Positions 1 to 64,000 of a stretch of DNA of 64,000 bases are shown piece by piece (the stretch's first letter is position 1; every line of letters begins with the position of its first letter). The stretch is taken from NCBI GenBank assembly GCA_903838675.1, contig CAILZI010000005.1, forward strand, positions 1 through 64,000, written 5' to 3'. Under the pieces are notes generated by a model. It was not told the origin of the DNA. It worked only from the letters and a program-made list of their open reading frames with translations, and did no database searches. The DNA comes from an uncultured Verrucomicrobiota bacterium. Lineage in GTDB: Bacteria > Verrucomicrobiota > Verrucomicrobiia > Verrucomicrobiales > Verrucomicrobiaceae. The translations under genes were made by a program, and so were the position numbers.

Positions 1-1
1 C

Positions 2-100
2 ACCATCGACGAAGATGACACACTCGTAAGCGTGCTTCAGATCCGACACGAACGCCGCCGTTGGTTGTTCGAAGTGGAAGATGAAGATCAGTCCACATAA
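2..100 (+). CDS. C-terminal end of a RelE/ParE-family toxin (partial)
   Basis: Only the last 32 codons lie in the window; the gene is cut by the left edge. The frame ends in TAA at 98-100 and contains VLQIRHERRRWLF, which resembles the C-terminal strand of ParE-type toxins (a V-x-x-IRH-x-RR pattern). Proteins of this family inhibit gyrase or cleave mRNA and are normally neutralised by an antitoxin encoded just upstream, which would lie outside the window. The last 13 bases overlap the convergent PSD1 gene. The call rests on a short motif, so it is tentative. Confidence 0.5.
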   Translation, partial: TIDEDDTLVSVLQIRHERRRWLFEVEDEDQST

Positions 101-3021
101 ACAAACTCGTTCGTGTTGATGAGCATGCGGCAGAGGGCAAAGAGCCCCTGCTCGGCGACGAGATGGGTGGCGGCGCTTTGTTCATCGGCCTTGGGTTCTC
201 TTTGCAGGCACAACAAGAAGGCCCGACGGATGGCGGCTGCGCGTGAGTCGGTTTCGTTTTCGATGCGGGTGACGAGGTTCCCGGCCTGCTGCAGCATGAA
301 TTCATTGTTGCTCAGCGTGAGGGCTTGCAGCGCGGTCGTAGTTTGAGCGCGGGCCGGGGTGAAATTTGCAGGATCTGGACAGTCGAGCGTGGACATGAAC
401 TGATGTGGTGTAGTGCGCACCACAAAACGGTAGATGCTGCGGCGCAGCAGCTCGGGTTTGTCTGGCGTGATGTACTCATAGATGGGTGCGTAGGCCTCGG
501 TGTAGTTGAAATCACGATAGCCGGGGCCGCCCATGGCCGGATTTAATGTGCCTGCGACACTCAGCACTGCGTCGTGCACGGACTCAGCATCCAGGCGGCG
601 CGGGTTCTGCCGCCAGAGCAGGCGATTTTGGGCATCCAGACGATTTGCTGTTTCATTGATCGAGGTAGACTGCTGCTGATACGCGTCACTCATGACGATG
701 AGCTTGTGCATGTGCTTCATCGACCAGCCGCTGCGCAAAAATTCAGCGGCCAGCCAGTCGAGCAGTTCAGGGTGAGAAGGCTTGTCGCCGCCGAGACCGA
801 AGTCGCTGGGTGTGGTGACGATGCCCTGACCGAAGTGATGATGCCAGAGACGGTTCACAAGCACACGGCGCGTGAGCGGATTGTCGGGGTGGGTGATCCA
901 CTCGACCAGCGCGCGGCGGCGCTGGCCTTCAGGCATGGCATTCGTGCTGAAATCGATGCTGGCATGCCGGGCCCAAGAGAAAGCACCGGGCTGTACTTCC
1001 TGCTGCGGGTCTTCGGGATTGCCGCGCCGCTGCACCTGGATCACGGGCGGTTGTACTTCGCTGATGACGGCATAGACTTTGGCCGGCTCTTGCAGAGCTT
1101 TTAGAGAGGTGTCGAGTTTGACTGCTTGAGCCCGCAGTTTTGTCAAATGCTCCTGCTCGCCAGAGCTGAGCCTGCTGTGCTCCGCCTCAGGCACCAGCCG
1201 CGCATCGCCGAGGAAAAGCAGATCGCTGCTGATGCCATCTCCGCCGTCGGTAGCGATGAGTGTGAGGGTTTTCGCTGTCGCAGGAATGGCAATATCCAGA
1301 TGTGTGAACTCGTCCTTGCGCATCTTGAGCTTCTGAAACTTGAGCTCAGAATCCACATAGACGGTGAAGTCCGCGCGTGAGGCCGCGGCACTTGCATCGG
1401 CACCGAAGCCGAGAGCGGCGGTAAAATGCATCACGCCAAGACCGCTGCTCTGGCGAATTTTCGCAAGATCAAAGGTGATGCCGCTGTTGGCATGCAACCC
1501 CAAGATGGAGTGCTCTTTCTCAGCGTAATCCACCCCGCCGATTTTTGTACTGCGCTGCGCGTTTAGCGGGCCATTGCGGATCGCGTCCCAGATGTGGCCG
1601 CTGGTGGCGGGCAGTCCTTTGACTTCCTGCTTGGTGGCCACAGGAACGGGATTCCGGCCATCCGGAACAAAGACCCACGAGACCGAGCGATCCGCGTCTT
1701 TTACCTCGGCGGGCCATTCGATGAGCTGCAGCCGGTTTGTCTGAATGTCGCGATGGTAACCGAGCTTGCCGGTCGTCAGATTGCCTGTGCGCAGGTCAAT
1801 GCCACGACCTTTTACACCGCCGCCCACCATGTCGGCAAGATTGAGACCGTCGCCGGCGAGTTTGGCGATCTGGGCACGCGTAGCCGCCAGCTCCTGAGTA
1901 AGGTGCGCCTTCTCACCAGCGATGCGCTTTGCTTCCGCGCTGTCCACATCACGATCTCCTCGCTTTACTCCGGCAAACACGGCCCACAGGCGGTAGTACT
2001 CCTCCTGTTTGATGGGATCGAGCTTGTGATCGTGGCAGCGTGCGCAGTTGATCGTGACGCCCATCGTGGAGGTGATGACCTGGGTGACCATGTCATCGAG
2101 ATCTCCCGCGCGTGCTGCGCGTCTGAGCATATCGCTCTTGGTTTCCACCTGACCGACATAGTCCCACGGACCGGCCGCAAGGAAGCCAGTAGCAATGACG
2201 GCCGGGGGATCATTTGGCGCGATCACATCTCCCGCGACCTGTTCGCGAATGAACTGATCGTAGGGCTTGTCGGCATTGAGAGAAGAGATGACGTAGTCGC
2301 GATAGCGCCACGCATTTAGGCGCAGTTGATCGCGCTCAAAGCCATGCGTATCGGCGTAATGGGCGATGTCGAGCCAATGCCTTGCCCAGCGCTCGCCGTA
2401 ATGGGTGGAGTGCAGCAGTTCATCCACCAGTTTTTCATACGCCTTGGGGTCCGCGTCCTTCACGAACTGCTCCACCCGCTCTGGAGTCGGTGGCAGGCCG
2501 ACAAGATCAAAGCTCAGGCGACGAATCAAGGTGCGGCGATCCGCCGCGGGGGACATCGTCAGTTTTTTCTCTGCGAGCCTGGCATTGATCAGGGAGTCGA
2601 TGGAGGCGTCCTTGGCGGCTCGTACGGGCTGCACGGACCAATGCTGGAGGCGCTTGTCCACGGCGGCGGCTTTATCGGCGGCGTTTTCGGGCCATACGGC
2701 TCCCGCTTGGATCCACGACTGAACCAAGGCGATCTGCGCTGGTGAAAGTGGCTCACCTTTCGGCGGCATGCGTTCATCGTCATCGGTGGAATGGATGCGC
2801 TGGAGCAGCAGGCTTTTGGCGGTGTCCCCTGCAACGATGGCCAGTCCGTCATGGCCACCTTTGAACGCAAAGATTTTGGCGTCGAGACGCAGCCCGCCCT
2901 TCTGTTTTTTTTCGCCATGGCACTCAACGCAGTGCTTTTGCAGCAGAGGACGGATATCCTGATCGAAATCGACAGCCCGGACCGGAACAACAGCGAGGAG
3001 GATGAAGAGAAGCGTTTTCAT
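88..3021 (-). CDS. PSCyt1/DUF1549/DUF1553 (PSD1) secreted cytochrome-like protein
   Basis: A 977-residue exported protein with a signal peptide (MKTLLFILLAVVPVRA). Domains in order: an N-terminal planctomycete cytochrome c (PSCyt1) region with CVECHG at about residues 31-36; DUF1549 from about residue 140 to 345, holding a second CxxCH motif (CARCH, about 325); a poorly assigned central segment with beta-rich character; and DUF1553 from about 700 to the end (RRALVEWITHPDNPLTRR). Such proteins are abundant in Planctomycetes and Verrucomicrobia and are usually paired with a DUF1501 sulfatase-like protein, which is not present here. The start overlaps the upstream GntR gene by four bases (ATGA), so the two are translationally coupled. 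Its biochemical role is not established; electron transfer linked to polymer degradation is a common guess. Confidence 0.9.
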   Translation of the reverse strand: MKTLLFILLAVVPVRAVDFDQDIRPLLQKHCVECHGEKKQKGGLRLDAKIFAFKGGHDGLAIVAGDTAKSLLLQRIHSTDDDERMPPKGEPLSPAQIALVQSWIQAGAVWPENAADKAAAVDKRLQHWSVQPVRAAKDASIDSLINARLAEKKLTMSPAADRRTLIRRLSFDLVGLPPTPERVEQFVKDADPKAYEKLVDELLHSTHYGERWARHWLDIAHYADTHGFERDQLRLNAWRYRDYVISSLNADKPYDQFIREQVAGDVIAPNDPPAVIATGFLAAGPWDYVGQVETKSDMLRRAARAGDLDDMVTQVITSTMGVTINCARCHDHKLDPIKQEEYYRLWAVFAGVKRGDRDVDSAEAKRIAGEKAHLTQELAATRAQIAKLAGDGLNLADMVGGGVKGRGIDLRTGNLTTGKLGYHRDIQTNRLQLIEWPAEVKDADRSVSWVFVPDGRNPVPVATKQEVKGLPATSGHIWDAIRNGPLNAQRSTKIGGVDYAEKEHSILGLHANSGITFDLAKIRQSSGLGVMHFTAALGFGADASAAASRADFTVYVDSELKFQKLKMRKDEFTHLDIAIPATAKTLTLIATDGGDGISSDLLFLGDARLVPEAEHSRLSSGEQEHLTKLRAQAVKLDTSLKALQEPAKVYAVISEVQPPVIQVQRRGNPEDPQQEVQPGAFSWARHASIDFSTNAMPEGQRRRALVEWITHPDNPLTRRVLVNRLWHHHFGQGIVTTPSDFGLGGDKPSHPELLDWLAAEFLRSGWSMKHMHKLIVMSDAYQQQSTSINETANRLDAQNRLLWRQNPRRLDAESVHDAVLSVAGTLNPAMGGPGYRDFNYTEAYAPIYEYITPDKPELLRRSIYRFVVRTTPHQFMSTLDCPDPANFTPARAQTTTALQALTLSNNEFMLQQAGNLVTRIENETDSRAAAIRRAFLLCLQREPKADEQSAATHLVAEQGLFALCRMLINTNEFVYVD

Positions 3022-3719
3022 CGTTTGGTTTTCGCTTTTGAGGCCAGATCGCGTTCGGCCTCGTCCATGTGATGCTTCATCGCCTTGGTGGCGGCACTGG
3101 CATCGTGGGCAGCCACCGCATTCAGGATGGCGGCATGGTGGTCGATGGCACGCTGCCTGCCGACATTGCCAATCGTCACACGGCGGCTCTCGCGCCCGAG
3201 ATCGGCCAGCGATTCAAGCATGAGCTTCAAGATTTCGTTGCCAGCGATGCGGGCCAGCGTGCGGTGGAAGTCGATGTCAGCCTCAACGGCTTCGTCGTGG
3301 GTCTGAGCCGTTAAGAGGCGCTCATGAATACTCCGCAACTGCTTCAAATCCGGGGCTTTGGCCTTCAAGGCGGCCTGACGCGCGATCTCCGGCTCAATGG
3401 CAGCACGGGCCTCGCTCAACTGGCGCAACCGCTCCGGTAGATCGGGAAGCAAAATGGACAAGGAACCGCTCAAAGGCTTGTGCAGCCGGTTCACCGCACG
3501 AATGCCGCTGCCGTGACGGATTTCCAGCAAGCCCTGGAGTTCGAGCCGCTTCGTTGCCTCACGCAGCACGGTGCGGCTTACGCCGAGACGTTCGGCCATC
3601 AGGCGCTCCGGCGGCAGCCTGTCGTCGCCAGACTCAACCTCATCGCGCAACTGGCGCGCCAGACGTGTGCAGACCTGCTCGACAAGAGAAGGGGTGGGTT
3701 TAAGTGGAGTAATTGTCAT
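3018..3719 (-). CDS. GntR-family (FadR subfamily) transcriptional regulator
   Basis: 233 residues. The N-terminal winged helix (residues about 10-75) carries the family signature LPPERLMAERLGVSRTVLRE and RLELQGLLEIRHGSGI. The C-terminal all-helical FCD ligand-binding domain (about 95-225) has the usual metal/ligand pattern, including DIDFHRTLARIAGNE and DHHAAILNAVAAHD. Members of this subfamily typically sense carboxylic or sugar acids. A perfect inverted repeat lies two bases upstream of the start codon (3722-3745) and is probably its own operator. The gene is first in a two-gene unit with the PSD1 protein (4-base overlap), so the regulator probably controls that protein as well as itself. 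The ligand is unknown. Confidence 0.9.
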   Translation of the reverse strand: MTITPLKPTPSLVEQVCTRLARQLRDEVESGDDRLPPERLMAERLGVSRTVLREATKRLELQGLLEIRHGSGIRAVNRLHKPLSGSLSILLPDLPERLRQLSEARAAIEPEIARQAALKAKAPDLKQLRSIHERLLTAQTHDEAVEADIDFHRTLARIAGNEILKLMLESLADLGRESRRVTIGNVGRQRAIDHHAAILNAVAAHDASAATKAMKHHMDEAERDLASKAKTKR

Positions 3720-3721
3720 GC

Positions 3722-3745
3722 AATTGGTATGAGGTCATACCAATT
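3722..3745. promoter_or_regulatory. Perfect palindromic FadR/GntR-type operator
   Basis: Two 11-base arms, AATTGGTATGA and TCATACCAATT, are perfect inverted complements around a GG centre. The core TTGGTATnnnnnnATACCAA fits the operator style of FadR-subfamily GntR regulators, which often bind TGGTATnnnATACCA-like palindromes. It lies two bases from the start codon of the GntR gene, which predicts autoregulation and possibly blocking of translation initiation or a leaderless transcript. Confidence 0.75.
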
Positions 3746-3881
3746 ACGAGCTGCCAGCCAAATTCTTTCGTGGTGACTTTTCTGGTGACGGCAGGTGGCG
3801 TCCTCACTATCGCAGCACTTGCGGCTTGAGCACACGCCTGAACGCTGGACAGTGGGCCCGACGAATCCCTGACCTCTCTGA

Positions 3882-4574
3882 ATGCCATTCCGTGAAACAT
3901 TGCTAAATCTCGCCATCACCTGCGTGCTGGTGCTGATCATCGTGCTTGTGGCGGTTTTGCTGAAGGAGAGCCGGCCCGCGCCTTTGCAGGCCCTGCCTGT
4001 GGCGGTGGCCCAGGTGCCTGGCGGGCAGGCTGCGCCGGACACCAGCCGTGTGCCGCTGCAGCAGTTCAAGATCTTCCCCAAGGCCAAACTGATCGAAAGC
4101 CGTGCCAATGAGGCGGACACCTTGCGCATCAAGGTGAGCGACACGGAGGACGAGCACATCTTCGTGCTCTACTTCGTCGATGCACCGGACACTACGCTGA
4201 CGCATCCGCAGCGCGTGCAGGAGCAGGCGCGCTACTTTGGCGTGAGCAGCCAGCGTGTGATCGAGGAAGGGCAAAGAGCCGCGCAGTATGTGACGCAGTT
4301 GCTCCAACAGAAGCCTTTTACGGTGATGACGCGCTGGGAGGAGGTGCCGGGACTCAGCCGCTACTATGCGCTGATCCTGGTGGAGATCAGCCCCGGCAAG
4401 CAGGTTTATCTGGCGGACCTGCTGGTGCAGCAGGGCTTTGCCCGCGTGGCAGGTGTGACTTCGAGCCTGCCTGCGGATGCGCGCTCGATCAACGACTACG
4501 CGCTTGAGCTTCAGGAACTGAAGCGCCGGGCTCAGCAGAGCAAACTCGGTATCTGGGCGGCTTCGAAGCTCTGA
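3882..4574 (+). CDS. Membrane-anchored staphylococcal-nuclease-like protein
   Basis: 230 residues with one N-terminal membrane segment (residues about 8-27), a linker rich in Pro and Ala, and an SNase-like beta-barrel from about residue 75 to the end. The family core is visible as VLYFVDAPD (93-103) and SRYYALILVE, followed by LLVQQGFARV. Against the staphylococcal enzyme, Arg35 appears replaced by Val95 and Glu43 by Asp103, while Asp40 (Asp100) and Arg87 (Arg160) appear kept. Catalysis may therefore be altered or lost. It is followed after 59 bases by an ArsR-type gene on the same strand. The fold is likely; activity is uncertain. Confidence 0.75.
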   Translation: MPFRETLLNLAITCVLVLIIVLVAVLLKESRPAPLQALPVAVAQVPGGQAAPDTSRVPLQQFKIFPKAKLIESRANEADTLRIKVSDTEDEHIFVLYFVDAPDTTLTHPQRVQEQARYFGVSSQRVIEEGQRAAQYVTQLLQQKPFTVMTRWEEVPGLSRYYALILVEISPGKQVYLADLLVQQGFARVAGVTSSLPADARSINDYALELQELKRRAQQSKLGIWAASKL

Positions 4575-4633
4575 AAGACCGCTCGAAACTCTGGCATTGA
4601 TGAATCATGATGCGTTGATACGATGCCGTTGCT

Positions 4634-5611
4634 TTGGCTTCTATTCTTAAATCGCTCAGCCTGATTGCCGACCCCACACGGGTGCGGCTACTTTTGCTGC
4701 TCAAGCAGGAAGAGCTGAGCGTGGCTGAGCTGCAGGAGGTGCTGTCGCTGCCGCAGTCCAACATCTCCGCCCAGCTGGCCAAATTGAAGGCGGCAGGTCT
4801 GGTGAGCGACCGTCGAAGTGGCAAGAACCGCCTGTATCAGCTCGACGAACCAGCCGCAAAGGATCAGCCGACCCATGCGCATTTCCTCGCGCTGCTGGAA
4901 GCGGCGGGAGCTGAGCTGCGCGAGGTGACCAAGGATGCAGAGGCTCTACAAATCGTGCTGCGCAAGCGGGTGCAGACGGCGAAGGCCTACTTTGACGCGC
5001 TGGCGGGCAAGTTTGGCCGCCACTACATTCCTGGCCGTTCATGGAAGGGCCTGGGTGAGACCCTGCTCAAACTCATGCCGCCGCTTGTCATTGCCGATCT
5101 CGGCGCAGGCGAAGGCACGCTTTCACAACTGCTCGCCGAACGGGCTAAAAAAGTGATCGCCGTCGATAACAGTGAGAAGATGGTGGCCTATGGTGCCGAG
5201 CTGGCCCAGAAGCATGGTTTTGCGAACCTTGAATTTCGCCTCGGTGACATTGAGGCACCTCCAATCCCGCCGCTGAGTGTGGATCTGGTCTTCCTCAGCC
5301 AAGCACTGCATCACGCGCAGAATCCGGAAAAGGCGCTCAAAGCCGCGCTGGCGATCCTGAGACCAGGTGGTCGCATCGTGGTGCTAGATCTCCTCAAGCA
5401 TCAGTTTGAGCAGGCACGTGATCTCTATGCTGACGTCTGGCTGGGCTTTTCTGAGAGTGATCTGCATGACATGCTCAGCAGCGCAGGATTCAAAAAAATC
5501 GAGACGAGCGTGGTGCACCGCGAAAGCAAGAGCCCGCATTTTCAGACGATCCTGGCGCTGGCGGAGAAGGAAAACCGCCTCACTTCAACGGGGCACTGGG
5601 TGGGCTCTTGA
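4634..5611 (+). CDS. ArsR-family regulator fused to a SAM-dependent methyltransferase
   Basis: 325 residues. Residues 1-85 form an ArsR-type winged helix (ADPTRVRLLLLLKQEELSVA, then LPQSNISAQLAKLKAAGLV). After a linker, a class I methyltransferase follows from about residue 130, with motif I VIADLGAGEGTLSQLL and a post-motif LVFLSQALHHAQNPEKAL typical of the UbiE/Methyltransf_11 group. This fused architecture recurs in bacteria and is often found near methionine-cycle or metal-response genes; here no such neighbour is present. No ArsR-type metal-binding Cys cluster is visible. The start is a TTG; the nearest ATG, at 4623, is out of frame. The 3' end overlaps the convergent serine hydrolase gene by 32 bases. 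Confidence 0.88.
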   Translation: MASILKSLSLIADPTRVRLLLLLKQEELSVAELQEVLSLPQSNISAQLAKLKAAGLVSDRRSGKNRLYQLDEPAAKDQPTHAHFLALLEAAGAELREVTKDAEALQIVLRKRVQTAKAYFDALAGKFGRHYIPGRSWKGLGETLLKLMPPLVIADLGAGEGTLSQLLAERAKKVIAVDNSEKMVAYGAELAQKHGFANLEFRLGDIEAPPIPPLSVDLVFLSQALHHAQNPEKALKAALAILRPGGRIVVLDLLKHQFEQARDLYADVWLGFSESDLHDMLSSAGFKKIETSVVHRESKSPHFQTILALAEKENRLTSTGHWVGS

Positions 5612-7226
5612 TGCGAGGCGCAGGCAACGTCAGGCCATTTTGCAGGAGCGTAAGGCCGTTGATCTGCTGCTTGTCATCACGCGTGAAGAGGAGCACGGCC
5701 TTCACCACATCGTATTCGAAACGATCAGGGGCGGTTTCGAACACTGGCACTGCAGGCTGCCCTTCAACCTGTGCAAAGAGCGTGTTTGCAGTTAGGGTGA
5801 CAGTGAGCGGCTTTGAGCCCATCAATGCATAATCACCCACGTAGGGCTGCAGCTCTTTGTCGGGACGCAGTTTGTACTCCGGTGGTGTGGCGCTGCTGCG
5901 CTTGGCGGTGATTTCATTGCCGTTTTGAAACAGCGTCAACGACTGAACCAACCCCTCACGACGATTGAAGGCAATTTCCGCCGCCACGGCCTTGTAGAAG
6001 AAGCGGTCCGGCGTTTTGGCAAAGGCACGCAGAAACGGCTGCCCGGTAAGATTCACATAGAGCCTGCCTTCACGCAGCAAAACGGTGAAGCGTGAGTCGC
6101 GGTCGAGCTCATAGACGCCTGGATACAGCTTCAGCACGTCCGCAGACAGGCTAATTTCCTTCTGCGATGCCGGATCCACCGGCTTGGCGGTGGATGTGGC
6201 CAGAATCACCTTCGAACCCGAAAGTCCCGTGTTGTTGATCAACACGACGCGAACGATCCCCTTGGCGGGAATCACCTGCAATCCGGAACAATACCCACCA
6301 GTGCCACCATCATGATGCAGGGTTGCATCTCCGTCGAATTTGCCCAGAAACACGCCCAGTCCTACCTGACCACCATGAGCAGCAGCATCGGTCTGCGGTG
6401 TGAGTGCGAGTGCAAAAGACTCACGTAACGGTGTCTTGTCAGGATGCAGAATGGCGTCACCCAGCTTCATCAAATCTGCCGCCGTGCTGCGCAAGGCGCC
6501 ACAGCCTGCCAGGGCGGCAAAATGCCACGGTTTCAGCTCTTTGCTGTCTCCAGCATGGGGTTTGGCGACTGGCAAACTGGCATCGGGATTCACAGCGGTG
6601 TCGTTCAAACCCAGCGGCTGGCAGATTTTTTCCACCACCGCCTTTTCCCACGTCATCTGATACACGCCGCCCAGCAGATAGCCCAGAAGCCCCATGCCGA
6701 GGTTTGAGTAGCTGCATGAAAAAGGACCCGTATCTTCGAGCTTGGCGGCGGCGAGAAAACTCAGCAGCAGCTTTTCATCATAATTTGCAAACGGATCTTC
6801 CTCGGTCGTATCTGCGCCCATGTTGTCAGGCATGCGTGGCAGACCGCTCGTGTGCGTGGCCAGTTGCTTCAGAGTGATCGCGGCGACACGAGGATCCATA
6901 AACTTCACCTGCCCTTCCAGCAGGCTGCTGATCGTCGTCTCCAGTGTCACTTTCTTCTCCACCACCGCCTGTGCCAGCAGCAGGCCCGTGAACACCTTGG
7001 TGATGGAACCAATCTCAAAAACCAGCTTCTCCGGCGGCATGCCTCGCGCTTCGGGCGCAGTACCGGAAATGGCATATTTCACATCGTCGCTCAAGCGTTC
7101 ACCTGTCACGATACACCCGGCTTTGAGCTGCTTGGACATCCGCGCAGCGGCCTCAGACAGCGTAAGGGCTTGAACGGTGTTTGCGGCCATGACAAGACCC
7201 AGCAGCGCCCAGGAAATGAATTTCAT
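5580..7226 (-). CDS. Secreted beta-lactamase-like serine hydrolase
   Basis: 548 residues from the ATG at 7226, chosen because it gives a good signal peptide (MKFISWALLGLVMAANTVQA); the open frame runs further upstream without other support. The class C beta-lactamase/penicillin-binding fold covers about residues 20-350, with the nucleophile motif SITK, the YSN motif in SYSNLGMGLLGYLL, and HHDGGTGG in place of KTG. Two C-terminal repeats, each about 80 residues (YPGVYELDRD... and YVGDYALMGS...), resemble DUF3471-type beta domains. Such proteins are usually esterases, D-amino-acid peptidases or peptidoglycan hydrolases, rarely true lactamases. Substrate unknown. Confidence 0.88.
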   Translation of the reverse strand: MKFISWALLGLVMAANTVQALTLSEAAARMSKQLKAGCIVTGERLSDDVKYAISGTAPEARGMPPEKLVFEIGSITKVFTGLLLAQAVVEKKVTLETTISSLLEGQVKFMDPRVAAITLKQLATHTSGLPRMPDNMGADTTEEDPFANYDEKLLLSFLAAAKLEDTGPFSCSYSNLGMGLLGYLLGGVYQMTWEKAVVEKICQPLGLNDTAVNPDASLPVAKPHAGDSKELKPWHFAALAGCGALRSTAADLMKLGDAILHPDKTPLRESFALALTPQTDAAAHGGQVGLGVFLGKFDGDATLHHDGGTGGYCSGLQVIPAKGIVRVVLINNTGLSGSKVILATSTAKPVDPASQKEISLSADVLKLYPGVYELDRDSRFTVLLREGRLYVNLTGQPFLRAFAKTPDRFFYKAVAAEIAFNRREGLVQSLTLFQNGNEITAKRSSATPPEYKLRPDKELQPYVGDYALMGSKPLTVTLTANTLFAQVEGQPAVPVFETAPDRFEYDVVKAVLLFTRDDKQQINGLTLLQNGLTLPAPRIKSPPSAPLK

Positions 7227-7308
7227 ATTCGGGAGGCTACAAAACTCCTCAGCAAACAGCAAGGCGTCTCGTTGACGCGGTGCGCTTTCCCGCCTCCAAT
7301 GCCCTTCT

Positions 7309-8532
7309 GTGAGAGATACCCTGGAAGACATCGAAAACTTCATCATCGACGTGGTGATCAACAACCGCCGCGGCATTCGCGCTTCACTGCTGCGGGTGGT
7401 CTTCCGTGGCCTTTCAGGCATCTATTCAGCCGTGGTGCGATCACGTCTCTATTTGTACCGCCACCGCTACATCCATGACCACCATCTGGGAGTACCGGTC
7501 ATCAGCGTGGGCAATCTCACGGTCGGCGGCACCGGCAAAACACCGGTGGTGGAGATGCTGGCGAAGGCGCTGCATGAGCATGGCCGCCGCGTGTGCATTT
7601 TGAGCCGTGGCTACAAGAGCAAGCGGCAGAAAAAACTGCCGTTCTCGAAAAAGATGGCAGCACGCCTGGGCTTCATTCCCAAGCCTCCTGAGCCGCTGCC
7701 ACGCATCGTTTCCGATGGTGAGAAAGTGCTGCTTGATTCGCACAATGCGGGTGACGAGCCCTTCATGCTGGCGAAGAACTGCCCGGGCATCCCGGTTGTG
7801 GTGGACAAAAACCGTGTGAAGGCCGGCGCGCATGCGATTCAGCGCTTCGGCGCCGATGTACTCGTGCTTGATGACGGCCTGCAATACCTCAAGCTCAAGC
7901 ACCGCCACGACATTGTGCTGATCGACAAAACGGCGGTGTTTGGCAACAACGGCTACATGCTGCCACGCGGCACTCTGCGTGAACCCCCGCGCAGCCTGCG
8001 CCGAGCCAGCTACATCTTCATCACCAAATCTGACGGTGACAGCGAGGACGTCGTCAAACAGATACGCCGCTACAACCGTGCCGCCGAAATCATCGAGTGC
8101 CGCCATCGCGCGATGCATTACGAAAACATCCACACCGGCGAGCGCCTGCCGATCGACGGACTGCGTGATAAATTTGTGGGCGCCCTTTCCGGCATTGCTG
8201 TGCCGGAGAGCTTTGAAAACGGCCTGCGCAAACTCGGCGCCAAGGTGGAGGTTATCGCACGATTCGCGGACCATCACCGCTTTCGCGGACCGGAGCTGAA
8301 AAATTTCGTCGAGCGCTGCGTGCGGCGTGACGTGCATTGCATGGTCACCACAGAAAAAGATTACGTGCGCTTTCCCAAACTGCCTGTCGCCGACATCCCA
8401 TTCTATTTCATGCGCGTGGAGATCGAGATAATTCGAGGACGGGACATCTTTGACAAAATGGTGCGCTTGATCGCCGAGCCGCGCCGGGTGCCTGCGGGGG
8501 TGCTTCCCGCTGATTTCATGGAGTCCTCGTAA
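7309..8532 (+). CDS. lpxK: Tetraacyldisaccharide 4'-kinase LpxK
   Basis: 407 residues, starting at a GTG. LpxK phosphorylates the 4' position of the lipid A disaccharide precursor at the inner face of the inner membrane. The P-loop [17 protein letters not shown] is clear at about residues 66-82, and [13 protein letters not shown] is the DDGxQ signature of the family. The protein is longer than the usual roughly 330 residues, with extra sequence at the N-terminus and around residues 105-140 ([11 protein letters not shown]). It is first in a tightly packed operon with fdhD, a membrane protein and a cysteine desulfurase; its stop overlaps the fdhD start by one base (TAATG). This shows that the organism makes lipid A. 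Confidence 0.93.
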
Positions 8533-9356
8533 TGAGCGCGGAAAATCCAGCCATGACTGAAGTGCGTGTGCACAAGGTGAACACCACTGGCGGCAGCAGC
8601 GAGGTCAGTGATGTGACTGCTCGCGAGGAACCGCTCGAAATCCGTGTCGAAGGACGTTCCGTGGCGGTGGTGATGCGCACTCCGGGTCATGATGAAGAAC
8701 TCGCCGCTGGCTTTCTCGTCAGTGAGGGCGTGGTGCAGCGCCCGCGTGATATCCTGGAAGTCTCGCAATGCCCCAGCACCAACAACAAGCATGGCAACAT
8801 CGTCGATGTGCTGCTCGGTGGAGCGGTGGTGAACTGGGACTCGCTGACGCGCCATGTCTTCAGCGCATCCAGCTGCGGCCTCTGCGGCAAGACGAGCATC
8901 GAGAGCGTGTTTCAGCAGTTTCCCGCCGTGAAGGGAGACTGGCAGATCTCACCCAAACTCATCGCAAGCCTGCCCGACAAGCTGCGTGCAGCGCAGGAAA
9001 CCTTTGCCAAAACGGGAGGGCTGCACGCGAGCGGTTTGTTTGACCTCGACGGCAATCTGGTCGTGCTGCGTGAGGACGTGGGACGCCATAACGCGCTCGA
9101 TAAAATCCTTGGTTATGCATTGCAGCGTGACTTGCTGCCGTTGGACCGGCACATTCTGCTGGTGAGTGGCCGGGTGTCGTTTGAGATCATTCAAAAAGCA
9201 CTCGCTGCCGGCATTCCCTTGCTCGCGGCAATATCCGCCCCCAGCAGCCTCGCGGTGGATTTCGCCCAAGAGGCGGGCCAGACGCTGATCGGCTTTCTGC
9301 GTGGCGAGACGATGAATGTTTACACCCATCCACAACGTGTGGAGATAACCTCATGA
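8532..9356 (+). CDS. fdhD: Formate dehydrogenase accessory sulfurtransferase FdhD
   Basis: 274 residues. FdhD passes sulfur from a cysteine desulfurase to the molybdenum cofactor, which is required for formate dehydrogenase activity. Family marks visible are PGHDEELAAGFLVSEGVV, the sulfur-carrying CGLCG loop (Cys115 and Cys118), and LREDVGRHNALDKILG. It overlaps lpxK by one base and the next gene by four (ATGA). A cysteine desulfurase gene, encoding the expected sulfur donor, lies one gene downstream, which supports functional linkage. No formate dehydrogenase gene is in the window. Confidence 0.95.
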   Translation: MSAENPAMTEVRVHKVNTTGGSSEVSDVTAREEPLEIRVEGRSVAVVMRTPGHDEELAAGFLVSEGVVQRPRDILEVSQCPSTNNKHGNIVDVLLGGAVVNWDSLTRHVFSASSCGLCGKTSIESVFQQFPAVKGDWQISPKLIASLPDKLRAAQETFAKTGGLHASGLFDLDGNLVVLREDVGRHNALDKILGYALQRDLLPLDRHILLVSGRVSFEIIQKALAAGIPLLAAISAPSSLAVDFAQEAGQTLIGFLRGETMNVYTHPQRVEITS

Positions 9357-9772
9357 AACCGCAACTCATCGTCTTCATCCTCTGGGGGGCGCTTTGCTCC
9401 TCGATCTGCCTTTATGCGGTTATGCTAAGTTCGATGACTTTTGCTCCGTCCAAAGGTGAAGCCAAGTCATTTGGACAGGTCATCGCCCTCGCCGCTTGCA
9501 GCGCGGCGGTCCTGAGTTTCTTCCTGCGCCAATTGCTGCTCGGCGGATTTGCCTCCGGTTCGCTCAACCTGGATGATCCGGCGCAACGTGGGCGTTTTGT
9601 GGCGGGCAATGTCGTGGTTTTTGCGCTGAGCGAGGGCGTTGGTGTACTTGGATTCGTTAACGGAACCCTCTCGAATGGCCGGGGTGACTCCTGGCTGCCC
9701 TACATCGGCCTCTCGTTCCTTCTGATGCTTGCCCACATCCCACTGCCTTCCCGTTTCAAGCCTGCTGCATGA
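9353..9772 (+). CDS. Small integral membrane protein, unknown function
   Basis: 139 residues with about four hydrophobic segments (about 5-27, 43-62, 75-95 and 110-130). I do not recognise a family. The gene overlaps fdhD and the following cysteine desulfurase gene by four bases each, so it is cotranslated with them. A role tied to sulfur transfer is possible only by position. Confidence 0.75.
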   Translation: MKPQLIVFILWGALCSSICLYAVMLSSMTFAPSKGEAKSFGQVIALAACSAAVLSFFLRQLLLGGFASGSLNLDDPAQRGRFVAGNVVVFALSEGVGVLGFVNGTLSNGRGDSWLPYIGLSFLLMLAHIPLPSRFKPAA

Positions 9773-10890
9773 AGGGTTACTTTGATCACAACGCCACCAC
9801 GCCGCTGCACCCCGCCGCGCATGACGCCTGGCTGCGGGCGAGCGAAAAGCACTGGCACAATCCTTCAAGCCTGTATCGCGATGCGGGGCTGGCGAGCCAG
9901 CAGCTCGAATCCGCACGTGAACGGCTGGGCACTCTGATCGGAGCGGAAGCCGAGCGCATCGTGTTCACCTCGGGTGCCACGGAGTCGAACAACGCTTTGT
10001 TTGCCTCGCTGCCTGCAGATGCCCTCGTTGTGATCTCTGCCATTGAGCACCCGAGTGTGCGCGAGGCTGCGCGTAGTCGGAACGTGGTGGAGCTGCCGGT
10101 GAATGCGGCGGGCGTGGTTGCAGTCGGCGAACTGCAGAAGGTCATTGATTCCAAGCGTACCGCGCTCGTCTCCGTGATGGCGGCGAACAATGAAAGCGGT
10201 GCGATGCAGCCCTGGAGTGAGATGGCCGCGATCTGTCGTGAGCATGGAGTTTTGTTTCATACCGATGCCGCGCAATGGATTGGCAAACTGGACGCCGCGA
10301 ACCTTGGCGACTGCGATTTCATCACTGGCAGCGCGCATAAATTCGGCGGCAGCAAGGGGTGCGGATTCCTGGTGCTGCCCAGTGAGGATTCACGGCTTGG
10401 CTTCATCCGCGGCGGCCCGCAGGAGCATGGGAGGCGCGCAGGCACGGAAAATTATCCGGCGATTGAAGCCATGGTGACGGTCTTGGAATCGATCACACCG
10501 CATTTGACCGAGATTGAACGCATGCAAAGCGCACTGAGGGATGCCTTCATCGCAGAAATGCGTGCGCATTTCGATCCTCTGCGGGTGATCAGCGAATTGG
10601 CTCCACGGCTTTGGAACACCGTGCTCATGGTGATGCCGGAGCATGACAATCTGAAATGGCTGACACGCCTGTCGCGTCGAGGTTTCAGCATCTCCACGGG
10701 TTCGGCCTGCAGTTCAGGCAAGGAGGGGTCTTCCGTCGTGGTGACAGCACTGGGAGCCAGTGTGGCAGAGCTGAAGCGCGTGGTGCGCATCAGCAGTGGC
10801 TGGGAGACAACAGCAGCAGACTGGCAGGCGCTCGCCACGGCGTTTGTCGAGGTGTATGAAGAGCTGAACCGCGGTGGCAGACCGCAGTAG
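9769..10890 (+). CDS. Cysteine desulfurase (NifS/IscS type)
   Basis: 373 residues. A PLP enzyme that converts cysteine to alanine and loads the sulfur on its own cysteine. Visible marks: the N-terminal FDHNATTPLHPAA, the PLP-binding lysine in GSAHKFGGSKG (Lys191), the cofactor aspartate in HTDAAQWIGK, and the persulfide cysteine in STGSACSSGKEG (Cys314). It ends the operon that begins with lpxK and overlaps the preceding gene by four bases. No iscU, iscR or sufBCD gene is adjacent, so it may serve mainly as sulfur donor to FdhD instead of Fe-S assembly; that is an inference from position. Confidence 0.93.
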   Translation: MKGYFDHNATTPLHPAAHDAWLRASEKHWHNPSSLYRDAGLASQQLESARERLGTLIGAEAERIVFTSGATESNNALFASLPADALVVISAIEHPSVREAARSRNVVELPVNAAGVVAVGELQKVIDSKRTALVSVMAANNESGAMQPWSEMAAICREHGVLFHTDAAQWIGKLDAANLGDCDFITGSAHKFGGSKGCGFLVLPSEDSRLGFIRGGPQEHGRRAGTENYPAIEAMVTVLESITPHLTEIERMQSALRDAFIAEMRAHFDPLRVISELAPRLWNTVLMVMPEHDNLKWLTRLSRRGFSISTGSACSSGKEGSSVVVTALGASVAELKRVVRISSGWETTAADWQALATAFVEVYEELNRGGRPQ

Positions 10891-10895
10891 GGGCC

Positions 10896-12155
10896 TCACG
10901 CTCCGGGTCTGGGGCGGATCAGGAACACGAGCAGAAGTGAGAACACGCAAATCATGGCGAAAACGCCGAAGATGACGTTGAGCGGTATCTGCATGTCACG
11001 CATCCTGCCGAAACCCCAGTCGGCCAGTCCGCCGCACATCATGCTGACGAAGTTCATGAGGCCGTAGCCGGTGGCGCGCATGTGAGGCCGAACGATCTGG
11101 CTGAGGATTGGCATGTTGTTGCAGTCAAAGAAGCCCCAGCCAACGCCAAACAGGATCAGTGATGCGATGGCGAGGCCGAAGGAGTTCAAGGCAGGTGCGT
11201 TCCCCACACCGAACATGGCCGGAACGATGAGCATCATGCCGATGGCACTGACGAAGATGCGGCCACGATCACTGCGCCGCATCCAGCGGTCCGCCAGCCA
11301 GCCGCCGAGAATGGCTGAGAGCAACGCCGCCCCCTGCCAGTAGAGTGCGGCGGACACACCGGCCTTGCCCTGGCTGATGTTGAAGGCTTTTTGCAGGATG
11401 GCGGGCATCCAATCACGCACCACCCAGGCCGCGAGCGCCGGGAGCGTGAAGTAAAACACGAGCAAGATGAAATTGCGATTGCAGAGCAGCTCTCCGATCG
11501 GACCGCCACGTGCTGTCGGGCTCAGCGCCTCCTGCGTGTCCACCTGCCGTGGCACATCTCGCAGCAAGAGCAGCAGCGGGATGGAATAAAGGACACCGGC
11601 CAGTCCGGTGAAGTCGAACATGAAGCGCCAGCCAAGATCCGGAGCATCCGCCACGAATCCGGCAAAGCCGCCGATCATCACGCCGCAGTAGATGCCCATT
11701 TGATGAACGCCAATGGCACGCGACCGCGTCCCGGCAGTGTGATAATCAGCAATCAAGGCCAGGGCCGCAGGAATGTAAAATGCCTCGCTGATGCCCATCA
11801 GTGTGCGTGCCCAGTAAAGTTCATTGAAGCTGCCCACATGCCCGGTGAGCCAGGTGATGAGGGACCACACGAACAGGCTGCCGCAGATCGTCAGCTTACG
11901 GCTGAAGCGGTCCGCAATGTATCCGCCGATGGGGCTGCAGATGGCATAGACCCATTTGAATGAGGCAAGCATGTGCCCCCAGTTTTCCTCACTGCCAATG
12001 TCCTTGATGTCTCCCATCACAGACATCTTCATTGAGGCGATCATCTGGCGGTCCAGGTAGTTCAGCAGCGCCACTGGAAACAGCAATCCCACAATCAGCC
12101 AGGCACGGCGCATGAGGGAAGATGGGCTGTCAGCAAGGGTCGGAGGCGAGGACAT
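10896..12155 (-). CDS. MFS transporter, probable ACS (organic anion) family
   Basis: 419 residues from the ATG at 12155 (a GTG five codons upstream is also possible). Twelve hydrophobic segments are apparent. The first helix reads LLFPVALLNYLDRQMIASMK, close to the ACS family signature of sugar-acid and organic-anion symporters such as hexuronate transporters, and a basic loop RFSRKLTICGSLF follows TM2. It is convergent with the cysteine desulfurase gene (5-base gap) and divergent from the thioredoxin-protease fusion. Substrate not deducible. Confidence 0.85.
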   Translation of the reverse strand: MSSPPTLADSPSSLMRRAWLIVGLLFPVALLNYLDRQMIASMKMSVMGDIKDIGSEENWGHMLASFKWVYAICSPIGGYIADRFSRKLTICGSLFVWSLITWLTGHVGSFNELYWARTLMGISEAFYIPAALALIADYHTAGTRSRAIGVHQMGIYCGVMIGGFAGFVADAPDLGWRFMFDFTGLAGVLYSIPLLLLLRDVPRQVDTQEALSPTARGGPIGELLCNRNFILLVFYFTLPALAAWVVRDWMPAILQKAFNISQGKAGVSAALYWQGAALLSAILGGWLADRWMRRSDRGRIFVSAIGMMLIVPAMFGVGNAPALNSFGLAIASLILFGVGWGFFDCNNMPILSQIVRPHMRATGYGLMNFVSMMCGGLADWGFGRMRDMQIPLNVIFGVFAMICVFSLLLVFLIRPRPGA

Positions 12156-12259
12156 CCGTCCATTAACCACAGGGCACCCCGGGCGAAAAGCTTGAAATCA
12201 TGCTTCGTCTTGACCCTGACATGACTTAAAATGCATGGCTGAGCCGTTTGCATGTCACC

Positions 12260-14395
12260 ATGAAATCCTTCATTTCACTTCTTTGCGCCCTGTCCCTTGC
12301 CCACGCTGAAGCTGACGAAGTTCGGCTGGAATGGATGTCCCATGGTTTCAACTCCAAGACCCACCATTACCAGCCAAAGGTGGCCACGTTTTTACAGACA
12401 AAGCCTGCGCAGATTGTCAAAGCCCCGGAAGGACTTGTGAATCCCCAGTATGTTCTGCTGGAGACCGGCCCCAAGAGCAGCCGCACACTTTTGGGACTCA
12501 TCCTCGACCAACGCTCACTCAAGGAGGCACGGGTATGGCTGGATGCGAATGGCGACGGCGACCTGACCAATGACCCTGAGGTGAAATGGGCATCCTCGAC
12601 CCGTGCAACAGGAGCCGGCAATGCCATCTCCTGGCATGGTGAAGCCAAAGTGCTCGTCAAATATCCTGATACCACGCTGGAAATGAGCCTGTTTTTTCAC
12701 CGCAATGCCAGTCCCAGGGGGCCAGGTCCGATCATGTACTGGCCGGACTATGGCCGTTCTGGCAAGATCTTGCTCGATGGCCGCGAACTGACCGCCTACC
12801 TGGGCGATAGCTCCGCCACTGGCGAATTCACCATGGATCATTCCATGCTGTACCTCGACCTGAATGCGGACAACCGCATCGACCCAAGGACCGAATCCTT
12901 TCCACTCAAGAAACCCATCGCACTGCAAGACTCGGCCTATGAAGTGAAAAACCTCGCCCCCGACGGCTCTCGTTTCGAGTTCGAACGAATAGACAAGCCT
13001 GCGGAGCAGATGCGACTGGGAGAGACTCGTCTGGCAGCAGTCAGAATGGCCGAGCAGCGCACGGCTCAGGAGGCAGACCTCGGCAAACCTGCACGGTCTT
13101 TTGAGGCAAAAACCATCGATGGCAGGGCGGTGCGCTTCCCTGATGATTACAAAGGCAAGCTGGTGATGCTGGACTTTTGGGCCACCTGGTGTGGTCCGTG
13201 TCTGCACGAACTGCCGGAACTCACCCGGGTTCATGAGGACTTTGCGTCCTACGACTTTACGGTGCTCGGCATCAGTCTGGACCATGAGGAGGATGTGGCC
13301 AGCCTGCCTGAATTTGTGAAATCCAAAAAGATGACCTGGCCGCAAATCTGTGATGGCGGGGGCTGGCAGGGAGACATCGTGAAACTGTACGGTGTCCATA
13401 GCATTCCCTCGTGCTGGCTCATCGACGGCAACACAGGCCTCGTCGTCGCCACGGCCGTGGATCTGCGTGGTGATGCGCTGCGGGGAACCGTGGCTCGAGC
13501 GCTGGTGAAATTGGGCAAAAAGATTCCGCAGGAAATGGTCCCCGCCGCCAGCACTCCACTTGCAGTGAAAGCCCCAATGGACGACGCGACGCCGAACCCG
13601 CTCGTGGCCCGCGTGCAGGCTTTAACCGCTGAAGGCGGGCTGATTTCCGCTGACACTTTCTTGTCACAGCTGGATCACCCCGCTGCCACCCGCCTGAAAC
13701 TGACTTCACCAGCCATCACACCGCTACGCGGGCGGGAGATTGCCAAACACGCAGCTGAGGCCCACGTGCGGGTCGGATGGGTTTATCAATGCACGAGGTG
13801 CAATCGCTGGCATACCAATCTGGCAGGCGGTTACGCCATTGCTCCAGACGTCGTTGTCACGGCGCGTCACGTTGTCGCACCGCCAGTCTCGATGAAACCA
13901 GGAACCGGTCATCCTGTGGTGGTCCGGGGTGAGAGCGAAGTGCTGAAAATCGATGCCGTGATCCTCGCTGACGAAACCGCAGACACCGCCATCCTGCGCG
14001 TTTCAACGAAGGATCTCACTCCGCTGGCTTTGAGTCGTGACGTTCAGGTGGGGGACAGCGCCTATTGTTTCAGCGATCCTAGGGATGTGCTCGGACACTT
14101 CAGCTCCGGCCTGGTGAACCGGATGCATTCTCCCGTCATTGCAGGCAGACCGGCCAGTCCACTCCAGCAGCGCATGGACGTCAGTGCTGACTGGGCACCC
14201 GGCAGCAGCGGCTCGGCCATTCTCGACGAGTATGGAAATGTGATTGGTCACGTGGCGCGCATCCGCCCGCTGTATGGGTCGCCTCAAGCAGGGGCGCCTG
14301 CTGCCAAAGCCGCCACGCCCACACTCATGACCTTGAACGAAGCCGTGCCAGCCTCTGTGGTGCTGTCGTTGATTGAGTCTATTCCAGCCCAATGA
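12260..14395 (+). CDS. Secreted fusion: TlpA-like thioredoxin domain plus trypsin-like protease domain
   Basis: 711 residues from the ATG at 12260, with a signal peptide (MKSFISLLCALSLAHA). Residues about 20-270 form a beta-rich region with two EF-hand-like loops (DANGDGDLTNDPE and LDLNADNRIDPR). A TlpA/ResA-type thioredoxin fold follows (about 275-420), with the redox motif WCGPC (Cys311, Cys314). The C-terminal part (about 500-711) is a chymotrypsin-fold protease with all three triad positions: His537 in TARHVV, Asp575 in DTAILRVS and Ser650 in PGSSGSA. There is no PDZ domain. A CTRC pair near residue 510 precedes the protease and could be a redox target. An extracytoplasmic disulfide-linked protease is a reasonable guess; the combination is one I do not recognise as a named family. 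Confidence 0.85.
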   Translation: MKSFISLLCALSLAHAEADEVRLEWMSHGFNSKTHHYQPKVATFLQTKPAQIVKAPEGLVNPQYVLLETGPKSSRTLLGLILDQRSLKEARVWLDANGDGDLTNDPEVKWASSTRATGAGNAISWHGEAKVLVKYPDTTLEMSLFFHRNASPRGPGPIMYWPDYGRSGKILLDGRELTAYLGDSSATGEFTMDHSMLYLDLNADNRIDPRTESFPLKKPIALQDSAYEVKNLAPDGSRFEFERIDKPAEQMRLGETRLAAVRMAEQRTAQEADLGKPARSFEAKTIDGRAVRFPDDYKGKLVMLDFWATWCGPCLHELPELTRVHEDFASYDFTVLGISLDHEEDVASLPEFVKSKKMTWPQICDGGGWQGDIVKLYGVHSIPSCWLIDGNTGLVVATAVDLRGDALRGTVARALVKLGKKIPQEMVPAASTPLAVKAPMDDATPNPLVARVQALTAEGGLISADTFLSQLDHPAATRLKLTSPAITPLRGREIAKHAAEAHVRVGWVYQCTRCNRWHTNLAGGYAIAPDVVVTARHVVAPPVSMKPGTGHPVVVRGESEVLKIDAVILADETADTAILRVSTKDLTPLALSRDVQVGDSAYCFSDPRDVLGHFSSGLVNRMHSPVIAGRPASPLQQRMDVSADWAPGSSGSAILDEYGNVIGHVARIRPLYGSPQAGAPAAKAATPTLMTLNEAVPASVVLSLIESIPAQ

Positions 14396-14396
14396 C

Positions 14397-15062
14397 TCAA
14401 GAGTCTTCCAAGCGATAGCCAATGCCCGGCTCGTTCACGATGCGCGGACCGGATTCACCGATTTTTTTGCGCAGGTGATTGATGTGAACGCGCAGGCCTT
14501 CGCTGGGATCGCTGGTCTGGCCCGCCCAGACCTGCTTCATGATCTGGTTCTGCGTGACAATGCGCCCCGCGTGCTCGGCCAGTACCTTGAGCAGTGCGAA
14601 CTCGGTGGGCGTGAGTTTGAGCGGTGCCTCATCGAGCGAAGCCTCGTGATGCAGCAGATCGAGCTTCAATTCACCGACAACAATCTCCGCACTCTGGCGT
14701 GTGAAGCGGCGGCGCTGAATGACCGTGAGGCGGGCGAGCAGTTCGGCGGTGCCAAAGGGTTTCGTCACGTAATCGTCCGCGCCATTTTCCAAGGCTTCGA
14801 CCTTGATGGTTTCCTTGTCGCGCACGCTGAGCACAAGCACGGGCACATCGCTCCATTCCCGCAGCCGCTTAAGCACTTCGAGGCCGTTCATGCCGGGCAG
14901 ACCGAGATCGAGCAGCACCACATCAGGGCGATGAAACGCGGCCTCCTGCAATCCGAGCTGACCTTCGGCGGCCTCACAGACCTCATAACCGCGCGACTCC
15001 AGCACCATGCGCAGCAGCCGGCGCATCTGCTGTTCGTCATCGATGATGAGGGCTTTGCTCAT
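14397..15062 (-). CDS. OmpR-family response regulator, KdpE-like (second copy)
   Basis: 221 residues: receiver domain with phosphoacceptor Asp52 (VVLLDLGLPGMNG), switch residues in VLVLSVRDKE and the conserved lysine in DDYVTKPFG, then an OmpR winged helix (about 125-221) ending GPRIVNEPGIGYRLE. That ending is typical of KdpE. It is about two-thirds identical by eye to the KdpE encoded at 16265-16927. It overlaps its partner kinase by four bases (ATGA). Likely binds promoters of K+ uptake genes together with, or in competition with, the operon KdpE. Confidence 0.88.
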   Translation of the reverse strand: MSKALIIDDEQQMRRLLRMVLESRGYEVCEAAEGQLGLQEAAFHRPDVVLLDLGLPGMNGLEVLKRLREWSDVPVLVLSVRDKETIKVEALENGADDYVTKPFGTAELLARLTVIQRRRFTRQSAEIVVGELKLDLLHHEASLDEAPLKLTPTEFALLKVLAEHAGRIVTQNQIMKQVWAGQTSDPSEGLRVHINHLRKKIGESGPRIVNEPGIGYRLEDS

Positions 15063-16168
15063 GCGGCGCTGCGAGTTTTCACCGGAAGGTGCAGGACGAA
15101 TTCCGCGCCGCCTTCTGGATGAGTGTGCGCTTCAATGTCACCTTTCATCGCCCGCATCAAGCCGCGTGCGATGGCGAGACCGAGGCCGGTGCCGCCGGTG
15201 GGTGAGTCGGGCGCACGGTAAAATTTTTCGAACAACTGGTCTTCAGACCCCAGCGGCAGACCGGGGCCGTGGTCGCGAACCCGGAGTTCCAGAGTATTGC
15301 CGGCCAGAGCGGCATGGATTTCGATGTCAGTGCCGGAAGGTGCATACCGCGTGGCATTGTGCAGCAGATTGCCGAGCACCTGGGCAAGCAGGCGGCTGTC
15401 GAGCCTGAGCAAGGGAAGATCCTCTGTGCCTGTGATGCGCAAAGTGTGTGCGGCGAGTTCCTGCTGGTTCGGTTTGGTGGCGGCATGCAGGACATCGCCG
15501 ATCTCGCACCAGTCGGGCTGAGGCTCCAGCGCTTCGGATTCTACCTGTGTCATTTCCAGAAAGCTCTCGACGATGCGCTGCAGGCGGCGGTTCGCGGTTT
15601 CGATCTCCTTGGCATAGGGGTTCCCCTGCCCCAGGCCGTCCAAAGCGGTGCGGATGATGGCGATGGGTGTTTTCAGCTCATGAGCAACGCTGTCCAACAG
15701 AGTGCGGTGCAGGCGCTCTGACTCTGCCAGCATTTCGGTGCGATGTTTCAGTTCCAGCAGGTGCTCACGCTCCTGATGATGCTGCGCCAGCGCCGCCTCG
15801 CGTGCGCGCAACCGCGTGATAAGATGCCCCATGCTCAGCGCCACGATGAAAAACAGGCTGAACATCACCATGTCCTGCGGCTTGTCGATGTTCAGCGTGA
15901 ACTGCGGCGGGATGAAAAAGTAATCCCACACCAGGGCGCTGACCACCGCCATCATCAGGACGGGTCCACGGTTCCACCTTGTGCCGGCGAGCACGATGGC
16001 CATCAGAAAGACCAGCGCGGCAAATAGATCGCCGGTATAGGGCAGCAGCACCCAGCAGGTGGAAGCCAGCACAAACACCAGTGTAAGCCCGCAGCTGTAC
16101 TGGCCCACCTCCGCCAGAGAAACCGGCGTGGGCGAGACTTGGACACTGGGGCTCCTGGCGTCAGACAT
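15059..16168 (-). CDS. Shortened KdpD-like sensor histidine kinase (second copy)
   Basis: 369 residues. It matches only the C-terminal half of KdpD: a DUF4118 region of four membrane helices (about residues 25-125, including DYFFIPPQFTLNIDKPQD), a HisKA domain with His163 in DSVAHELKTPIAII, and an HATPase domain ending GGTGLGLAIARGLM. The N-terminal KdpD ATP-binding domain, the universal-stress-type domain and the GAF-like region of the full KdpD are absent. It is cotranscribed with a KdpE-like regulator and has its own upstream site at 16239-16257 that resembles one in front of the kdp operon. Confidence 0.87.
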   Translation of the reverse strand: MSDARSPSVQVSPTPVSLAEVGQYSCGLTLVFVLASTCWVLLPYTGDLFAALVFLMAIVLAGTRWNRGPVLMMAVVSALVWDYFFIPPQFTLNIDKPQDMVMFSLFFIVALSMGHLITRLRAREAALAQHHQEREHLLELKHRTEMLAESERLHRTLLDSVAHELKTPIAIIRTALDGLGQGNPYAKEIETANRRLQRIVESFLEMTQVESEALEPQPDWCEIGDVLHAATKPNQQELAAHTLRITGTEDLPLLRLDSRLLAQVLGNLLHNATRYAPSGTDIEIHAALAGNTLELRVRDHGPGLPLGSEDQLFEKFYRAPDSPTGGTGLGLAIARGLMRAMKGDIEAHTHPEGGAEFVLHLPVKTRSAA

Positions 16169-16238
16169 GGGGTGGGTCTTTAATTTGGGACACCTTCACA
16201 GCAAATAAACTGCCCGCCAGTGAACAGCCGCAGCCATG

Positions 16239-16257
16239 GCGTTAAGAAAGTGTAAAA
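16239..16257 (-). promoter_or_regulatory. Putative KdpE-type site upstream of the second kinase gene
   Basis: On the minus strand the site reads TTTTACACTTTCTTAACGC, with TTAC and TAAC half-sites 11 bases apart, as expected for an OmpR-family dimer. It lies 70 bases from the kinase start. Sixteen of 19 positions match a site 74 bases upstream of the first gene of the kdp operon and 15 of 19 match one upstream of kup. Confidence 0.5.
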
Positions 16258-16264
16258 GCAGCGC

Positions 16265-16927
16265 TCATGTCTGCTCCAGCCGGTAGCCGATCCCGGGCTC
16301 GTTTTTGATCTCCAAAGTGGAGCCTTCGAGCTTTTTGCGAAGATGATTGGCATACACACGGAGGTAATGGCTTTGCTCCTCCGCCTGCGGTCCCCACACA
16401 GCACGGAGAAGCTGCTTCAGAGTGACGACTTTGCCGGCATAACGCACCAGTTGTGCGAGCATCGCATATTCAGTGGGAGTGAGTTTAAGCGGCTGGCTGC
16501 TCAAAGATGCTTCGTGATGCACCGGATCAAGTACAAGAGGACCAAACTGCAGATTGGCCGCGTCATGGGCGCTCTGCCGGCGCTGAATGGCGGTGAGCCG
16601 CGCGATGAGCTCCGCTGTGCTGAAAGGCTTTGAAACGTAATCGTCGGCTCCAGCGGTGAAGGCGGCGAGTTTGACGGCCTCCTGATCGCGCACACTGAGG
16701 ATGAGCACGGGAACGTTGCTCCATTCCCTCAGACGTTTCAGAACCTCGACCCCGTCCATGTCAGGCAGACCAAGATCCAGCAGAATGACATCGGGTTTAT
16801 GAAAGACAGCCTCTTGCAGCCCGATCTGGCCATTTTCCGCATCCCTCACGGTATAGCCTTTCGCTTCCAAGGCCATGCGCAGCAGGCGGCGGATCTGGAT
16901 TTCGTCGTCAATGATGAGGGCGTTCAT
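16265..16927 (-). CDS. kdpE: KdpE response regulator of the kdp operon
   Basis: 220 residues with a receiver domain (Asp51 in VILLDLGLPDMDG, lysine in DDYVSKPFS) and an OmpR-type winged helix ending STLEIKNEPGIGYRLE. KdpE, when phosphorylated by KdpD, activates kdp transcription at low K+ or high osmolarity. It overlaps kdpD by four bases and ends the long kdp operon; 96 bases separate it from the second kinase gene. Confidence 0.92.
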   Translation of the reverse strand: MNALIIDDEIQIRRLLRMALEAKGYTVRDAENGQIGLQEAVFHKPDVILLDLGLPDMDGVEVLKRLREWSNVPVLILSVRDQEAVKLAAFTAGADDYVSKPFSTAELIARLTAIQRRQSAHDAANLQFGPLVLDPVHHEASLSSQPLKLTPTEYAMLAQLVRYAGKVVTLKQLLRAVWGPQAEEQSHYLRVYANHLRKKLEGSTLEIKNEPGIGYRLEQT

Positions 16928-19572
16928 TTGGGCGGCGGAACAAAGGTGGCCATTCGATTGATTTCGATCACAAACTCCGCACCTCCGTCGGGATGATTCC
17001 GAGCAGTGATCTCGCCTCCCTGCGCCTGGACAAAGCCACGTGCGATGGCGAGTCCGAGACCGGTGCCGCCCGCCGGAGATCCCTGCACACGATAGAACTT
17101 TTCAAACACGCGCCGTTCAGTGCCGGCGGGCAGGCCGGGGCCATGATCACGTATGACCACACGCAGCTGCTGATCACGAATTGTGGCGCTGATGTCGACC
17201 GCGGTGCCTGCTGGAGTGTAGATGGCGGCATTGTGCAAAATGTTGGCAACGGCCTGGGTGAGCAAGGCATGATCCAACTTCAGCAGCGGGAAATTATCGG
17301 CAAGGCGAAGCTTCACCTCATGCGAATCCAGAGGTGCGCCCACGGCATGCTGAGCGGCTGCAATGACATCGCGCAGGTCGCACCAGTCGAGGTTCGGCTT
17401 GAGCACATCTGATTCGAGCTGAGTCATTTGCAGCAGGCTGTCCACCACGCGCTGCAGTCGTTGAGTGGCGGTGGTGATCTCTGTAAGGTAAGGGCTCCGC
17501 TGATCTCCCATCCCTTCGAGCGCAGCGGTGATGATCGCGATGGGTGTCTTCAACTCATGGGAGACGCTGTCGAGCAGGGTGCGGTGCAGCTTCTCCGACT
17601 GCGAGAGCATCTCTGCGTGGCTGACGGCTTGAATGAAGTGCTCCTTTTCCAACACGAGAGCGATCTGCAACGCAAAGGCCTCGATCATCTGCCGCGTGAC
17701 GAAGTCGAGACGCGAAGTGTCTTCAAACTGCACCCCCAGCACGCCCATCGTGGCGGTGGCGGTTTGCAGCGGGAACCAGGTGGCGGCGGACTCCGGCAGG
17801 GTGTCGGTGTAACGACCTGCGCACTGCTTGTTCTCATAGCTCCAGGCCACGACACCCCATTCTTTGGGCGAGGGCTGAAAACTGCTGGCCTTATGCGCGG
17901 CTTTCGGCAACGAGCGGTCCTGCTCACGCACCACGAGCGCAGTGTTCGCATTGAGCAGCTCGTTGATCGTGCGCAGCGCTTCAGCAAGACCCTTCGCCGG
18001 CTCGGCGGCCAGCGCGGCGCTCTGGGTGACGCGCAGCAGGGCGTCGGTCTGACGGAGCCGACGACGCTCGGCGACCTCACGCATGCGCAGGCGCGAGGTG
18101 AGGCTGCCCATGCTGAGCGCCACAATGAAGAACATGCCGAACATGATCCAGTCCTCCGGTTTGCTGATATGAAAGGTGAACGTTGGCGGAATGAAAAAGT
18201 AATTCCAACAGAGGGCGCTCAAGGTGGCCATTGTCAGCACCGGTCCACGACTGAAGCGAAGAGCGGCGAGCACGACCGCAAGCAAAAACACCAGGGCGAC
18301 AAACATGTAACCGGTGAACGACACCAGCCCCCAGCACACACTGGCGATGGCAAAAATAGTGACGATCGCCCAGCTGTATTCGCCGACGATCGAATCTGAC
18401 ACCGGCTCCTGAAGCGGGACAATGTTACGTGACTTGTCGGCGGCAGCCAGAGGCCGCACGACACACACGTCGATGTCGCCGCTGCCAACAATGAGTGCAT
18501 CCGCGAGCGATTTGCTCCACAAGCCCGCCTTTTCCGGCTTGCCAACGACGATTTGAGAGACGTTGCGTTCACGGGCGACCTGAAGCAGGGCTTCTGAGAT
18601 GTTTTCCCCAGTTACAGAAACGACTTCACCGCCGAGTTTGCGCGCGAGCCCAAGTGCACGGGTGAGGCGGTCCTGCTCGATGGGAGTGAGGACACGCGAA
18701 CCTTCCACCCATACGACGAGCCAGGGGCAGTTCAGCCGCGTGGCGGCGCGGCGCGTCCAGCGGATGAGGCTTTCGGCATAAGGGCTTGGTCCCACGCCAA
18801 CCATCAGGCGTGCATTGGTTTTCCAAGCACTGCTGACACGTTTGGCGCGGCGGATGTCTTCCAGATCACGATCCACCTGCTCGGCGGTGAAGCGCAGAGC
18901 CAGCTCGCGGAGCGCCGTGAGATTTCCTTCTTTAAAGAAGCCGCTCACAGCCTCCTCTGCACGCTCTCCGAGATACACTTTACCGTCGGCCATGCGCTCC
19001 AGCAGCTTTTCGACGCTGAGGTCGATGAGCTGGATCTCATGCGCACGATCAAGGATGGAGTCAGGCACGGTTTCTTGAATCGCCACGCCGCTGATCTGCC
19101 GTACGATGTCCACCTGGCTGTCAATGTGCTGAACGTTGAGCGTGGTATAGACGTCGATTCCTGAGTCGATCAGCTCCAGCACGTCCTGGTAGCGCTTCGC
19201 ATGGCGCGATCCGGGCACGTTGGTGTGAGCAAGTTCATCCACCAGCACAAGCTCTGGCCGCTGCTGCAGAACGGCGTCGATGTCAAACTCCTCCAGCATA
19301 AAGCTGCGATGCTCCAGCTGCTTGCGTGGCAAAACACGCATGCCTTCCAGCAGCGAGGCGGTTTCATGCCGGCCATGGGTTTCAACGATGCCGACGAGCA
19401 CGTCCACTCCTTCTTTTAACCGCTGCCGACCCGCCTGCAGCATGGCGTAGGTCTTCCCGACGCCCGGACACATGCCCAGGAAGATGAACAATCTGCCCTG
19501 TTTTACCCGGGCTTCGTCACGCTGCATCTCCGCGAGCAACGCATCTGGGTCTGGCCTGTTATCTTCTTTCAT
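16924..19572 (-). CDS. kdpD: KdpD sensor histidine kinase
   Basis: 882 residues, full length for the family. Order of domains: KdpD N-terminal P-loop domain (about 25-235; Walker A GMCPGVGKT at 33-41 and VLVDELAHTNVPGSRH), a universal-stress-like domain (about 250-370), DUF4118 with four membrane helices (about 400-505), a GAF-like region (about 525-650), HisKA with His672 in DSVSHELKTPIAII, and HATPase to the end. KdpD senses K+ limitation and phosphorylates KdpE. It follows the glycosyltransferase-like gene by 12 bases and overlaps kdpE by four. Confidence 0.95.
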   Translation of the reverse strand: MKEDNRPDPDALLAEMQRDEARVKQGRLFIFLGMCPGVGKTYAMLQAGRQRLKEGVDVLVGIVETHGRHETASLLEGMRVLPRKQLEHRSFMLEEFDIDAVLQQRPELVLVDELAHTNVPGSRHAKRYQDVLELIDSGIDVYTTLNVQHIDSQVDIVRQISGVAIQETVPDSILDRAHEIQLIDLSVEKLLERMADGKVYLGERAEEAVSGFFKEGNLTALRELALRFTAEQVDRDLEDIRRAKRVSSAWKTNARLMVGVGPSPYAESLIRWTRRAATRLNCPWLVVWVEGSRVLTPIEQDRLTRALGLARKLGGEVVSVTGENISEALLQVARERNVSQIVVGKPEKAGLWSKSLADALIVGSGDIDVCVVRPLAAADKSRNIVPLQEPVSDSIVGEYSWAIVTIFAIASVCWGLVSFTGYMFVALVFLLAVVLAALRFSRGPVLTMATLSALCWNYFFIPPTFTFHISKPEDWIMFGMFFIVALSMGSLTSRLRMREVAERRRLRQTDALLRVTQSAALAAEPAKGLAEALRTINELLNANTALVVREQDRSLPKAAHKASSFQPSPKEWGVVAWSYENKQCAGRYTDTLPESAATWFPLQTATATMGVLGVQFEDTSRLDFVTRQMIEAFALQIALVLEKEHFIQAVSHAEMLSQSEKLHRTLLDSVSHELKTPIAIITAALEGMGDQRSPYLTEITTATQRLQRVVDSLLQMTQLESDVLKPNLDWCDLRDVIAAAQHAVGAPLDSHEVKLRLADNFPLLKLDHALLTQAVANILHNAAIYTPAGTAVDISATIRDQQLRVVIRDHGPGLPAGTERRVFEKFYRVQGSPAGGTGLGLAIARGFVQAQGGEITARNHPDGGAEFVIEINRMATFVPPPK

Positions 19573-19584
19573 GGCATTGGAGGG

Positions 19585-21015
19585 TTACTCACCGTTTTTG
19601 ATGCGTTTATTCTTTACCCGGGTCTGTGGGAACTGTTTCTTGTCCTTCTGATAATAGCAGATTTCCACCAGGGTGGGCCAGAGCTCCAAGGAAGCATGAA
19701 TCTGGCTGATGACGTCGTCAACGATGCGGCTGACGTTCTGCTGGAAGAAATCGGGCTCAAATCCATAAAAGACCTTGGCGAGGTTTTCCGCGAAGAGGTT
19801 CAACGTCTGGCGGCGCCCGGCATCCTTGGTCCTGGCGGCGGACTCAAGCACGCGAGCGTGAACGGCAGTGACCTTCTGCAGTATCTCCTGTGTGTCGTCG
19901 AGTGTTACCTCGCCTTTGTAACGGAACTTGATGCCGAGATCGTCGCGCTGATACACGGAATCCTTGATCTTCTTCTTGAGCAGGCTGCACAGCTCCTCGT
20001 TGAAGACCTCCATCGCCATGGGGTTGCGCATGTAGTTGCTCTTGGTGTGGCGCTGCACGGCATCTACATGCGCGGCGGCGATGCCGGACTGCTGGATCCA
20101 CAAACGGTAGATGTAATCTTCAAACCGCAGGCGTGTTGGGAAGAAAGGAGGGAGGCCCAGGCGGTTGTCATAGCCCGCGACGCCGCAGTCGATGCGCCAG
20201 TTCTTGTTGGTGACGACCGGCCGAAAATTCACCAGCACATACACGTCGTTCAGCGCATTGATGTCGGCCTGGGATTCATCGGTTAGAAACATCTCCACAT
20301 AATCCAGCGCGTCGATGTCATTGGTGCCGGTGCGGTAGGTCTGGGCGATCTTCACGATGGAATCACGCGAGACTTTTCCCGTTTGCAGATCCAGCGAATT
20401 TTCCCGTGAGAAATTGTTTGTCGTGTTGGTCTCCAGATCCATGGAGGTGTCCACCAGCAGCTCACCCTTTTCGTAGTTGGCGGGCATCTGTGCGACTTTT
20501 TTGCCGAGCGCCTCCTTGAATGCGGTGAGCAGGTCGAAGGACTTATGGACGTAGCCTTTGTCGGACGTGCGGTACAGCTTGCCCCGGCACACTTCACCCG
20601 GTGCGAGACTTTCCAGTCCGTCCTCGATCAAAGCGTCTGGCCGCATGTCATCATCGGAGCTGATGAGGTATTGCCCGAGCGTGTAGATGAGGGTGAAGTT
20701 GCGATTACCACCATAGCTGGGGCGGAAGAGGTTGCGCACCAGAGAGTCCAGCTTTTGCCCCCGCAGCTTGTGATTGAGGAAACTGATGAATTCCTCCTTC
20801 TCACGCGGACCCACGTAGATGAGTTCGTTGGCGGTCCGGGTCTGCTCCAGCAGCGAGTAATACTTCTGATGGTTCGCGAAACTGGAGTCGTCGAAGACCA
20901 TGATTTTGGCCGAATGGCCGTTGCGCCAGAAGTTGTCATCGTAAGCCTCGATGGTTTCTGGAACATCCCGCAATCGGTAGGTTGGAATCGTGAAGATGGT
21001 TTGAGGCTGGTTCAT
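19585..21015 (-). CDS. Glycosyltransferase-like protein embedded in the kdp operon
   Basis: 476 residues, no signal peptide or membrane segment. It begins with a GT-A-like Rossmann start (TIFTIPTYRLRDVPETIEAY, IMVFDDSS), has GGNRNFTLIYTLGQYLISSDDDMRP around residue 120 with a DDD cluster resembling a DxD metal/nucleotide-sugar motif, and RLRFEDYIYRLW around 310, where GT2 enzymes often place the catalytic ED. The C-terminal 130 residues are helical and charged. It lies between a KdpC-tail-like gene (33 bases) and kdpD (12 bases) in the same orientation, so it is very probably cotranscribed with kdp. I know no glycosyltransferase as a standard part of Kdp; the role is open. Confidence 0.65.
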   Translation of the reverse strand: MNQPQTIFTIPTYRLRDVPETIEAYDDNFWRNGHSAKIMVFDDSSFANHQKYYSLLEQTRTANELIYVGPREKEEFISFLNHKLRGQKLDSLVRNLFRPSYGGNRNFTLIYTLGQYLISSDDDMRPDALIEDGLESLAPGEVCRGKLYRTSDKGYVHKSFDLLTAFKEALGKKVAQMPANYEKGELLVDTSMDLETNTTNNFSRENSLDLQTGKVSRDSIVKIAQTYRTGTNDIDALDYVEMFLTDESQADINALNDVYVLVNFRPVVTNKNWRIDCGVAGYDNRLGLPPFFPTRLRFEDYIYRLWIQQSGIAAAHVDAVQRHTKSNYMRNPMAMEVFNEELCSLLKKKIKDSVYQRDDLGIKFRYKGEVTLDDTQEILQKVTAVHARVLESAARTKDAGRRQTLNLFAENLAKVFYGFEPDFFQQNVSRIVDDVISQIHASLELWPTLVEICYYQKDKKQFPQTRVKNKRIKNGE

Positions 21016-21048
21016 GGTTGGAGGGGGGGATTCGGATTCAGGTCGGAA

Positions 21049-21429
21049 TCATCGCAGCTTGTCGAGCGCGAGGTTGAGTTGCAGTGCGTTGACGTGGTCA
21101 ATGCAGACCACGTGCGCTGAGGCTGGAACGGTCAGCTTTACAATGAGCTGGCTGATTTGAGCAGCGGCCTCGGGCGCGAGCTTTCGCTCTTGGATAATCC
21201 GATTCATCTGCGTCCTGGCATTGGCCACGGAGATGCAGGGATAGGGCATTGAACCGCTCTTTTCGCAGATCCGAAAATATTCCGGTCCGGTGTATTTTTG
21301 CGCAAGCCTGGATTCCGCGAAATGGGCAATCAGCGCAAAGAAGAGCAGCAGCAGGCTGAGCGCGGTGAGGAAAACCGCCCAGACACGCAGCGGCACTCTG
21401 CCGGCCTTGGATGTTCGAGCGAAGGGCAT
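21049..21429 (-). CDS. KdpC C-terminal-like membrane-anchored protein
   Basis: 126 residues from the ATG at 21429; a TTG four codons upstream is an alternative start. One membrane helix (about residues 15-38) is followed by a soluble domain. From PYPCISVANARTQMNRI onward it lines up with the end of the neighbouring KdpC (LDPHISVKNAELQAARV), and both proteins close almost identically: VNALQLNLALDKLR here and VNVLELNLALDAAK in KdpC. The middle part of KdpC, about 90 residues including GSSLLGQ and the catalytic-chaperone region, is missing. Two cysteines not present in KdpC (ICEKSG, YPCISV) occur. It sits 48 bases after kdpC. Probably an accessory or regulatory paralogue formed by duplication and internal loss. 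Confidence 0.7.
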   Translation of the reverse strand: MPFARTSKAGRVPLRVWAVFLTALSLLLLFFALIAHFAESRLAQKYTGPEYFRICEKSGSMPYPCISVANARTQMNRIIQERKLAPEAAAQISQLIVKLTVPASAHVVCIDHVNALQLNLALDKLR

Positions 21430-21489
21430 GACTTTGAGCAATGCGACGGCGCTCCGGCTTTATGACCGGAGGCCGTCTGTGAGACTGGC

Positions 21490-22077
21490 TTACTTGGCAG
21501 CATCGAGCGCCAGGTTCAGTTCGAGCACATTCACACCGGCATCACCCAGGATGCCGAGGTCGGGCTTGGTTGTGCTGGCGGCGATGAGTTCTTTGACCTT
21601 CTCGACGCCAAGGCCACGGGCTTTCGCAACGCGGGCGGCTTGCAGTTCGGCGTTCTTCACGCTGATGTGCGGATCGAGGCCGCTGCCGGAGGTGGTGACA
21701 GCATCGGCGGGCACTGCGGCGGTGGCAGCAAGGCCTTCGGTGGTGCGATAAGCGGCGATGCGGTCTTTGATCGCATCGTTCAGCTTTTGCGAGGTGGGGC
21801 CGAGATTGCTGCCGCTGGAACTGGCGCCATCATAGCCGAATGCACCCGCAGCCGAGGGACGGGTGTGGAAGTATTTTTCACCGGCGAAGACCTGGCCGAG
21901 CAAGCTTGAGCCGCGCACGGTGCCGTCCTTGTCCACGATGAGGCTGCCATCAGCCTTGCGCTTGAACGCAACCTGGGAAACACCCCAGACAGCCACCGGA
22001 TACAAACCACAAAGAACTACAGCGAAGACGAGGGTGGAGACGACGGCTGCACGGATATCAGAGAAGAGAGCTTTCAT
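21490..22077 (-). CDS. kdpC: KdpC subunit of the K+-transporting ATPase
   Basis: 195 residues from the ATG at 22077, which begins the usual KdpC N-terminus (MKALFSDIRAAVVSTLVFAV) four bases after kdpB; the longer open frame upstream overlaps kdpB and is not supported. One membrane helix, then the periplasmic domain with GSSLLGQVFAGEKYFHTRPS, the family hallmark, and the C-terminal DPHISVKNAELQAARVAKAR. KdpC stabilises the KdpA-KdpB assembly and raises ATP affinity. Confidence 0.94.
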   Translation of the reverse strand: MKALFSDIRAAVVSTLVFAVVLCGLYPVAVWGVSQVAFKRKADGSLIVDKDGTVRGSSLLGQVFAGEKYFHTRPSAAGAFGYDGASSSGSNLGPTSQKLNDAIKDRIAAYRTTEGLAATAAVPADAVTTSGSGLDPHISVKNAELQAARVAKARGLGVEKVKELIAASTTKPDLGILGDAGVNVLELNLALDAAK

Positions 22078-22081
22078 AGGA

Positions 22082-24103
22082 TTAAGCGAGGTGAAGGGTG
22101 GTGATGATGAGGTCGATGGCCTTGATGCCGATGAATGGCACGATGATGCCACCGAGACCGTAGATGAGCAGATTGCGCTGAAGCACGGCAACTGCTCCAA
22201 CCGCACGATATTGAACGCCTTTCAGCGCGAGCGGGATCAAGGCGACGATGATGAGCGCATTGAAGATGATGGCGCTCAGAATGGCGCTCTGCGGAGAGAC
22301 CAGGCCCATGATGTTGAGCGGGCTGATCGCCGGGAAGGTGACCATGAGCATCGCCGGGATGATGGCGAAGTATTTGGCGACGTCGTTGGCGATGCTGAAC
22401 GTGGTGAGCGAACCGCGCGTCATGAGGAGCTGTTTGCCAATCTCGACGATCTCAATGAGCTTGGTCGGATTACTGTCGAGATCGACCATGTTGCCGGCTT
22501 CACGAGCGGCCTGCGTGCCGGTATTCATGGCGACGCCGACATCGGCCTGGGCAAGTGCGGGCGCATCATTGGTGCCGTCACCAGTCATGGCGACGAGATG
22601 ACCGGCGGCCTGCTCAGCGCGAATGCGTTTGAGTTTATCCTCGGGCGTGGCCTGCGCCATGAAGTCATCGACACCCGCCTCCGCGGCGATGGCGGCGGCA
22701 GTCATAGGATTGTCACCGGTGATCATCACGGTGCGGATGCCCATCTTGCGCAGCTGGGCAAAGCGCTCCTTGATGCCGCCTTTGACGACGTCTTTGAGTT
22801 CGACAACACCGAGCACATTGCTGCCCTCGCAGACGACGAGTGGTGTACGTCCGGCGCGGGAGGCAGTTTCGACAACCTTGGCGACGTCAGCGGGATAAAC
22901 ACCGCCGAGTTTTTCGATGTGGGCTTTGATCGAGTCTGCCGCGCCTTTACGAATGTAGCGACCATCGAGATCCACACCGCTCATGCGAGTCTGTGCCGTG
23001 AAGGGAATGAAGGTGGCATGAGGTTCGGCGAGTTCGCGGCCGCGAATGTTGAACTTCTCTTTGGCTAGCACGACGATGCTGCGGCCTTCGGGCGTTTCAT
23101 CGGCCAGGGAGGCAAGCTGTGCTGCGTCGGCGAGTTGCTGTTCGGTGATGCCAGGTGCGGGGCGGAAATCGGACGCCATGCGGTTGCCAATGGTGATCGT
23201 GCCGGTTTTGTCGAGCAGGAGCACGTCAATGTCTCCCGCGGCTTCCACCGCACGGCCGGAGGTGGCCATGACGTTGCGACGAATGAGGCGGTCGATGCCG
23301 CTGATGCCGATGGCGCTGAGCAGGCCACCGATGGTGGTGGGTATCAGGCATACGAGCAGCGCGATGAGCACTGGCGTGGAGAAATCGGTGGCCGAGTAGA
23401 TGCCAAAGGGCTTCAGCGTCACGACCACCAGCAGGAAGATCAACGTCAGCGCGGAGAGCAGAATGGTAAGCGCGATTTCATTCGGAGTTTTCTGACGTTT
23501 CGCGCCTTCGACCATCGCGATCATGCGGTCGATGAAGGTGTTGCCTTTTTCAGAGGTGATCTGAATGACGATGCGGTCACTGATGACGCGTGTGCCGCCG
23601 GTGACTGCGCTGCGGTCACCACCGCTTTCGCGAATGACGGGTGCGGATTCGCCGGTGATGGCAGCTTCATCCACGCTGGCGATGCCTTCGATGACTTCGC
23701 CATCGGCAGGGATCACATCGCCCGTTTCACAGACGACGAGATCGCCTTTTTCGAGAGAGGGAGCCGGCACGATGGATTCGTTGCCGTTTTTGAGGCGGCG
23801 TGCCATGGTGTCTTTGCGCGCGGCGCGCAGGCTGGCGGCCTGGGCCTTGCCACGGCCTTCAGCGACGGCCTCGGCGAAGTTGGCAAAGAGCACGGTGAAC
23901 CACAGCCAGATGGCGAGCTGGATGATGAAGAAGTGATCGGCCTTGGCAGTGAAGATGCCGACGGTGGTCAGCACCGCGCCGACCAGGGTCACGAACATGA
24001 CCGGGTTCTTCACCATGAGGCGAGGGTCGAGCTTTTTAAATGCGTCGCCCACAGCTGGTCCGGCGATGGACCAGTCAAAGAGAGATGGAGCTTTGTGAGA
24101 CAT
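22082..24103 (-). CDS. kdpB: KdpB, P-type ATPase catalytic subunit
   Basis: 673 residues, the normal KdpB length. The phosphorylated aspartate is Asp298 in [13 protein letters not shown]; the actuator motif appears as ITGESAPVI and the hinge as [21 protein letters not shown]. Membrane helices at the start, middle and end match the KdpB pattern. It drives K+ uptake through KdpA by ATP hydrolysis at the inner membrane. Long open frames on the opposite strand (for example 21863-23068) are shadows of its codon bias. Confidence 0.96.
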
Positions 24104-24137
24104 ATGCGTTGGAGTTGGGAATGGTGTGAATCAGCGA

Positions 24138-25949
24138 TTAGAAGAGTTTGCCACCGGCCGTGAAGAAGTGCTCAACGATGGGGCCGAGAGCGAGGGCGGG
24201 AAGGAAGTTGAGAGCGCCAATGAGGACCACCGTGCCAATGAGCAGGATGGTGAAGGTGGCGCCTGATACGGGGAAGGTGCCTGCGCTGGGTGGTGCGATT
24301 TTTTTCTGCACCAGTGATCCGGCGAGAGCCATGATCGGCACGATCATGAGGAAGCGCCCGATGAGCATCGCAAAGGCAAGCGTGACGTTGTAGTGCGGAT
24401 CACCGTTGGCAGGATTTGCCGTGAGGCCGGCGAAGGCACTGCCGTTGTTGCCGGTGGCGGAACTGTAGGCATAGAGGATTTCGCTGAAGCCATGCGGCCC
24501 GGCGTTGTTGAGGCCCGCGAGCCCCCAGTCACTGACGCAAGCCCAGGCGGTGAAGCCAAGGATGGACAGGCACAGCACGAGCAGTGAGAGCATGGCCATC
24601 TTCACATCGTAGGCCTGGATCTTTTTGCCCAGATACTCCGGCGTACGGCCGACCATGAGTCCGGCAATAAAGACGGCGAGAACGACGAAGACGAGCATGC
24701 CATACAGACCCGCGCCGACACCGCCGATGACGACTTCGCCCAGCTCCATCATAAAAAGCGGCACGAGTCCGCCGATGGCTGTGAAGGAATCATGCATCGC
24801 GTTCACCGCACCGCAGGAAGCTGCGGTGGTGATGGTGGCGAACAGCGAGGAGTTGAAGATGCCAAAGCGCACTTCCTTGCCCTCCATGTTGCCATCTGCA
24901 GCGGCTACGCCGAGGGCTTGATGGATCGGATTGCCCGCTGCTTCAAAGTGCGCACACACGAGCACCCCGCCCACAAAGAGCAGCATCATCGCAGCCCAAA
25001 CTGCCCAGCCGTGAGCCTGGTTCTTGACCATGCGACCGAGGAAGTAGGTCAGAGCGCTGCCGATGGCGAAGATCGAGAGCATTTGGACGAAGTTTGAGAG
25101 CGGTGTCGGATTCTCAAAAGGATGCGCCGCGTTGGCATTTACATAGCCACCGCCATTGGTGCCGAGCATTTTGATGGCGATCTGCGAGGCCATGGGGCCT
25201 TGCACGATGGTCTGTTCGGCGACGGTCTTGTCTTCCATCACCGGCTTGCCTGCGGCATCCATCACGGGCTGATTGCTCGCATCCATCTTCGCGACTTGAA
25301 CGGTCTGCGCTTCGACGAGCTTGGCGGTGTCGTAGGGTTTGAAATTTTGCACAATGCCCTGAGAGACGAGGAAGAGAGCAAACACCATGCAGAGGGGCAG
25401 CAGCAGGTAGTAGGTGGTGCGTACCAGATCGACCCAGAAGTTGCCCAGTGTCGTGGCGGAGGCACGTGCGATGCCGCGCACCAGCGCCGCTGCAATCGAG
25501 ATACCGACAGCCGCCGAGGTGAAGTTGTGAATCGTCAGCCCGACCATCTGCGAGAAGTAGCTCATCGTGCTTTCGCCGCCGTAGCTCTGCCAGTTGGTGT
25601 TGGTGGTGAAGCTCACCGCCGTGTTGAATGCGAGGTGGTCGCTGAGACCCGGCAGGTGCTGCGGGTTCAGCGGCAGCAGATGCTGGTAGCGCAAGATCAG
25701 GTAGGTGAACAAGACGCCCACCAGGCTGAAGAGCAGCATGGCCAGCGTGTATTGCTTCCAGCCCTGCTCCTTGTTGCGGTCCAGGCCCATCAGCGAATAG
25801 GTGAGCCTTTCGAGCGGGCGGATCACTGGATCGAGCCAGGTTTTACCGTTCACATCCAGCACCTGGGTCAGGTAGATCCCAAGGGGTTTGGTGATAAGCG
25901 CGAGGAGCCCAATGAAGAGCGCGAATTGAAGCCAGTCAGTCGAGTGCAT
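24138..25949 (-). CDS. kdpA: KdpA, K+-translocating subunit
   Basis: 603 residues with about ten membrane helices; it is a member of the superfamily of K+ transporters with four pore repeats. Family marks include LAFNTAVSFTTNTNWQSYGG (first filter repeat region), NGGGYVNANAAHPFENPTPL and SSATGNNGSAFAGL. A loop near residues 205-235 rich in Lys, Val and Met (VQVAKMDASNQPVMDAAGK) is longer than in Escherichia coli. It follows kdpF by 10 bases and precedes kdpB by 34. Confidence 0.96.
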   Translation of the reverse strand: MHSTDWLQFALFIGLLALITKPLGIYLTQVLDVNGKTWLDPVIRPLERLTYSLMGLDRNKEQGWKQYTLAMLLFSLVGVLFTYLILRYQHLLPLNPQHLPGLSDHLAFNTAVSFTTNTNWQSYGGESTMSYFSQMVGLTIHNFTSAAVGISIAAALVRGIARASATTLGNFWVDLVRTTYYLLLPLCMVFALFLVSQGIVQNFKPYDTAKLVEAQTVQVAKMDASNQPVMDAAGKPVMEDKTVAEQTIVQGPMASQIAIKMLGTNGGGYVNANAAHPFENPTPLSNFVQMLSIFAIGSALTYFLGRMVKNQAHGWAVWAAMMLLFVGGVLVCAHFEAAGNPIHQALGVAAADGNMEGKEVRFGIFNSSLFATITTAASCGAVNAMHDSFTAIGGLVPLFMMELGEVVIGGVGAGLYGMLVFVVLAVFIAGLMVGRTPEYLGKKIQAYDVKMAMLSLLVLCLSILGFTAWACVSDWGLAGLNNAGPHGFSEILYAYSSATGNNGSAFAGLTANPANGDPHYNVTLAFAMLIGRFLMIVPIMALAGSLVQKKIAPPSAGTFPVSGATFTILLIGTVVLIGALNFLPALALGPIVEHFFTAGGKLF

Positions 25950-25959
25950 GGTGGTGGGA

Positions 25960-26043
25960 TTAGAATTTTTCCGGCCGGATCATGGCCACGAAGAGGTAGA
26001 GGAACAGAAGCAGGGCGATGACGCCCACGATGATAGTTTCCAT
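25960..26043 (-). CDS. kdpF: KdpF small subunit
   Basis: 27 residues, METIIVGVIALLLFLYLFVA then MIRPEKF. A single membrane helix ending in the R/A-P-E-x-F type tail seen in KdpF proteins, immediately before kdpA. KdpF stabilises the KdpABC complex. Confidence 0.88.
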   Translation of the reverse strand: METIIVGVIALLLFLYLFVAMIRPEKF

Positions 26044-26056
26044 GGCGGTGGTTGGT

Positions 26057-26140
26057 TTAGAGTTGCTCGCAGAAACGCACGTAAAGTGCGCTGATGATGA
26101 AGAAGGCCAGCGTGAGGCCGGTGTAGATGATGTCGTTCAT
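26057..26140 (-). CDS. Micro membrane protein upstream of kdpF (copy 1)
   Basis: 27 residues: MNDIIYTGLTLAFFIISALY then VRFCEQL. One hydrophobic helix with a short positively charged end. It ends 13 bases before kdpF and is a clear relative of the next upstream micro-gene; the shared pattern is MND-I/L-I, LT-L/V-A, FI-x-SA and VRF. Similar short membrane peptides near kdpF exist in other bacteria to my recollection. Probably an accessory of KdpFABC. Confidence 0.65.
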   Translation of the reverse strand: MNDIIYTGLTLAFFIISALYVRFCEQL

Positions 26141-26160
26141 GGCGGGTTAGGTGTTAGGTT

Positions 26161-26232
26161 TTAGAAGCGCACGAAAACTGCACTGGCGATAAAGGCGGCC
26201 ACAGTGAGACAGAGGAAGATGAGATCGTTCAT
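26161..26232 (-). CDS. Micro membrane protein upstream of kdpF (copy 2)
   Basis: 23 residues: MNDLIFLCLTVAAFIASAVF then VRF. It lies 20 bases upstream of copy 1 and shares its start, hydrophobic core and VRF end, so the two look like a tandem duplication. It would be the first gene of the kdp operon. No strong ribosome binding site is seen, and there is no expression evidence, so the call depends on similarity to its neighbour. Confidence 0.55.
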   Translation of the reverse strand: MNDLIFLCLTVAAFIASAVFVRF

Positions 26233-26306
26233 GATGCGGTAGTAGGATTGTCCACCGCCAAGATGCATGCTCACCCGATCCTGCCGAGTTAAAGGCAGGA
26301 CGTGCG

Positions 26307-26325
26307 GCGTCAAAAAAGCGTAAAA
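26307..26325 (-). promoter_or_regulatory. Putative KdpE-type operator of the kdp operon
   Basis: The minus strand reads TTTTACGCTTTTTTGACGC, with half-sites TTAC and TGAC 11 bases apart. It lies 74 bases upstream of the first micro-gene. It is strikingly like the site in front of the second kinase gene (16 of 19) and recalls the T-rich KdpE site of Escherichia coli. Confidence 0.55.
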
Positions 26326-26375
26326 GAGAGGCTTAGACCAGGCCTTCGCTGTTCTGACTGAGTGGCTTGGGAGAG

Positions 26376-26396
26376 CCTAAACTGGCCTAAAACTGG
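26376..26396. repeat. Tandem direct repeat in the kdp promoter region
   Basis: CCTAAACTGG at 26376-26385 is followed directly by CCTAAAACTGG at 26386-26396. One helical turn between copies suggests a regulator binding on one DNA face. It is not found upstream of kup or the second kinase gene. Confidence 0.6.
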
Positions 26397-26546
26397 CTGT
26401 CTGACACGAATTGAGACAGGCAATGCAATCCTACCGATTACCATACCGACAATCCGCCGATGGGGATTTGAGGGAAGTGCAATTGACCTGCGGATCCAGC
26501 GGTTGCGCAAAGCCATCTGGAGCCGTCCGGTCGCTTGGTGTCATTT

Positions 26547-26584
26547 GGACGTTTCTCCCACCCTGATAGGATGTGGAGGCGTCC
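26547..26584 (-). terminator. Possible terminator hairpin at the end of kup
   Basis: Arms GGACG and CGTCC enclose a second pairing of CTCCCA with TGTGGAG. The hairpin reaches the first base of the kup stop codon and no clear T-run follows on the minus strand, so termination function is uncertain. Confidence 0.3.
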
Positions 26585-28530
26585 TAAATCTCCACCTGCT
26601 GACCCAGCTCAATCACCCGGCCCAGAGGAATCTGGAAGTAGGTCGCTGGCTGCTGCGCCAGTTTGCTCGCGAATGAGAAGAGGTGCTCGCGCCACCTCAC
26701 CATACCTGGTTTCGGGCTTGGAACGATAATTTCGCGGCCCAGGAAGAACGTTGACTTCTCCGCCGTGACTTCAAGACCCTGGTTGGAGCATTGGCGCAAG
26801 AGGCGCGGCACATCGGGCTTTTGCATGAAACCAAAGCGCCCGGTCACGCGCCAGAAACCATCAGCAAGCTTTTCAACATCCACGCGTCGGCTCGGCGGCA
26901 CATAAGGCTCGTCCTCGGTGACCAAGGTCATGAATATGACACGCTCGTGGATGGCACGGTAATGTTTCAAACTGTGCAGCAGGGCGATGGGGGCGCGTCC
27001 GCTGGTGCTCGACATGAAAATGGCCGTGCCAGGCACAATGACTGGCGGGCTGCGCTTGAGGCTGTCGCAGAGCATTTCCTGACTGAGCGAGCTTTTTTCC
27101 ATCGAGGCACGCACCAGGCGGCGTCCCGTGGCCCAGGTCGTCATGAGCGTGAAGAGGATGATACCGACCACGATCGGGAACCAGCCACCGTCGAAAAACT
27201 TCACCAGATTAGCGCTGAGAAAGGCGATTTCAATTACGCCGAACAGCAGACACAGCGGCAGAGTCTTGAGCAGCGACCATTGCCATAGATGACGAGCGGC
27301 AAAATAGAACAGGAAGGTGGTAATGAGCATGGTCATCGTCACGGCCACACCGTAGGCCGCAGCCAGATTCGTCGAGGTACGGAAGGCCAGAACCAAAGCG
27401 AGGCAGGCCAGCATGAGCAGCCAGTTCACCAGCGGGATGTAAATCTGACCCTGGGCATGTTCCGAGGTGTGCCGAATGCTGAGACGCGGCAGGTACCCCA
27501 GTTGCACCGCACTCAGCGTGAGTGAGTAGGTGCCGGTGATGAGCGCCTGCGAGGCAATCACCGTCGCAGCAGTGGCCAGCAGCACCATCGGCAAGGCGGC
27601 CCAGCCGGGAGTCATTTGAAAGAAAGGTGCATGTGCCAGTTCCGGCTGCTTCATGAGCAACGCCCCCTGCCCCAAATAATTCAAGGCCAGTGCCGGCAGC
27701 ACGAGTATGAACCAGCCACGCCGGATCGGCCCTGCGCCAAAATGGCCCATATCGGCATATAGCGCCTCACCGCCCGTGACCGCCAGAAACACACTCCCGA
27801 GAATCACAAACGATTTGTGGCCGCCCGTGGTCAGAAAGTTCCAGCCGTGCAAGGGATTGAACGCCGCGAGGATTTCCGGCCCATTCACCAGATGCATCAT
27901 GCCAAGCCCCGCCAGCGAGACGAACCACAGGCCCGTTATCGGGCCAAAAAAGCGCCCCATTCGCGCCGTGCCGAGGAATTGCACTGAAAAGAGCCCGATG
28001 AGAATCACGATGGTGATGCCCATGATGAGCCACTCCCGCTGATCCTCCCACAGCAACGCCGCCGCTGCATCCGCCGGCGGAGTACCGAGCAGTCCGCCAT
28101 CTTTCAGACCCTCGATGGCGCTGAGAACGGAAATAGCGGGAGTGATGATGCCATCACCAAACAACAATGCCGCACCAAACAGACCTAGCAGGACGATCAC
28201 AACGCGACGTTTCAACGCCTCCGACATGCCATGCGAAGCCAGCGCCATGAGTGAAAGCACTCCGCCCTCTCCCTTGTTGTCCGCTCGCAGGACGAAGACG
28301 AGGTACTTGATGCAGACGAGAATGATCAACGCCCACAGCACCAGCGATATGACGCCGAGCAAATTATCATGGGTCGCAGCCACGTGGTGCGGGCTCAGCG
28401 GGCTGAAGCACTCCTTCAGGGTATAGATGGGGCTTGTACCAATGTCGCCAAAGACCACTCCCAAAGCCGCGATGACCAGGGTGGTGGAGGAGTGCTTATG
28501 GAGACCATGCTTGTCTGTCGTGTCGTTCAT
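26584..28530 (-). CDS. kup: Kup low-affinity K+ uptake protein
   Basis: 648 residues with about twelve membrane helices and a C-terminal cytoplasmic region. Family marks: LGVVFGDIGTSPIYTLKECF, LRADNKGEGGVLSLMALASH and ALYADMGHFGAGPIRRGWF. Kup is a proton-coupled K+ importer that works at moderate K+. Standing next to kdp on the same strand and carrying an upstream site like that of kdp, it is probably co-regulated with the high-affinity system. Confidence 0.95.
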   Translation of the reverse strand: MNDTTDKHGLHKHSSTTLVIAALGVVFGDIGTSPIYTLKECFSPLSPHHVAATHDNLLGVISLVLWALIILVCIKYLVFVLRADNKGEGGVLSLMALASHGMSEALKRRVVIVLLGLFGAALLFGDGIITPAISVLSAIEGLKDGGLLGTPPADAAAALLWEDQREWLIMGITIVILIGLFSVQFLGTARMGRFFGPITGLWFVSLAGLGMMHLVNGPEILAAFNPLHGWNFLTTGGHKSFVILGSVFLAVTGGEALYADMGHFGAGPIRRGWFILVLPALALNYLGQGALLMKQPELAHAPFFQMTPGWAALPMVLLATAATVIASQALITGTYSLTLSAVQLGYLPRLSIRHTSEHAQGQIYIPLVNWLLMLACLALVLAFRTSTNLAAAYGVAVTMTMLITTFLFYFAARHLWQWSLLKTLPLCLLFGVIEIAFLSANLVKFFDGGWFPIVVGIILFTLMTTWATGRRLVRASMEKSSLSQEMLCDSLKRSPPVIVPGTAIFMSSTSGRAPIALLHSLKHYRAIHERVIFMTLVTEDEPYVPPSRRVDVEKLADGFWRVTGRFGFMQKPDVPRLLRQCSNQGLEVTAEKSTFFLGREIIVPSPKPGMVRWREHLFSFASKLAQQPATYFQIPLGRVIELGQQVEI

Positions 28531-28586
28531 GACGGCGGGATGATCATCTGAAACGTACCGGCCTCCAGTGAATGCCCCTGATGAGT

Positions 28587-28605
28587 GAGTTAAGAATGTG
28601 TGAAG
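28587..28605 (-). promoter_or_regulatory. Putative KdpE-type site upstream of kup
   Basis: The minus strand reads CTTCACACATTCTTAACTC, 56 bases from the kup start. It agrees with the site before the second kinase gene at 15 of 19 positions and with the kdp site at 12 of 19, so it is the weakest of the three. Confidence 0.4.
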
Positions 28606-28632
28606 ATGGCGTCGCCACCCGTTAAAGCCAGA

Positions 28633-28962
28633 TCAATCCAGGAAGGAACAGATGTACTCGCAGATGCCGGAACTGACGGTGATATCGAAGCCGCTGTTGG
28701 CAGGAACATCGAAGTACTGACCGCCCGTGTAGGAAGCCGTGGCTTCTACACCGTCGAGTTTCACGACGCAGTCACCGGCGACGATCTCCATGCGCTCGGC
28801 CTTGGCAGTGCCGAAGTGGAAATCGCCAGGATAAATGAGACCGAGGGTTTTCTTGCTGCCATCAGGGAACAAAATGCTGTGGCTGACGACTTTACCGTCA
28901 AAATAGACGTTGGCTTTGGTGACGGCGGTGACTCCGGGAAATTCGGCGGGGATTGCGGACAT
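28633..28962 (-). CDS. ppnP: Pyrimidine/purine nucleoside phosphorylase PpnP
   Basis: 109 residues from the ATG at 28962, giving the usual length of this cupin-fold family (formerly DUF1255/YaiE). Typical stretches are VTKANVYFDGKVVSHSILFP, TLGLIYPGDFHFGT and the C-terminal SGFDITVSSGICEYICSF. The enzyme phosphorolyses several nucleosides to the base and ribose 1-phosphate. It is single, between kup and a haem-motif protein. Confidence 0.92.
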   Translation of the reverse strand: MSAIPAEFPGVTAVTKANVYFDGKVVSHSILFPDGSKKTLGLIYPGDFHFGTAKAERMEIVAGDCVVKLDGVEATASYTGGQYFDVPANSGFDITVSSGICEYICSFLD

Positions 28963-29041
28963 AGAGAGCCCGAGGAATAGGCGAAGTTTTAGCCTGCGGC
29001 AAGCACCGACCTGCGCCTTCACACAATGTGACAACACCCGG

Positions 29042-30100
29042 CTACTGCACAGGCACTCCCTGCAAGAGGCCGAGCGTGCTCCATGCCGTGCCCCAATAGG
29101 AGTAGATCATCGTGGCATCTTTGAGAGATTTTGCCTTCTCAGGCTTGCTGCGGTCGGTGGAACTGAGCTTGCTGTAGTCCACCGGCCAGCCGCCATCGTC
29201 CTTTTGATTCGCGATCAGCCAGTGCTGGGCACGTGCAATGGCGGCGCTCGTGGTGGGCTCAGCGGAGGGCTGCAGGGCATAAAGCGCCAAACCGGTGGCG
29301 ATGGAATCGCTGGCCGGTTCTGCGATCTGCCAGCCCCAGCCGCCATCGGCATGCTGGAGCTTGACGATCTCGCCGGCGATGGCGCTGACTTCCTCGGGCT
29401 TGCCAAGGCGGCGGGAGAAGAGGACACGATAGGCCAGGGTTTCAACCGAGGTGGGCCTGCCATCTTTGGCGAGAAATGCAGCCGCTTTCGCCATGGCCTC
29501 GTCGCTAAATTTTTTGTCAGTGTCACCGGCAGCCAGTGCGAGCAGGAAAATGCGTGATGAATTGGCGGTGACTTCCGGCGCGGCACGCCTCTGACCGAGA
29601 AACTGGCCGGAGGGCTTCCACGACCCATCGGGCTGCTGCCCCTCCATGAGGATCTTCGTCAATTCCGGCACCGGCTTGTCTGGCATGGCGAGTTTCATAA
29701 AGGCGGTCATTTCACGGCCCGCGCCAATGTTTTTGGCATTGCCGTCAGACCACTTGAGCCACTCGTCGAACTTCTTTTCATCAATCGTGAAACCGCGCAT
29801 GCGGGCCTCGCGATGATTCCACAAAACCTGCGGCAGATGGTGGCAGGAGTTGCAGTTTTTTTCCGCCATCCATTCATCGCTGCCCTTGGCAAGATACCCC
29901 AGACTCTTGGTGATCACCGCACGGAGTTCCGCCTCAGCCGGCGGCTGTGCGGATGGTGCGGGTTTCACAGCCATGCTTACGGCCGCTTCCAAAGGAGCAG
30001 ATTTGGCAGGCAGGGGCGCGGATGTGTCATCAGCGCGTCCACTCGTCAAAGCGACCGCCGTCAGCATGAGCAGAGACGTGAGGTTGCGAATCTCGTTCAT
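29042..30100 (-). CDS. Secreted protein with a haem c motif and a terpene-cyclase-like toroid
   Basis: 352 residues from the ATG at 30100, chosen for its signal peptide (MNEIRNLTSLLMLTAVALTS). A low-complexity Ala/Pro linker precedes one CxxCH motif, CNSCHH (Cys83, Cys86, His87), in a context like HHLPQVLWNHREARMRG. The remainder, about 100-352, consists of alpha-helical repeats containing QQPDGSWKPSGQ, LQHADGGWGWQ and ANQKDDGGWPVDY, the QW-type repeats of squalene-cyclase/prenyltransferase alpha/alpha toroids. The usual cyclase DxDD acid motif is not seen, so it is more likely a sensor or binding protein than a terpene cyclase. Function unknown. Confidence 0.75.
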   Translation of the reverse strand: MNEIRNLTSLLMLTAVALTSGRADDTSAPLPAKSAPLEAAVSMAVKPAPSAQPPAEAELRAVITKSLGYLAKGSDEWMAEKNCNSCHHLPQVLWNHREARMRGFTIDEKKFDEWLKWSDGNAKNIGAGREMTAFMKLAMPDKPVPELTKILMEGQQPDGSWKPSGQFLGQRRAAPEVTANSSRIFLLALAAGDTDKKFSDEAMAKAAAFLAKDGRPTSVETLAYRVLFSRRLGKPEEVSAIAGEIVKLQHADGGWGWQIAEPASDSIATGLALYALQPSAEPTTSAAIARAQHWLIANQKDDGGWPVDYSKLSSTDRSKPEKAKSLKDATMIYSYWGTAWSTLGLLQGVPVQ

Positions 30101-30205
30101 ACTGCCTTGAACGCCATGGCAGGGTGAGTTGTTGCACAGCGACCGGCTGCTATGCCGGGAAAACGCTGGCTTTCCGGAACGCATCAGGGGACACCTCTCC
30201 GGCCA

Positions 30206-30931
30206 TCACTCCCACACACCCAGCTTTACGAGCTGCTTGGTGGCGGCACCGGCCCAGTCGCGATTCGCGGCGGGGCTGGCGGGGCTGGGGTGAAGAACGC
30301 GGCCCGTTTTAAAACTGCCGTTCATCGCTTCTTTGGCACGCAGAGCACGCTCTTCGGCGAAAGCACCGACGCCGATCACCCATTCGGGCTGCAGGGCGGT
30401 GATGACGGCACGCAGATGGATGTCACAAGCGGCTTCCATGGCGGCGGTTTCGGCGGCTGGAAGTTTGTCAGGGGTGTGATTGCGGCCGCTGGCCTCAATG
30501 AAAACCAGCGGGCAGTAGTTGGCGACGAAGTGGTCTTTGAAAAAGGCTTCCGCCTTGCCAAAGCGTTGGGCAAACAGACCCCACAGGCGTCTGCCGCTGA
30601 CTTCAGAATTCGGGCAGTCAAAACCGACGACGCGACGCTTCGGATGCTCGATCTCCGGCTTGCCCACGGGCTCATGGATGCCCATCCAGTCGCTCACAGC
30701 GGCGATTTCACCGAAGGGAACACCGGTCTGCGTCATGCCAAAGGGGCCGGGATTCATCCCCACCAGAACGACTTTTTTCCTGCTGCTGCCAAAACGGCGC
30801 AGGTAGGTCTCATGCGGTGCCCATGCGTAGTCGAGCGGCTGATAGACATACTCGACCGGCGCGGCAAAACGAAGAGGGCGCAGGGTTTCGCGCAGGGTCT
30901 GGGCGGCGGAGATGAGAGCGTTGGCAGGCAT
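30206..30931 (-). CDS. SMUG1-type uracil-DNA glycosylase
   Basis: 241 residues from the ATG at 30931. The central VLVGMNPGPFGMTQTGVPFG is nearly the SMUG1 signature; YAWAPHETYLRRFG before it and HPKRRVVGFDCPNSEVSGRR after it also match vertebrate SMUG1 closely. The second active-site region is seen as GRVLHPSPASPAANRDW. SMUG1 excises uracil and oxidised pyrimidines from DNA. SMUG1-like proteins are known in a limited set of bacteria. Divergent from the trypsin-like protease gene. Confidence 0.92.
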   Translation of the reverse strand: MPANALISAAQTLRETLRPLRFAAPVEYVYQPLDYAWAPHETYLRRFGSSRKKVVLVGMNPGPFGMTQTGVPFGEIAAVSDWMGIHEPVGKPEIEHPKRRVVGFDCPNSEVSGRRLWGLFAQRFGKAEAFFKDHFVANYCPLVFIEASGRNHTPDKLPAAETAAMEAACDIHLRAVITALQPEWVIGVGAFAEERALRAKEAMNGSFKTGRVLHPSPASPAANRDWAGAATKQLVKLGVWE

Positions 30932-31021
30932 CGGCGCATGAGATGCGGGGATGTTCGTCGAGTCAAGATGTGCAAAAAGAACTCGTATCCTCAAACACGT
31001 CCGCTAGAGTTTATATCCGTG

Positions 31022-31993
31022 ATGCGAAACAACCTGAGCTTCGGAATCCTGGTGGCGGCCTGCCTTGCAGCCTCATCTTTGTGGGCGGAAAACGTCAAGA
31101 TCGTGCTCAAGAACGGCGCAGAACTGCGCGGTGATGTGCTCAAAGACCGCGAAGACGCCGTGGTGCTGGATCTCGGCCATACCGTCCTTACCGTGCCGCG
31201 CTCGGAGATTTCCATTTTTGAAAAGGCCCTCTCGTCAGGCACCAAAACCGCCGCCGTGCAGGGCGAGGACATCTATTTTGTGGAGCCCTCACGTGAGGCC
31301 ATGACGGTGGAAAAGAACGTACAGCGCGTTGCGGAGTCCGTGGTGCAGATTCAAACGGCCTCCGGCCTTGGCTCCGGGTTCATCATCAACAAGCTGGGCT
31401 ACGTCATCACCAACCAGCACGTCATTGCCGGTGAGCGTGAGATCACCGTGGTGGTGTATCGCAAAAAACCTGACGGCCTGGAGAAACAGCAGTTTAGGAA
31501 GGTGAAGATCATTGCCATGAACGGCTTCCTCGATGTCGCCATCCTGCAGATCGACGATGCTGCCGTGGACAATCTGCCTTTCGTCCCCATTGGCGACTCA
31601 GACACCCTCACCCAGGGGCAGGACGTGTTTGCCATTGGCAGTCCGCTGGGGCTGGAGCGCTCGGTGTCGAAGGGCATTGTCAGCATTCGTGCGCGCGAAA
31701 GTGGAGGCCGCTGGTACATTCAAAGCACGACTCAGATCAACCCCGGAAATTCCGGCGGGCCGCTTTTCAACGCACGTGGCGAGGTCGTGGGCGTGAACAA
31801 CATGAAGGCCGCCGGCGTCGGAGTCGAGGGCCTGGGCTTTTCGATTCCCTCGAACGTGCTGAAGCTCTTCCTGAAAAATCGCGAGGCCTTTGCTTTTGAT
31901 CCGCGCAATCCCAACAGCGGCTTCCGCTATCTTCCCCCGCCCGCACCGCCCCAGGAAAAAATAAAGCCGGAATCTGTAACCACCGGCGGCTGA
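31022..31993 (+). CDS. Secreted DegP-like serine protease without PDZ domain
   Basis: 323 residues from the ATG at 31022; the open frame extends to 30152 but overlaps the glycosylase gene, and the ATG starts a signal peptide (MRNNLSFGILVAACLAASSL). A short N-terminal domain (about 22-80, KNGAELRGDVLKDREDAVVL) resembles an SH3/LSM-like beta domain. The protease domain follows with the triad His in VITNQHVIAG, Asp in FLDVAILQID and Ser in NPGNSGGPLF. No PDZ domain is present; the tail is Pro-rich. Probably an extracytoplasmic protease. The next gene starts 39 bases on and may share the transcript. Confidence 0.87.
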   Translation: MRNNLSFGILVAACLAASSLWAENVKIVLKNGAELRGDVLKDREDAVVLDLGHTVLTVPRSEISIFEKALSSGTKTAAVQGEDIYFVEPSREAMTVEKNVQRVAESVVQIQTASGLGSGFIINKLGYVITNQHVIAGEREITVVVYRKKPDGLEKQQFRKVKIIAMNGFLDVAILQIDDAAVDNLPFVPIGDSDTLTQGQDVFAIGSPLGLERSVSKGIVSIRARESGGRWYIQSTTQINPGNSGGPLFNARGEVVGVNNMKAAGVGVEGLGFSIPSNVLKLFLKNREAFAFDPRNPNSGFRYLPPPAPPQEKIKPESVTTGG

Positions 31994-32032
31994 TTTTTCT
32001 GTACCTATAGCATCCGTGTCATCCCACTCTTT

Positions 32033-33865
32033 ATGAAACGCGCTTCCATCCTCTTTTCACTGCTGCTAGCCAGCATCCTCCCCACCTCCGCCGCCGACCG
32101 ACTGGAGCAATGGTACAACCTCATGCCCAAGGACACGGTCGGAGTCATCGCCATCAAGAACGCACCTGAACTGCTCGCCGACTGGGATAAAAGCAGCTAC
32201 GCGAAGTTCATGCAGGACGACGAGGCGAAACGCTGGATGGCCCCCATGCGCAAAGACGGCGACACTCCCTGGGACAAGTTTTTCAAGGACACCTACGGCA
32301 GGGGCATGTACGACACCCTCAAAGACTATCCTGGAGCGCTGGTGAGCTACCTCGTGATCGGGAATGTCTCCCAGTTCGACAAAAATCCGCCCAGCGTTTC
32401 TCTGTGCGAAGTCGCCGGCAAACAGAAGGAGATCGAGGCCCAGAAACTCGCCGAGGTGGAATCCAAGAAAAAAGAAAACCCCGACATCAAGCTCCGGACG
32501 GAGGACATCGGCGGCGTGAGCGTGCAGATCGCAGCAGTGTCGGAGGCGCCGGAGGCGGCCTGGATCCTGGCCTGGGCGGTGGTCGGAGATGTGATGATCG
32601 AGGCGAACACTCATGCGCTCATGGAATACATGATTGGCGCTCTGAAGAATAATGCGGGCGATCCTCCCGGAGTCGCACGCGAGCATCTCGCGCGCATCGG
32701 CCAGGTGACCAACGGCGGCGGCGACATGCTGCTTTATTTCAACGGCGTGAAATTGCTAGAGCTCGGCGAGCAGGCAATCGCTGCTGCAGAGGCCAAAAAG
32801 AAAGACGCGAACAAGGCCGCAGGCGGCATGAATTTCGACATCAAGCCGAAGACAATCATGGACATGCTCGGCGCGCAGGAACTGCAGGCCTTTGCCATCA
32901 CAGCAGAATTGACGGACACTCAGTCGCGCATGGACGTGACAATCCTGCATCCCGAAAAGCTCAGCGGGCTGCTCTCCCTGATCCGCGGATCAGGCAATGA
33001 AGTGGCTCTGCCCGCCTTCGTCCCCGCTGGCATCCTGGCCGCCAGCGTTTCACGCGTTGATTTCGGCCAAGTGTATGACTCGATCCTTGGGATGATTGGA
33101 AAACTTGGCCCCATGGCCATGATGGTGACCATGCAGATTCCGCAGTTCGAAGCCCAGATCGGCTTCAAGATTCGCGACGATCTCTTTGGCAGCCTGGCTG
33201 ATGAAGTTATTCAGGTACAAGATGGCAATGGCACCAAGGAAAGCCAGGTCATGGGCTTCAAGATCAAAGATTCAGCCAAGCTCGGCGGCGCGCTTGAAGG
33301 TCTCAAACGCTACGTTGGCGCTGGTTTCGGTGCCTTTGAGGAAAGTGATTATCTCGGCTTCAACATCAACACCCTCATAACAACACAAACGGCCAATGCC
33401 GCCACCGAAGTCGCCTTCTGCAACACCGGCAAGTACCTGCTCCTTTCCGTTGGCAGTCAGGAAGCGCTGAAAAAAGTACTGGGCCGCATCAAGGACCCTT
33501 CTGGCCCCAGCGTCTGGGATGATCCGCATGTGCAGAATCTTCTCTCACTTATACCCAAAAACTACAGTGGCGTCGGTGTCACGGATGCAGGCCGGCTGAT
33601 GAACATGATCGCCACCGCGGCCGCCACGCTCGAAAGCAAAACCGGAGCGAAGGCCAAGGCCGCAGCGAAAAAGAAAGGCCCGGGCAAGAAAGGTCCGTCT
33701 CCTGATGAAGCGGTGGCCGCCGCAGCCAGCAGCTGGTTTGACTCCAGCGCACGCCCTTCCAATGAAACCTTCGAGCGCTACTTTGGCAGCCTGCTCACCG
33801 CACACTATTCCCACCCGGACTCCATTCAGCTTCACTACCTGACCACCCCCGTCGAGGCCAAGTAA
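32033..33865 (+). CDS. Large secreted protein of unknown function (DUF3352-like)
   Basis: 610 residues with a signal peptide (MKRASILFSLLLASILPTSA). The body resembles the DUF3352 type, starting LEQWYNLMPKDTVGVIAIKN, with repeated beta-alpha units. A basic low-complexity stretch (KAKAAAKKKGPGKKG, about residues 542-556) is near the C-terminus. No catalytic motif seen. It follows the protease gene and precedes the FG-GAP protein in the same orientation at short gaps (39 and 22 bases), so the three probably form an operon. Confidence 0.7.
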   Translation: MKRASILFSLLLASILPTSAADRLEQWYNLMPKDTVGVIAIKNAPELLADWDKSSYAKFMQDDEAKRWMAPMRKDGDTPWDKFFKDTYGRGMYDTLKDYPGALVSYLVIGNVSQFDKNPPSVSLCEVAGKQKEIEAQKLAEVESKKKENPDIKLRTEDIGGVSVQIAAVSEAPEAAWILAWAVVGDVMIEANTHALMEYMIGALKNNAGDPPGVAREHLARIGQVTNGGGDMLLYFNGVKLLELGEQAIAAAEAKKKDANKAAGGMNFDIKPKTIMDMLGAQELQAFAITAELTDTQSRMDVTILHPEKLSGLLSLIRGSGNEVALPAFVPAGILAASVSRVDFGQVYDSILGMIGKLGPMAMMVTMQIPQFEAQIGFKIRDDLFGSLADEVIQVQDGNGTKESQVMGFKIKDSAKLGGALEGLKRYVGAGFGAFEESDYLGFNINTLITTQTANAATEVAFCNTGKYLLLSVGSQEALKKVLGRIKDPSGPSVWDDPHVQNLLSLIPKNYSGVGVTDAGRLMNMIATAAATLESKTGAKAKAAAKKKGPGKKGPSPDEAVAAAASSWFDSSARPSNETFERYFGSLLTAHYSHPDSIQLHYLTTPVEAK

Positions 33866-33887
33866 GCTCCACCACCCTTCGCCCGCC

Positions 33888-36143
33888 ATGCGTCTCGCTT
33901 TCCTGCCGTTGCTCTTTGCAACCAGCGCTCTTGCTGACAAGCCTGCACTGTATTTCGACGGCCCGGAGATCGTGAAGCTCGACTGGAACACCTCCAGTCC
34001 GCGCGCCGCAGACTTCAATGGCGATGGTCTGACCGATCTGGCCATCGTCAATGCTTCACGTGCACGCATCGAGTTCCTGCTGCAGCGCAAGGACGGCGTG
34101 CAGACTGGTGCTCCGGAGAAATCCGCCCGCGCCGACCGCTGGAACCCGATCCTCGAAGTCTCGCGCTTCGACAAGCAGCCGCTGGTCATCGGCCATGCCG
34201 CACTTGCCCTCACAGTGGGTGACTGGAATGGCGACAAGAAGGCGGACATCGCCTTCATCACCGATGAGGACAAACTCGTGCTGCGCATGCAGGACGACAA
34301 AGGTGCCTGGACTGCCAAACGTGAGTTCACCCTCGACTCCACCGCAGATGACAGCGAAGTGCTCGTCGCGCGTGATTTGAACGGGGATGGACGCGATGAC
34401 ATCGCACTTCTTACCAACACGCGTTTGATGGTGCTGCTGCAGACCAAGCCAGGCGAGTGGGCGGAACCGCAGAGCTACGCCCTGGGTGAAGGCGGCTGCG
34501 CTGGATTGAACAGCAGCGATCTCAATGGCGATGGACGCACCGACATTTTTTACACCGCCCCGGAAGGTGATGCGCTTCTCGTGCGCCTGCATCAAGAAGG
34601 CACCACCTTTGGTGAGGAATGGCGGCTCGAAATCCCCACCTCACGCCACTGGCTGCGTGCTGTGCGCCTGGGCGAAAAGAAAACCGGTGTCGCCTGGATC
34701 CAGGATGACACCAACATGGTGGAAGTCGCCAAGCTCACCCAAGGCGCTGCCGAGCCCGACGCCGACCGCGCCGCCACCATCCGTTATGCCATGCCGCCCA
34801 CGGAGGCAAAAAACGGCGCCGTGGCCTATGGTGATCTCACCGGTGACGGGCATGCCGACGTCATCATGTCGGAGCCCAAGGCAGCGCGTGCATGGTTGTT
34901 TCAAGGCAGCGCCACCGGCACCTTCACAGAAGGGCGCGAATTCCCCATACTGAGTGGTGTGGAGTCACTTGCGATCGCCGATGTGAATGGCGACAAGAAG
35001 GCTGAGCTCGTGCTGCTCAGCCCCGGCGAGCAGTCCATCGGCGTCGCCCACTGGCAGGACAACCGTCTGCTCTATCCCGAGATTATCTATCAGGCCAAAG
35101 AAGGCGAAACCCTGCTCACCTTGACCACCGATTCAGCCATTCTTTGTGTCAGCGAGATCAAATCCAAACCGCAGCTCATCACTCTGCGTAAAACGGCCGG
35201 GGCCAAAGGGTTCAGCGCCACCACGCAGGAGCTGACGATCAAAACCGGCCGCATCAACGGCATCCGCGTCGTCGATGCAAATCAGGATGGGCGCAGCGAT
35301 CTCGCCTTGTTTTCCAATCTCGGACCACTGCAACTGCTGCTGAGCACCACCGATGCCAAAGCGCCTTTTAAGCGTGTTGAAGGCATCCCGGATTCCTTTG
35401 TCAGCAAACTCACCCCCGCCGCGCTCACCACGGGTGATCTCGACGGCGACGGCAAGGCGGAGGTCATCATCGCCCATCAGCAGCTTGCGCGTGCTTTCAA
35501 GGTCAATGCCGACGGCAAGGCTGAAATTGTGGAGCAGTTCAACGCCCCTGATGCCGCCGCCGAGCTGCACAGCGCGCTGATCTCCCGCAAGGACGGCAAA
35601 GTCACCGTGCTGCTGATTGACGCCACGCACAGCAAACTGCACGAACTCACCGCTGGTGCCGACCACGTCTATCGCGCCGACCATACCCATGCGCTGCCCG
35701 CCATGACTCCAGATCAGTGCGTCCTGATGAGCACGGCTAAAAGCACCAAGCTGCTGCTGCTCGGCAAAACCAGTTTCCAGCTCGCTCCTTTGGATGGTTT
35801 GACCCTCAAGCTCGACACCGTGGCCACCTTTGACAGCGAATTGAAGGACACCACGCCCTCCGACCTCATCGCCGCTTCATTCTCTGGCGAAGACGTCGAT
35901 GACATCGCCCTGCTGGACACCGCTAAAAGCCGTGTGATCGAAATCTTCCAGCCCGCCGCCGGGCAGAAATGGGAAAGCGCCATGTACTTCCGTGTCTTCG
36001 AGACGGATCCGCATTTCCGTGGCAAAACCGGCCTCGAAAACGAGCCCCACGATTACGCCGCCCTCGATCTCAATGGCGACGGCCGCCTTGACCTCTGCCT
36101 GCTCACCCACGACCGCGTGCTGCTCTACGTGCGGAAGAAGTAG
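33888..36143 (+). CDS. Secreted FG-GAP/VCBS repeat beta-propeller protein
   Basis: 751 residues with a signal peptide (MRLAFLPLLFATSALA). At least nine calcium-binding repeats of the type DxNGDGxxDxxxx are spread evenly, for example DFNGDGLTDLAIVN, DLNGDGRDDIALL, DLTGDGHADVIM, DLDGDGKAEVIIA and DLNGDGRLDLCLL. These form integrin-like propeller blades used for binding at the cell surface or outside. Last gene of the probable three-gene unit. Its 3' end overlaps the convergent membrane protein gene by 19 bases. Confidence 0.9.
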   Translation: MRLAFLPLLFATSALADKPALYFDGPEIVKLDWNTSSPRAADFNGDGLTDLAIVNASRARIEFLLQRKDGVQTGAPEKSARADRWNPILEVSRFDKQPLVIGHAALALTVGDWNGDKKADIAFITDEDKLVLRMQDDKGAWTAKREFTLDSTADDSEVLVARDLNGDGRDDIALLTNTRLMVLLQTKPGEWAEPQSYALGEGGCAGLNSSDLNGDGRTDIFYTAPEGDALLVRLHQEGTTFGEEWRLEIPTSRHWLRAVRLGEKKTGVAWIQDDTNMVEVAKLTQGAAEPDADRAATIRYAMPPTEAKNGAVAYGDLTGDGHADVIMSEPKAARAWLFQGSATGTFTEGREFPILSGVESLAIADVNGDKKAELVLLSPGEQSIGVAHWQDNRLLYPEIIYQAKEGETLLTLTTDSAILCVSEIKSKPQLITLRKTAGAKGFSATTQELTIKTGRINGIRVVDANQDGRSDLALFSNLGPLQLLLSTTDAKAPFKRVEGIPDSFVSKLTPAALTTGDLDGDGKAEVIIAHQQLARAFKVNADGKAEIVEQFNAPDAAAELHSALISRKDGKVTVLLIDATHSKLHELTAGADHVYRADHTHALPAMTPDQCVLMSTAKSTKLLLLGKTSFQLAPLDGLTLKLDTVATFDSELKDTTPSDLIAASFSGEDVDDIALLDTAKSRVIEIFQPAAGQKWESAMYFRVFETDPHFRGKTGLENEPHDYAALDLNGDGRLDLCLLTHDRVLLYVRKK

Positions 36144-36739
36144 GCCCAGAATCTGGCAATGAACTCCTGCGACCAAGGAGACCAGACCAGCCAGGATACC
36201 GTCGTAACGCAGGTGCCACACCAGAGGAATAGCCGGTAGGCCATCTGCTTTGCCATGGAAAACTTGAATGTGATCAGCGCCAGGGCCCACACGGACTCCA
36301 GCGTGTAAGCGAGCCACAGCGCAATGGGAAAACCTGAGAAGAGCAGCGCCGCCGTCCAAACCGCAAGCAAGATCTCCACAAAGAACAGCGACGCACTGCA
36401 AAAACCTATGAGATCGTCCCACCAGTCGGTGGTAAAAACCACATTGCCGCCGACACGCTTGGTTTCGAGTCGCAGAATCTCCACCTGCGGTGGCGGACGG
36501 TTCCGGGAATAGGCAGCTTGGAAGGTCTTTTCATCCACCAGCGATCCGGAAAAAGAGCCTTCGTCAAAAGGCACCACAATCTCCTTGGCATCATGCCAGT
36601 CGGGATTGAAATCGGTCTGTCGAGATTTGCGCGGTTGTTTGGCGTGCGCCACCTCCTCCGATTCTTCTTTCTCGGAACGGTTCAGCACAGAGTCGGCGTG
36701 CTGAAAGCCGATGTGTTGCTGGACATTATTGCGGTTCAT
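36125..36739 (-). CDS. Membrane protein, unknown function
   Basis: 204 residues: a polar N-terminal half rich in Lys and Glu (NRSEKEESEEVAHAKQPRKS) and a C-terminal half with about four hydrophobic segments (about residues 110-135, 140-160, 165-180 and 185-200). No family recognised. It is convergent with the FG-GAP protein and stands alone. Confidence 0.65.
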   Translation of the reverse strand: MNRNNVQQHIGFQHADSVLNRSEKEESEEVAHAKQPRKSRQTDFNPDWHDAKEIVVPFDEGSFSGSLVDEKTFQAAYSRNRPPPQVEILRLETKRVGGNVVFTTDWWDDLIGFCSASLFFVEILLAVWTAALLFSGFPIALWLAYTLESVWALALITFKFSMAKQMAYRLFLWCGTCVTTVSWLVWSPWSQEFIARFWAYFFRT

Positions 36740-36929
36740 TCTGCGGAAGTTTCACTAAAGTTTGGCACGCGCACCCGATGTAAGTGAGACAAGCGCCGCC
36801 TGCATGCAGACAAAGGTCATGATCTGCAGTCATGGTGCGGCATGACCCAAAGGCCGAAGTGATGCCCACCCGTGCACTGAGAAGCCAGCTTGCCTACGCG
36901 GAGCTTCGCGGCATCATGCCCGCCAACGC

Positions 36930-38210
36930 ATGAAACGCCTCTACCGCAACGCCCAGATCGCCAGCGAAGACAGTCCGCAGCTCCAAACGGCCGACGTGCT
37001 CGTCGAGGGTGGCCAGATCATCGGCGTGGCCGCAGGTATCAGTGGCGTTGAAAATGCCGAAATCATCGACTGCACCGGCCGCATCCTGCTGCCCGGCCTT
37101 TTTGACATCCACGTTCACGCCCGCGAACCCGGCCAGGAGGACAAGGAAAACATCGCCACCTGCGCCGAGGCCGCCATCAACGGCGGGGTCACCGGCTTTG
37201 TCATGATGCCGAACACCGCGCCCGCCATCGACAACGCGGGTGTCGTGCGCAGCGTGCTGGAAAGCGCCCGCCGCACGCGCATCGGTCCCGGCATTTACAC
37301 CAGCGGCGCCATCACCAAAGGCCGCAAAGGCGAGGAGCTCGCGGGCATCGCCGGCATGAAGGCCGCCGGCTGCGTCATGCTGACAGATGATGGTTTTGCC
37401 GTGGACAATCCCCAGGTGCTGCGCCGGGCGATGGAATACGCTCGCGATTTCGATATTCCGCTGGCGAGTCATTGCGAGGTCATGTCGCTCAGCGGGAAAG
37501 GCTGCATGCACGAGGGCAAGATCAGCTACGCGCTGGGCTTGCCAGGCATCCCGAGCATCAGCGAGGAGGTCTGCATCTCACGCGACATCCGCCTCGCTGA
37601 ATACACCGGAGTGCACCTCAACATCCAGCATGTCACCACCGCTGAAGGCATGGGCACGATCAAGCGCGCAAAGGATCGTGGCATCCGCGTCACCTGCGAG
37701 ATCGCGCCTCATCATCTGATGTTCAATCACGAGCACATCGGTGACTACGACACGCACTACAAAATGAATCCACCGCTGCGCACGCCGGAAGACAACGCCG
37801 CGCTGCTCCAGGGTCTCAAAAACGGATTGTTTGACGTCATTGCCACCGACCACGCGCCGCACACGCCGTTTGAGAAGAACCAGGACTTCGCCAGCGCTCC
37901 CTTTGGCATCACCGGCCTCGATAGCGCCCTCGTCTCTCTCTACGACTGCTACATTGCCAAAGGCATCCTGAGCTGGCAGCTCATCGTGCAGCGCTTCAGC
38001 GCCGAACCCCGCCGCCTCATGAAACTGCCGCCTGTGCCCATCAAGGAAGGCGGCATCGCCGAGTTCATCGTTTTCAATCCCGCCCGTAGATCTACCTTCA
38101 GCCGCGACTTCATGATGTCGAAAAGCATCAACACCCCTTTCCTCGACAAAACACTGCAAGGCATGGTCGAGCGAGTGGTGTATCGGGGCGAGGAACTGCT
38201 GGCGAGATAA
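36930..38210 (+). CDS. pyrC: Dihydroorotase
   Basis: 426 residues, class I type (about the usual length). Third step of pyrimidine synthesis: closes carbamoyl aspartate to dihydroorotate. Metal ligands are visible in LFDIHVHAREPGQEDKENI, in SHCEVMS, in IQHVTTAEG and in IATDHAPHTPFEK. No other pyr gene is adjacent. Confidence 0.94.
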   Translation: MKRLYRNAQIASEDSPQLQTADVLVEGGQIIGVAAGISGVENAEIIDCTGRILLPGLFDIHVHAREPGQEDKENIATCAEAAINGGVTGFVMMPNTAPAIDNAGVVRSVLESARRTRIGPGIYTSGAITKGRKGEELAGIAGMKAAGCVMLTDDGFAVDNPQVLRRAMEYARDFDIPLASHCEVMSLSGKGCMHEGKISYALGLPGIPSISEEVCISRDIRLAEYTGVHLNIQHVTTAEGMGTIKRAKDRGIRVTCEIAPHHLMFNHEHIGDYDTHYKMNPPLRTPEDNAALLQGLKNGLFDVIATDHAPHTPFEKNQDFASAPFGITGLDSALVSLYDCYIAKGILSWQLIVQRFSAEPRRLMKLPPVPIKEGGIAEFIVFNPARRSTFSRDFMMSKSINTPFLDKTLQGMVERVVYRGEELLAR

Positions 38211-38212
38211 AT

Positions 38213-38875
38213 TCAACCCAACCCGAGATCACGCGCCTTTAGAGCTGCACCCGTGCGATCCGGCACCTGCAGCTTGTCCAGAATGCGGGTCATGTGATTC
38301 TTCACCGTCCCCTCGGTGATGCTCAAGGCGGAGGCGATTTCCTTGTTGCTCATGCCACGCACCAGATGACGCAGGATCTCCACCTCGCGCTGGGAAAGCA
38401 GGCTGGCGAGGAAGCGCTCCTCAGTGGTCAGAGAGCTGGATTGGGAGAGGCGGTTGAACTCGGCCACAACCTGTGTGGCCACCGAAGGCTGCAGGTAGAT
38501 CTGCCCGGCAGCCACGATCTTGATGGCCTCCACCAATTGTGCCGACGGCGTGTTTTTAAGGACATAGCCGGAGGCTCCCGCGCGCAGTGCATCGAACACA
38601 TCATCCTCCTGATCGAAGGTGGTGAGCACCAAGACCCGTATTTCTGGATGCATGGCTCGAATCCGCCGGGTGGCCTCCACGCCACACATCAGCGGCATGC
38701 GCAGATCCATCAGCACGACATGCGGCTGGTGTTCCATTATCAAGCGCATGGCCTCCTCGCCGTTCGCGGCTTCAGCGACAATTTCCACACCGTTGTCCAG
38801 CGCCAGAAGAGTATGCACGGCCTCACGAAACAAGGCCTGATCATCGACGAGAAGGGTCTTGATGGGTGCAATCAT
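38213..38875 (-). CDS. NarL/LuxR-type response regulator
   Basis: 220 residues from the ATG at 38875. Receiver domain with phosphoacceptor Asp57 (HVVLMDLRMP), then a LuxR-type helix-turn-helix (about 155-215) with LSQREVEILRHLVRGMSNKE and ALSITEGTVKNHMTRILDKL. It lies four bases after its partner kinase. Genes regulated are unknown. Confidence 0.92.
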   Translation of the reverse strand: MIAPIKTLLVDDQALFREAVHTLLALDNGVEIVAEAANGEEAMRLIMEHQPHVVLMDLRMPLMCGVEATRRIRAMHPEIRVLVLTTFDQEDDVFDALRAGASGYVLKNTPSAQLVEAIKIVAAGQIYLQPSVATQVVAEFNRLSQSSSLTTEERFLASLLSQREVEILRHLVRGMSNKEIASALSITEGTVKNHMTRILDKLQVPDRTGAALKARDLGLG

Positions 38876-38879
38876 AAGT

Positions 38880-40178
38880 TTATGCAGGAATCGCCATGCG
38901 ACAGCAACCGCCGCCGTGCTTCTCTGTTCCTGCGAAAAAGTCACCATTTAACAATGCCGCTCGCTCGCTCAGGCCTTTCAATCCATGGCTGTTTTCAGGG
39001 ATTCGGCTGAATCCGCGGCCATTGTCCATCACACTGAGGATGACGCATTCGTCCGAGGTAAAATCGAGATGCACAGTGATCTCCGACGCACCCGCATGCC
39101 GGCAGGCGTTGGTAATGCCCTCCTGAGCACAGCGAAAAAGCGAGATCTCCACAAGAGATGGCAAAGCACGTGACCTTCCAGACTGCTGCAACACCAGCTT
39201 CAACCCGGGTCGTTCTGCTCCCGTAATCAACGAAGTCAGCGACTCGGCAAGCGTGCGCTGCTCCTGCGGGGTGGCACGCAGGGAGGAAATCGAACGCCGG
39301 ATTTCAGCCAACCCTTCACGACTGGCGCGCTGCGCCTTTTGGATCGAATCCAACGCACGAGCGGGCTCCTGCTCGATCAAAGACTCCGCAACTTCGAGCT
39401 GCGCCCCCACCACCGTCAGGCTGTGCCCCACTGCATCATGGATCTCCCGGGCCAGGCGGTTGCGCTCCTGTTCCACGGCAAGCACTGCAACCTGGTCCGC
39501 CTGCAGTTCAAGCTGGGCATTGGCCGAGCGCAGCTCCGCCGCCAGACGTGCCGTGTTCATGCGCTGCCTCGAAGCCTGCGTCATTGCAAAACAACAGCCC
39601 ATGATGAACACACTGGTGGTGATCTGGCCAAACATCCAAAACACCGCCGGATGCAGACCGTTAACCGCATACTCATGAGCGGTGGAAATGACCAGAGTGA
39701 TAAACAGCACCAGAAACATGTGCCGGCGCCACCTCAAAAGCACTCCAGAGAAACCAGCGACGGGCATCCAAAACCATTGCTGCATGCCGATGGGATTGTA
39801 CCACACGGACAGATGATTGCAGGCGAGAGCAAGGAGGATCTGTACGCTGAAAATCCCGGTGATCTGCGCCCGGGTGTGCGTCAGTTCTTTTTTGGGGCGA
39901 TCCTCCCGGTAGAGGTCATAAAGCAACCGATGGAGCAGAAAGAGATTTCCAAGAAATGTCAGCAAGCCACAGGTGATCAGCAGCGACGCCTTGGCCGACA
40001 TTTTGTCTTGGAACATCATGAAGCCGATCCATGCGATGGGCATCAGACTGATCCATGCCAGAATCGCACCCGCGACCAGAACCATCCACTTGGCGGAGAG
40101 ATATTTGCCCTCCAGATGTGCCCCTCCCTCCTTTAATCTCAGCTGGTTGAATGATTTAGACGCCTTTATTGAAACCAT
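38880..40178 (-). CDS. Sensor histidine kinase (HisKA_3 type)
   Basis: 432 residues. N-terminal part with about five or six membrane helices (about residues 32-200), a coiled segment (AAELRSANAQLELQADQVAV), then a HisKA_3 domain with His247 in RLAREIHDAVGHSLTVVGAQ and an HATPase domain with DNGRGFSRIPENSHGLKGLS. The layout is that of NarX/DesK/LiaS-type kinases sensing membrane or envelope state. Cotranscribed with the LuxR-type regulator. A small palindrome 54 bases upstream may be the autoregulatory site. Confidence 0.92.
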   Translation of the reverse strand: MVSIKASKSFNQLRLKEGGAHLEGKYLSAKWMVLVAGAILAWISLMPIAWIGFMMFQDKMSAKASLLITCGLLTFLGNLFLLHRLLYDLYREDRPKKELTHTRAQITGIFSVQILLALACNHLSVWYNPIGMQQWFWMPVAGFSGVLLRWRRHMFLVLFITLVISTAHEYAVNGLHPAVFWMFGQITTSVFIMGCCFAMTQASRQRMNTARLAAELRSANAQLELQADQVAVLAVEQERNRLAREIHDAVGHSLTVVGAQLEVAESLIEQEPARALDSIQKAQRASREGLAEIRRSISSLRATPQEQRTLAESLTSLITGAERPGLKLVLQQSGRSRALPSLVEISLFRCAQEGITNACRHAGASEITVHLDFTSDECVILSVMDNGRGFSRIPENSHGLKGLSERAALLNGDFFAGTEKHGGGCCRMAIPA

Positions 40179-40232
40179 GTAGGGGCTTATATTTCACATA
40201 TTTGTCTTATCCGCGACAATTCCCAGCATTAC

Positions 40233-40246
40233 ATGACTTTAGTCAT
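40233..40246. promoter_or_regulatory. Palindrome upstream of the kinase gene
   Basis: ATGAC-TTTA-GTCAT, with the inner pattern ACTTTAGT, which recalls the ACTxxAGT box of VraR/LiaR-type LuxR regulators. It is 54 bases from the kinase start and 116 bases from the divergent polyprenyl synthase gene, so it could serve autoregulation. Confidence 0.35.
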
Positions 40247-40362
40247 ATTCATAATGAGCATCGAAGGAGCAACTAATCTTAAGGTGATGGAATGCGATCC
40301 TGGGTTTCCCTTGCTGTTAATCCCGCTTGAATTGAGGCGGACTCACGGCTTCACAATAGCGC

Positions 40363-41247
40363 ATGTCCGACCTCAAAGAATACCTCTCCCAGCGCTGCCA
40401 GTTTGTCGATGCGGCACTGAACCGCCTCATCCCAGGCGCGGACACGCGGCCCATGACGCTGCACCAGGCGATGCGGCACAGCATGTTTGCGGGCGGCAAG
40501 CGGCTGCGGCCGATCCTCTGCCTCGCAGCGGCGGAAGCCTGTGGTGGCTCGGCAGAGGATGCGGTTTACAATGCCTGTGCGGTCGAATGCCTGCACACCT
40601 ACTCGCTCATTCATGACGATCTGCCCTGCATGGACGACGATGACATGCGCCGTGGTGTGCCCACCTGCCATAAGGTCTATGGCGAGGCGATAGCCCTTCT
40701 CGCGGGTGATGCATTGCAAGCGCTGGCGTTTGAACTGGTGACGCGGACGCCGATGTCCGTGCTGCATCCCACAGCGGTGATGGTGCTGGAACTCGCGCGC
40801 ACGGCAGGCAGTTTACATCTTGTAGGCGGGCAGGTGGCGGATCTGGAGGGCGAGGGCAAAAAACTTCCCCTGGAAGATCTGCGCTTCATCCATGAAGGCA
40901 AAACTGCGGCGCTGCTGACCACCAGCGTGAAACTGGGCGCCATGAGCGCCAATGCCAGCGCAGAGCAGATGCAGGCGCTGCATGACTTCGGCATGGCGAC
41001 GGGTCTGGCCTTCCAGATCATCGACGACATCCTCGACGTGACGCAGACGAGCGAAAAACTCGGCAAAAGCGCCGGCAAGGACATCGCGGCGGAAAAGAGC
41101 ACTTATCCGGCGCTGATGGGCCTGGAAGCCTCCCGCGCGGAAGCGCACCGCCTCACTGAGGTATCACACCGGGCTCTGGATGTGTTTGGAGACACTGCCT
41201 TGCGGTTGCGCCAGCTCTCGGACCATCTGCTGAACCGGGATTATTGA
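40363..41247 (+). CDS. ispA: Polyprenyl (farnesyl/geranylgeranyl) diphosphate synthase
   Basis: 294 residues, the length of IspA-type short-chain synthases. First aspartate-rich motif in HDDLPCMDDDDMRRG, second in FQIIDDILDVTQTSEKLGK; also GGKRLRPILCLAA at the start. It condenses isopentenyl diphosphate with allylic diphosphates. Chain length cannot be fixed by eye; the CxxDDxxxxxxM-like insertion in the first motif is of the bacterial farnesyl type. Confidence 0.9.
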   Translation: MSDLKEYLSQRCQFVDAALNRLIPGADTRPMTLHQAMRHSMFAGGKRLRPILCLAAAEACGGSAEDAVYNACAVECLHTYSLIHDDLPCMDDDDMRRGVPTCHKVYGEAIALLAGDALQALAFELVTRTPMSVLHPTAVMVLELARTAGSLHLVGGQVADLEGEGKKLPLEDLRFIHEGKTAALLTTSVKLGAMSANASAEQMQALHDFGMATGLAFQIIDDILDVTQTSEKLGKSAGKDIAAEKSTYPALMGLEASRAEAHRLTEVSHRALDVFGDTALRLRQLSDHLLNRDY

Positions 41248-41268
41248 GCGTTTTAGCACAAGATCGTT

Positions 41269-41952
41269 TCAATGCGGCTGAAATAGCTGTGGCAGATCGC
41301 CAGCAAGCTTTTCTGGCGGGCCAAAATTGAGCAGCAGCGTGGAGCCGTCTCCCTGAACCACCCGGAAGCCGAGGAGCCGCCTGCCGCCGGGCTCGATCTG
41401 CATATCGAGCTGTCTGAGGTACTTCTTGATAAGCAGCGGCCGCGGAATCATGGCCACGGTGACGAAATTCTTCTCCTGCTGGGTGATCTTAAGGGTGAAA
41501 TTGTTCGTCAGGGATTCGGGGTCCATTTCACGGCCGCTGAGGAACTTCATCCACATGCGCACCCGGCTGTCGTCGGGCTTGAGGGTCTGCCAGGGGGCCT
41601 CCGCGCTTTCTTTGAGGCGTACGAATTCCTTGTCAAAGATCAGGATCGTCGTGGCGGGTGACCCCAGTTCCAGGCGAAACTGGCCGTCGGCCATGCGCCA
41701 GAAGCGGCCGCTCGCGGTGACGGGCTCTTTGAGTGCGGGGGTGGTGCGCGTCTGCTGAAAGGCGACTTTGATGCTGCCCATGTCCTTTTGAGCCGCCATC
41801 CACTCCCGCATCACGGGTGGAATAAGCGCAGGATCCGGTGCCGCCTGGACGGGCAGCGCCAGCCAGAGGGCGGCGGCAAGAACTGATGGCAAACGAATCA
41901 CACGGCAAGCCAGACACCCAAAACACCCAGGTCTCAAGCCTTTAGCTGCCAT
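41269..41952 (-). CDS. LolA-like outer membrane lipoprotein carrier
   Basis: 227 residues from the ATG at 41952; the frame continues upstream but this start precedes a signal-like segment (VLAAALWLALPVQA, about residues 24-37). The mature part has the LolA beta fold: MGSIKVAFQQTRTTPALKEP, GRFWRMADGQFRLE, and the C-terminal LGFRVVQGDGSTLLLNF. Such proteins ferry lipoproteins or other lipids across the periplasm; LolA-like members also sit in aryl polyene and fatty acid clusters with FabF-type enzymes. Here a fabF-type gene is divergent, 67 bases away. Confidence 0.75.
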   Translation of the reverse strand: MAAKGLRPGCFGCLACRVIRLPSVLAAALWLALPVQAAPDPALIPPVMREWMAAQKDMGSIKVAFQQTRTTPALKEPVTASGRFWRMADGQFRLELGSPATTILIFDKEFVRLKESAEAPWQTLKPDDSRVRMWMKFLSGREMDPESLTNNFTLKITQQEKNFVTVAMIPRPLLIKKYLRQLDMQIEPGGRRLLGFRVVQGDGSTLLLNFGPPEKLAGDLPQLFQPH

Positions 41953-42019
41953 GTTTTCCCTTGCCCCCCCGTGCAAACCGTGTTCTCTCAACCTTCGAAC
42001 CAACCCCTAAATCACACAC

Positions 42020-43264
42020 ATGAGCGAGCGTCGCGTAGTCATCACCGGCATGGGAGTTATCTCTCCCGTCGGCAATAACAAAGATGACTTTTGGAAGAAC
42101 ATCCAGGCAGGCAAAAGCGGCATCCGTCGCATCCAGTCCATGGACACCGAAAAGTACGACTGCAAGATCGCGGGGGAGGTGGTGGACTTTGATCCGACCG
42201 TCCATTTCAACAATCACAAGGACGCACGTCGTGCTGACCGCTACTTCCAGTTTGCCATGGCGGCCTCGAAAATGGCGGCCAAAGACGCGGGTTTGAACCC
42301 GGACAGCCTCGACCCGCACCGCGTGGGCGTCATGGTCGGCAGCGGCATCGGTGGTCTCGGCACTCTGGAAACCCAGTATGAAGTGCTGCTGACGAAGTCC
42401 CCGTCCCGCGTCTCCCCCTTCATCATCCCGATGATGATCTCGAACATCGCCAGCGGCATGATCGCGGCAGAATACGGATTCATGGGACCGAACATGGCCA
42501 TCGTCACGGCATGCGCGACTTCCAACAACAACATCGGTGAAGCTTGGCGGAACATTAAGTTTGGCGATGCCGACGTGATGATCTGCGGCGGCGCTGAAGC
42601 CTCCATCCGTCCCTGCGGCCTCGCTGGATTCGCCAACATGAAGGCACTGAGCATGCGCAACGACGACCCTGAGCGGGCATCACGCCCCTGGGACAAGGAC
42701 CGTGACGGCTTTGTCATGGGCGAAGGTGCTGGTGTTGTGGTCATCGAAGAGCTGGAGCACGCCAAGAAGCGCGGAGCCACCATTTATGCGGAACTGGTTG
42801 GGTATGGTGCTACCGCCGATGCTTACCACCTCACCTCCCCGCATCCCGAAGGTCTGGGCGCGGCCAAGTGCATGGAGATGGCCCTGCGCCATGCCAAGCT
42901 GAACGTGACAGACGTGCAGTACATCAATGCTCATGCCACCTCGACCCCTGTCGGCGATTTGTGCGAACTGCGCGCCATCAAGCGTGTGTTTGGTGATTAC
43001 GCCACCAAGGGCCTGCTGGTCTCCGGCACCAAGTCGATGACCGGACACCTGCTCGGCGCTGCAGGAGGTGTGGAGCTCATCGCCTCCATCTACGCAATCA
43101 AGGACCAGGTGGTGCCTCCCACGATCAACGTCGAAAACCTCGATCCCGAGGTGGACGTGGACGTGGTGCCAAACACCGCACGTCCGGCCAAAGTGGACGC
43201 CGTCCTGAGCAACTCCTTCGGCTTCGGCGGACACAATGCCGCGCTGCTGATCAAGAAGTTCTAA
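42020..43264 (+). CDS. fabF: Beta-ketoacyl-ACP synthase II (FabF type)
   Basis: 414 residues. Condensing enzyme of fatty acid elongation. Catalytic Cys165 in AIVTACATSNNNIG and the two histidines in NAHATSTPVGD and GTKSMTGHLLGAAGG are all present; glycine-rich end FGFGGHNAALLIKK. The usual TGAHAIG after the nucleophile reads TSNNNIG. No acyl carrier protein gene is adjacent. Confidence 0.93.
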   Translation: MSERRVVITGMGVISPVGNNKDDFWKNIQAGKSGIRRIQSMDTEKYDCKIAGEVVDFDPTVHFNNHKDARRADRYFQFAMAASKMAAKDAGLNPDSLDPHRVGVMVGSGIGGLGTLETQYEVLLTKSPSRVSPFIIPMMISNIASGMIAAEYGFMGPNMAIVTACATSNNNIGEAWRNIKFGDADVMICGGAEASIRPCGLAGFANMKALSMRNDDPERASRPWDKDRDGFVMGEGAGVVVIEELEHAKKRGATIYAELVGYGATADAYHLTSPHPEGLGAAKCMEMALRHAKLNVTDVQYINAHATSTPVGDLCELRAIKRVFGDYATKGLLVSGTKSMTGHLLGAAGGVELIASIYAIKDQVVPPTINVENLDPEVDVDVVPNTARPAKVDAVLSNSFGFGGHNAALLIKKF

Positions 43265-43291
43265 AAGCGATACCTGAAGCGGTGAGACGGC

Positions 43292-44491
43292 TCACCGCTT
43301 CACCGCCAGTTCCAGATCCTTCGCCCCCTCGGCCACATCGAGGTTCCAGTCGCCTGCCCCTGGCTGCTGCTCTTTCGTTGTGACGGTGCCATCCGCTGTT
43401 TCAAGACCGGGGACATCGGCAGCGCTGTAGCTGACGGTCAGCTTGACCTTGCCGACGATGGGGCCGGTCTTGTCATCGAGCTTGAACCTGCCGCCATTCA
43501 CTCGCGCACAGGCGATGGGTGCGGAGGGATCGTCTGAGGCGAAGACGACGCTGCCCCAGCTTACGGGCTTGCCATTCACGGTGACTTTGCCGTTGATGGC
43601 GGTGCGCTTCATCGGCTTGAGAAAGCCCTGATTGCGCAGCCAGTCGCGCAAATGCATGCTCCAGGTGCCGAGCACGGGATCTCCCAGGAACAGGCCCACG
43701 CCATGCGGGCCGGGGCGGTAGATGTGGAGCTCGGCGGGAACTTTGTTCTTCCGGCAGGCCAGATAGAAAGCTACGGCGTTTTCGGCAGGTACCACGGTGT
43801 CCTCATCCGTCTGGAAGATGAAGATGGGCGGCGTGTTGGCGGTGACACGGGTTTCGGTGCTGACGTGCTTGGCCAGTTCGTCGTTGTCGTTGGGCCCAAG
43901 AAGGTTTTTGCGTGAGCCTTTATGGCCAAAAGCCTCGATCATCGAAATCACGGGGTAGGTCGGCGCGGCCACATCGGGACGAGCGCTGACTTGGTCGACG
44001 GCGTCGTTTGTCATGCCGGCGGGCTTTTCATCGAACATCGTGGCCGCCATGGAGGTGAGATGGCCGCCTGCGGAGAAGCCAATGATGCCGATGCGGTTGG
44101 GGTCGATGCCATACTGCTGCGCATTCGCCCGCACGTGGCGGATGGCGCGCTGCACGTCGATCAACTGCGTGGGAAAGTGATAGCCCTGGCTGCCTAGGCG
44201 GTAGTGCAGCACAAATGCGGAAACGCCCAGGCCGTTGAACCACTTGGCCACCTGCACGCCTTCATGGTCCGCCGCCAGACCGCCGTAACCACCGCCGGGG
44301 CACACGACGAACGCGGCGCCGTTGGCTTTGTCCTTGGCTGCGGACCAGACGTTGATGAAGGGCTGGTCTTTGTCCTCCGTGCCCTTCGCCCCCGGTGCGC
44401 CTTCGGGCCAGAGCTTGACCTTGGTGGGCTCGGCCAAGGAAAATGAGAAGGAAACAAACGACGACAGAGCAATGAGGTGCAGCAGCTTCAT
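43292..44491 (-). CDS. Secreted alpha/beta hydrolase (esterase) with C-terminal beta domain
   Basis: 399 residues with a signal peptide (MKLLHLIALSSFVSFSFSLA). The esterase part (about 20-285) has PEGAPGAKGTEDKDQPFINV, oxyanion region VVCPGGGYGGLA, nucleophile in GFSAGGHLTSM, an acid in FQTDEDTVVP and His in GPHGVGLFLG: the BD-FAE/acetyl-xylan-esterase group common in Planctomycetes and Verrucomicrobia. The C-terminal 95 residues (GKVTVNGKPVSWGSVVFAS) look like a carboxypeptidase-regulatory/transthyretin-like domain. Probably deacetylates plant or algal polysaccharides. Confidence 0.87.
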   Translation of the reverse strand: MKLLHLIALSSFVSFSFSLAEPTKVKLWPEGAPGAKGTEDKDQPFINVWSAAKDKANGAAFVVCPGGGYGGLAADHEGVQVAKWFNGLGVSAFVLHYRLGSQGYHFPTQLIDVQRAIRHVRANAQQYGIDPNRIGIIGFSAGGHLTSMAATMFDEKPAGMTNDAVDQVSARPDVAAPTYPVISMIEAFGHKGSRKNLLGPNDNDELAKHVSTETRVTANTPPIFIFQTDEDTVVPAENAVAFYLACRKNKVPAELHIYRPGPHGVGLFLGDPVLGTWSMHLRDWLRNQGFLKPMKRTAINGKVTVNGKPVSWGSVVFASDDPSAPIACARVNGGRFKLDDKTGPIVGKVKLTVSYSAADVPGLETADGTVTTKEQQPGAGDWNLDVAEGAKDLELAVKR

Positions 44492-44622
44492 GGTACCAGC
44501 AAGAAGCCCAGCGCCAGCGTCACCGCAACCATTCCTCCACTTTCAAAGCAAAGCCACTTCGGCCGTTCCATACGAAAATACCGTTGCCTGTTCTGGCGGG
44601 ATGCCTAGCATGAAGATCGCGC

Positions 44623-46479
44623 ATGATTACAGCAGATTCCGGCCTCAACCTTTTGCTGATGGTCGGCACGCCCACGCTGTATGAGCACAACGCCTTCCGT
44701 CTCACCGGTTTGCTGGTCACGACCACCGCCCGTGAGGTGGCGCGTTATGGTGACAGGCTGAAACTGCTGCAAGAAGTAGGCGGACTGGCTGCCGCCGGCC
44801 TGCCAACACTTCTGGACGAGAGGCAGGCTCCAGGGCCCGATGGACGGAGGGAGGCTCTGCGGAACCTCCGAGACATACATTCCCGCACCCTGCATGAGTT
44901 CTTCTGGCTGTGGCCGGATGACTGGGCGAAGCCGGAGGCCGACACCGCGTTTTCGGCACTGCAGCAGCGTGACCTGAAAGCCGCAAAAGCAATATGGACG
45001 GCGCGCGAAGCTGAAAGCGCCTGCTGCATCGCCACTCATAATCTGGCGGTGCTCGGCCACATGCGGGCGCTGGACTTGTCGTTGCAGGACGTGGAGTCGC
45101 CGCTGCTGACGGAGTCCCGCAACGAAATGCATGCCGAATGGCGGCTGGCGATGAAACGGTGGTGGCGGATTGCGGAGGATGACGACCTGTGGGACCACTA
45201 CAAGGCGCGCATCTCACAGATTGACGACCCGTCTGTCACCACAGGCCTGGCACGGCGTCTGCGTGGTGATCTGCTCTGGGCGTTTGACCGGATCATTGCC
45301 ACGCTGGCGGTGGCCTATGCGGAGCGGAAACGCCGCATTGAATGCCAGTGGCACGTTGGCTTTTTGAAGTCTTATCTGGGAGGCGACGGAGAGGCTTTGC
45401 ACCGAGCGACCGACCACGCGCTTGCCAGCGTGCGGGAACGGCTGGACCACGCCCTTCAAAATGCCAGACGGCAAACCCAGGCAGAGGAGATCGAGGGAAT
45501 CGCCAAGGCCCGCCTGCTGCTGGAAACCGCAGCGCCCTTGCTCAAGGTGCTGGAGCTGGTGCAGCCCAGCCAGGCAGGATGCCGGGACTGCGAAAACATC
45601 GGCCGGGGAGCGCTGGATACCGCAGTAGCAGGCTACAACCTGATCTATTGCGCCAAGGATCCCAGCCCTGCGGTGCTGGCCCGGCGGGGTGAACGAAGGC
45701 ATGCTGAAGAATACATTCGTATCATGGCGAAATGCCGGGCGCTGACGACAGACACCGACCTGCAGAAGACCATCGATTTCAATATCCAGATTGCAGAGGT
45801 ACTCCTGCAAAGAATGCCCCCAGAAATGAACTTTGAGTATTCACTTCCGAGGCAGGTCAATGGCAGGAAGAGGGTGGATCCCGAACAGCGTCCCAGATGG
45901 AGCACGCTTTTTCTTCATAGCATGCGGATCGTCCCCCGGAGTGTCTGGATGTTGTTCGTGATCATCGCCGCGAGCGTCAGCGTTTCTTTGGTGGTCAATT
46001 TCATTTCCTCCAAACCTGTTGCGACGGGCAAATTCACGCCTGTTGAGCTGGCGGTACATGGTCTGCCTCAACGTGTGGGGACACAGTCGTTTTTAGATCT
46101 GCCCTCCACGGGAGAACTGCAAAGAAGTCCGTCACTGCGCAGCCATAAAGTATTTCTGCAGTTCACATCAACGGACGCCACTGGCACTCACTTTTATGCA
46201 GTTCTGAACGCAACTGACATGCCCGACGAATCTTTGGCTGTTTTCATCAGAGGCGGAGACTCGGCCGACATCTGGCTGCCGGACCAGGATTATGACCTGA
46301 TTATTACATGGGGGAGAAGATGGAATGATGCGAGAAAACGATTTGAGACTCCAAATCAACAAAAGATGCATCTTTCCAAGCTCTCCCGTCAGCAGGCCAC
46401 AGTGGTCCTGATGGCCACCAACCCGGACGGTGGCGTTGACATCGCCCAGCACTCCAACCTTCCCCTGCACCCACGATGA
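44623..46479 (+). CDS. J-like membrane protein of a divergent Hsp70 module
   Basis: 618 residues. The N-terminus (about 17-53: YEHNAFRLTGLLVTTTAREV and RYGDRLKLLQEVGG) looks like a degenerate J-domain without HPD, and LHEFFWLWPDDW near residue 95 is a segment I associate with proteins encoded beside atypical Hsp70s. A long helical, repeat-like middle follows with AFSALQQRDLKAAKAIWTAR and a CRDC pair; one membrane helix (VWMLFVIIAASVSVSLVV, about 445) precedes a C-terminal beta-rich extracytoplasmic domain. It overlaps the next gene by four bases (ATGA). The J-like reading is an inference. Confidence 0.6.
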   Translation: MITADSGLNLLLMVGTPTLYEHNAFRLTGLLVTTTAREVARYGDRLKLLQEVGGLAAAGLPTLLDERQAPGPDGRREALRNLRDIHSRTLHEFFWLWPDDWAKPEADTAFSALQQRDLKAAKAIWTAREAESACCIATHNLAVLGHMRALDLSLQDVESPLLTESRNEMHAEWRLAMKRWWRIAEDDDLWDHYKARISQIDDPSVTTGLARRLRGDLLWAFDRIIATLAVAYAERKRRIECQWHVGFLKSYLGGDGEALHRATDHALASVRERLDHALQNARRQTQAEEIEGIAKARLLLETAAPLLKVLELVQPSQAGCRDCENIGRGALDTAVAGYNLIYCAKDPSPAVLARRGERRHAEEYIRIMAKCRALTTDTDLQKTIDFNIQIAEVLLQRMPPEMNFEYSLPRQVNGRKRVDPEQRPRWSTLFLHSMRIVPRSVWMLFVIIAASVSVSLVVNFISSKPVATGKFTPVELAVHGLPQRVGTQSFLDLPSTGELQRSPSLRSHKVFLQFTSTDATGTHFYAVLNATDMPDESLAVFIRGGDSADIWLPDQDYDLIITWGRRWNDARKRFETPNQQKMHLSKLSRQQATVVLMATNPDGGVDIAQHSNLPLHPR

Positions 46480-46925
46480 TTGCTTCCCTCCCTCCTTCGT
46501 CGCCCTCGTCACCAGAAGCACCAGCCCCAGAAGATGCCGCTGCTCCAACCGGTGGGCAGCAGGCGCTGGCCGCGCTGTGCGACATCGCCCTGCATGCATG
46601 GCGGCTGCAGCGGCGCATGACTGACCGTGCCACGAAGGAAGTGCGGGAGGAGCACCGACCATTGACACGCCATGTGACCGCAATCCTGGACACGCTGGAG
46701 GGGGTGGGCCTGACGCTGCGGGATCGTGAGTCTGAAGCCTATGATTATGGCCTTCCAGAAAAGGTGGTGGCGGCGGAACGCTCAGCAGCGGTGAGCCGTG
46801 AAACGGTGGTGGAGACAATCCGGCCCACGCTGTTTTTCCACAATCAGATTATCAAGGCGGGCGAGATTATCATCGCCCTGCCCCTGGAGGCTGCCGCCAG
46901 TTCCGCGCTTGGCTCCGCAAGATGA
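46476..46925 (+). CDS. GrpE-like nucleotide exchange factor
   Basis: 149 residues with an Ala/Pro-rich start, a helical stretch (about 35-80) and a small beta part at the end (RETVVETIRPTLFFHNQIIK followed by AGEIIIALP) that resembles the beta-wing of GrpE. It would promote ADP release from the Hsp70 encoded 45 bases downstream. It is not the housekeeping GrpE, which is longer and lies elsewhere with dnaK. Confidence 0.6.
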   Translation: MIASLPPSSPSSPEAPAPEDAAAPTGGQQALAALCDIALHAWRLQRRMTDRATKEVREEHRPLTRHVTAILDTLEGVGLTLRDRESEAYDYGLPEKVVAAERSAAVSRETVVETIRPTLFFHNQIIKAGEIIIALPLEAAASSALGSAR

Positions 46926-46970
46926 GCTTAATTTTCACTCTCTCCATTCTCAACCTCTCACTTTGTTCTC

Positions 46971-49451
46971 ATGCCACGTCAGACCCTTGATTTCGGAATC
47001 GATCTTGGTACCACCAACAGCGCCATCGCGATGATGGAGGGCATCGTGCCCGCCATCATCAAAAACAACCAGGGGCAGGATACCACGCCCTCTTCCGTAG
47101 GCTTCACGAAGAACGGCGTGCTGCGGCTGGGAGAGGCGGCGCGGCGGGTGCAACTGGCTCAGCCGCAGGACGCCTACACGGAATTCAAGCGACGCATGGG
47201 ATCGGACGAAATCTATACGTTCCACTCTTCCGGCAAACGTCTGAAGCCGGAGGAACTCTCCGCTGAGGTGCTCAAGAACCTGAAGGGGGATGTGGAACAG
47301 GCCCGCGGCGAACAGGTGGAAGCGGCCGTAATCACCGTGCCCGCCGCGTTTGAGCTGCACCAGTGCGAGGCGACGCAGCGGGCGGGTGCACTTGCGGGCT
47401 TCAGCGTCACGCCGCTGCTGCAGGAGCCGGTGGCAGCGGCGCTGGCGTATGGGTTTCAGAAAGACCAGGAGAAAGGCTACTGGCTGGTTTATGACTTCGG
47501 CGGCGGCACTTTTGATGCAGCGCTCATCCGTGCCGAGGAGGGCATCATTCAAGTAGCGGCGCATGAGGGGGACAACTTTCTCGGCGGTTCGGACATCGAC
47601 TGGGCGATCTTTCAGCAACTGCTGCTGCCCCGCCTGACGGAGCAGTTTGACCTGCCGGACTTCCGCCGGGGCAATCCCCGCTGGGAAGTGGCGGTGCAGA
47701 AGCTGAAGTCCGCGATTGAGAAGGCCAAGATTGAAGCCAGCCGCAGCAGCCGGGCCCCGTTGGTGGAATGTCTGTTTGAGGATGCCGCCGGAGCCGAGGT
47801 GGATCTGGAACAGCTGGGTGTGGAGCTGGCGCAGAAGGACATTGCGCGAATCGCCGCGCCGATCATTTCCAGATCGATCAGCCTGGTGAAGCGCCTGATG
47901 GCGAACAAAGGCCTGGCCTGCCATGATCTGGACAAGACCATCCTGGTGGGCGGCCCCACCCTGGCACCCTACTTCCGTGCGCAATTGCAGGCAGAGCTGG
48001 GTCCAAGTGTTGATTTCAGCGTGGATCCCATGACGGTGGTGGCCTGCGGAGCGGCGGTGTTTGCCAGCACGCAACCATTCTCCCCCAAGGTAACCGTGGC
48101 GGTTCCGGTGGGAACGGTGGAGCTGGCTCTCAAATACAAGCCGGTGGGCGTGGATGCAGATCCCCTGGTGGGCGGCTGTGTGCAAGCCGGGCCGGAGGGC
48201 CGCCTGAACCATACGATCGAATTTGCCAATGCCAGCTCCGGCTGGACCAGCGGCCAGGCACCGGTGAATGCAGACGGCACCTTTGCCCTCACCCTGGCTG
48301 CGGAGCGCAAGGTGCGGAACGAATACAAGATCACTCTGAGGAACGCCGCCGGGCAGCCGGTGAAGACAACGCCTGACAGCATCCACTACACCATAGGCGC
48401 GGCGGTGGAGGAGCAACCTCTCATCCACTCCATCGGCGTGGCTCTGGCTAACAACAAGACGTGCCGTTACTTCGACAAAGGCGTGGGACTACCGCAAAAG
48501 CGCATGCATGAACACCACACCGCCAACGAGCTTCTGGCCGGTGACAGTAAGAGCCTGCTGCGCATTCCTGTGGTGGAGGGCGAAAGCAATCAAAGCGACC
48601 GCAACCGCCTCATCGGCCAGATGGAAATCCGGGGTGACAAGATCCGCCGAGATGTGCCAGCAGACCAGGAGATCCAGATAACCCTGAAAATGGACGAGTC
48701 GCGTGACATCGTGGTGGATGTGTATATCCCGTACCTGGATGAGGAGTTCACCACGCGCCTTTCCCTGGGACGCATGGCCGCCGCAAATTCCGTGGAGTTT
48801 TTGAAAAAGAGACTGCAGAACGAAAACTCCCGCCGCCAGATGCTGCGACGCAAGGCGGACGAGGCTGAGGAACGTGCAGCCGCACAGATCATCACCGATC
48901 TGGAACGGGAGATTTCCTTCTCAGAACTGGAGAGGCGCATCCGGGAGGCTGACGGTGACTTTGTGATCTGCGAGCAGTGCGACAAACTGCTGCTGGAGGC
49001 AGCCTGCCGCTTGGATGAGGCTGATGCGCTGATCAAGTGGCCCACCTTGGTCAAGAACACCAAAATGCATAACAACAGCCTTTTCCAGCTGGCCCGTGAA
49101 TGCGGCACTCCGGCAGACCTCCAAAAAGCGGATGAAATGAACGACCGGATGCAGGAATGCATTCGGGCGCAAAATTCGGTGCGTCTGGAGGCAGCACGTG
49201 ATGAGATATGGACGCTGCTCTGCAACCTGCGGCACGGCCACTTCCCCTATTGGGAGAACCATTTCAATTGGCTGGAGCCGCAGGTTCCGGCCTTCAGCAG
49301 TCCTGAGGAGGCACAACGTATCGTGCTGCGCGGACGCCATGCCCTCGCAGAGAAAAACCTCACAGGACTGCGCTCTGCATGCCACGAACTTTGGAAATTC
49401 TTTCCGAACGAGGCGGAACTGTACCGGGGCCTGAATGCGAGCATCACGTGA
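46971..49451 (+). CDS. Divergent Hsp70 (DnaK-like) protein
   Basis: 826 residues, longer than DnaK (about 640). Nucleotide-binding domain 1-375 with the phosphate loop FGIDLGTTNSAIAMMEG, VYDFGGGTFDAALIR (about 173-187) and ILVGGPTLAPYFR; the adenosine motif is intact. The substrate-binding half is divergent: there is no typical DnaK linker DVLLLDV, instead VTVAVPVGTVELALKYKPVG, then a long helical end with a CEQC pair (residues about 665-668). It forms an operon with the GrpE-like and J-like genes. Clients are unknown. A long opposite-strand frame (46950-48428) is a shadow. Confidence 0.85.
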   Translation: MPRQTLDFGIDLGTTNSAIAMMEGIVPAIIKNNQGQDTTPSSVGFTKNGVLRLGEAARRVQLAQPQDAYTEFKRRMGSDEIYTFHSSGKRLKPEELSAEVLKNLKGDVEQARGEQVEAAVITVPAAFELHQCEATQRAGALAGFSVTPLLQEPVAAALAYGFQKDQEKGYWLVYDFGGGTFDAALIRAEEGIIQVAAHEGDNFLGGSDIDWAIFQQLLLPRLTEQFDLPDFRRGNPRWEVAVQKLKSAIEKAKIEASRSSRAPLVECLFEDAAGAEVDLEQLGVELAQKDIARIAAPIISRSISLVKRLMANKGLACHDLDKTILVGGPTLAPYFRAQLQAELGPSVDFSVDPMTVVACGAAVFASTQPFSPKVTVAVPVGTVELALKYKPVGVDADPLVGGCVQAGPEGRLNHTIEFANASSGWTSGQAPVNADGTFALTLAAERKVRNEYKITLRNAAGQPVKTTPDSIHYTIGAAVEEQPLIHSIGVALANNKTCRYFDKGVGLPQKRMHEHHTANELLAGDSKSLLRIPVVEGESNQSDRNRLIGQMEIRGDKIRRDVPADQEIQITLKMDESRDIVVDVYIPYLDEEFTTRLSLGRMAAANSVEFLKKRLQNENSRRQMLRRKADEAEERAAAQIITDLEREISFSELERRIREADGDFVICEQCDKLLLEAACRLDEADALIKWPTLVKNTKMHNNSLFQLARECGTPADLQKADEMNDRMQECIRAQNSVRLEAARDEIWTLLCNLRHGHFPYWENHFNWLEPQVPAFSSPEEAQRIVLRGRHALAEKNLTGLRSACHELWKFFPNEAELYRGLNASIT

Positions 49452-49534
49452 GGACACCATTTGTCTCGACAAATACGGTCTATTTATTCAGAAGTCTGTT
49501 AATCCTGTCTTTTCCACCCGTTCTTTCATCCGCC

Positions 49535-50455
49535 ATGATCTCACGCCTTCATTTTCTCTCCACCAGCCTGGGCGCGCTCAGCGTCTCCACCCTGCCCGCC
49601 ATTGAGCCCATCAAGCGCCCCGGCAAGAGCCGCATGCAGCTCGGCGTCGCGGCCTACAGCTTCCGCGAGTACTTCCAGTGGATGCGCGACAAGGAGCAGA
49701 AGCCCAAGGGTGACCGCCCGCTTTGGAGCATCCTCGATTTCATCGATTGGTGTGGTGACAACAACGTACCCGGCGCGGAAGTGACCAGCTACTTCTTCCC
49801 GAAGGATGTGGACGAGGCCTTCCTGCTGGAAGTCAAACGCCGTGCCTACCTGCGTGGGGTGCAGCTCGCTGGCACCGCCGTGGGCAACAATTTTGCTTTG
49901 CCGAAAGGCGAGAAACTCAGCGAGCAGATCGCCTACACGAAAAAGTGGATCGACTATTCCGCGATCATGGGCGCACCGCACATCCGCGTGTTTGCCGGCC
50001 CCCAGTCCAAAGAACTCACCGAGGAGCAGGCCGTGGCCAACTGCCTCGAATCCTACCAGGAATGTCTCGACTACGCCGCGAAGAAGGGCGTCTTCCTCGG
50101 CCTGGAAAACCACGGTGGCATCGTCGCCGAGCCGGAAAACCTCATCAAGATGGTCAAAGCAGCCAAGAGCCCTTGGGCCGGCATCAATCTGGACAGCGGC
50201 AACTTCCACACAGAAGACCCCTATGCCGATCTCGCCAAGATCGCCCCCTACGCCGTCAACGTGCAGCTCAAGATGGAAATCAGCCGCAAAGGTGCCGCCA
50301 AAGGCGTCAGCGAGCCCAGCGACGTGAAACGCGTGATCCAGATCATGCGCGACGCCAACTACCAGGGCTGGTTCACGCTGGAGTTTGAGACCAAGGAAGA
50401 TCCGTTTGTAAGAGTGCCGGCGATTTGCGACATGCTGCGCCCTCTCCTGGCCTGA
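49535..50455 (+). CDS. Secreted sugar-phosphate isomerase/epimerase (TIM barrel)
   Basis: 306 residues from the ATG at 49535 (the frame runs back to 49379 inside the Hsp70 gene). N-terminal export signal MISRLHFLSTSLGALSVSTL, Tat-like in form though without twin arginines. The AP-endonuclease-2/xylose-isomerase-like barrel has GVAAYSFREYFQ, EVTSYFFP, ENHGGIVAEPENLIKMV, INLDSGNFHTEDPY and NVQLKMEI; the Glu/His/Asp metal-site pattern is kept. Substrates are probably sugars or inositol derivatives. Confidence 0.87.
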   Translation: MISRLHFLSTSLGALSVSTLPAIEPIKRPGKSRMQLGVAAYSFREYFQWMRDKEQKPKGDRPLWSILDFIDWCGDNNVPGAEVTSYFFPKDVDEAFLLEVKRRAYLRGVQLAGTAVGNNFALPKGEKLSEQIAYTKKWIDYSAIMGAPHIRVFAGPQSKELTEEQAVANCLESYQECLDYAAKKGVFLGLENHGGIVAEPENLIKMVKAAKSPWAGINLDSGNFHTEDPYADLAKIAPYAVNVQLKMEISRKGAAKGVSEPSDVKRVIQIMRDANYQGWFTLEFETKEDPFVRVPAICDMLRPLLA

Positions 50456-50592
50456 GTTTGCGGTGGTTGGCAGTTGTTTGCGGTGGTTTCCCCTGCCAAG
50501 GCAGGAGCGTGCCCACGTAACTCTACGTGCTCTGGGGAGCGGAAGGTCTTTGAAAACCACCGCCATCGATTGTAAACAACCGTCGCCCCCCG
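50456..50592. repeat. Structured palindromic intergenic element upstream of glgE
   Basis: It contains two direct copies of GTTTGCGGTGGTT (50456-50468 and 50476-50488), an inverted copy of the same core (AAACCACCGC at 50555-50564), a second inner pairing of GTTGTTT with AAACAAC, and two small hairpins between: CCTGCC-AA-GGCAGG (50492-50505) and CACGTA-ACTC-TACGTG (50514-50529). This could be a folded RNA leader or a REP/MITE-like mobile element. No second copy was seen in the window. Confidence 0.6.
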
Positions 50593-50611
50593 CAAACTTC
50601 CCCCTTTCCCC

Positions 50612-52567
<1,956 letters not shown>

Positions 52568-52628
52568 TGCTTTGTCTCAAAGTTTGCCATGACTTGCATT
52601 TGAGCATCTCAGCAGTCATATTTCCTCC

Positions 52629-52886
52629 GTGGATAACCTTCTCAAATACCGCCGGATGGCTTTGAAAAGCGCTGAGATCATTGATCTTGGCGAAGATGAA
52701 GGTTATGCGGCCAAAATTCCGGGATTTGCGGGACTGCTGGCAGTGGGTTCGAGCAAAAGAGCCGCCCTCACCGAACTGGGATCGGCGCTCGATGACTGGA
52801 TGAGCCTTGCGTTGAAGCGTGGTCTGGGTTTGCCTGCCATTGCTGCGCCGCAGAAAGTCCGGGCACGCACAATGGTCAGCGCTTGA
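52629..52886 (+). CDS. hicB: HicB-like antitoxin
   Basis: 85 residues starting with GTG (MDNLLKYRRMALKSAEIIDL). The partial RNase H-like fold of HicB is seen in DEGYAAKIPGFAGLLAVGSS and LTELGSALDDWMSLALKRG. No DNA-binding C-terminal helix is obvious; the tail is short and basic (KVRARTMVSA). Its 3' end overlaps that of the convergent hicA by 11 bases. Confidence 0.75.
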   Translation: MDNLLKYRRMALKSAEIIDLGEDEGYAAKIPGFAGLLAVGSSKRAALTELGSALDDWMSLALKRGLGLPAIAAPQKVRARTMVSA

Positions 52887-53094
52887 GCCACTCCAGACGG
52901 GAGATGCCCGCTTCATCAAGAATCAGCTTGAGCAAATTGACGCCAATATCTTTCCCGCCATGCGGATTGGGAACGGTAAGCTGAACAGGGCCTTTGACCA
53001 TGTGTTGGTGTTTTCCGCCGGCATAAGGTCCATCCCAACCAAGGGCACGAAGACGCTTGATCAGGTGTTGCCGTGAGACGGGTGCCAGCTTCAT
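52876..53094 (-). CDS. hicA: HicA-like mRNA interferase toxin
   Basis: 72 residues: SRQHLIKRLRALGWDGPYAG, GGKHQHMVKG with the catalytic-position histidine, and QLTVPNPHGGKDIGVNLL. This is the double-stranded-RNA-binding-like fold that cleaves mRNA. It lies on the opposite strand from its presumed antitoxin, tail to tail, instead of in the same operon. Confidence 0.85.
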   Translation of the reverse strand: MKLAPVSRQHLIKRLRALGWDGPYAGGKHQHMVKGPVQLTVPNPHGGKDIGVNLLKLILDEAGISRLEWLKR

Positions 53095-53179
53095 GAATCA
53101 TGCGTAGGCTCACACTGGACACGAAGTCAAGAGTTCAAATTCCAAGTGAGATGCGGCCAGTTCCGAGCGTTCGTGTTTG

Positions 53180-54442
53180 ATGCGTCCAACCCTCCTCGGT
53201 CTTGTTGCCCTCGGCCTGATCCACTCCGCTTCTGCCCAGCAAACCCAGTGGTTCAAGGGCAACACGCACACGCATTCGCTATGGAGTGATGGAAATGACT
53301 TTCCTGAGATGATCACGGACTGGTACAAGCAGCATGGCTACGATTTCCTGGCGATCTCAGACCACAATGTGCTTCAGGCGAAAGAGGTGTGGCTGAGTGA
53401 ACAAGCGATCGAAAAGCGCCGCCGTATTCTGGGCAAGACGACGATGGAAAAGTATCGCTCGCGCTTCGGCGATGACTGGGTGACGACGCGGGAAAAAGAC
53501 GGCCTGACCGAGGTGCGGCTGAAGAAGCTGGAAGAATACCGGCCCAAGTTTGAAGAGCCGGGGAAGTTTTTGATCATCCAGGCGGAGGAGATCAGTGCTG
53601 GCTTTGGCGAGATACCGATTCATCTGAACGCGGTAAATCTGCGGGAGGTGATCAAGCCTGTCAAAGACCTCACGAGCATTCAAGAAGTGATGCGTGCCAA
53701 CCTGCGGCTGGTGAATGAGCAATCCAAGCGCCTGGGCGTGCCGATGCTCTCGCACATCAACCACCCGAACTTCCAATGGGCGCTTTCCGCCGAGGATCTG
53801 GCGGCGGTGCTCGAGGAAAACTTCTGGGAGATCTACAACGGTCACCCCATCATCAACTATCCGGGCGATGCATCCCGCATGGGCCATGAAAAGATGTGGG
53901 ACGTGGCCAACACGCTGCGCATCGCCGAACTCAAAGCGCCGCCGCTGTATGGCGTCGGCACGGATGATTCGCACCGCTACCACGGTGAGGAAAACGGACC
54001 CGGGCGCGGCTGGGTGATGGTGCGTGCCACCGAGCTCGATCCTGCTGAGATCGTCAAAGCCATGAAGGCAGGCGATTTCTATGCCTCCTCCGGCGTCACG
54101 CTTGAAGATGTCAGCTTCAAGGATGGCGAACTGCGCATTCGCATTCATGCGGAGCCCGGAGTCAAGTACAGCACCCAGATTCGCGGCACCTTGCAGGGCT
54201 ATGATGCCACGACGCGCACAGTTCCACCCGTGGAAGGTGATCTGCATCCGCCGCGCCTCCGGTATTCCGATGATATTGGCAAGACTCTGGCGACCATTGA
54301 AGGCGAGGAAGTGGTGTGGAAACCCAGCGGCAAGGAGCTGTATTTCCGTGCGGTTATCACTTCCTCAAAACCCTATGCGAATCCCTCCTTCGAAGGGCAG
54401 AAGGAGATGGCTTGGACGCAGCCGATGGGCTGGAAAAAGTAG
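53180..54442 (+). CDS. Secreted PHP-domain metal-dependent phosphoesterase-like protein
   Basis: 420 residues from the ATG at 53180 with a signal peptide (MRPTLLGLVALGLIHSASA). PHP fold with the first metal motif NTHTHSLWSDG, the second DFLAISDHNVLQ, a glutamate in IQAEEISAGF, HINHPNFQW and the final VGTDDSHRY. Such exported PHP proteins are frequent in Verrucomicrobia and Planctomycetes; substrates are unknown. The C-terminal 110 residues add a beta-rich extension (SSGVTLEDVSFKDGELRIRI). Confidence 0.85.
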   Translation: MRPTLLGLVALGLIHSASAQQTQWFKGNTHTHSLWSDGNDFPEMITDWYKQHGYDFLAISDHNVLQAKEVWLSEQAIEKRRRILGKTTMEKYRSRFGDDWVTTREKDGLTEVRLKKLEEYRPKFEEPGKFLIIQAEEISAGFGEIPIHLNAVNLREVIKPVKDLTSIQEVMRANLRLVNEQSKRLGVPMLSHINHPNFQWALSAEDLAAVLEENFWEIYNGHPIINYPGDASRMGHEKMWDVANTLRIAELKAPPLYGVGTDDSHRYHGEENGPGRGWVMVRATELDPAEIVKAMKAGDFYASSGVTLEDVSFKDGELRIRIHAEPGVKYSTQIRGTLQGYDATTRTVPPVEGDLHPPRLRYSDDIGKTLATIEGEEVVWKPSGKELYFRAVITSSKPYANPSFEGQKEMAWTQPMGWKK

Positions 54443-54473
54443 GATTCTTTCGCCGCCACTAAACAGGTCAACC

Positions 54474-55073
54474 TTACCGAACCCGCATGCCCTGCATGCG
54501 ACCCTGCATGGCTTCCAGCATGGGGGCCATTTCCAGCTTCATGGAGAGCGGTGCTTCCTTGAAGAAGAGGCCCATGTCTTTGGTAAAGGATTTTTCAAAG
54601 CTGGCAGCATCCTGGTCCAGCATCATCTGCATCTCAGGATTCTTCGAGGCCTTCTTTTTCATCTCGCGCTGAATGCCGCCGATGATGCGGCGGCGGTCCT
54701 CGACAGGCAGTTTCTCCAGCCCCTTCATCACAGCCTTGAAGTTTTCCTCCACCGTGCGGCTCACGTATTCACCTTTTTCTTCATCGGTGAGCGATTTGAA
54801 AAAGCGGTCCATGGTTTCCAAGCCGTCTTCACGCATCTCGCTACGCTGGCTGAAGTCGAGCTTGAGGACGGTGTTGATGACCTTGTCGAGATAAGCTTTG
54901 CGATTCGACTCCGCCAGGTCTTCATCGGCGTACCACGGCGCCTCTGCCATGAGAGCGAGGGTCTTTTCCGACGAATACACCGAGTCCTCAGTCACCCACA
55001 TGACAACACCCACACCGGCCCACACGAGGACAAGAAAGGCGGCGATCTGAAACCAGAAACGTTGGAGCGGCAT
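54474..55073 (-). CDS. Membrane-anchored helical protein, unknown function
   Basis: 199 residues from the ATG at 55073, five bases after the murJ stop. One N-terminal membrane helix (FWFQIAAFLVLVWAGVGVVM) followed by a Lys/Glu/Met-rich helical domain (LEAMQGRMQGMRVR at the end), probably extracytoplasmic. No known family recognised. Last gene of the folE2-sua5-murJ unit; a role in envelope assembly is suggested only by position. Confidence 0.7.
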   Translation of the reverse strand: MPLQRFWFQIAAFLVLVWAGVGVVMWVTEDSVYSSEKTLALMAEAPWYADEDLAESNRKAYLDKVINTVLKLDFSQRSEMREDGLETMDRFFKSLTDEEKGEYVSRTVEENFKAVMKGLEKLPVEDRRRIIGGIQREMKKKASKNPEMQMMLDQDAASFEKSFTKDMGLFFKEAPLSMKLEMAPMLEAMQGRMQGMRVR

Positions 55074-55078
55074 GGCCG

Positions 55079-56695
55079 TTACCTTTTGCCAAAGCGGCGG
55101 CCTAGCAATGACAGAAATTCGCCCGCCTCCTCCACCTGGAGCTTCTTGGTCACGGCGAAATAGGCGGCAGCGGCAACGCTGATGCTGACGCCAAGGCCAG
55201 CGCAGCGCAGCATGAAGTTCAGATGCGACCAGTCGGCCATGATCGTGTACTTCGCCGCCACACAGACAGCGGACATGGCGGCAATGCCAATGATGAGCTT
55301 GATAAGCGATTGCACCAGAGAGCCTGTTTCGAGACCGGAGGCGAACTTGCGCATGTAGAGGTAGAGCGTGAGGAAATTGAGCGAAAGGCCGACCGCCGTG
55401 GCCCAGGCTAGCGCGGTGTGGTCCCAATGGAAAACGAAGACGGTGATGGAGTTTACCGTGGCCGTGAAGACAATCACGCCCAGGCTGACCATCATGGGAA
55501 TGAAGCGGCGGTTGATGGTGTAAAACGCCGGCTGCAGCACCTTGATGGCGGCGTAGAAGATCAGGCCAAAGGCATAGGCCTGCAGCGGTGCAGCGGTGTT
55601 TTGGACGTCCAGCGCATTGAATTTGCCATGCTCGAAAATGACGGAGATGATCTCCTGTGAAAGCAATGTGAGGCCGACGGCACAGGGCAGGGTGAGGAAG
55701 AGCACCAGCCGCAATCCTTTGGCAAGCGCCGCACGAAACGCGGGGCTCATGCCTTCAGTGGCCAGACGGGAGAGCATCGGCAGCGTGACGGTGGCCACGG
55801 CGACACCAAAGAGACCCAGCGGAAGCTGCTGCAGGCGCTGCGCGTTCGCCAGCCAGGCGAGAGATCGTTCGTGCCCCTCGGTGAAGGAGGCGAAAATGGA
55901 ATTGAGCATCACCGCGACCTGGGTGCCGCTGGCGGCAAGCATGGAGGGCCACATCAGGTGCAGCACCTCTTTCACCGCCGGGTCTTTGCAGCCGAAGTCG
56001 AAGCGAAAGCGAAACCCGACGCGATGGAGTGCAGGAAGCTGCACGGCAAGCTGCAGCACACCACCGATCAAAGTACCAATGGCGAAACCCGTCAGGCCTT
56101 TTTCACTGACATGCCCGTGACGAAAGCCGGGATCAATGAACCAGGCGAGCACGACCCCGCCAACGATGCAGCCGAGATTGAAAAACGCCGAAGCAACGGC
56201 GGGAATGAAGAACACCTTCTTCGAATTCAGCATGCCCATGACCAGCGCGGTGACGGACACCAGAGCGATGAACGGGTACATGATCTGCGCCAGCCAGATG
56301 CCGAGCACCTTCGCCTCTTCACTGAGGCCGGGCGTCAGGATGCGGAAGATGATGGGCGAGAGCAGCACACCAGCGATGGCCACGATGCTCATGAACCACA
56401 TCGAGAGCGAGATCATTTTGCGCCCGAGCACCCAGGCGGCTTCATCGCCCTCGGTCTTCATCTTCTTTGAGAAGGTGGTGACGAAAGCCGTGGAGAGCGC
56501 GCCTTCAGCAAAGAGATCGCGCAGCATGTTCGGCGTGCGGAAGGCGGCGGTAAAAATGCCGGTGAAGGCGGAGCCGAAAAAGCCGTTCAGCATCTGATCC
56601 CGTACGAGGCCGAGCACACGGCTGCAGAGGATGGCAATGGAAACGATCCCGGTGGATCGTGCCTGGGAGTTGGAGTCTTTTTTTTCTTCGCTCAT
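55079..56695 (-). CDS. murJ: MurJ (MviN) lipid II flippase
   Basis: 538 residues and about fourteen membrane helices. Moves lipid II across the inner membrane for peptidoglycan synthesis. Family marks: AILCSRVLGLVRDQMLNGFF, AFRTPNMLRDLFAEGALSTA and PLGLFGVAVATVTLPMLSRL. Start overlaps the stop of the sua5 gene (ATGA). Its presence indicates a peptidoglycan wall, which has been debated in this phylum. Confidence 0.95.
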   Translation of the reverse strand: MSEEKKDSNSQARSTGIVSIAILCSRVLGLVRDQMLNGFFGSAFTGIFTAAFRTPNMLRDLFAEGALSTAFVTTFSKKMKTEGDEAAWVLGRKMISLSMWFMSIVAIAGVLLSPIIFRILTPGLSEEAKVLGIWLAQIMYPFIALVSVTALVMGMLNSKKVFFIPAVASAFFNLGCIVGGVVLAWFIDPGFRHGHVSEKGLTGFAIGTLIGGVLQLAVQLPALHRVGFRFRFDFGCKDPAVKEVLHLMWPSMLAASGTQVAVMLNSIFASFTEGHERSLAWLANAQRLQQLPLGLFGVAVATVTLPMLSRLATEGMSPAFRAALAKGLRLVLFLTLPCAVGLTLLSQEIISVIFEHGKFNALDVQNTAAPLQAYAFGLIFYAAIKVLQPAFYTINRRFIPMMVSLGVIVFTATVNSITVFVFHWDHTALAWATAVGLSLNFLTLYLYMRKFASGLETGSLVQSLIKLIIGIAAMSAVCVAAKYTIMADWSHLNFMLRCAGLGVSISVAAAAYFAVTKKLQVEEAGEFLSLLGRRFGKR

Positions 56696-57735
56696 GAGGA
56701 GTAGCGGCCGCTGGCGCGCCGCAGTTTGTCCATCATGGCGATTCCCATGCCATGTTCATGCAACGGTTCTGCAATGATTTCATCGACGCCGAGCTTGTCG
56801 AGCGCGCGCAGGACGTAAAAGAAGCGCACGGCGGCTTCGGGGAGCTTGCCGTTGCCGGGGCTGAGCATCATCACTTCCTCCCATTCACAAAGATTGAGGT
56901 AGCCGTCCTTTTCTTCACCGCGGTAGCTCATGAGGGCGTAGCGCTTGCCTTCTTCAGGGATGAAATCCTGCGGACTTTCGAGCAGGCGCAGCGGAGTCTT
57001 CGGTGCGTAGTGCGAAGCAAGCTGGCCGGGGGCTGCGGTGGCTTCATCGACGACGCTGCGCGAGGCGTAGCGCACCTTGCCATAGGCTTTCAAATCTTCC
57101 GCCGTGATGGGGCCGGGGCGCACGATGGTGATGAACATCTTCGGGCTGCCGGGTTCGATCTTGATGATGGTGGACTCAAGACCGTACATGCAGGCACCGG
57201 CATCGACGATCAGATGGATACGGCCATCGAGCTCGGCAAGCACCGCACTGGCGGACGTGGGGCTGATGGAGCCGAAACGATTGGCACTGGGCGCGGCGAT
57301 GGGTTTGTCGAGCGTGCTGATGATGCGGCGGAAAATGGCGTTGGAGCTGACGCGTACGGCCACAGTCTGCAGCCCTGCGGTCACGAGGTCAGGAACAATC
57401 GGCTTCTTGGGCAGCAGGATCGTGAGGGGGCCAGGCCAGAAGCGCTCGACCATTTTCTTCAGTGTCAGTGCGATCTCCGGCGGCACATCGGCCACGAGAT
57501 CAATCTGCTCCTTGCTGGCCAGATGAACGATGAGCGGGTCAAAGGTCGGGCGTTCCTTGGCTTCAAAGATCTTCGCGACGGCGGCTGCGTCGAGCGCGTT
57601 CGCCGCGAGGCCATAGACGGTTTCAGTTGGCAGGGCGACGACCTCACCTTCACGCAAAAGACGGACGGCCTCATCGACCGCCTGGTGCATCAGCGGTGGC
57701 TGGTCGGTGGGCAGAACGGCGGTGACGTAACTCAT
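56692..57735 (-). CDS. Threonylcarbamoyl-AMP synthase (Sua5/YrdC/YwlC type)
   Basis: 347 residues, the two-domain Sua5 form. YrdC domain (about 15-210) with GEVVALPTETVYGLAANALD and the KxR-like EAKERPTFDPLIVHL; SIGT-like strand DKPIAAPSANRFGSISPTSA. Sua5 C-terminal domain (about 240-345: PGQLASHYAPKTPLRLLESP). Makes the threonylcarbamoyl adenylate for the t6A37 modification of tRNA. Overlaps folE2 and murJ by four bases each. Confidence 0.94.
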   Translation of the reverse strand: MSYVTAVLPTDQPPLMHQAVDEAVRLLREGEVVALPTETVYGLAANALDAAAVAKIFEAKERPTFDPLIVHLASKEQIDLVADVPPEIALTLKKMVERFWPGPLTILLPKKPIVPDLVTAGLQTVAVRVSSNAIFRRIISTLDKPIAAPSANRFGSISPTSASAVLAELDGRIHLIVDAGACMYGLESTIIKIEPGSPKMFITIVRPGPITAEDLKAYGKVRYASRSVVDEATAAPGQLASHYAPKTPLRLLESPQDFIPEEGKRYALMSYRGEEKDGYLNLCEWEEVMMLSPGNGKLPEAAVRFFYVLRALDKLGVDEIIAEPLHEHGMGIAMMDKLRRASGRYSS

Positions 57736-58520
57736 GATGGCGATGTGTGGCTTTCAATCACCGCCCAGGCATTGTGATTGTGGATGGATTCGTAATTCTC
57801 TGCTTCAACGCGGAACCAGGTGATGCGCGGATGCGCCTTGGCTTTCACCGCGATGTTGCGCACGAGGTCTTCGACGAAGACCGGATTGTCGTAGGCGGCT
57901 TCGGTGACGAACTTTTCGTCGGGACGTTTGAGGACGCTGTACAATTCGCTGCTGGCGCTGGTTTCCACGAGCTCAAGGAGGTCTTCGATCCAGACGGGTT
58001 CCTTGAAACGAATGGCGAGGGTGACGGTGCCGCGCTGATTGTGCGCGCCACGGGCGCTGATGGCCTTGGAGCAGGGGCAGAGCGTGGTCACGGGCACTTC
58101 GACGGTGAGCACAAAGTCGGTCTTCTCTTTGTCCGCGTTCACTTCAAAGACCACGCCGTAGTCGAGCAGGCCTTCGGCACCGGAGACAGGGGCTTTTTTG
58201 GCGCGGAAATAGGGGAAGCGCATTTCGACGTGCGCTTTGTCGGCGTGGAGCTTTTTCATCAGCTCACGCGGCATGGCCACGATGTTGGAGACGGTGAGTT
58301 CCTTGCCGTGGGAGTGGAGCACCTCGACAAAGCGGCTCATGTGCGTGCCTTTGAACTGATGCGGCAGATCAACGGCCAGGGAAACGGTGGCGACGGTGTG
58401 CTGCACGGCGGCATCACGGTCACGGATGCTCAGAGGGAAGCGCAGACTGCGCACGCCCACGCGGTCGATGGGCAGACGGCGGTCATCGCGTTCGTTTTGC
58501 GTGTCGGTAAGGGCGGACAT
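57732..58520 (-). CDS. folE2: GTP cyclohydrolase I, FolE2 type
   Basis: 262 residues. FolE2 (type IB) makes dihydroneopterin triphosphate for folate and, in some species, queuosine precursors, and can use Mn or Fe instead of Zn. The signature VPVTTLCPCSKAISARGAHN holds the catalytic metal cysteine; ETSASSELYSVLKRPDEKFV follows. First gene of the operon with sua5, murJ and the membrane protein. Confidence 0.94.
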   Translation of the reverse strand: MSALTDTQNERDDRRLPIDRVGVRSLRFPLSIRDRDAAVQHTVATVSLAVDLPHQFKGTHMSRFVEVLHSHGKELTVSNIVAMPRELMKKLHADKAHVEMRFPYFRAKKAPVSGAEGLLDYGVVFEVNADKEKTDFVLTVEVPVTTLCPCSKAISARGAHNQRGTVTLAIRFKEPVWIEDLLELVETSASSELYSVLKRPDEKFVTEAAYDNPVFVEDLVRNIAVKAKAHPRITWFRVEAENYESIHNHNAWAVIESHTSPS

Positions 58521-58540
58521 GGGCTAGGCTGGAAATGAAA

Positions 58541-58573
58541 CTTCCCACTGCCGCGCAATGCAACAGTGGGAAG
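58541..58573 (-). terminator. Rho-independent-like terminator after rpsR
   Basis: Perfect 10-base stem CTTCCCACTG/CAGTGGGAAG with a 13-base loop. On the minus strand the stem is followed by TTTCATTT, a weak T-rich tail. It separates the rpmG-rpsR transcript from folE2 downstream; it may instead let some reading through. Confidence 0.6.
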
Positions 58574-58611
58574 CAGATCAAAAGGACCCCTTCACGGGCA
58601 GACCCTGCAAA

Positions 58612-58851
58612 TCAAGGCATGAGGTTCACAGCGCGGGAGCGCTTGATCTCACGGACGACCACGCGGTGCAGCCAGGCTGGAAGACCGGTGATGCGGCGGG
58701 GAATGAGCTTGCCGGACTCTGTGGTGAAACGGGCGAGCAGTTCAGGATTGGTGTAGGAAATCTTTTCCACCGGGATGTCCACTCGGCGGCGCGGCATCTT
58801 GCGATTCGCGCGACGGAAATTGGACATGCGTTCTTTGGTCTTCGGTTGCAT
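58612..58851 (-). CDS. rpsR: 30S ribosomal protein S18
   Basis: 79 residues, slightly larger than usual (about 75). Basic protein with KISYTNPELLARFTTESGKL and IPRRITGLPAWLHRVVVREI, the S18 core. Follows rpmG by 18 bases. The usual neighbours rpsF and rplI are not here. Confidence 0.95.
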   Translation of the reverse strand: MQPKTKERMSNFRRANRKMPRRRVDIPVEKISYTNPELLARFTTESGKLIPRRITGLPAWLHRVVVREIKRSRAVNLMP

Positions 58852-58869
58852 GGCAGTCTTGGGTAAAAA

Positions 58870-59043
58870 TTAGCGGGTTTCGCGGTGAAGAGTGCGCTTC
58901 TTCATGAAGTGATTAAACTTCACCTTCTCAAGACGACCGGGGGTGCGGACGCTCTTCTTATTGCGCGTGGTCACGTAGCGGGAGGGCGGCATACCTGCGG
59001 CTTTCGCTTCGGTGCATTCAAGGGTGATGATTTCTCGCGGCAT
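58870..59043 (-). CDS. rpmG: 50S ribosomal protein L33
   Basis: 57 residues beginning [20 protein letters not shown], with [20 protein letters not shown] and [15 protein letters not shown], the L33 pattern. It has one cysteine only, so it is the form that does not bind zinc (C- type). Ends 18 bases before rpsR. Confidence 0.93.
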
Positions 59044-59066
59044 AAATTAGGGGGGCGGATGCTAGG

Positions 59067-60134
59067 TCACTCTTTGGAGAAGTCAAGCGATTCGCCAGAG
59101 TTGTTGCTGGAAGAGGCCGGAGCGGCGTCGTCATCGTCCTTGTCGTCCTTGTCGTCGTCGGAGGCGTCGTCGGCATTGTCGAGGCCGAAGAGGGAGTGCA
59201 CGGGGCGGCTCCAGCGGCCGCTCATCTGGCTGCGCTCCAGCTTTTCCTGGTAGGTGACGGAGAAACGGGCGAAGGGCATGGCCTCCAGGCGCTCTTCGGG
59301 AATATTGACGCCGGTGCCTTCGCACAGGCCGTAGGTGCCGGTTTCGATGCGCTTGAGCGCTTCATTGATTTCGTAGAGGGCGTCCTGCTCCTTGCCGAGG
59401 AGGCTGAGGGCGAAGTCGCGGTCATACGCGTCGCTACCGGCGTCTGCTTGATGCATGCCGAAAGCGGATGCGTCACCGTTTTCATTGCGGATGGTCTCGC
59501 TGGCCACTCCTTCGATGGAGTTCAGGTAGGCGTCACGCAGTTCCACCAGGCGCTGCTTCTGCTTCTTGAGGAAGGGGGTCATCTTCACCGGCCCCTTGGC
59601 GATGTCGATGGTGATGCCTTCTTCTTCACGATTGATGCGTGAGCGAGGGGTGCCGGAGGTGGAAACGGAAGTGCGGCCTTTGGGAACCAGCGGAGCAGGC
59701 GTATTTTTGGAAGGCTTGCTCACCTTGACCGGAGCGGGGGCGGCCACAGGGGCGGCCTTCACAGGTGCTGGAGCAGGTGCCGGGGCGGCTTTGGCAGCGG
59801 GCTTCTCAGCCTTGACCGGAGTCGCTGGAGCTTTGGCGGCGGCTTTCTTGGCAGGAGGAGCAGCCTTGGCAGCAGCTTTCTTAGCAGGAGCGGGAGTCTT
59901 GGCGGGAGCTTTTTTCGGGGCGGGTTTCTTCACAGGCTTGGGGGAGGTTTTCTTCGGGGCGGGCTTTGACGGCGCCGCTTTCTTCAAAATGGGTTTGCTC
60001 TTCGACTTCACCGCCGGCTTGGCGGTTTTAACAGGAACGGGCTTGCTCTTCGACTTCACCGCCTTGACCGGAGCTTTCTTCGCGGGCTTGGCAGAGGGCT
60101 TCTTAACTGCGGGCTTCTTGGATTTCGCAGGCAT
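59067..60134 (-). CDS. DksA/TraR-like protein with histone-H1-like N-terminus
   Basis: 355 residues from the ATG at 60134. Residues 1-170 are a low-complexity Lys/Ala/Pro tail (AKKAPVKAVKSKSKPVPVK and similar) like eukaryotic histone H1 and some bacterial nucleoid proteins. The C-terminal part has a DksA-like coiled coil (KKQKQRLVELRDAYLNSIEG, then DRDFALSLLGKEQDALYEIN) and the globular region GTYGLCEGTGVNIPEERLEA, MPFARFSVTYQEKLE. In DksA and its relatives four cysteines bind zinc (two CxxC); here only one cysteine remains and the second pair is SVTY, so no zinc finger can form. The C-terminus is acidic (DDDKDDKDDDDAAP). The gene is 23 bases upstream of rpmG in the same direction. Confidence 0.8.
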   Translation of the reverse strand: MPAKSKKPAVKKPSAKPAKKAPVKAVKSKSKPVPVKTAKPAVKSKSKPILKKAAPSKPAPKKTSPKPVKKPAPKKAPAKTPAPAKKAAAKAAPPAKKAAAKAPATPVKAEKPAAKAAPAPAPAPVKAAPVAAPAPVKVSKPSKNTPAPLVPKGRTSVSTSGTPRSRINREEEGITIDIAKGPVKMTPFLKKQKQRLVELRDAYLNSIEGVASETIRNENGDASAFGMHQADAGSDAYDRDFALSLLGKEQDALYEINEALKRIETGTYGLCEGTGVNIPEERLEAMPFARFSVTYQEKLERSQMSGRWSRPVHSLFGLDNADDASDDDKDDKDDDDAAPASSSNNSGESLDFSKE

Positions 60135-60323
60135 GACTTTGACGGTGTTGGGTTGTCGATGAACTTCTCTGTTAATGCACCTGGCCACAGGGCGGAAAAA
60201 GAGGCGCGGATTCTGGCTGCGGTTGTCAAAACACGCAACCAGTATTCCAACGCCGCTCCAAGGTTCCCATTTCAGACTGATTTGGCGGGTTGCGCCAGAC
60301 CGGGCCAAGCCTACTCTCAACCT

Positions 60324-60683
60324 ATGAATGCCGAGCCCCCCTCAAGTTCCGTGCTTTCCAGCCTGTGGCAGCAGATTCGTGCCGTGCTTGACCTGGTGCT
60401 GGACCTCTCGTTTAAGCGCTTCGTCACTCCACACCTGGTGCGCATGCTCTATGTGCTGAGCCTGCTGGCGGCCTTCATGTATGCCATGTCCTGGCTGTTC
60501 TACAGCTGGTGGGGCATCATCGTCGCTCCCCTGGCCTTCCTGCTTTACCTGATCGTCGCACGCGTGACGGTGGAGCTGATCCTGGCGATCTTCCGCATCG
60601 CAGACCACATTGCGCCGATGGCCAATGAGCCGGGTGCGCGGCCTGCAGTGAAGCGAGGTACGTTTACCGACCCTGTGAAGTGA
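60324..60683 (+). CDS. DUF4282 membrane protein
   Basis: 119 residues from the ATG at 60324, a clear start inside a longer open frame. N-terminal polar segment, then two membrane helices (LYVLSLLAAFMYAMSWLF and GIIVAPLAFLLYLIVARVTV), then a short tail containing FRIADHI. The layout matches DUF4282. Function unknown. Divergent from the DksA-like gene. Confidence 0.75.
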   Translation: MNAEPPSSSVLSSLWQQIRAVLDLVLDLSFKRFVTPHLVRMLYVLSLLAAFMYAMSWLFYSWWGIIVAPLAFLLYLIVARVTVELILAIFRIADHIAPMANEPGARPAVKRGTFTDPVK

Positions 60684-60876
60684 GGGATGGCAGGAGAATG
60701 ACGAAATTCCAATGACAAAATTCGCAGCCTGGGAAGCGGGGATCGCTGCAGCATTCGGCATTTTTTAGACTATTGGGCTTACTCATTCGACATTTGGCCA
60801 GGGTTCCCGTTCTCATTCCACCCCCCTGCCACCAAGCCGCCTCCTGAGCACCCAGGAAGCCCCGCTGATGGGGAGC

Positions 60877-60894
60877 TTGTGAAATTTTTCACAA
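60877..60894. promoter_or_regulatory. Rex-type operator upstream of nuoH
   Basis: TTGTGAAATTTTTCACAA: 8-base arms TTGTGAAA and TTTCACAA are exact inverted repeats around TT. It matches the Rex consensus TTGTGAAnnnnTTCACAA, known from redox-sensing repressors that respond to NADH/NAD+. It ends 45 bases from the nuoH start, a good position for repression. No rex gene is in the window. Confidence 0.75.
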
Positions 60895-60939
60895 AATCGG
60901 GTTGCTGCTCTCCGCTGCGTCCTGATAATCGTGCTGCCG

Positions 60940-62142
60940 ATGTTCACTCCCCTGCTCGCCACTTTCGATCTCATTGCGCTCGCCATCTCGGTGGGGAAGA
61001 TCGTTTTCCTCACCTTTGTCGTCATCATGCCGCTGGTCACGGTCGCGGTTTATTTTGAGCGACGCATCTCGGCGGTGATCCAGGACCGCGTGGGTCCGAA
61101 CCGCGTGGGCGTGCCACTGACGCTGCTGGGTTTCAAGAAAGACTGGCAGCCCTTTGGCATCGGTGGTCTGGCCCAGGCGGCGGCGGACGGCCTGAAGTTC
61201 ATCCTGAAGGAGGACTTCGTTCCAGCCAACGTGCGCACCTTCTATTACTGGCTGGCCCCCTGCATGACGATTGTTCCCGCGCTGCTGACCTGCGTGGTGC
61301 TTCCCTTCGGCAGTGAATTGAACCTCTCCTTTTTCGGCATCGCTCAACCGATCAAGATGGTGATCGCAGACCTGAGCATCGGGCCGCTCTTCACCTTCGC
61401 CATCGCCTCCATCGGCGTGTATGGCATCGTCCTCGCCGGCTGGGCCTCCAACTCCAAGTACCCCTTCCTCGGCGGTGTGCGTGCGAGCGCGCAGATGATC
61501 TCGTATGAAATCTCCCTGGGCCTGTCCATCGTCCCGGTGCTGATGATCTTTGGTGAGCTGAACATGTCCAAGATGTCCGCCTTTCAAGACGCCAACGGCT
61601 GGCTGCTGCTGCCGCTCTGGGGCGAGGGCCTCAGCGTCGCACGCTGGGTGCTGCTGATCCCCGTCGCCATCTCCTTTGTCATCTTCACCGTCTCCATGTT
61701 TGCCGAGACGAACCGCCTGCCCTTCGACCTTGCCGAGTGCGAAACGGAACTGGTGGCCGGCTACCACACGGAATACAGCTCGATGAAGTTCGCGCTGTTC
61801 TTCATGGGTGAATACGCCGCGATGATCATCGGCTCAGGCATGGCCGTTACGCTCTTCCTCGGCGGCTGGAGCATCCCCTGCTGGCCGCTGCTGGAAAAAA
61901 TCATCCCGCTGCAGCTGCACTACACGCCTGACACCACGCCGCTCTACACCGGCCTGCTGCATATCGGCACGTTCTTCGCCAAAGTCTTCGCCTTCATCGT
62001 CTTCTTCATCATCATCCGGTGGACCCTTCCCCGCTTCCGCTTTGACCAGCTCATGGCCCTCGGCTGGAAAGTGTTCTTCGAGCTCGCCCTCGCGAACGTC
62101 TTCCTCACCGCGCTGCTGATGTGGTGGTTTCCATTGAAGTGA
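60940..62142 (+). CDS. nuoH: NADH-quinone oxidoreductase subunit H
   Basis: 400 residues from the ATG at 60940 (a GTG three codons earlier is possible). NuoH is the membrane subunit of complex I next to the quinone site. Marks: YFERRISAVIQDRVGPNRVG, the conserved FAETNRLPFDLAECETELVAGYHTEY region (about 250-275), and about eight to nine membrane helices. It stands alone: neither nuoG nor nuoI is adjacent. Confidence 0.95.
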   Translation: MFTPLLATFDLIALAISVGKIVFLTFVVIMPLVTVAVYFERRISAVIQDRVGPNRVGVPLTLLGFKKDWQPFGIGGLAQAAADGLKFILKEDFVPANVRTFYYWLAPCMTIVPALLTCVVLPFGSELNLSFFGIAQPIKMVIADLSIGPLFTFAIASIGVYGIVLAGWASNSKYPFLGGVRASAQMISYEISLGLSIVPVLMIFGELNMSKMSAFQDANGWLLLPLWGEGLSVARWVLLIPVAISFVIFTVSMFAETNRLPFDLAECETELVAGYHTEYSSMKFALFFMGEYAAMIIGSGMAVTLFLGGWSIPCWPLLEKIIPLQLHYTPDTTPLYTGLLHIGTFFAKVFAFIVFFIIIRWTLPRFRFDQLMALGWKVFFELALANVFLTALLMWWFPLK

Positions 62143-62428
62143 GCCAAGCAGCTTAGTTGCGCCGCAACTGAGGATTGGTCTTCAAGTCGTAGTTTGGGTG
62201 TGTCTGGCGCAAGCCTCTCTCTGACGCGCCATGGACTCTCTCCGCCAGACTGCCCGACTTCGATGGCACTCGCATGCTGAGATGTTTACAGCACGCTGAC
62301 AGACGTGCCCATTCTTCGCACTACGTGCTTCGAAAGACACGCAGGCTGTCGCCACACCCGTCCCAAGGGAGGGTCGGTTCGATCCCTTTTTCGCCAGTAA
62401 CGCAGCGTGGAAGCTTTTACATCTCAAC
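62143..62428. other. Intergenic stretch with strong secondary structure
   Basis: 286 bases without a credible gene between nuoH and the VanZ-like gene. A 9-base hairpin CTTAGTTGC-gcc-GCAACTGAG (62152-62172, one G-T pair) directly follows nuoH and may terminate it, though no T-run follows. Another hairpin pairs GGCGC (62206-62210) with GCGCC (62226-62230). Near its end GGGTCGGTTCGATCCC (62371-62386) followed by GCCA (62393-62396) resembles a tRNA T-arm and 3' end but has no partner arms. Confidence 0.6.
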
Positions 62429-62824
62429 TTAATCTCTCCTCAACCACCTCTCCGCGACAAACGCGAGAAGCGCCCCGATGAAACCACCGCAGAGATCGGC
62501 GGTCCAGTCCCACACATCGCCACCGCTGCGGCCGGGGGTGTAGGTTTGATGCCATTCATCAAAGCCGCCGATGGCCCCGCAAAACAGGACCGAGGCGAGA
62601 ATGGCGATCGCTGTGGCCTTCGCCAAACCGGCGAGACGCAGGCTGAGCAGGAAGCACATGCCGCCGATTGCGAAGAAAGTCGCGTGCTCGAGCTTGTCCA
62701 CGCCTTCAAAGCTCGCGGGCGATGGCAGGTGCGTCTGGGAGGAAAGCCAGTAGAGCGTGCCAAACCACAGCACGACCAGAAAACGCCAAAGCCAGGGAGA
62801 CGAAAAGAAGCGGGGAAGTTTCAT
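62429..62824 (-). CDS. VanZ-family membrane protein
   Basis: 131 residues from the ATG at 62824. Four hydrophobic helices, and the VanZ-like core DKLEHATFFAIGG followed by DEWHQTYTPGRSGGDVWDWT. The name comes from a teicoplanin resistance gene, but most members have no known role. Single gene. Confidence 0.87.
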   Translation of the reverse strand: MKLPRFFSSPWLWRFLVVLWFGTLYWLSSQTHLPSPASFEGVDKLEHATFFAIGGMCFLLSLRLAGLAKATAIAILASVLFCGAIGGFDEWHQTYTPGRSGGDVWDWTADLCGGFIGALLAFVAERWLRRD

Positions 62825-62943
62825 CGTGCGCGGTGTTATCACCGCAGCAACAAACAGCAAGCACGATTCGCGCCCCCGCAAAGCGATAGACAAGCCCGGG
62901 CGCTCGCGTTAAACCTCGCCTGATCCATCCACAACCATCCTTC

Positions 62944-63663
62944 ATGAAACTGCACCTCGCTCTCGCCGCCTTCTTCGCCGCCATTTCCTTTGCCACCGCA
63001 GGAGAAAAAGAAATCTTCAACGGCAAGGACCTCACCGGCTGGGAAGGCAACAAAGACCTCTGGAGCGTGCAGGACGGCACCATCACCGGCAAAACTCCGG
63101 CGGATCCCGCCAATCCGGCCAAGAGCATCCTCAAGCACAACACCTTCCTCATTTGGAAGGGCGGCACCGTGGGTGACTTCGAGCTGACGTTTCAATACCG
63201 CATCGAAAAGGGCAACTCGGGCGTGCAGTACCGCAGCAAGGAACTCCCTGCCGGAGAACACGGCCCGATCATCAGCGGCTACCAGGCCGACTTTGAAGCC
63301 GGCAAGACCTACAGCGGCATCCTCTATGAAGAGCGCGGCCGTGGCATCCTGGCCAAGCGTGGTGAGAAGACGGTGATCAAGCCTGCTGCGGACGGCAGCA
63401 AGAAGGCCGTGGTGGAAGTGACTGGCAGCGTGGGCGACAGCGCCGCCATCCAGGCCAGCATCAAGTCCGAAGACTGGAACGAATACCGCATCGTGGCCAA
63501 AGGCAACCATGTGCAGCATTTCATCAACGGCCAGCAGACCGTGGACGTAACCGACGAAGACACCGCCAACGCGCCGAAAGAAGGCCTCCTGGCCCTGCAG
63601 ATCCACGCCGGCCCGCCGATGGTGGTGCAGTTCAAGAACTTCAAGCTCGTCGAAACGAAGTAG
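62944..63663 (+). CDS. Secreted DUF1080 (3-keto-disaccharide hydrolase-like) protein
   Basis: 239 residues with a signal peptide (MKLHLALAAFFAAISFATA). DUF1080 LamG-like fold: EIFNGKDLTGWEGNKDLWSV at the start, DFELTFQYRIEKGNSGVQYR, and DWNEYRIVAKGNHVQHFING, ending LLALQIHAGPPMVVQFKNFK. The family is greatly expanded in Verrucomicrobia and Planctomycetes; some members hydrolyse 3-keto-glycosides. Followed by a secreted protein gene after 21 bases. Confidence 0.93.
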   Translation: MKLHLALAAFFAAISFATAGEKEIFNGKDLTGWEGNKDLWSVQDGTITGKTPADPANPAKSILKHNTFLIWKGGTVGDFELTFQYRIEKGNSGVQYRSKELPAGEHGPIISGYQADFEAGKTYSGILYEERGRGILAKRGEKTVIKPAADGSKKAVVEVTGSVGDSAAIQASIKSEDWNEYRIVAKGNHVQHFINGQQTVDVTDEDTANAPKEGLLALQIHAGPPMVVQFKNFKLVETK

Positions 63664-63684
63664 CCGTGCTTTGTTAGCCCCATC

Positions 63685-64000
63685 ATGACCCGACTGCTTT
63701 TCTCCACGATTTTCCTGTTCACCTGCGGCTTTGCGCTCAAAGCCGCAGCCGATACCGAATACCTCGTCGTCAGCGGTGGCCCTGCCGCGCGGCAGTTTGA
63801 GGATCTGCGCAGGCCCGGAGAGCAGCATGACCGCTGGTGGGGCAACTTCGTGCGCACCGCCCGCGTGCGCATGCAGGAGATCCACAACACCGTCCCCGCC
63901 AACACGCACATCACCTGGCTGGTGTATCGCGATGCCTACGTGCGCCGCAGCGCCGCCGAGCACCAGCCGCTGACGCAGAATGTGGAGTCCGTGACCAAGG
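63685..64000 (+). CDS. Secreted protein, cut by the window end (partial)
   Basis: The first 105 residues are seen: a signal peptide (MTRLLFSTIFLFTCGFALKA) and then TEYLVVSGGPAARQFEDLRR and GEQHDRWWGNFVRTARVRMQ. No family recognised from this part. It starts 21 bases after the DUF1080 gene on the same strand and may be in its operon. Confidence 0.75.
   Translation, partial: MTRLLFSTIFLFTCGFALKAAADTEYLVVSGGPAARQFEDLRRPGEQHDRWWGNFVRTARVRMQEIHNTVPANTHITWLVYRDAYVRRSAAEHQPLTQNVESVTK

Follow-up and report, generated by a model that had tools for sequence, protein, structure and literature searches.

Organization of the kdp locus

The window analyzed here, a 64,000-nucleotide stretch of the genome of an uncultured Verrucomicrobiota bacterium that is billed as a soil-type organism, contains a kdp locus with the order kdpA-kdpB-kdpC-C2-GTx-kdpD-kdpE on the minus strand, as determined by tblastn and Pfam/NCBIfam searches (Table 1). 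Kdp is the textbook K+ starvation system, the known outputs of which are the pump and its control. Compared with the KdpFABC operon (kdpFABC-DE), the locus has the same kdpA, kdpB, kdpC, kdpD and kdpE genes, arranged and oriented as usual, but adds, between kdpC and kdpD, two intact open reading frames (ORFs), namely, a miniature KdpC (C2) and a putative GT-A-type enzyme (GTx).

Table 1. Genes of the extended kdp locus in the window
Gene	Product	Coordinates	Strand	Basis
kdpA	K+ channel-like subunit, 603 aa	24138..25949	-	tblastn homologs labeled KdpA in all kdp loci examined
kdpB	P-type ATPase subunit, 673 aa	22082..24103	-	homologs in other kdp loci
kdpC	full-length subunit, 195 aa from ATG at 22077	21490..22077	-	PF02669, 229.6 bits, whole profile
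C2	predicted mini-KdpC, 126 aa: one membrane helix and the KdpC C-terminal subdomain, without the middle	21049..21429	-	PF02669 match, hydropathy, AF2 model, position after kdpC
GTx	putative soluble GT-A-type sugar-nucleotide enzyme, 476 aa, outside named families	19585..21015	-	conserved motifs, 40 homologous loci, GT2 profile match
kdpD	sensor kinase, 882 aa	16924..19572	-	homologs in other kdp loci
kdpE	response regulator	16265..16927	-	homologs in other kdp loci

Both extra ORFs lie where the first-pass annotation had reported them, and the gaps of 33 bases (C2-GTx) and 12 bases (GTx-kdpD) that it gave are correct; between kdpC and C2, however, there are 60 bases when C2 is read from the ATG at 21429, and the 48 bases originally given apply only to an upstream TTG at 21441, an alternative start that would yield a C2 protein of 130 aa. 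For kdpC, a longer upstream ORF exists and is not needed. This layout supports the predicted membership of both extra genes in the kdp operon, and the 33- and 12-base gaps suggest that GTx is co-transcribed with the kdp genes. No riboswitch or other RNA family was detected in the window, nor in any of six GTx loci.

Further genes lie around the operon. Downstream of kdpE is a second, smaller kinase/response regulator pair (14397-16168, minus strand; 369 aa and 221 aa), in which the kinase resembles KdpD without the N-terminal part and the regulator resembles KdpE; this pair is conserved beside kdp in the close relatives L078, L082, L083 and L089. A gene for a Kup-type K+ transporter, named by eye (26584-28530, minus strand), adjoins kdpA and is kept in this position in L078, L081, L082 and L089.

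C2, a miniature paralog of KdpC

C2 is an additional copy beside the full KdpC. A profile search, named beforehand as a check that could overturn the proposed kinship, yielded a significant match of C2 residues 55-124 to positions 116-182 of the KdpC profile PF02669 (37.9 bits, E 2e-9), well in excess of the curated Pfam cut-off of 24.1 bits. The score bears out the earlier description of the last 65 residues as KdpC-like, and the confinement of the match to these profile positions, with a gap in the alignment, agrees with the claim that the middle of KdpC is missing. Specifically, C2 keeps the N-terminal membrane helix, the LLxxxFTGxxYF motif and the C-terminal subdomain ending in VNxLxLNLALD, whereas the stretch that runs from RPSAAG via GSNLGPT to SGSGLD is missing. 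Alignment with full KdpC proteins, in which GSNLGPT and most of SGSGLDPHIS have no equivalent in C2, sets it apart from full-length KdpC. Against the NCBIfam KdpC equivalog, the cut-offs of which are set for full-length KdpC, C2 scores 34.9 bits, short of the required 152.55. Because the middle is absent and the equivalog cut-offs are missed, we file C2 as a KdpC paralog rather than as a KdpC subunit.

Hydropathy analysis indicates a single N-terminal membrane helix (peak 2.68, residues 16-34), and the AF2 model (pLDDT 77.5) consists of a helix at residues 14-45 followed by the tail. The model leads to the same family: the top seven Foldseek matches of the model are all KdpC, and VIA-align comparison with KdpC chains gives Z scores of 7.8-9.5, although the alignment used for folding contained KdpC rows, so that the structure and sequence matches are not entirely independent. 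The alignment with 7bh1_C (Z 9.2, 78 residues, rmsd 2.5 Å) is in accord with the fold of the C-terminal subdomain. Judged from the profile match and the model together, C2 is a real KdpC paralog.

In the family to which the window belongs, 31 of the 68 genomes carry kdpC, and in 10 of these 31, C2 follows kdpC directly. Identity to the window copy of C2 drops to 34-42% (tblastn) where KdpB stays at 89%, and in the closest relative with C2 (L081), KdpA, KdpB, KdpC and KdpD are 95-97% identical to their counterparts compared with 75% for C2. In comparisons with the window copies, omega is 0.22-0.48 for C2 and 0.04-0.22 for KdpC; with values below 1 despite the rapid divergence, C2 evolves fast, under relaxed but purifying selection. 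The faster evolution of C2 relative to KdpC, along with its absence from close relatives such as L089, which has neither C2 nor GTx, could betray a decaying kdpC duplicate without a function. However, the reading frame is kept open in 10 genomes, omega is below 1 in all computable pairs, and the LNLALD tail and the GPxYF segment (as well as ERxL) are invariant in eight C2 copies, so we consider decay unlikely and favor a role for C2 as an accessory or competing subunit.

Under this favored reading, C2 would have arisen when kdpC was duplicated and one copy lost the central part of its extracytoplasmic domain. Anchored by its one helix, the protein would probably bind KdpFABC where the C-terminal subdomain of KdpC sits, most likely acting there as an accessory or competing pump subunit. 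A structural study has called the part played by KdpC itself uncertain (PMC6255902), and mini-KdpC is a naturally occurring deletion with which the function of KdpC can be probed. KdpC also varies elsewhere: in a Spartobacteria metagenome-assembled genome (MAG), KdpC contains an insertion of about 70 aa after GSNLGPTSKK (L004:7571-8365), and in genome G962 (that of L021), KdpC is split by an insertion within one open frame.

GTx, a divergent GT-A-like protein

No family in Pfam or NCBIfam was matched by GTx, and its homolog in the annotated Trichormus variabilis plasmid is listed as a 'hypothetical protein'. The motifs DDSS, SSDDDMRP and RFEDYIYRLW, from which the first-pass annotation had derived a glycosyltransferase-like identity, are all present, and DDDMRP and RFED are invariant in 22-23 aligned homologs; among homologs of 64-85% identity, the invariant positions comprise D121-D123, R125, R144-G145, C277-G278, R297, E299-D300 and H323. 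The common core of GT-A enzymes conserves a DxD motif, an xED motif and a C-terminal His (PMC7185993). The invariant D121-D122-D123 corresponds to the metal-binding DxD and, by sequence position, E299-D300 and H323 to xED and the C-terminal His. A remote relative from one genome of the cyanobacterial phylum (L106, 40 bits) retains DDD, RIED and His and exceeds the cut-off of the Pfam GT2 family PF00535 (24.8 against 23.3 bits), whereas GTx itself has no PF00535 match.

In profile-profile comparison with GT2 proteins of the same genome, the GTx profile reached a probability of 36%, and 90% when L106 was included, compared with at most 16% for unrelated Kdp profiles used as controls; the alignment is colinear over IPTY, FDDSS, GGNRN and DDDMRP. 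Thus, GTx shares with GT2-type GT-A glycosyltransferases the colinear IPTY, DDSS, GGNRN and DDDxxP segments followed by xED and the C-terminal His, but differs from them in being unrecognized by PF00535, in its long C-terminal helical part and in belonging to no named family. Because DDD, xED and the C-terminal His are in place and a remote relative scores above the GT2 cut-off, GTx is likely a divergent GT-A enzyme, and the original glycosyltransferase-like label can be upheld in this GT-A-like sense. Hydropathy analysis of GTx revealed no hydrophobic or membrane helix, which suggests a soluble, cytosolic protein.

Structure-based searches yielded a lead only. Confidence in the AF2 model of GTx is low (pLDDT 52), Foldseek returned no match to this model with an E-value below 0.001, and no credible match was obtained in a PDB sequence search with GTx. 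In VIA-align comparisons of the same low-confidence model, the first five places are taken by MtdL, and mannosyl-3-phosphoglycerate synthase is among the other GT-A enzymes that come next, with Z scores of 5.5 at most. A wider search for distant GTx relatives retrieved only two proteins, both from one cyanobacterial-phylum genome (L106:9051-10625 and L134:1270-2766); the former gene is followed by one that, by eye only, resembles a flagellar hook protein gene.

Distribution of GTx and its association with kdp

A pattern scan of one genome per species, covering 84,980 species, identified 40 GTx loci. The proteins are 60-85% identical across Verrucomicrobiota, Cyanobacteriota and Pseudomonadota, and the GTx tree consists of three phylum-level clades, namely, Verrucomicrobiota, Cyanobacteriota and a pseudomonadotal group around Acidisoma. 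The distribution is sporadic: GTx is present in 2 of 388 Verrucomicrobiota genomes and in 3 of 200 genomes of the Acidisoma order, with three close matches among 292 Cyanobacteriota genomes. It is absent from all other searched genomes of the window's genus, and L081 has C2 followed by kdpD without GTx; with GTx in only one searched genome of that genus, the gene is evidently dispensable. Where present, GTx is under strong purifying selection (omega 0.03-0.16). Given that omega is below 1 and that homologs occupy the same place in other genomes, both C2 and GTx are more than chance ORFs.

GTx does not stand out from the locus in third-position G+C content (GC3 75.5), and at synonymous sites it is about as far from Verrucomicrobium (1.4-1.7) as kdpC is (1.5-1.8), both values being near saturation. 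A recent transfer of GTx into the window genome is therefore not favored, and an ancestral gene that was lost in most of the genus appears to fit better, with the reservation that the divergence is near saturation. A phage origin was also considered and rejected, as there was no match in phages or viral contigs.

In 30 of the 40 loci, kdpA, kdpB or kdpC lies within approximately 4.2 kb of GTx. After clustering at 90% identity, 7 of the 11 GTx clusters have a kdp-linked member; in the other four, there is no kdp gene within the stretch seen, some of these contigs being short. The arrangements vary from in-operon to co-directional to divergent. The C2-GTx-kdpD order of the window recurs in Verrucomicrobium (L002, L003 and L079), so that the gene pair, the absence of which from related kdp loci had been set as grounds for dismissal, is found there. 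In the Spartobacteria MAG (L004), GTx comes after kdpC and a helix-turn-helix gene; in Nostoc and relatives, it is located downstream of kdpABC, frequently accompanied by a TrkA_C protein, by a second KdpA or a pentapeptide protein, and by an OprB porin; and in Acidisoma (L034) and Pseudanabaena (L029), it is divergent from kdpA. Plasmid A of Trichormus variabilis carries both GTx and kdp. In two cyanobacterial loci without kdp, some of the same neighbors persist: TrkA_C-type and c9 genes are still upstream of GTx in Drouetiella (L039), and the Ser/Thr kinase family is still near GTx in Phormidium (L017).

All 20 GTx genomes tested carry kdpC, many of them being close relatives and hence not independent; the background frequency of kdpC is 63 of 120 genomes for the Nostoc order and 31 of 68 for the family of the window. 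The tie between GTx and kdp suggested by the window recurs in three phyla. That 7 of the 11 clusters are kdp-linked, that the arrangements differ and that kdpC accompanies GTx in 20 of 20 genomes favors a functional tie between GTx and potassium starvation.

In two of the Verrucomicrobium loci, the gap between C2 and GTx, about 155 bases long, contains a G+C-rich inverted repeat (L002:8840-9000 and L003:8865-9000), which could terminate or attenuate the kdp transcript ahead of GTx; because of this repeat, read-through into GTx is not assured in Verrucomicrobium.

Functional inferences

The literature searched names no KdpC paralog or kdp-linked glycosyltransferase. What sets this kdp operon apart is an unnamed enzyme that recurs, together with a mini-KdpC. 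In the scenario that we propose, the locus would be a kdp operon extended by two accessory genes. GTx would be a soluble, metal-dependent GT-A enzyme that is made when K+ is scarce, thanks to its place within the presumed kdp transcription unit, and that draws on a sugar nucleotide to synthesize or alter a small glycoside of the cytosol, which would replace K+ as an osmolyte. The explanation as a whole, with an extended operon, C2 as a pump accessory and GTx as a GT-A enzyme for K+ scarcity, seems to us evenly poised between right and wrong. Organic solutes can replace K+ as osmolytes, which makes an osmolyte glycoside the most economical link to K+ limitation; this step taken alone, drawn from genomic context and general background on osmolytes, is rather doubtful.

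Several other roles for GTx have to be weighed. The protein could be an NDP-sugar pyranose/furanose mutase or a self-glycosylating GT75-like protein, comparable to plant RGP/UAM and bacterial MtdL, that would feed furanose sugars into an envelope or extracellular glycan when K+ is short. MtdL accounts for each of the top five structural matches of the GTx model (Z 5.2-5.5, with alignments of up to 279 residues), and GTx shares with the GT75 mutases (MtdL, UDP-arabinopyranose mutase; PF03214) DDD and, in its predicted architecture, a GT-A domain with a helix domain at the C-terminal end. Besides DDD and this helix domain, GT75 has catalytic Arg and His residues (PMC9937993) that resemble R297-D300 and H323 of GTx by eye. 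Yet MtdL is the best-ranked neighbor of a poor model, for which a Z of about 5.5 is within the noise, and xED and the C-terminal His are common to GT-A enzymes generally (PMC7185993). GT75 membership is unsupported by profiles: GTx has no PF03214 match in hmmscan and an hhalign probability of 1.5%, and the weak GTx-GT75 HMM alignments miss the GT75-specific sites. (The plant RGP sequence, used as a probe only, was verified by a PF03214 match of 597.8 bits and a PDB match.) The autoglycosylated Arg of GT75 has no certain counterpart in GTx, the invariant R144 and R228 being candidates. In sum, the mutase or self-glycosylation reading, including its envelope glycan, is improbable.

Alternatively, GTx might glycosylate the pump, its regulators or the neighboring porin, and thereby control K+ uptake post-translationally. 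In several lineages, the gene has pump genes as neighbors, along with genes for a Ser/Thr kinase, for a protein with a TrkA_C domain and for an OprB porin, and KdpD is known to exert post-translational control over KdpFABC (PMC11018627). However, no acceptor site is known, the neighbors of GTx vary among lineages, and KdpC and C2 are extracytoplasmic whereas GTx looks cytosolic; we regard this option as quite improbable. Finally, the scarcity of GTx among Verrucomicrobiota and Cyanobacteriota, together with several copies unlinked to kdp, could point to a mere passenger in or near kdp loci without a functional link. The linkage recurs, however, in three phylum-level clades in which gene order and orientation differ, all GTx genomes tested have kdpC, and purifying selection on GTx is strong; all of this speaks against a passenger, which is accordingly a very unlikely solution.

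A conserved enzyme that is repeatedly linked to kdp would constitute a second, metabolic output of Kdp, and cells may couple potassium shortage to sugar chemistry. In its broadest form, this proposal holds that the Kdp response to potassium starvation has, in three phyla, an unnamed family of GT-A enzymes as a dedicated output through which scarce K+ is coupled to sugar-nucleotide chemistry, and that the mini-KdpC of Verrucomicrobiaceae is an alternative or regulatory pump subunit; we advance it tentatively, with the balance somewhat against it. With GTx and kdp on the same plasmid, Trichormus variabilis is an organism in which the metabolic output is testable.

Apart from these considerations, the GTx loci of other lineages contain several further genes. 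A second full-length KdpA (PF03814, 704.6 bits) is encoded just before GTx in some Nostoc kdp loci (L005:6710-8425, L009, L033 and L018), and an apparent KdpA fragment is fused to pentapeptide repeats at L006:7828-8340. Small TrkA_C-type proteins, scoring 26.8 bits, just below the cut-off of 27 (L005:5785-6183 and L039:8034-8320), recur between kdpC and GTx and also adjoin GTx in L039, a locus with no visible kdp gene. Members of a Ser/Thr protein kinase family likewise recur near cyanobacterial GTx genes, with or without kdp (L042:8548-9918 and L017:6201-7499).
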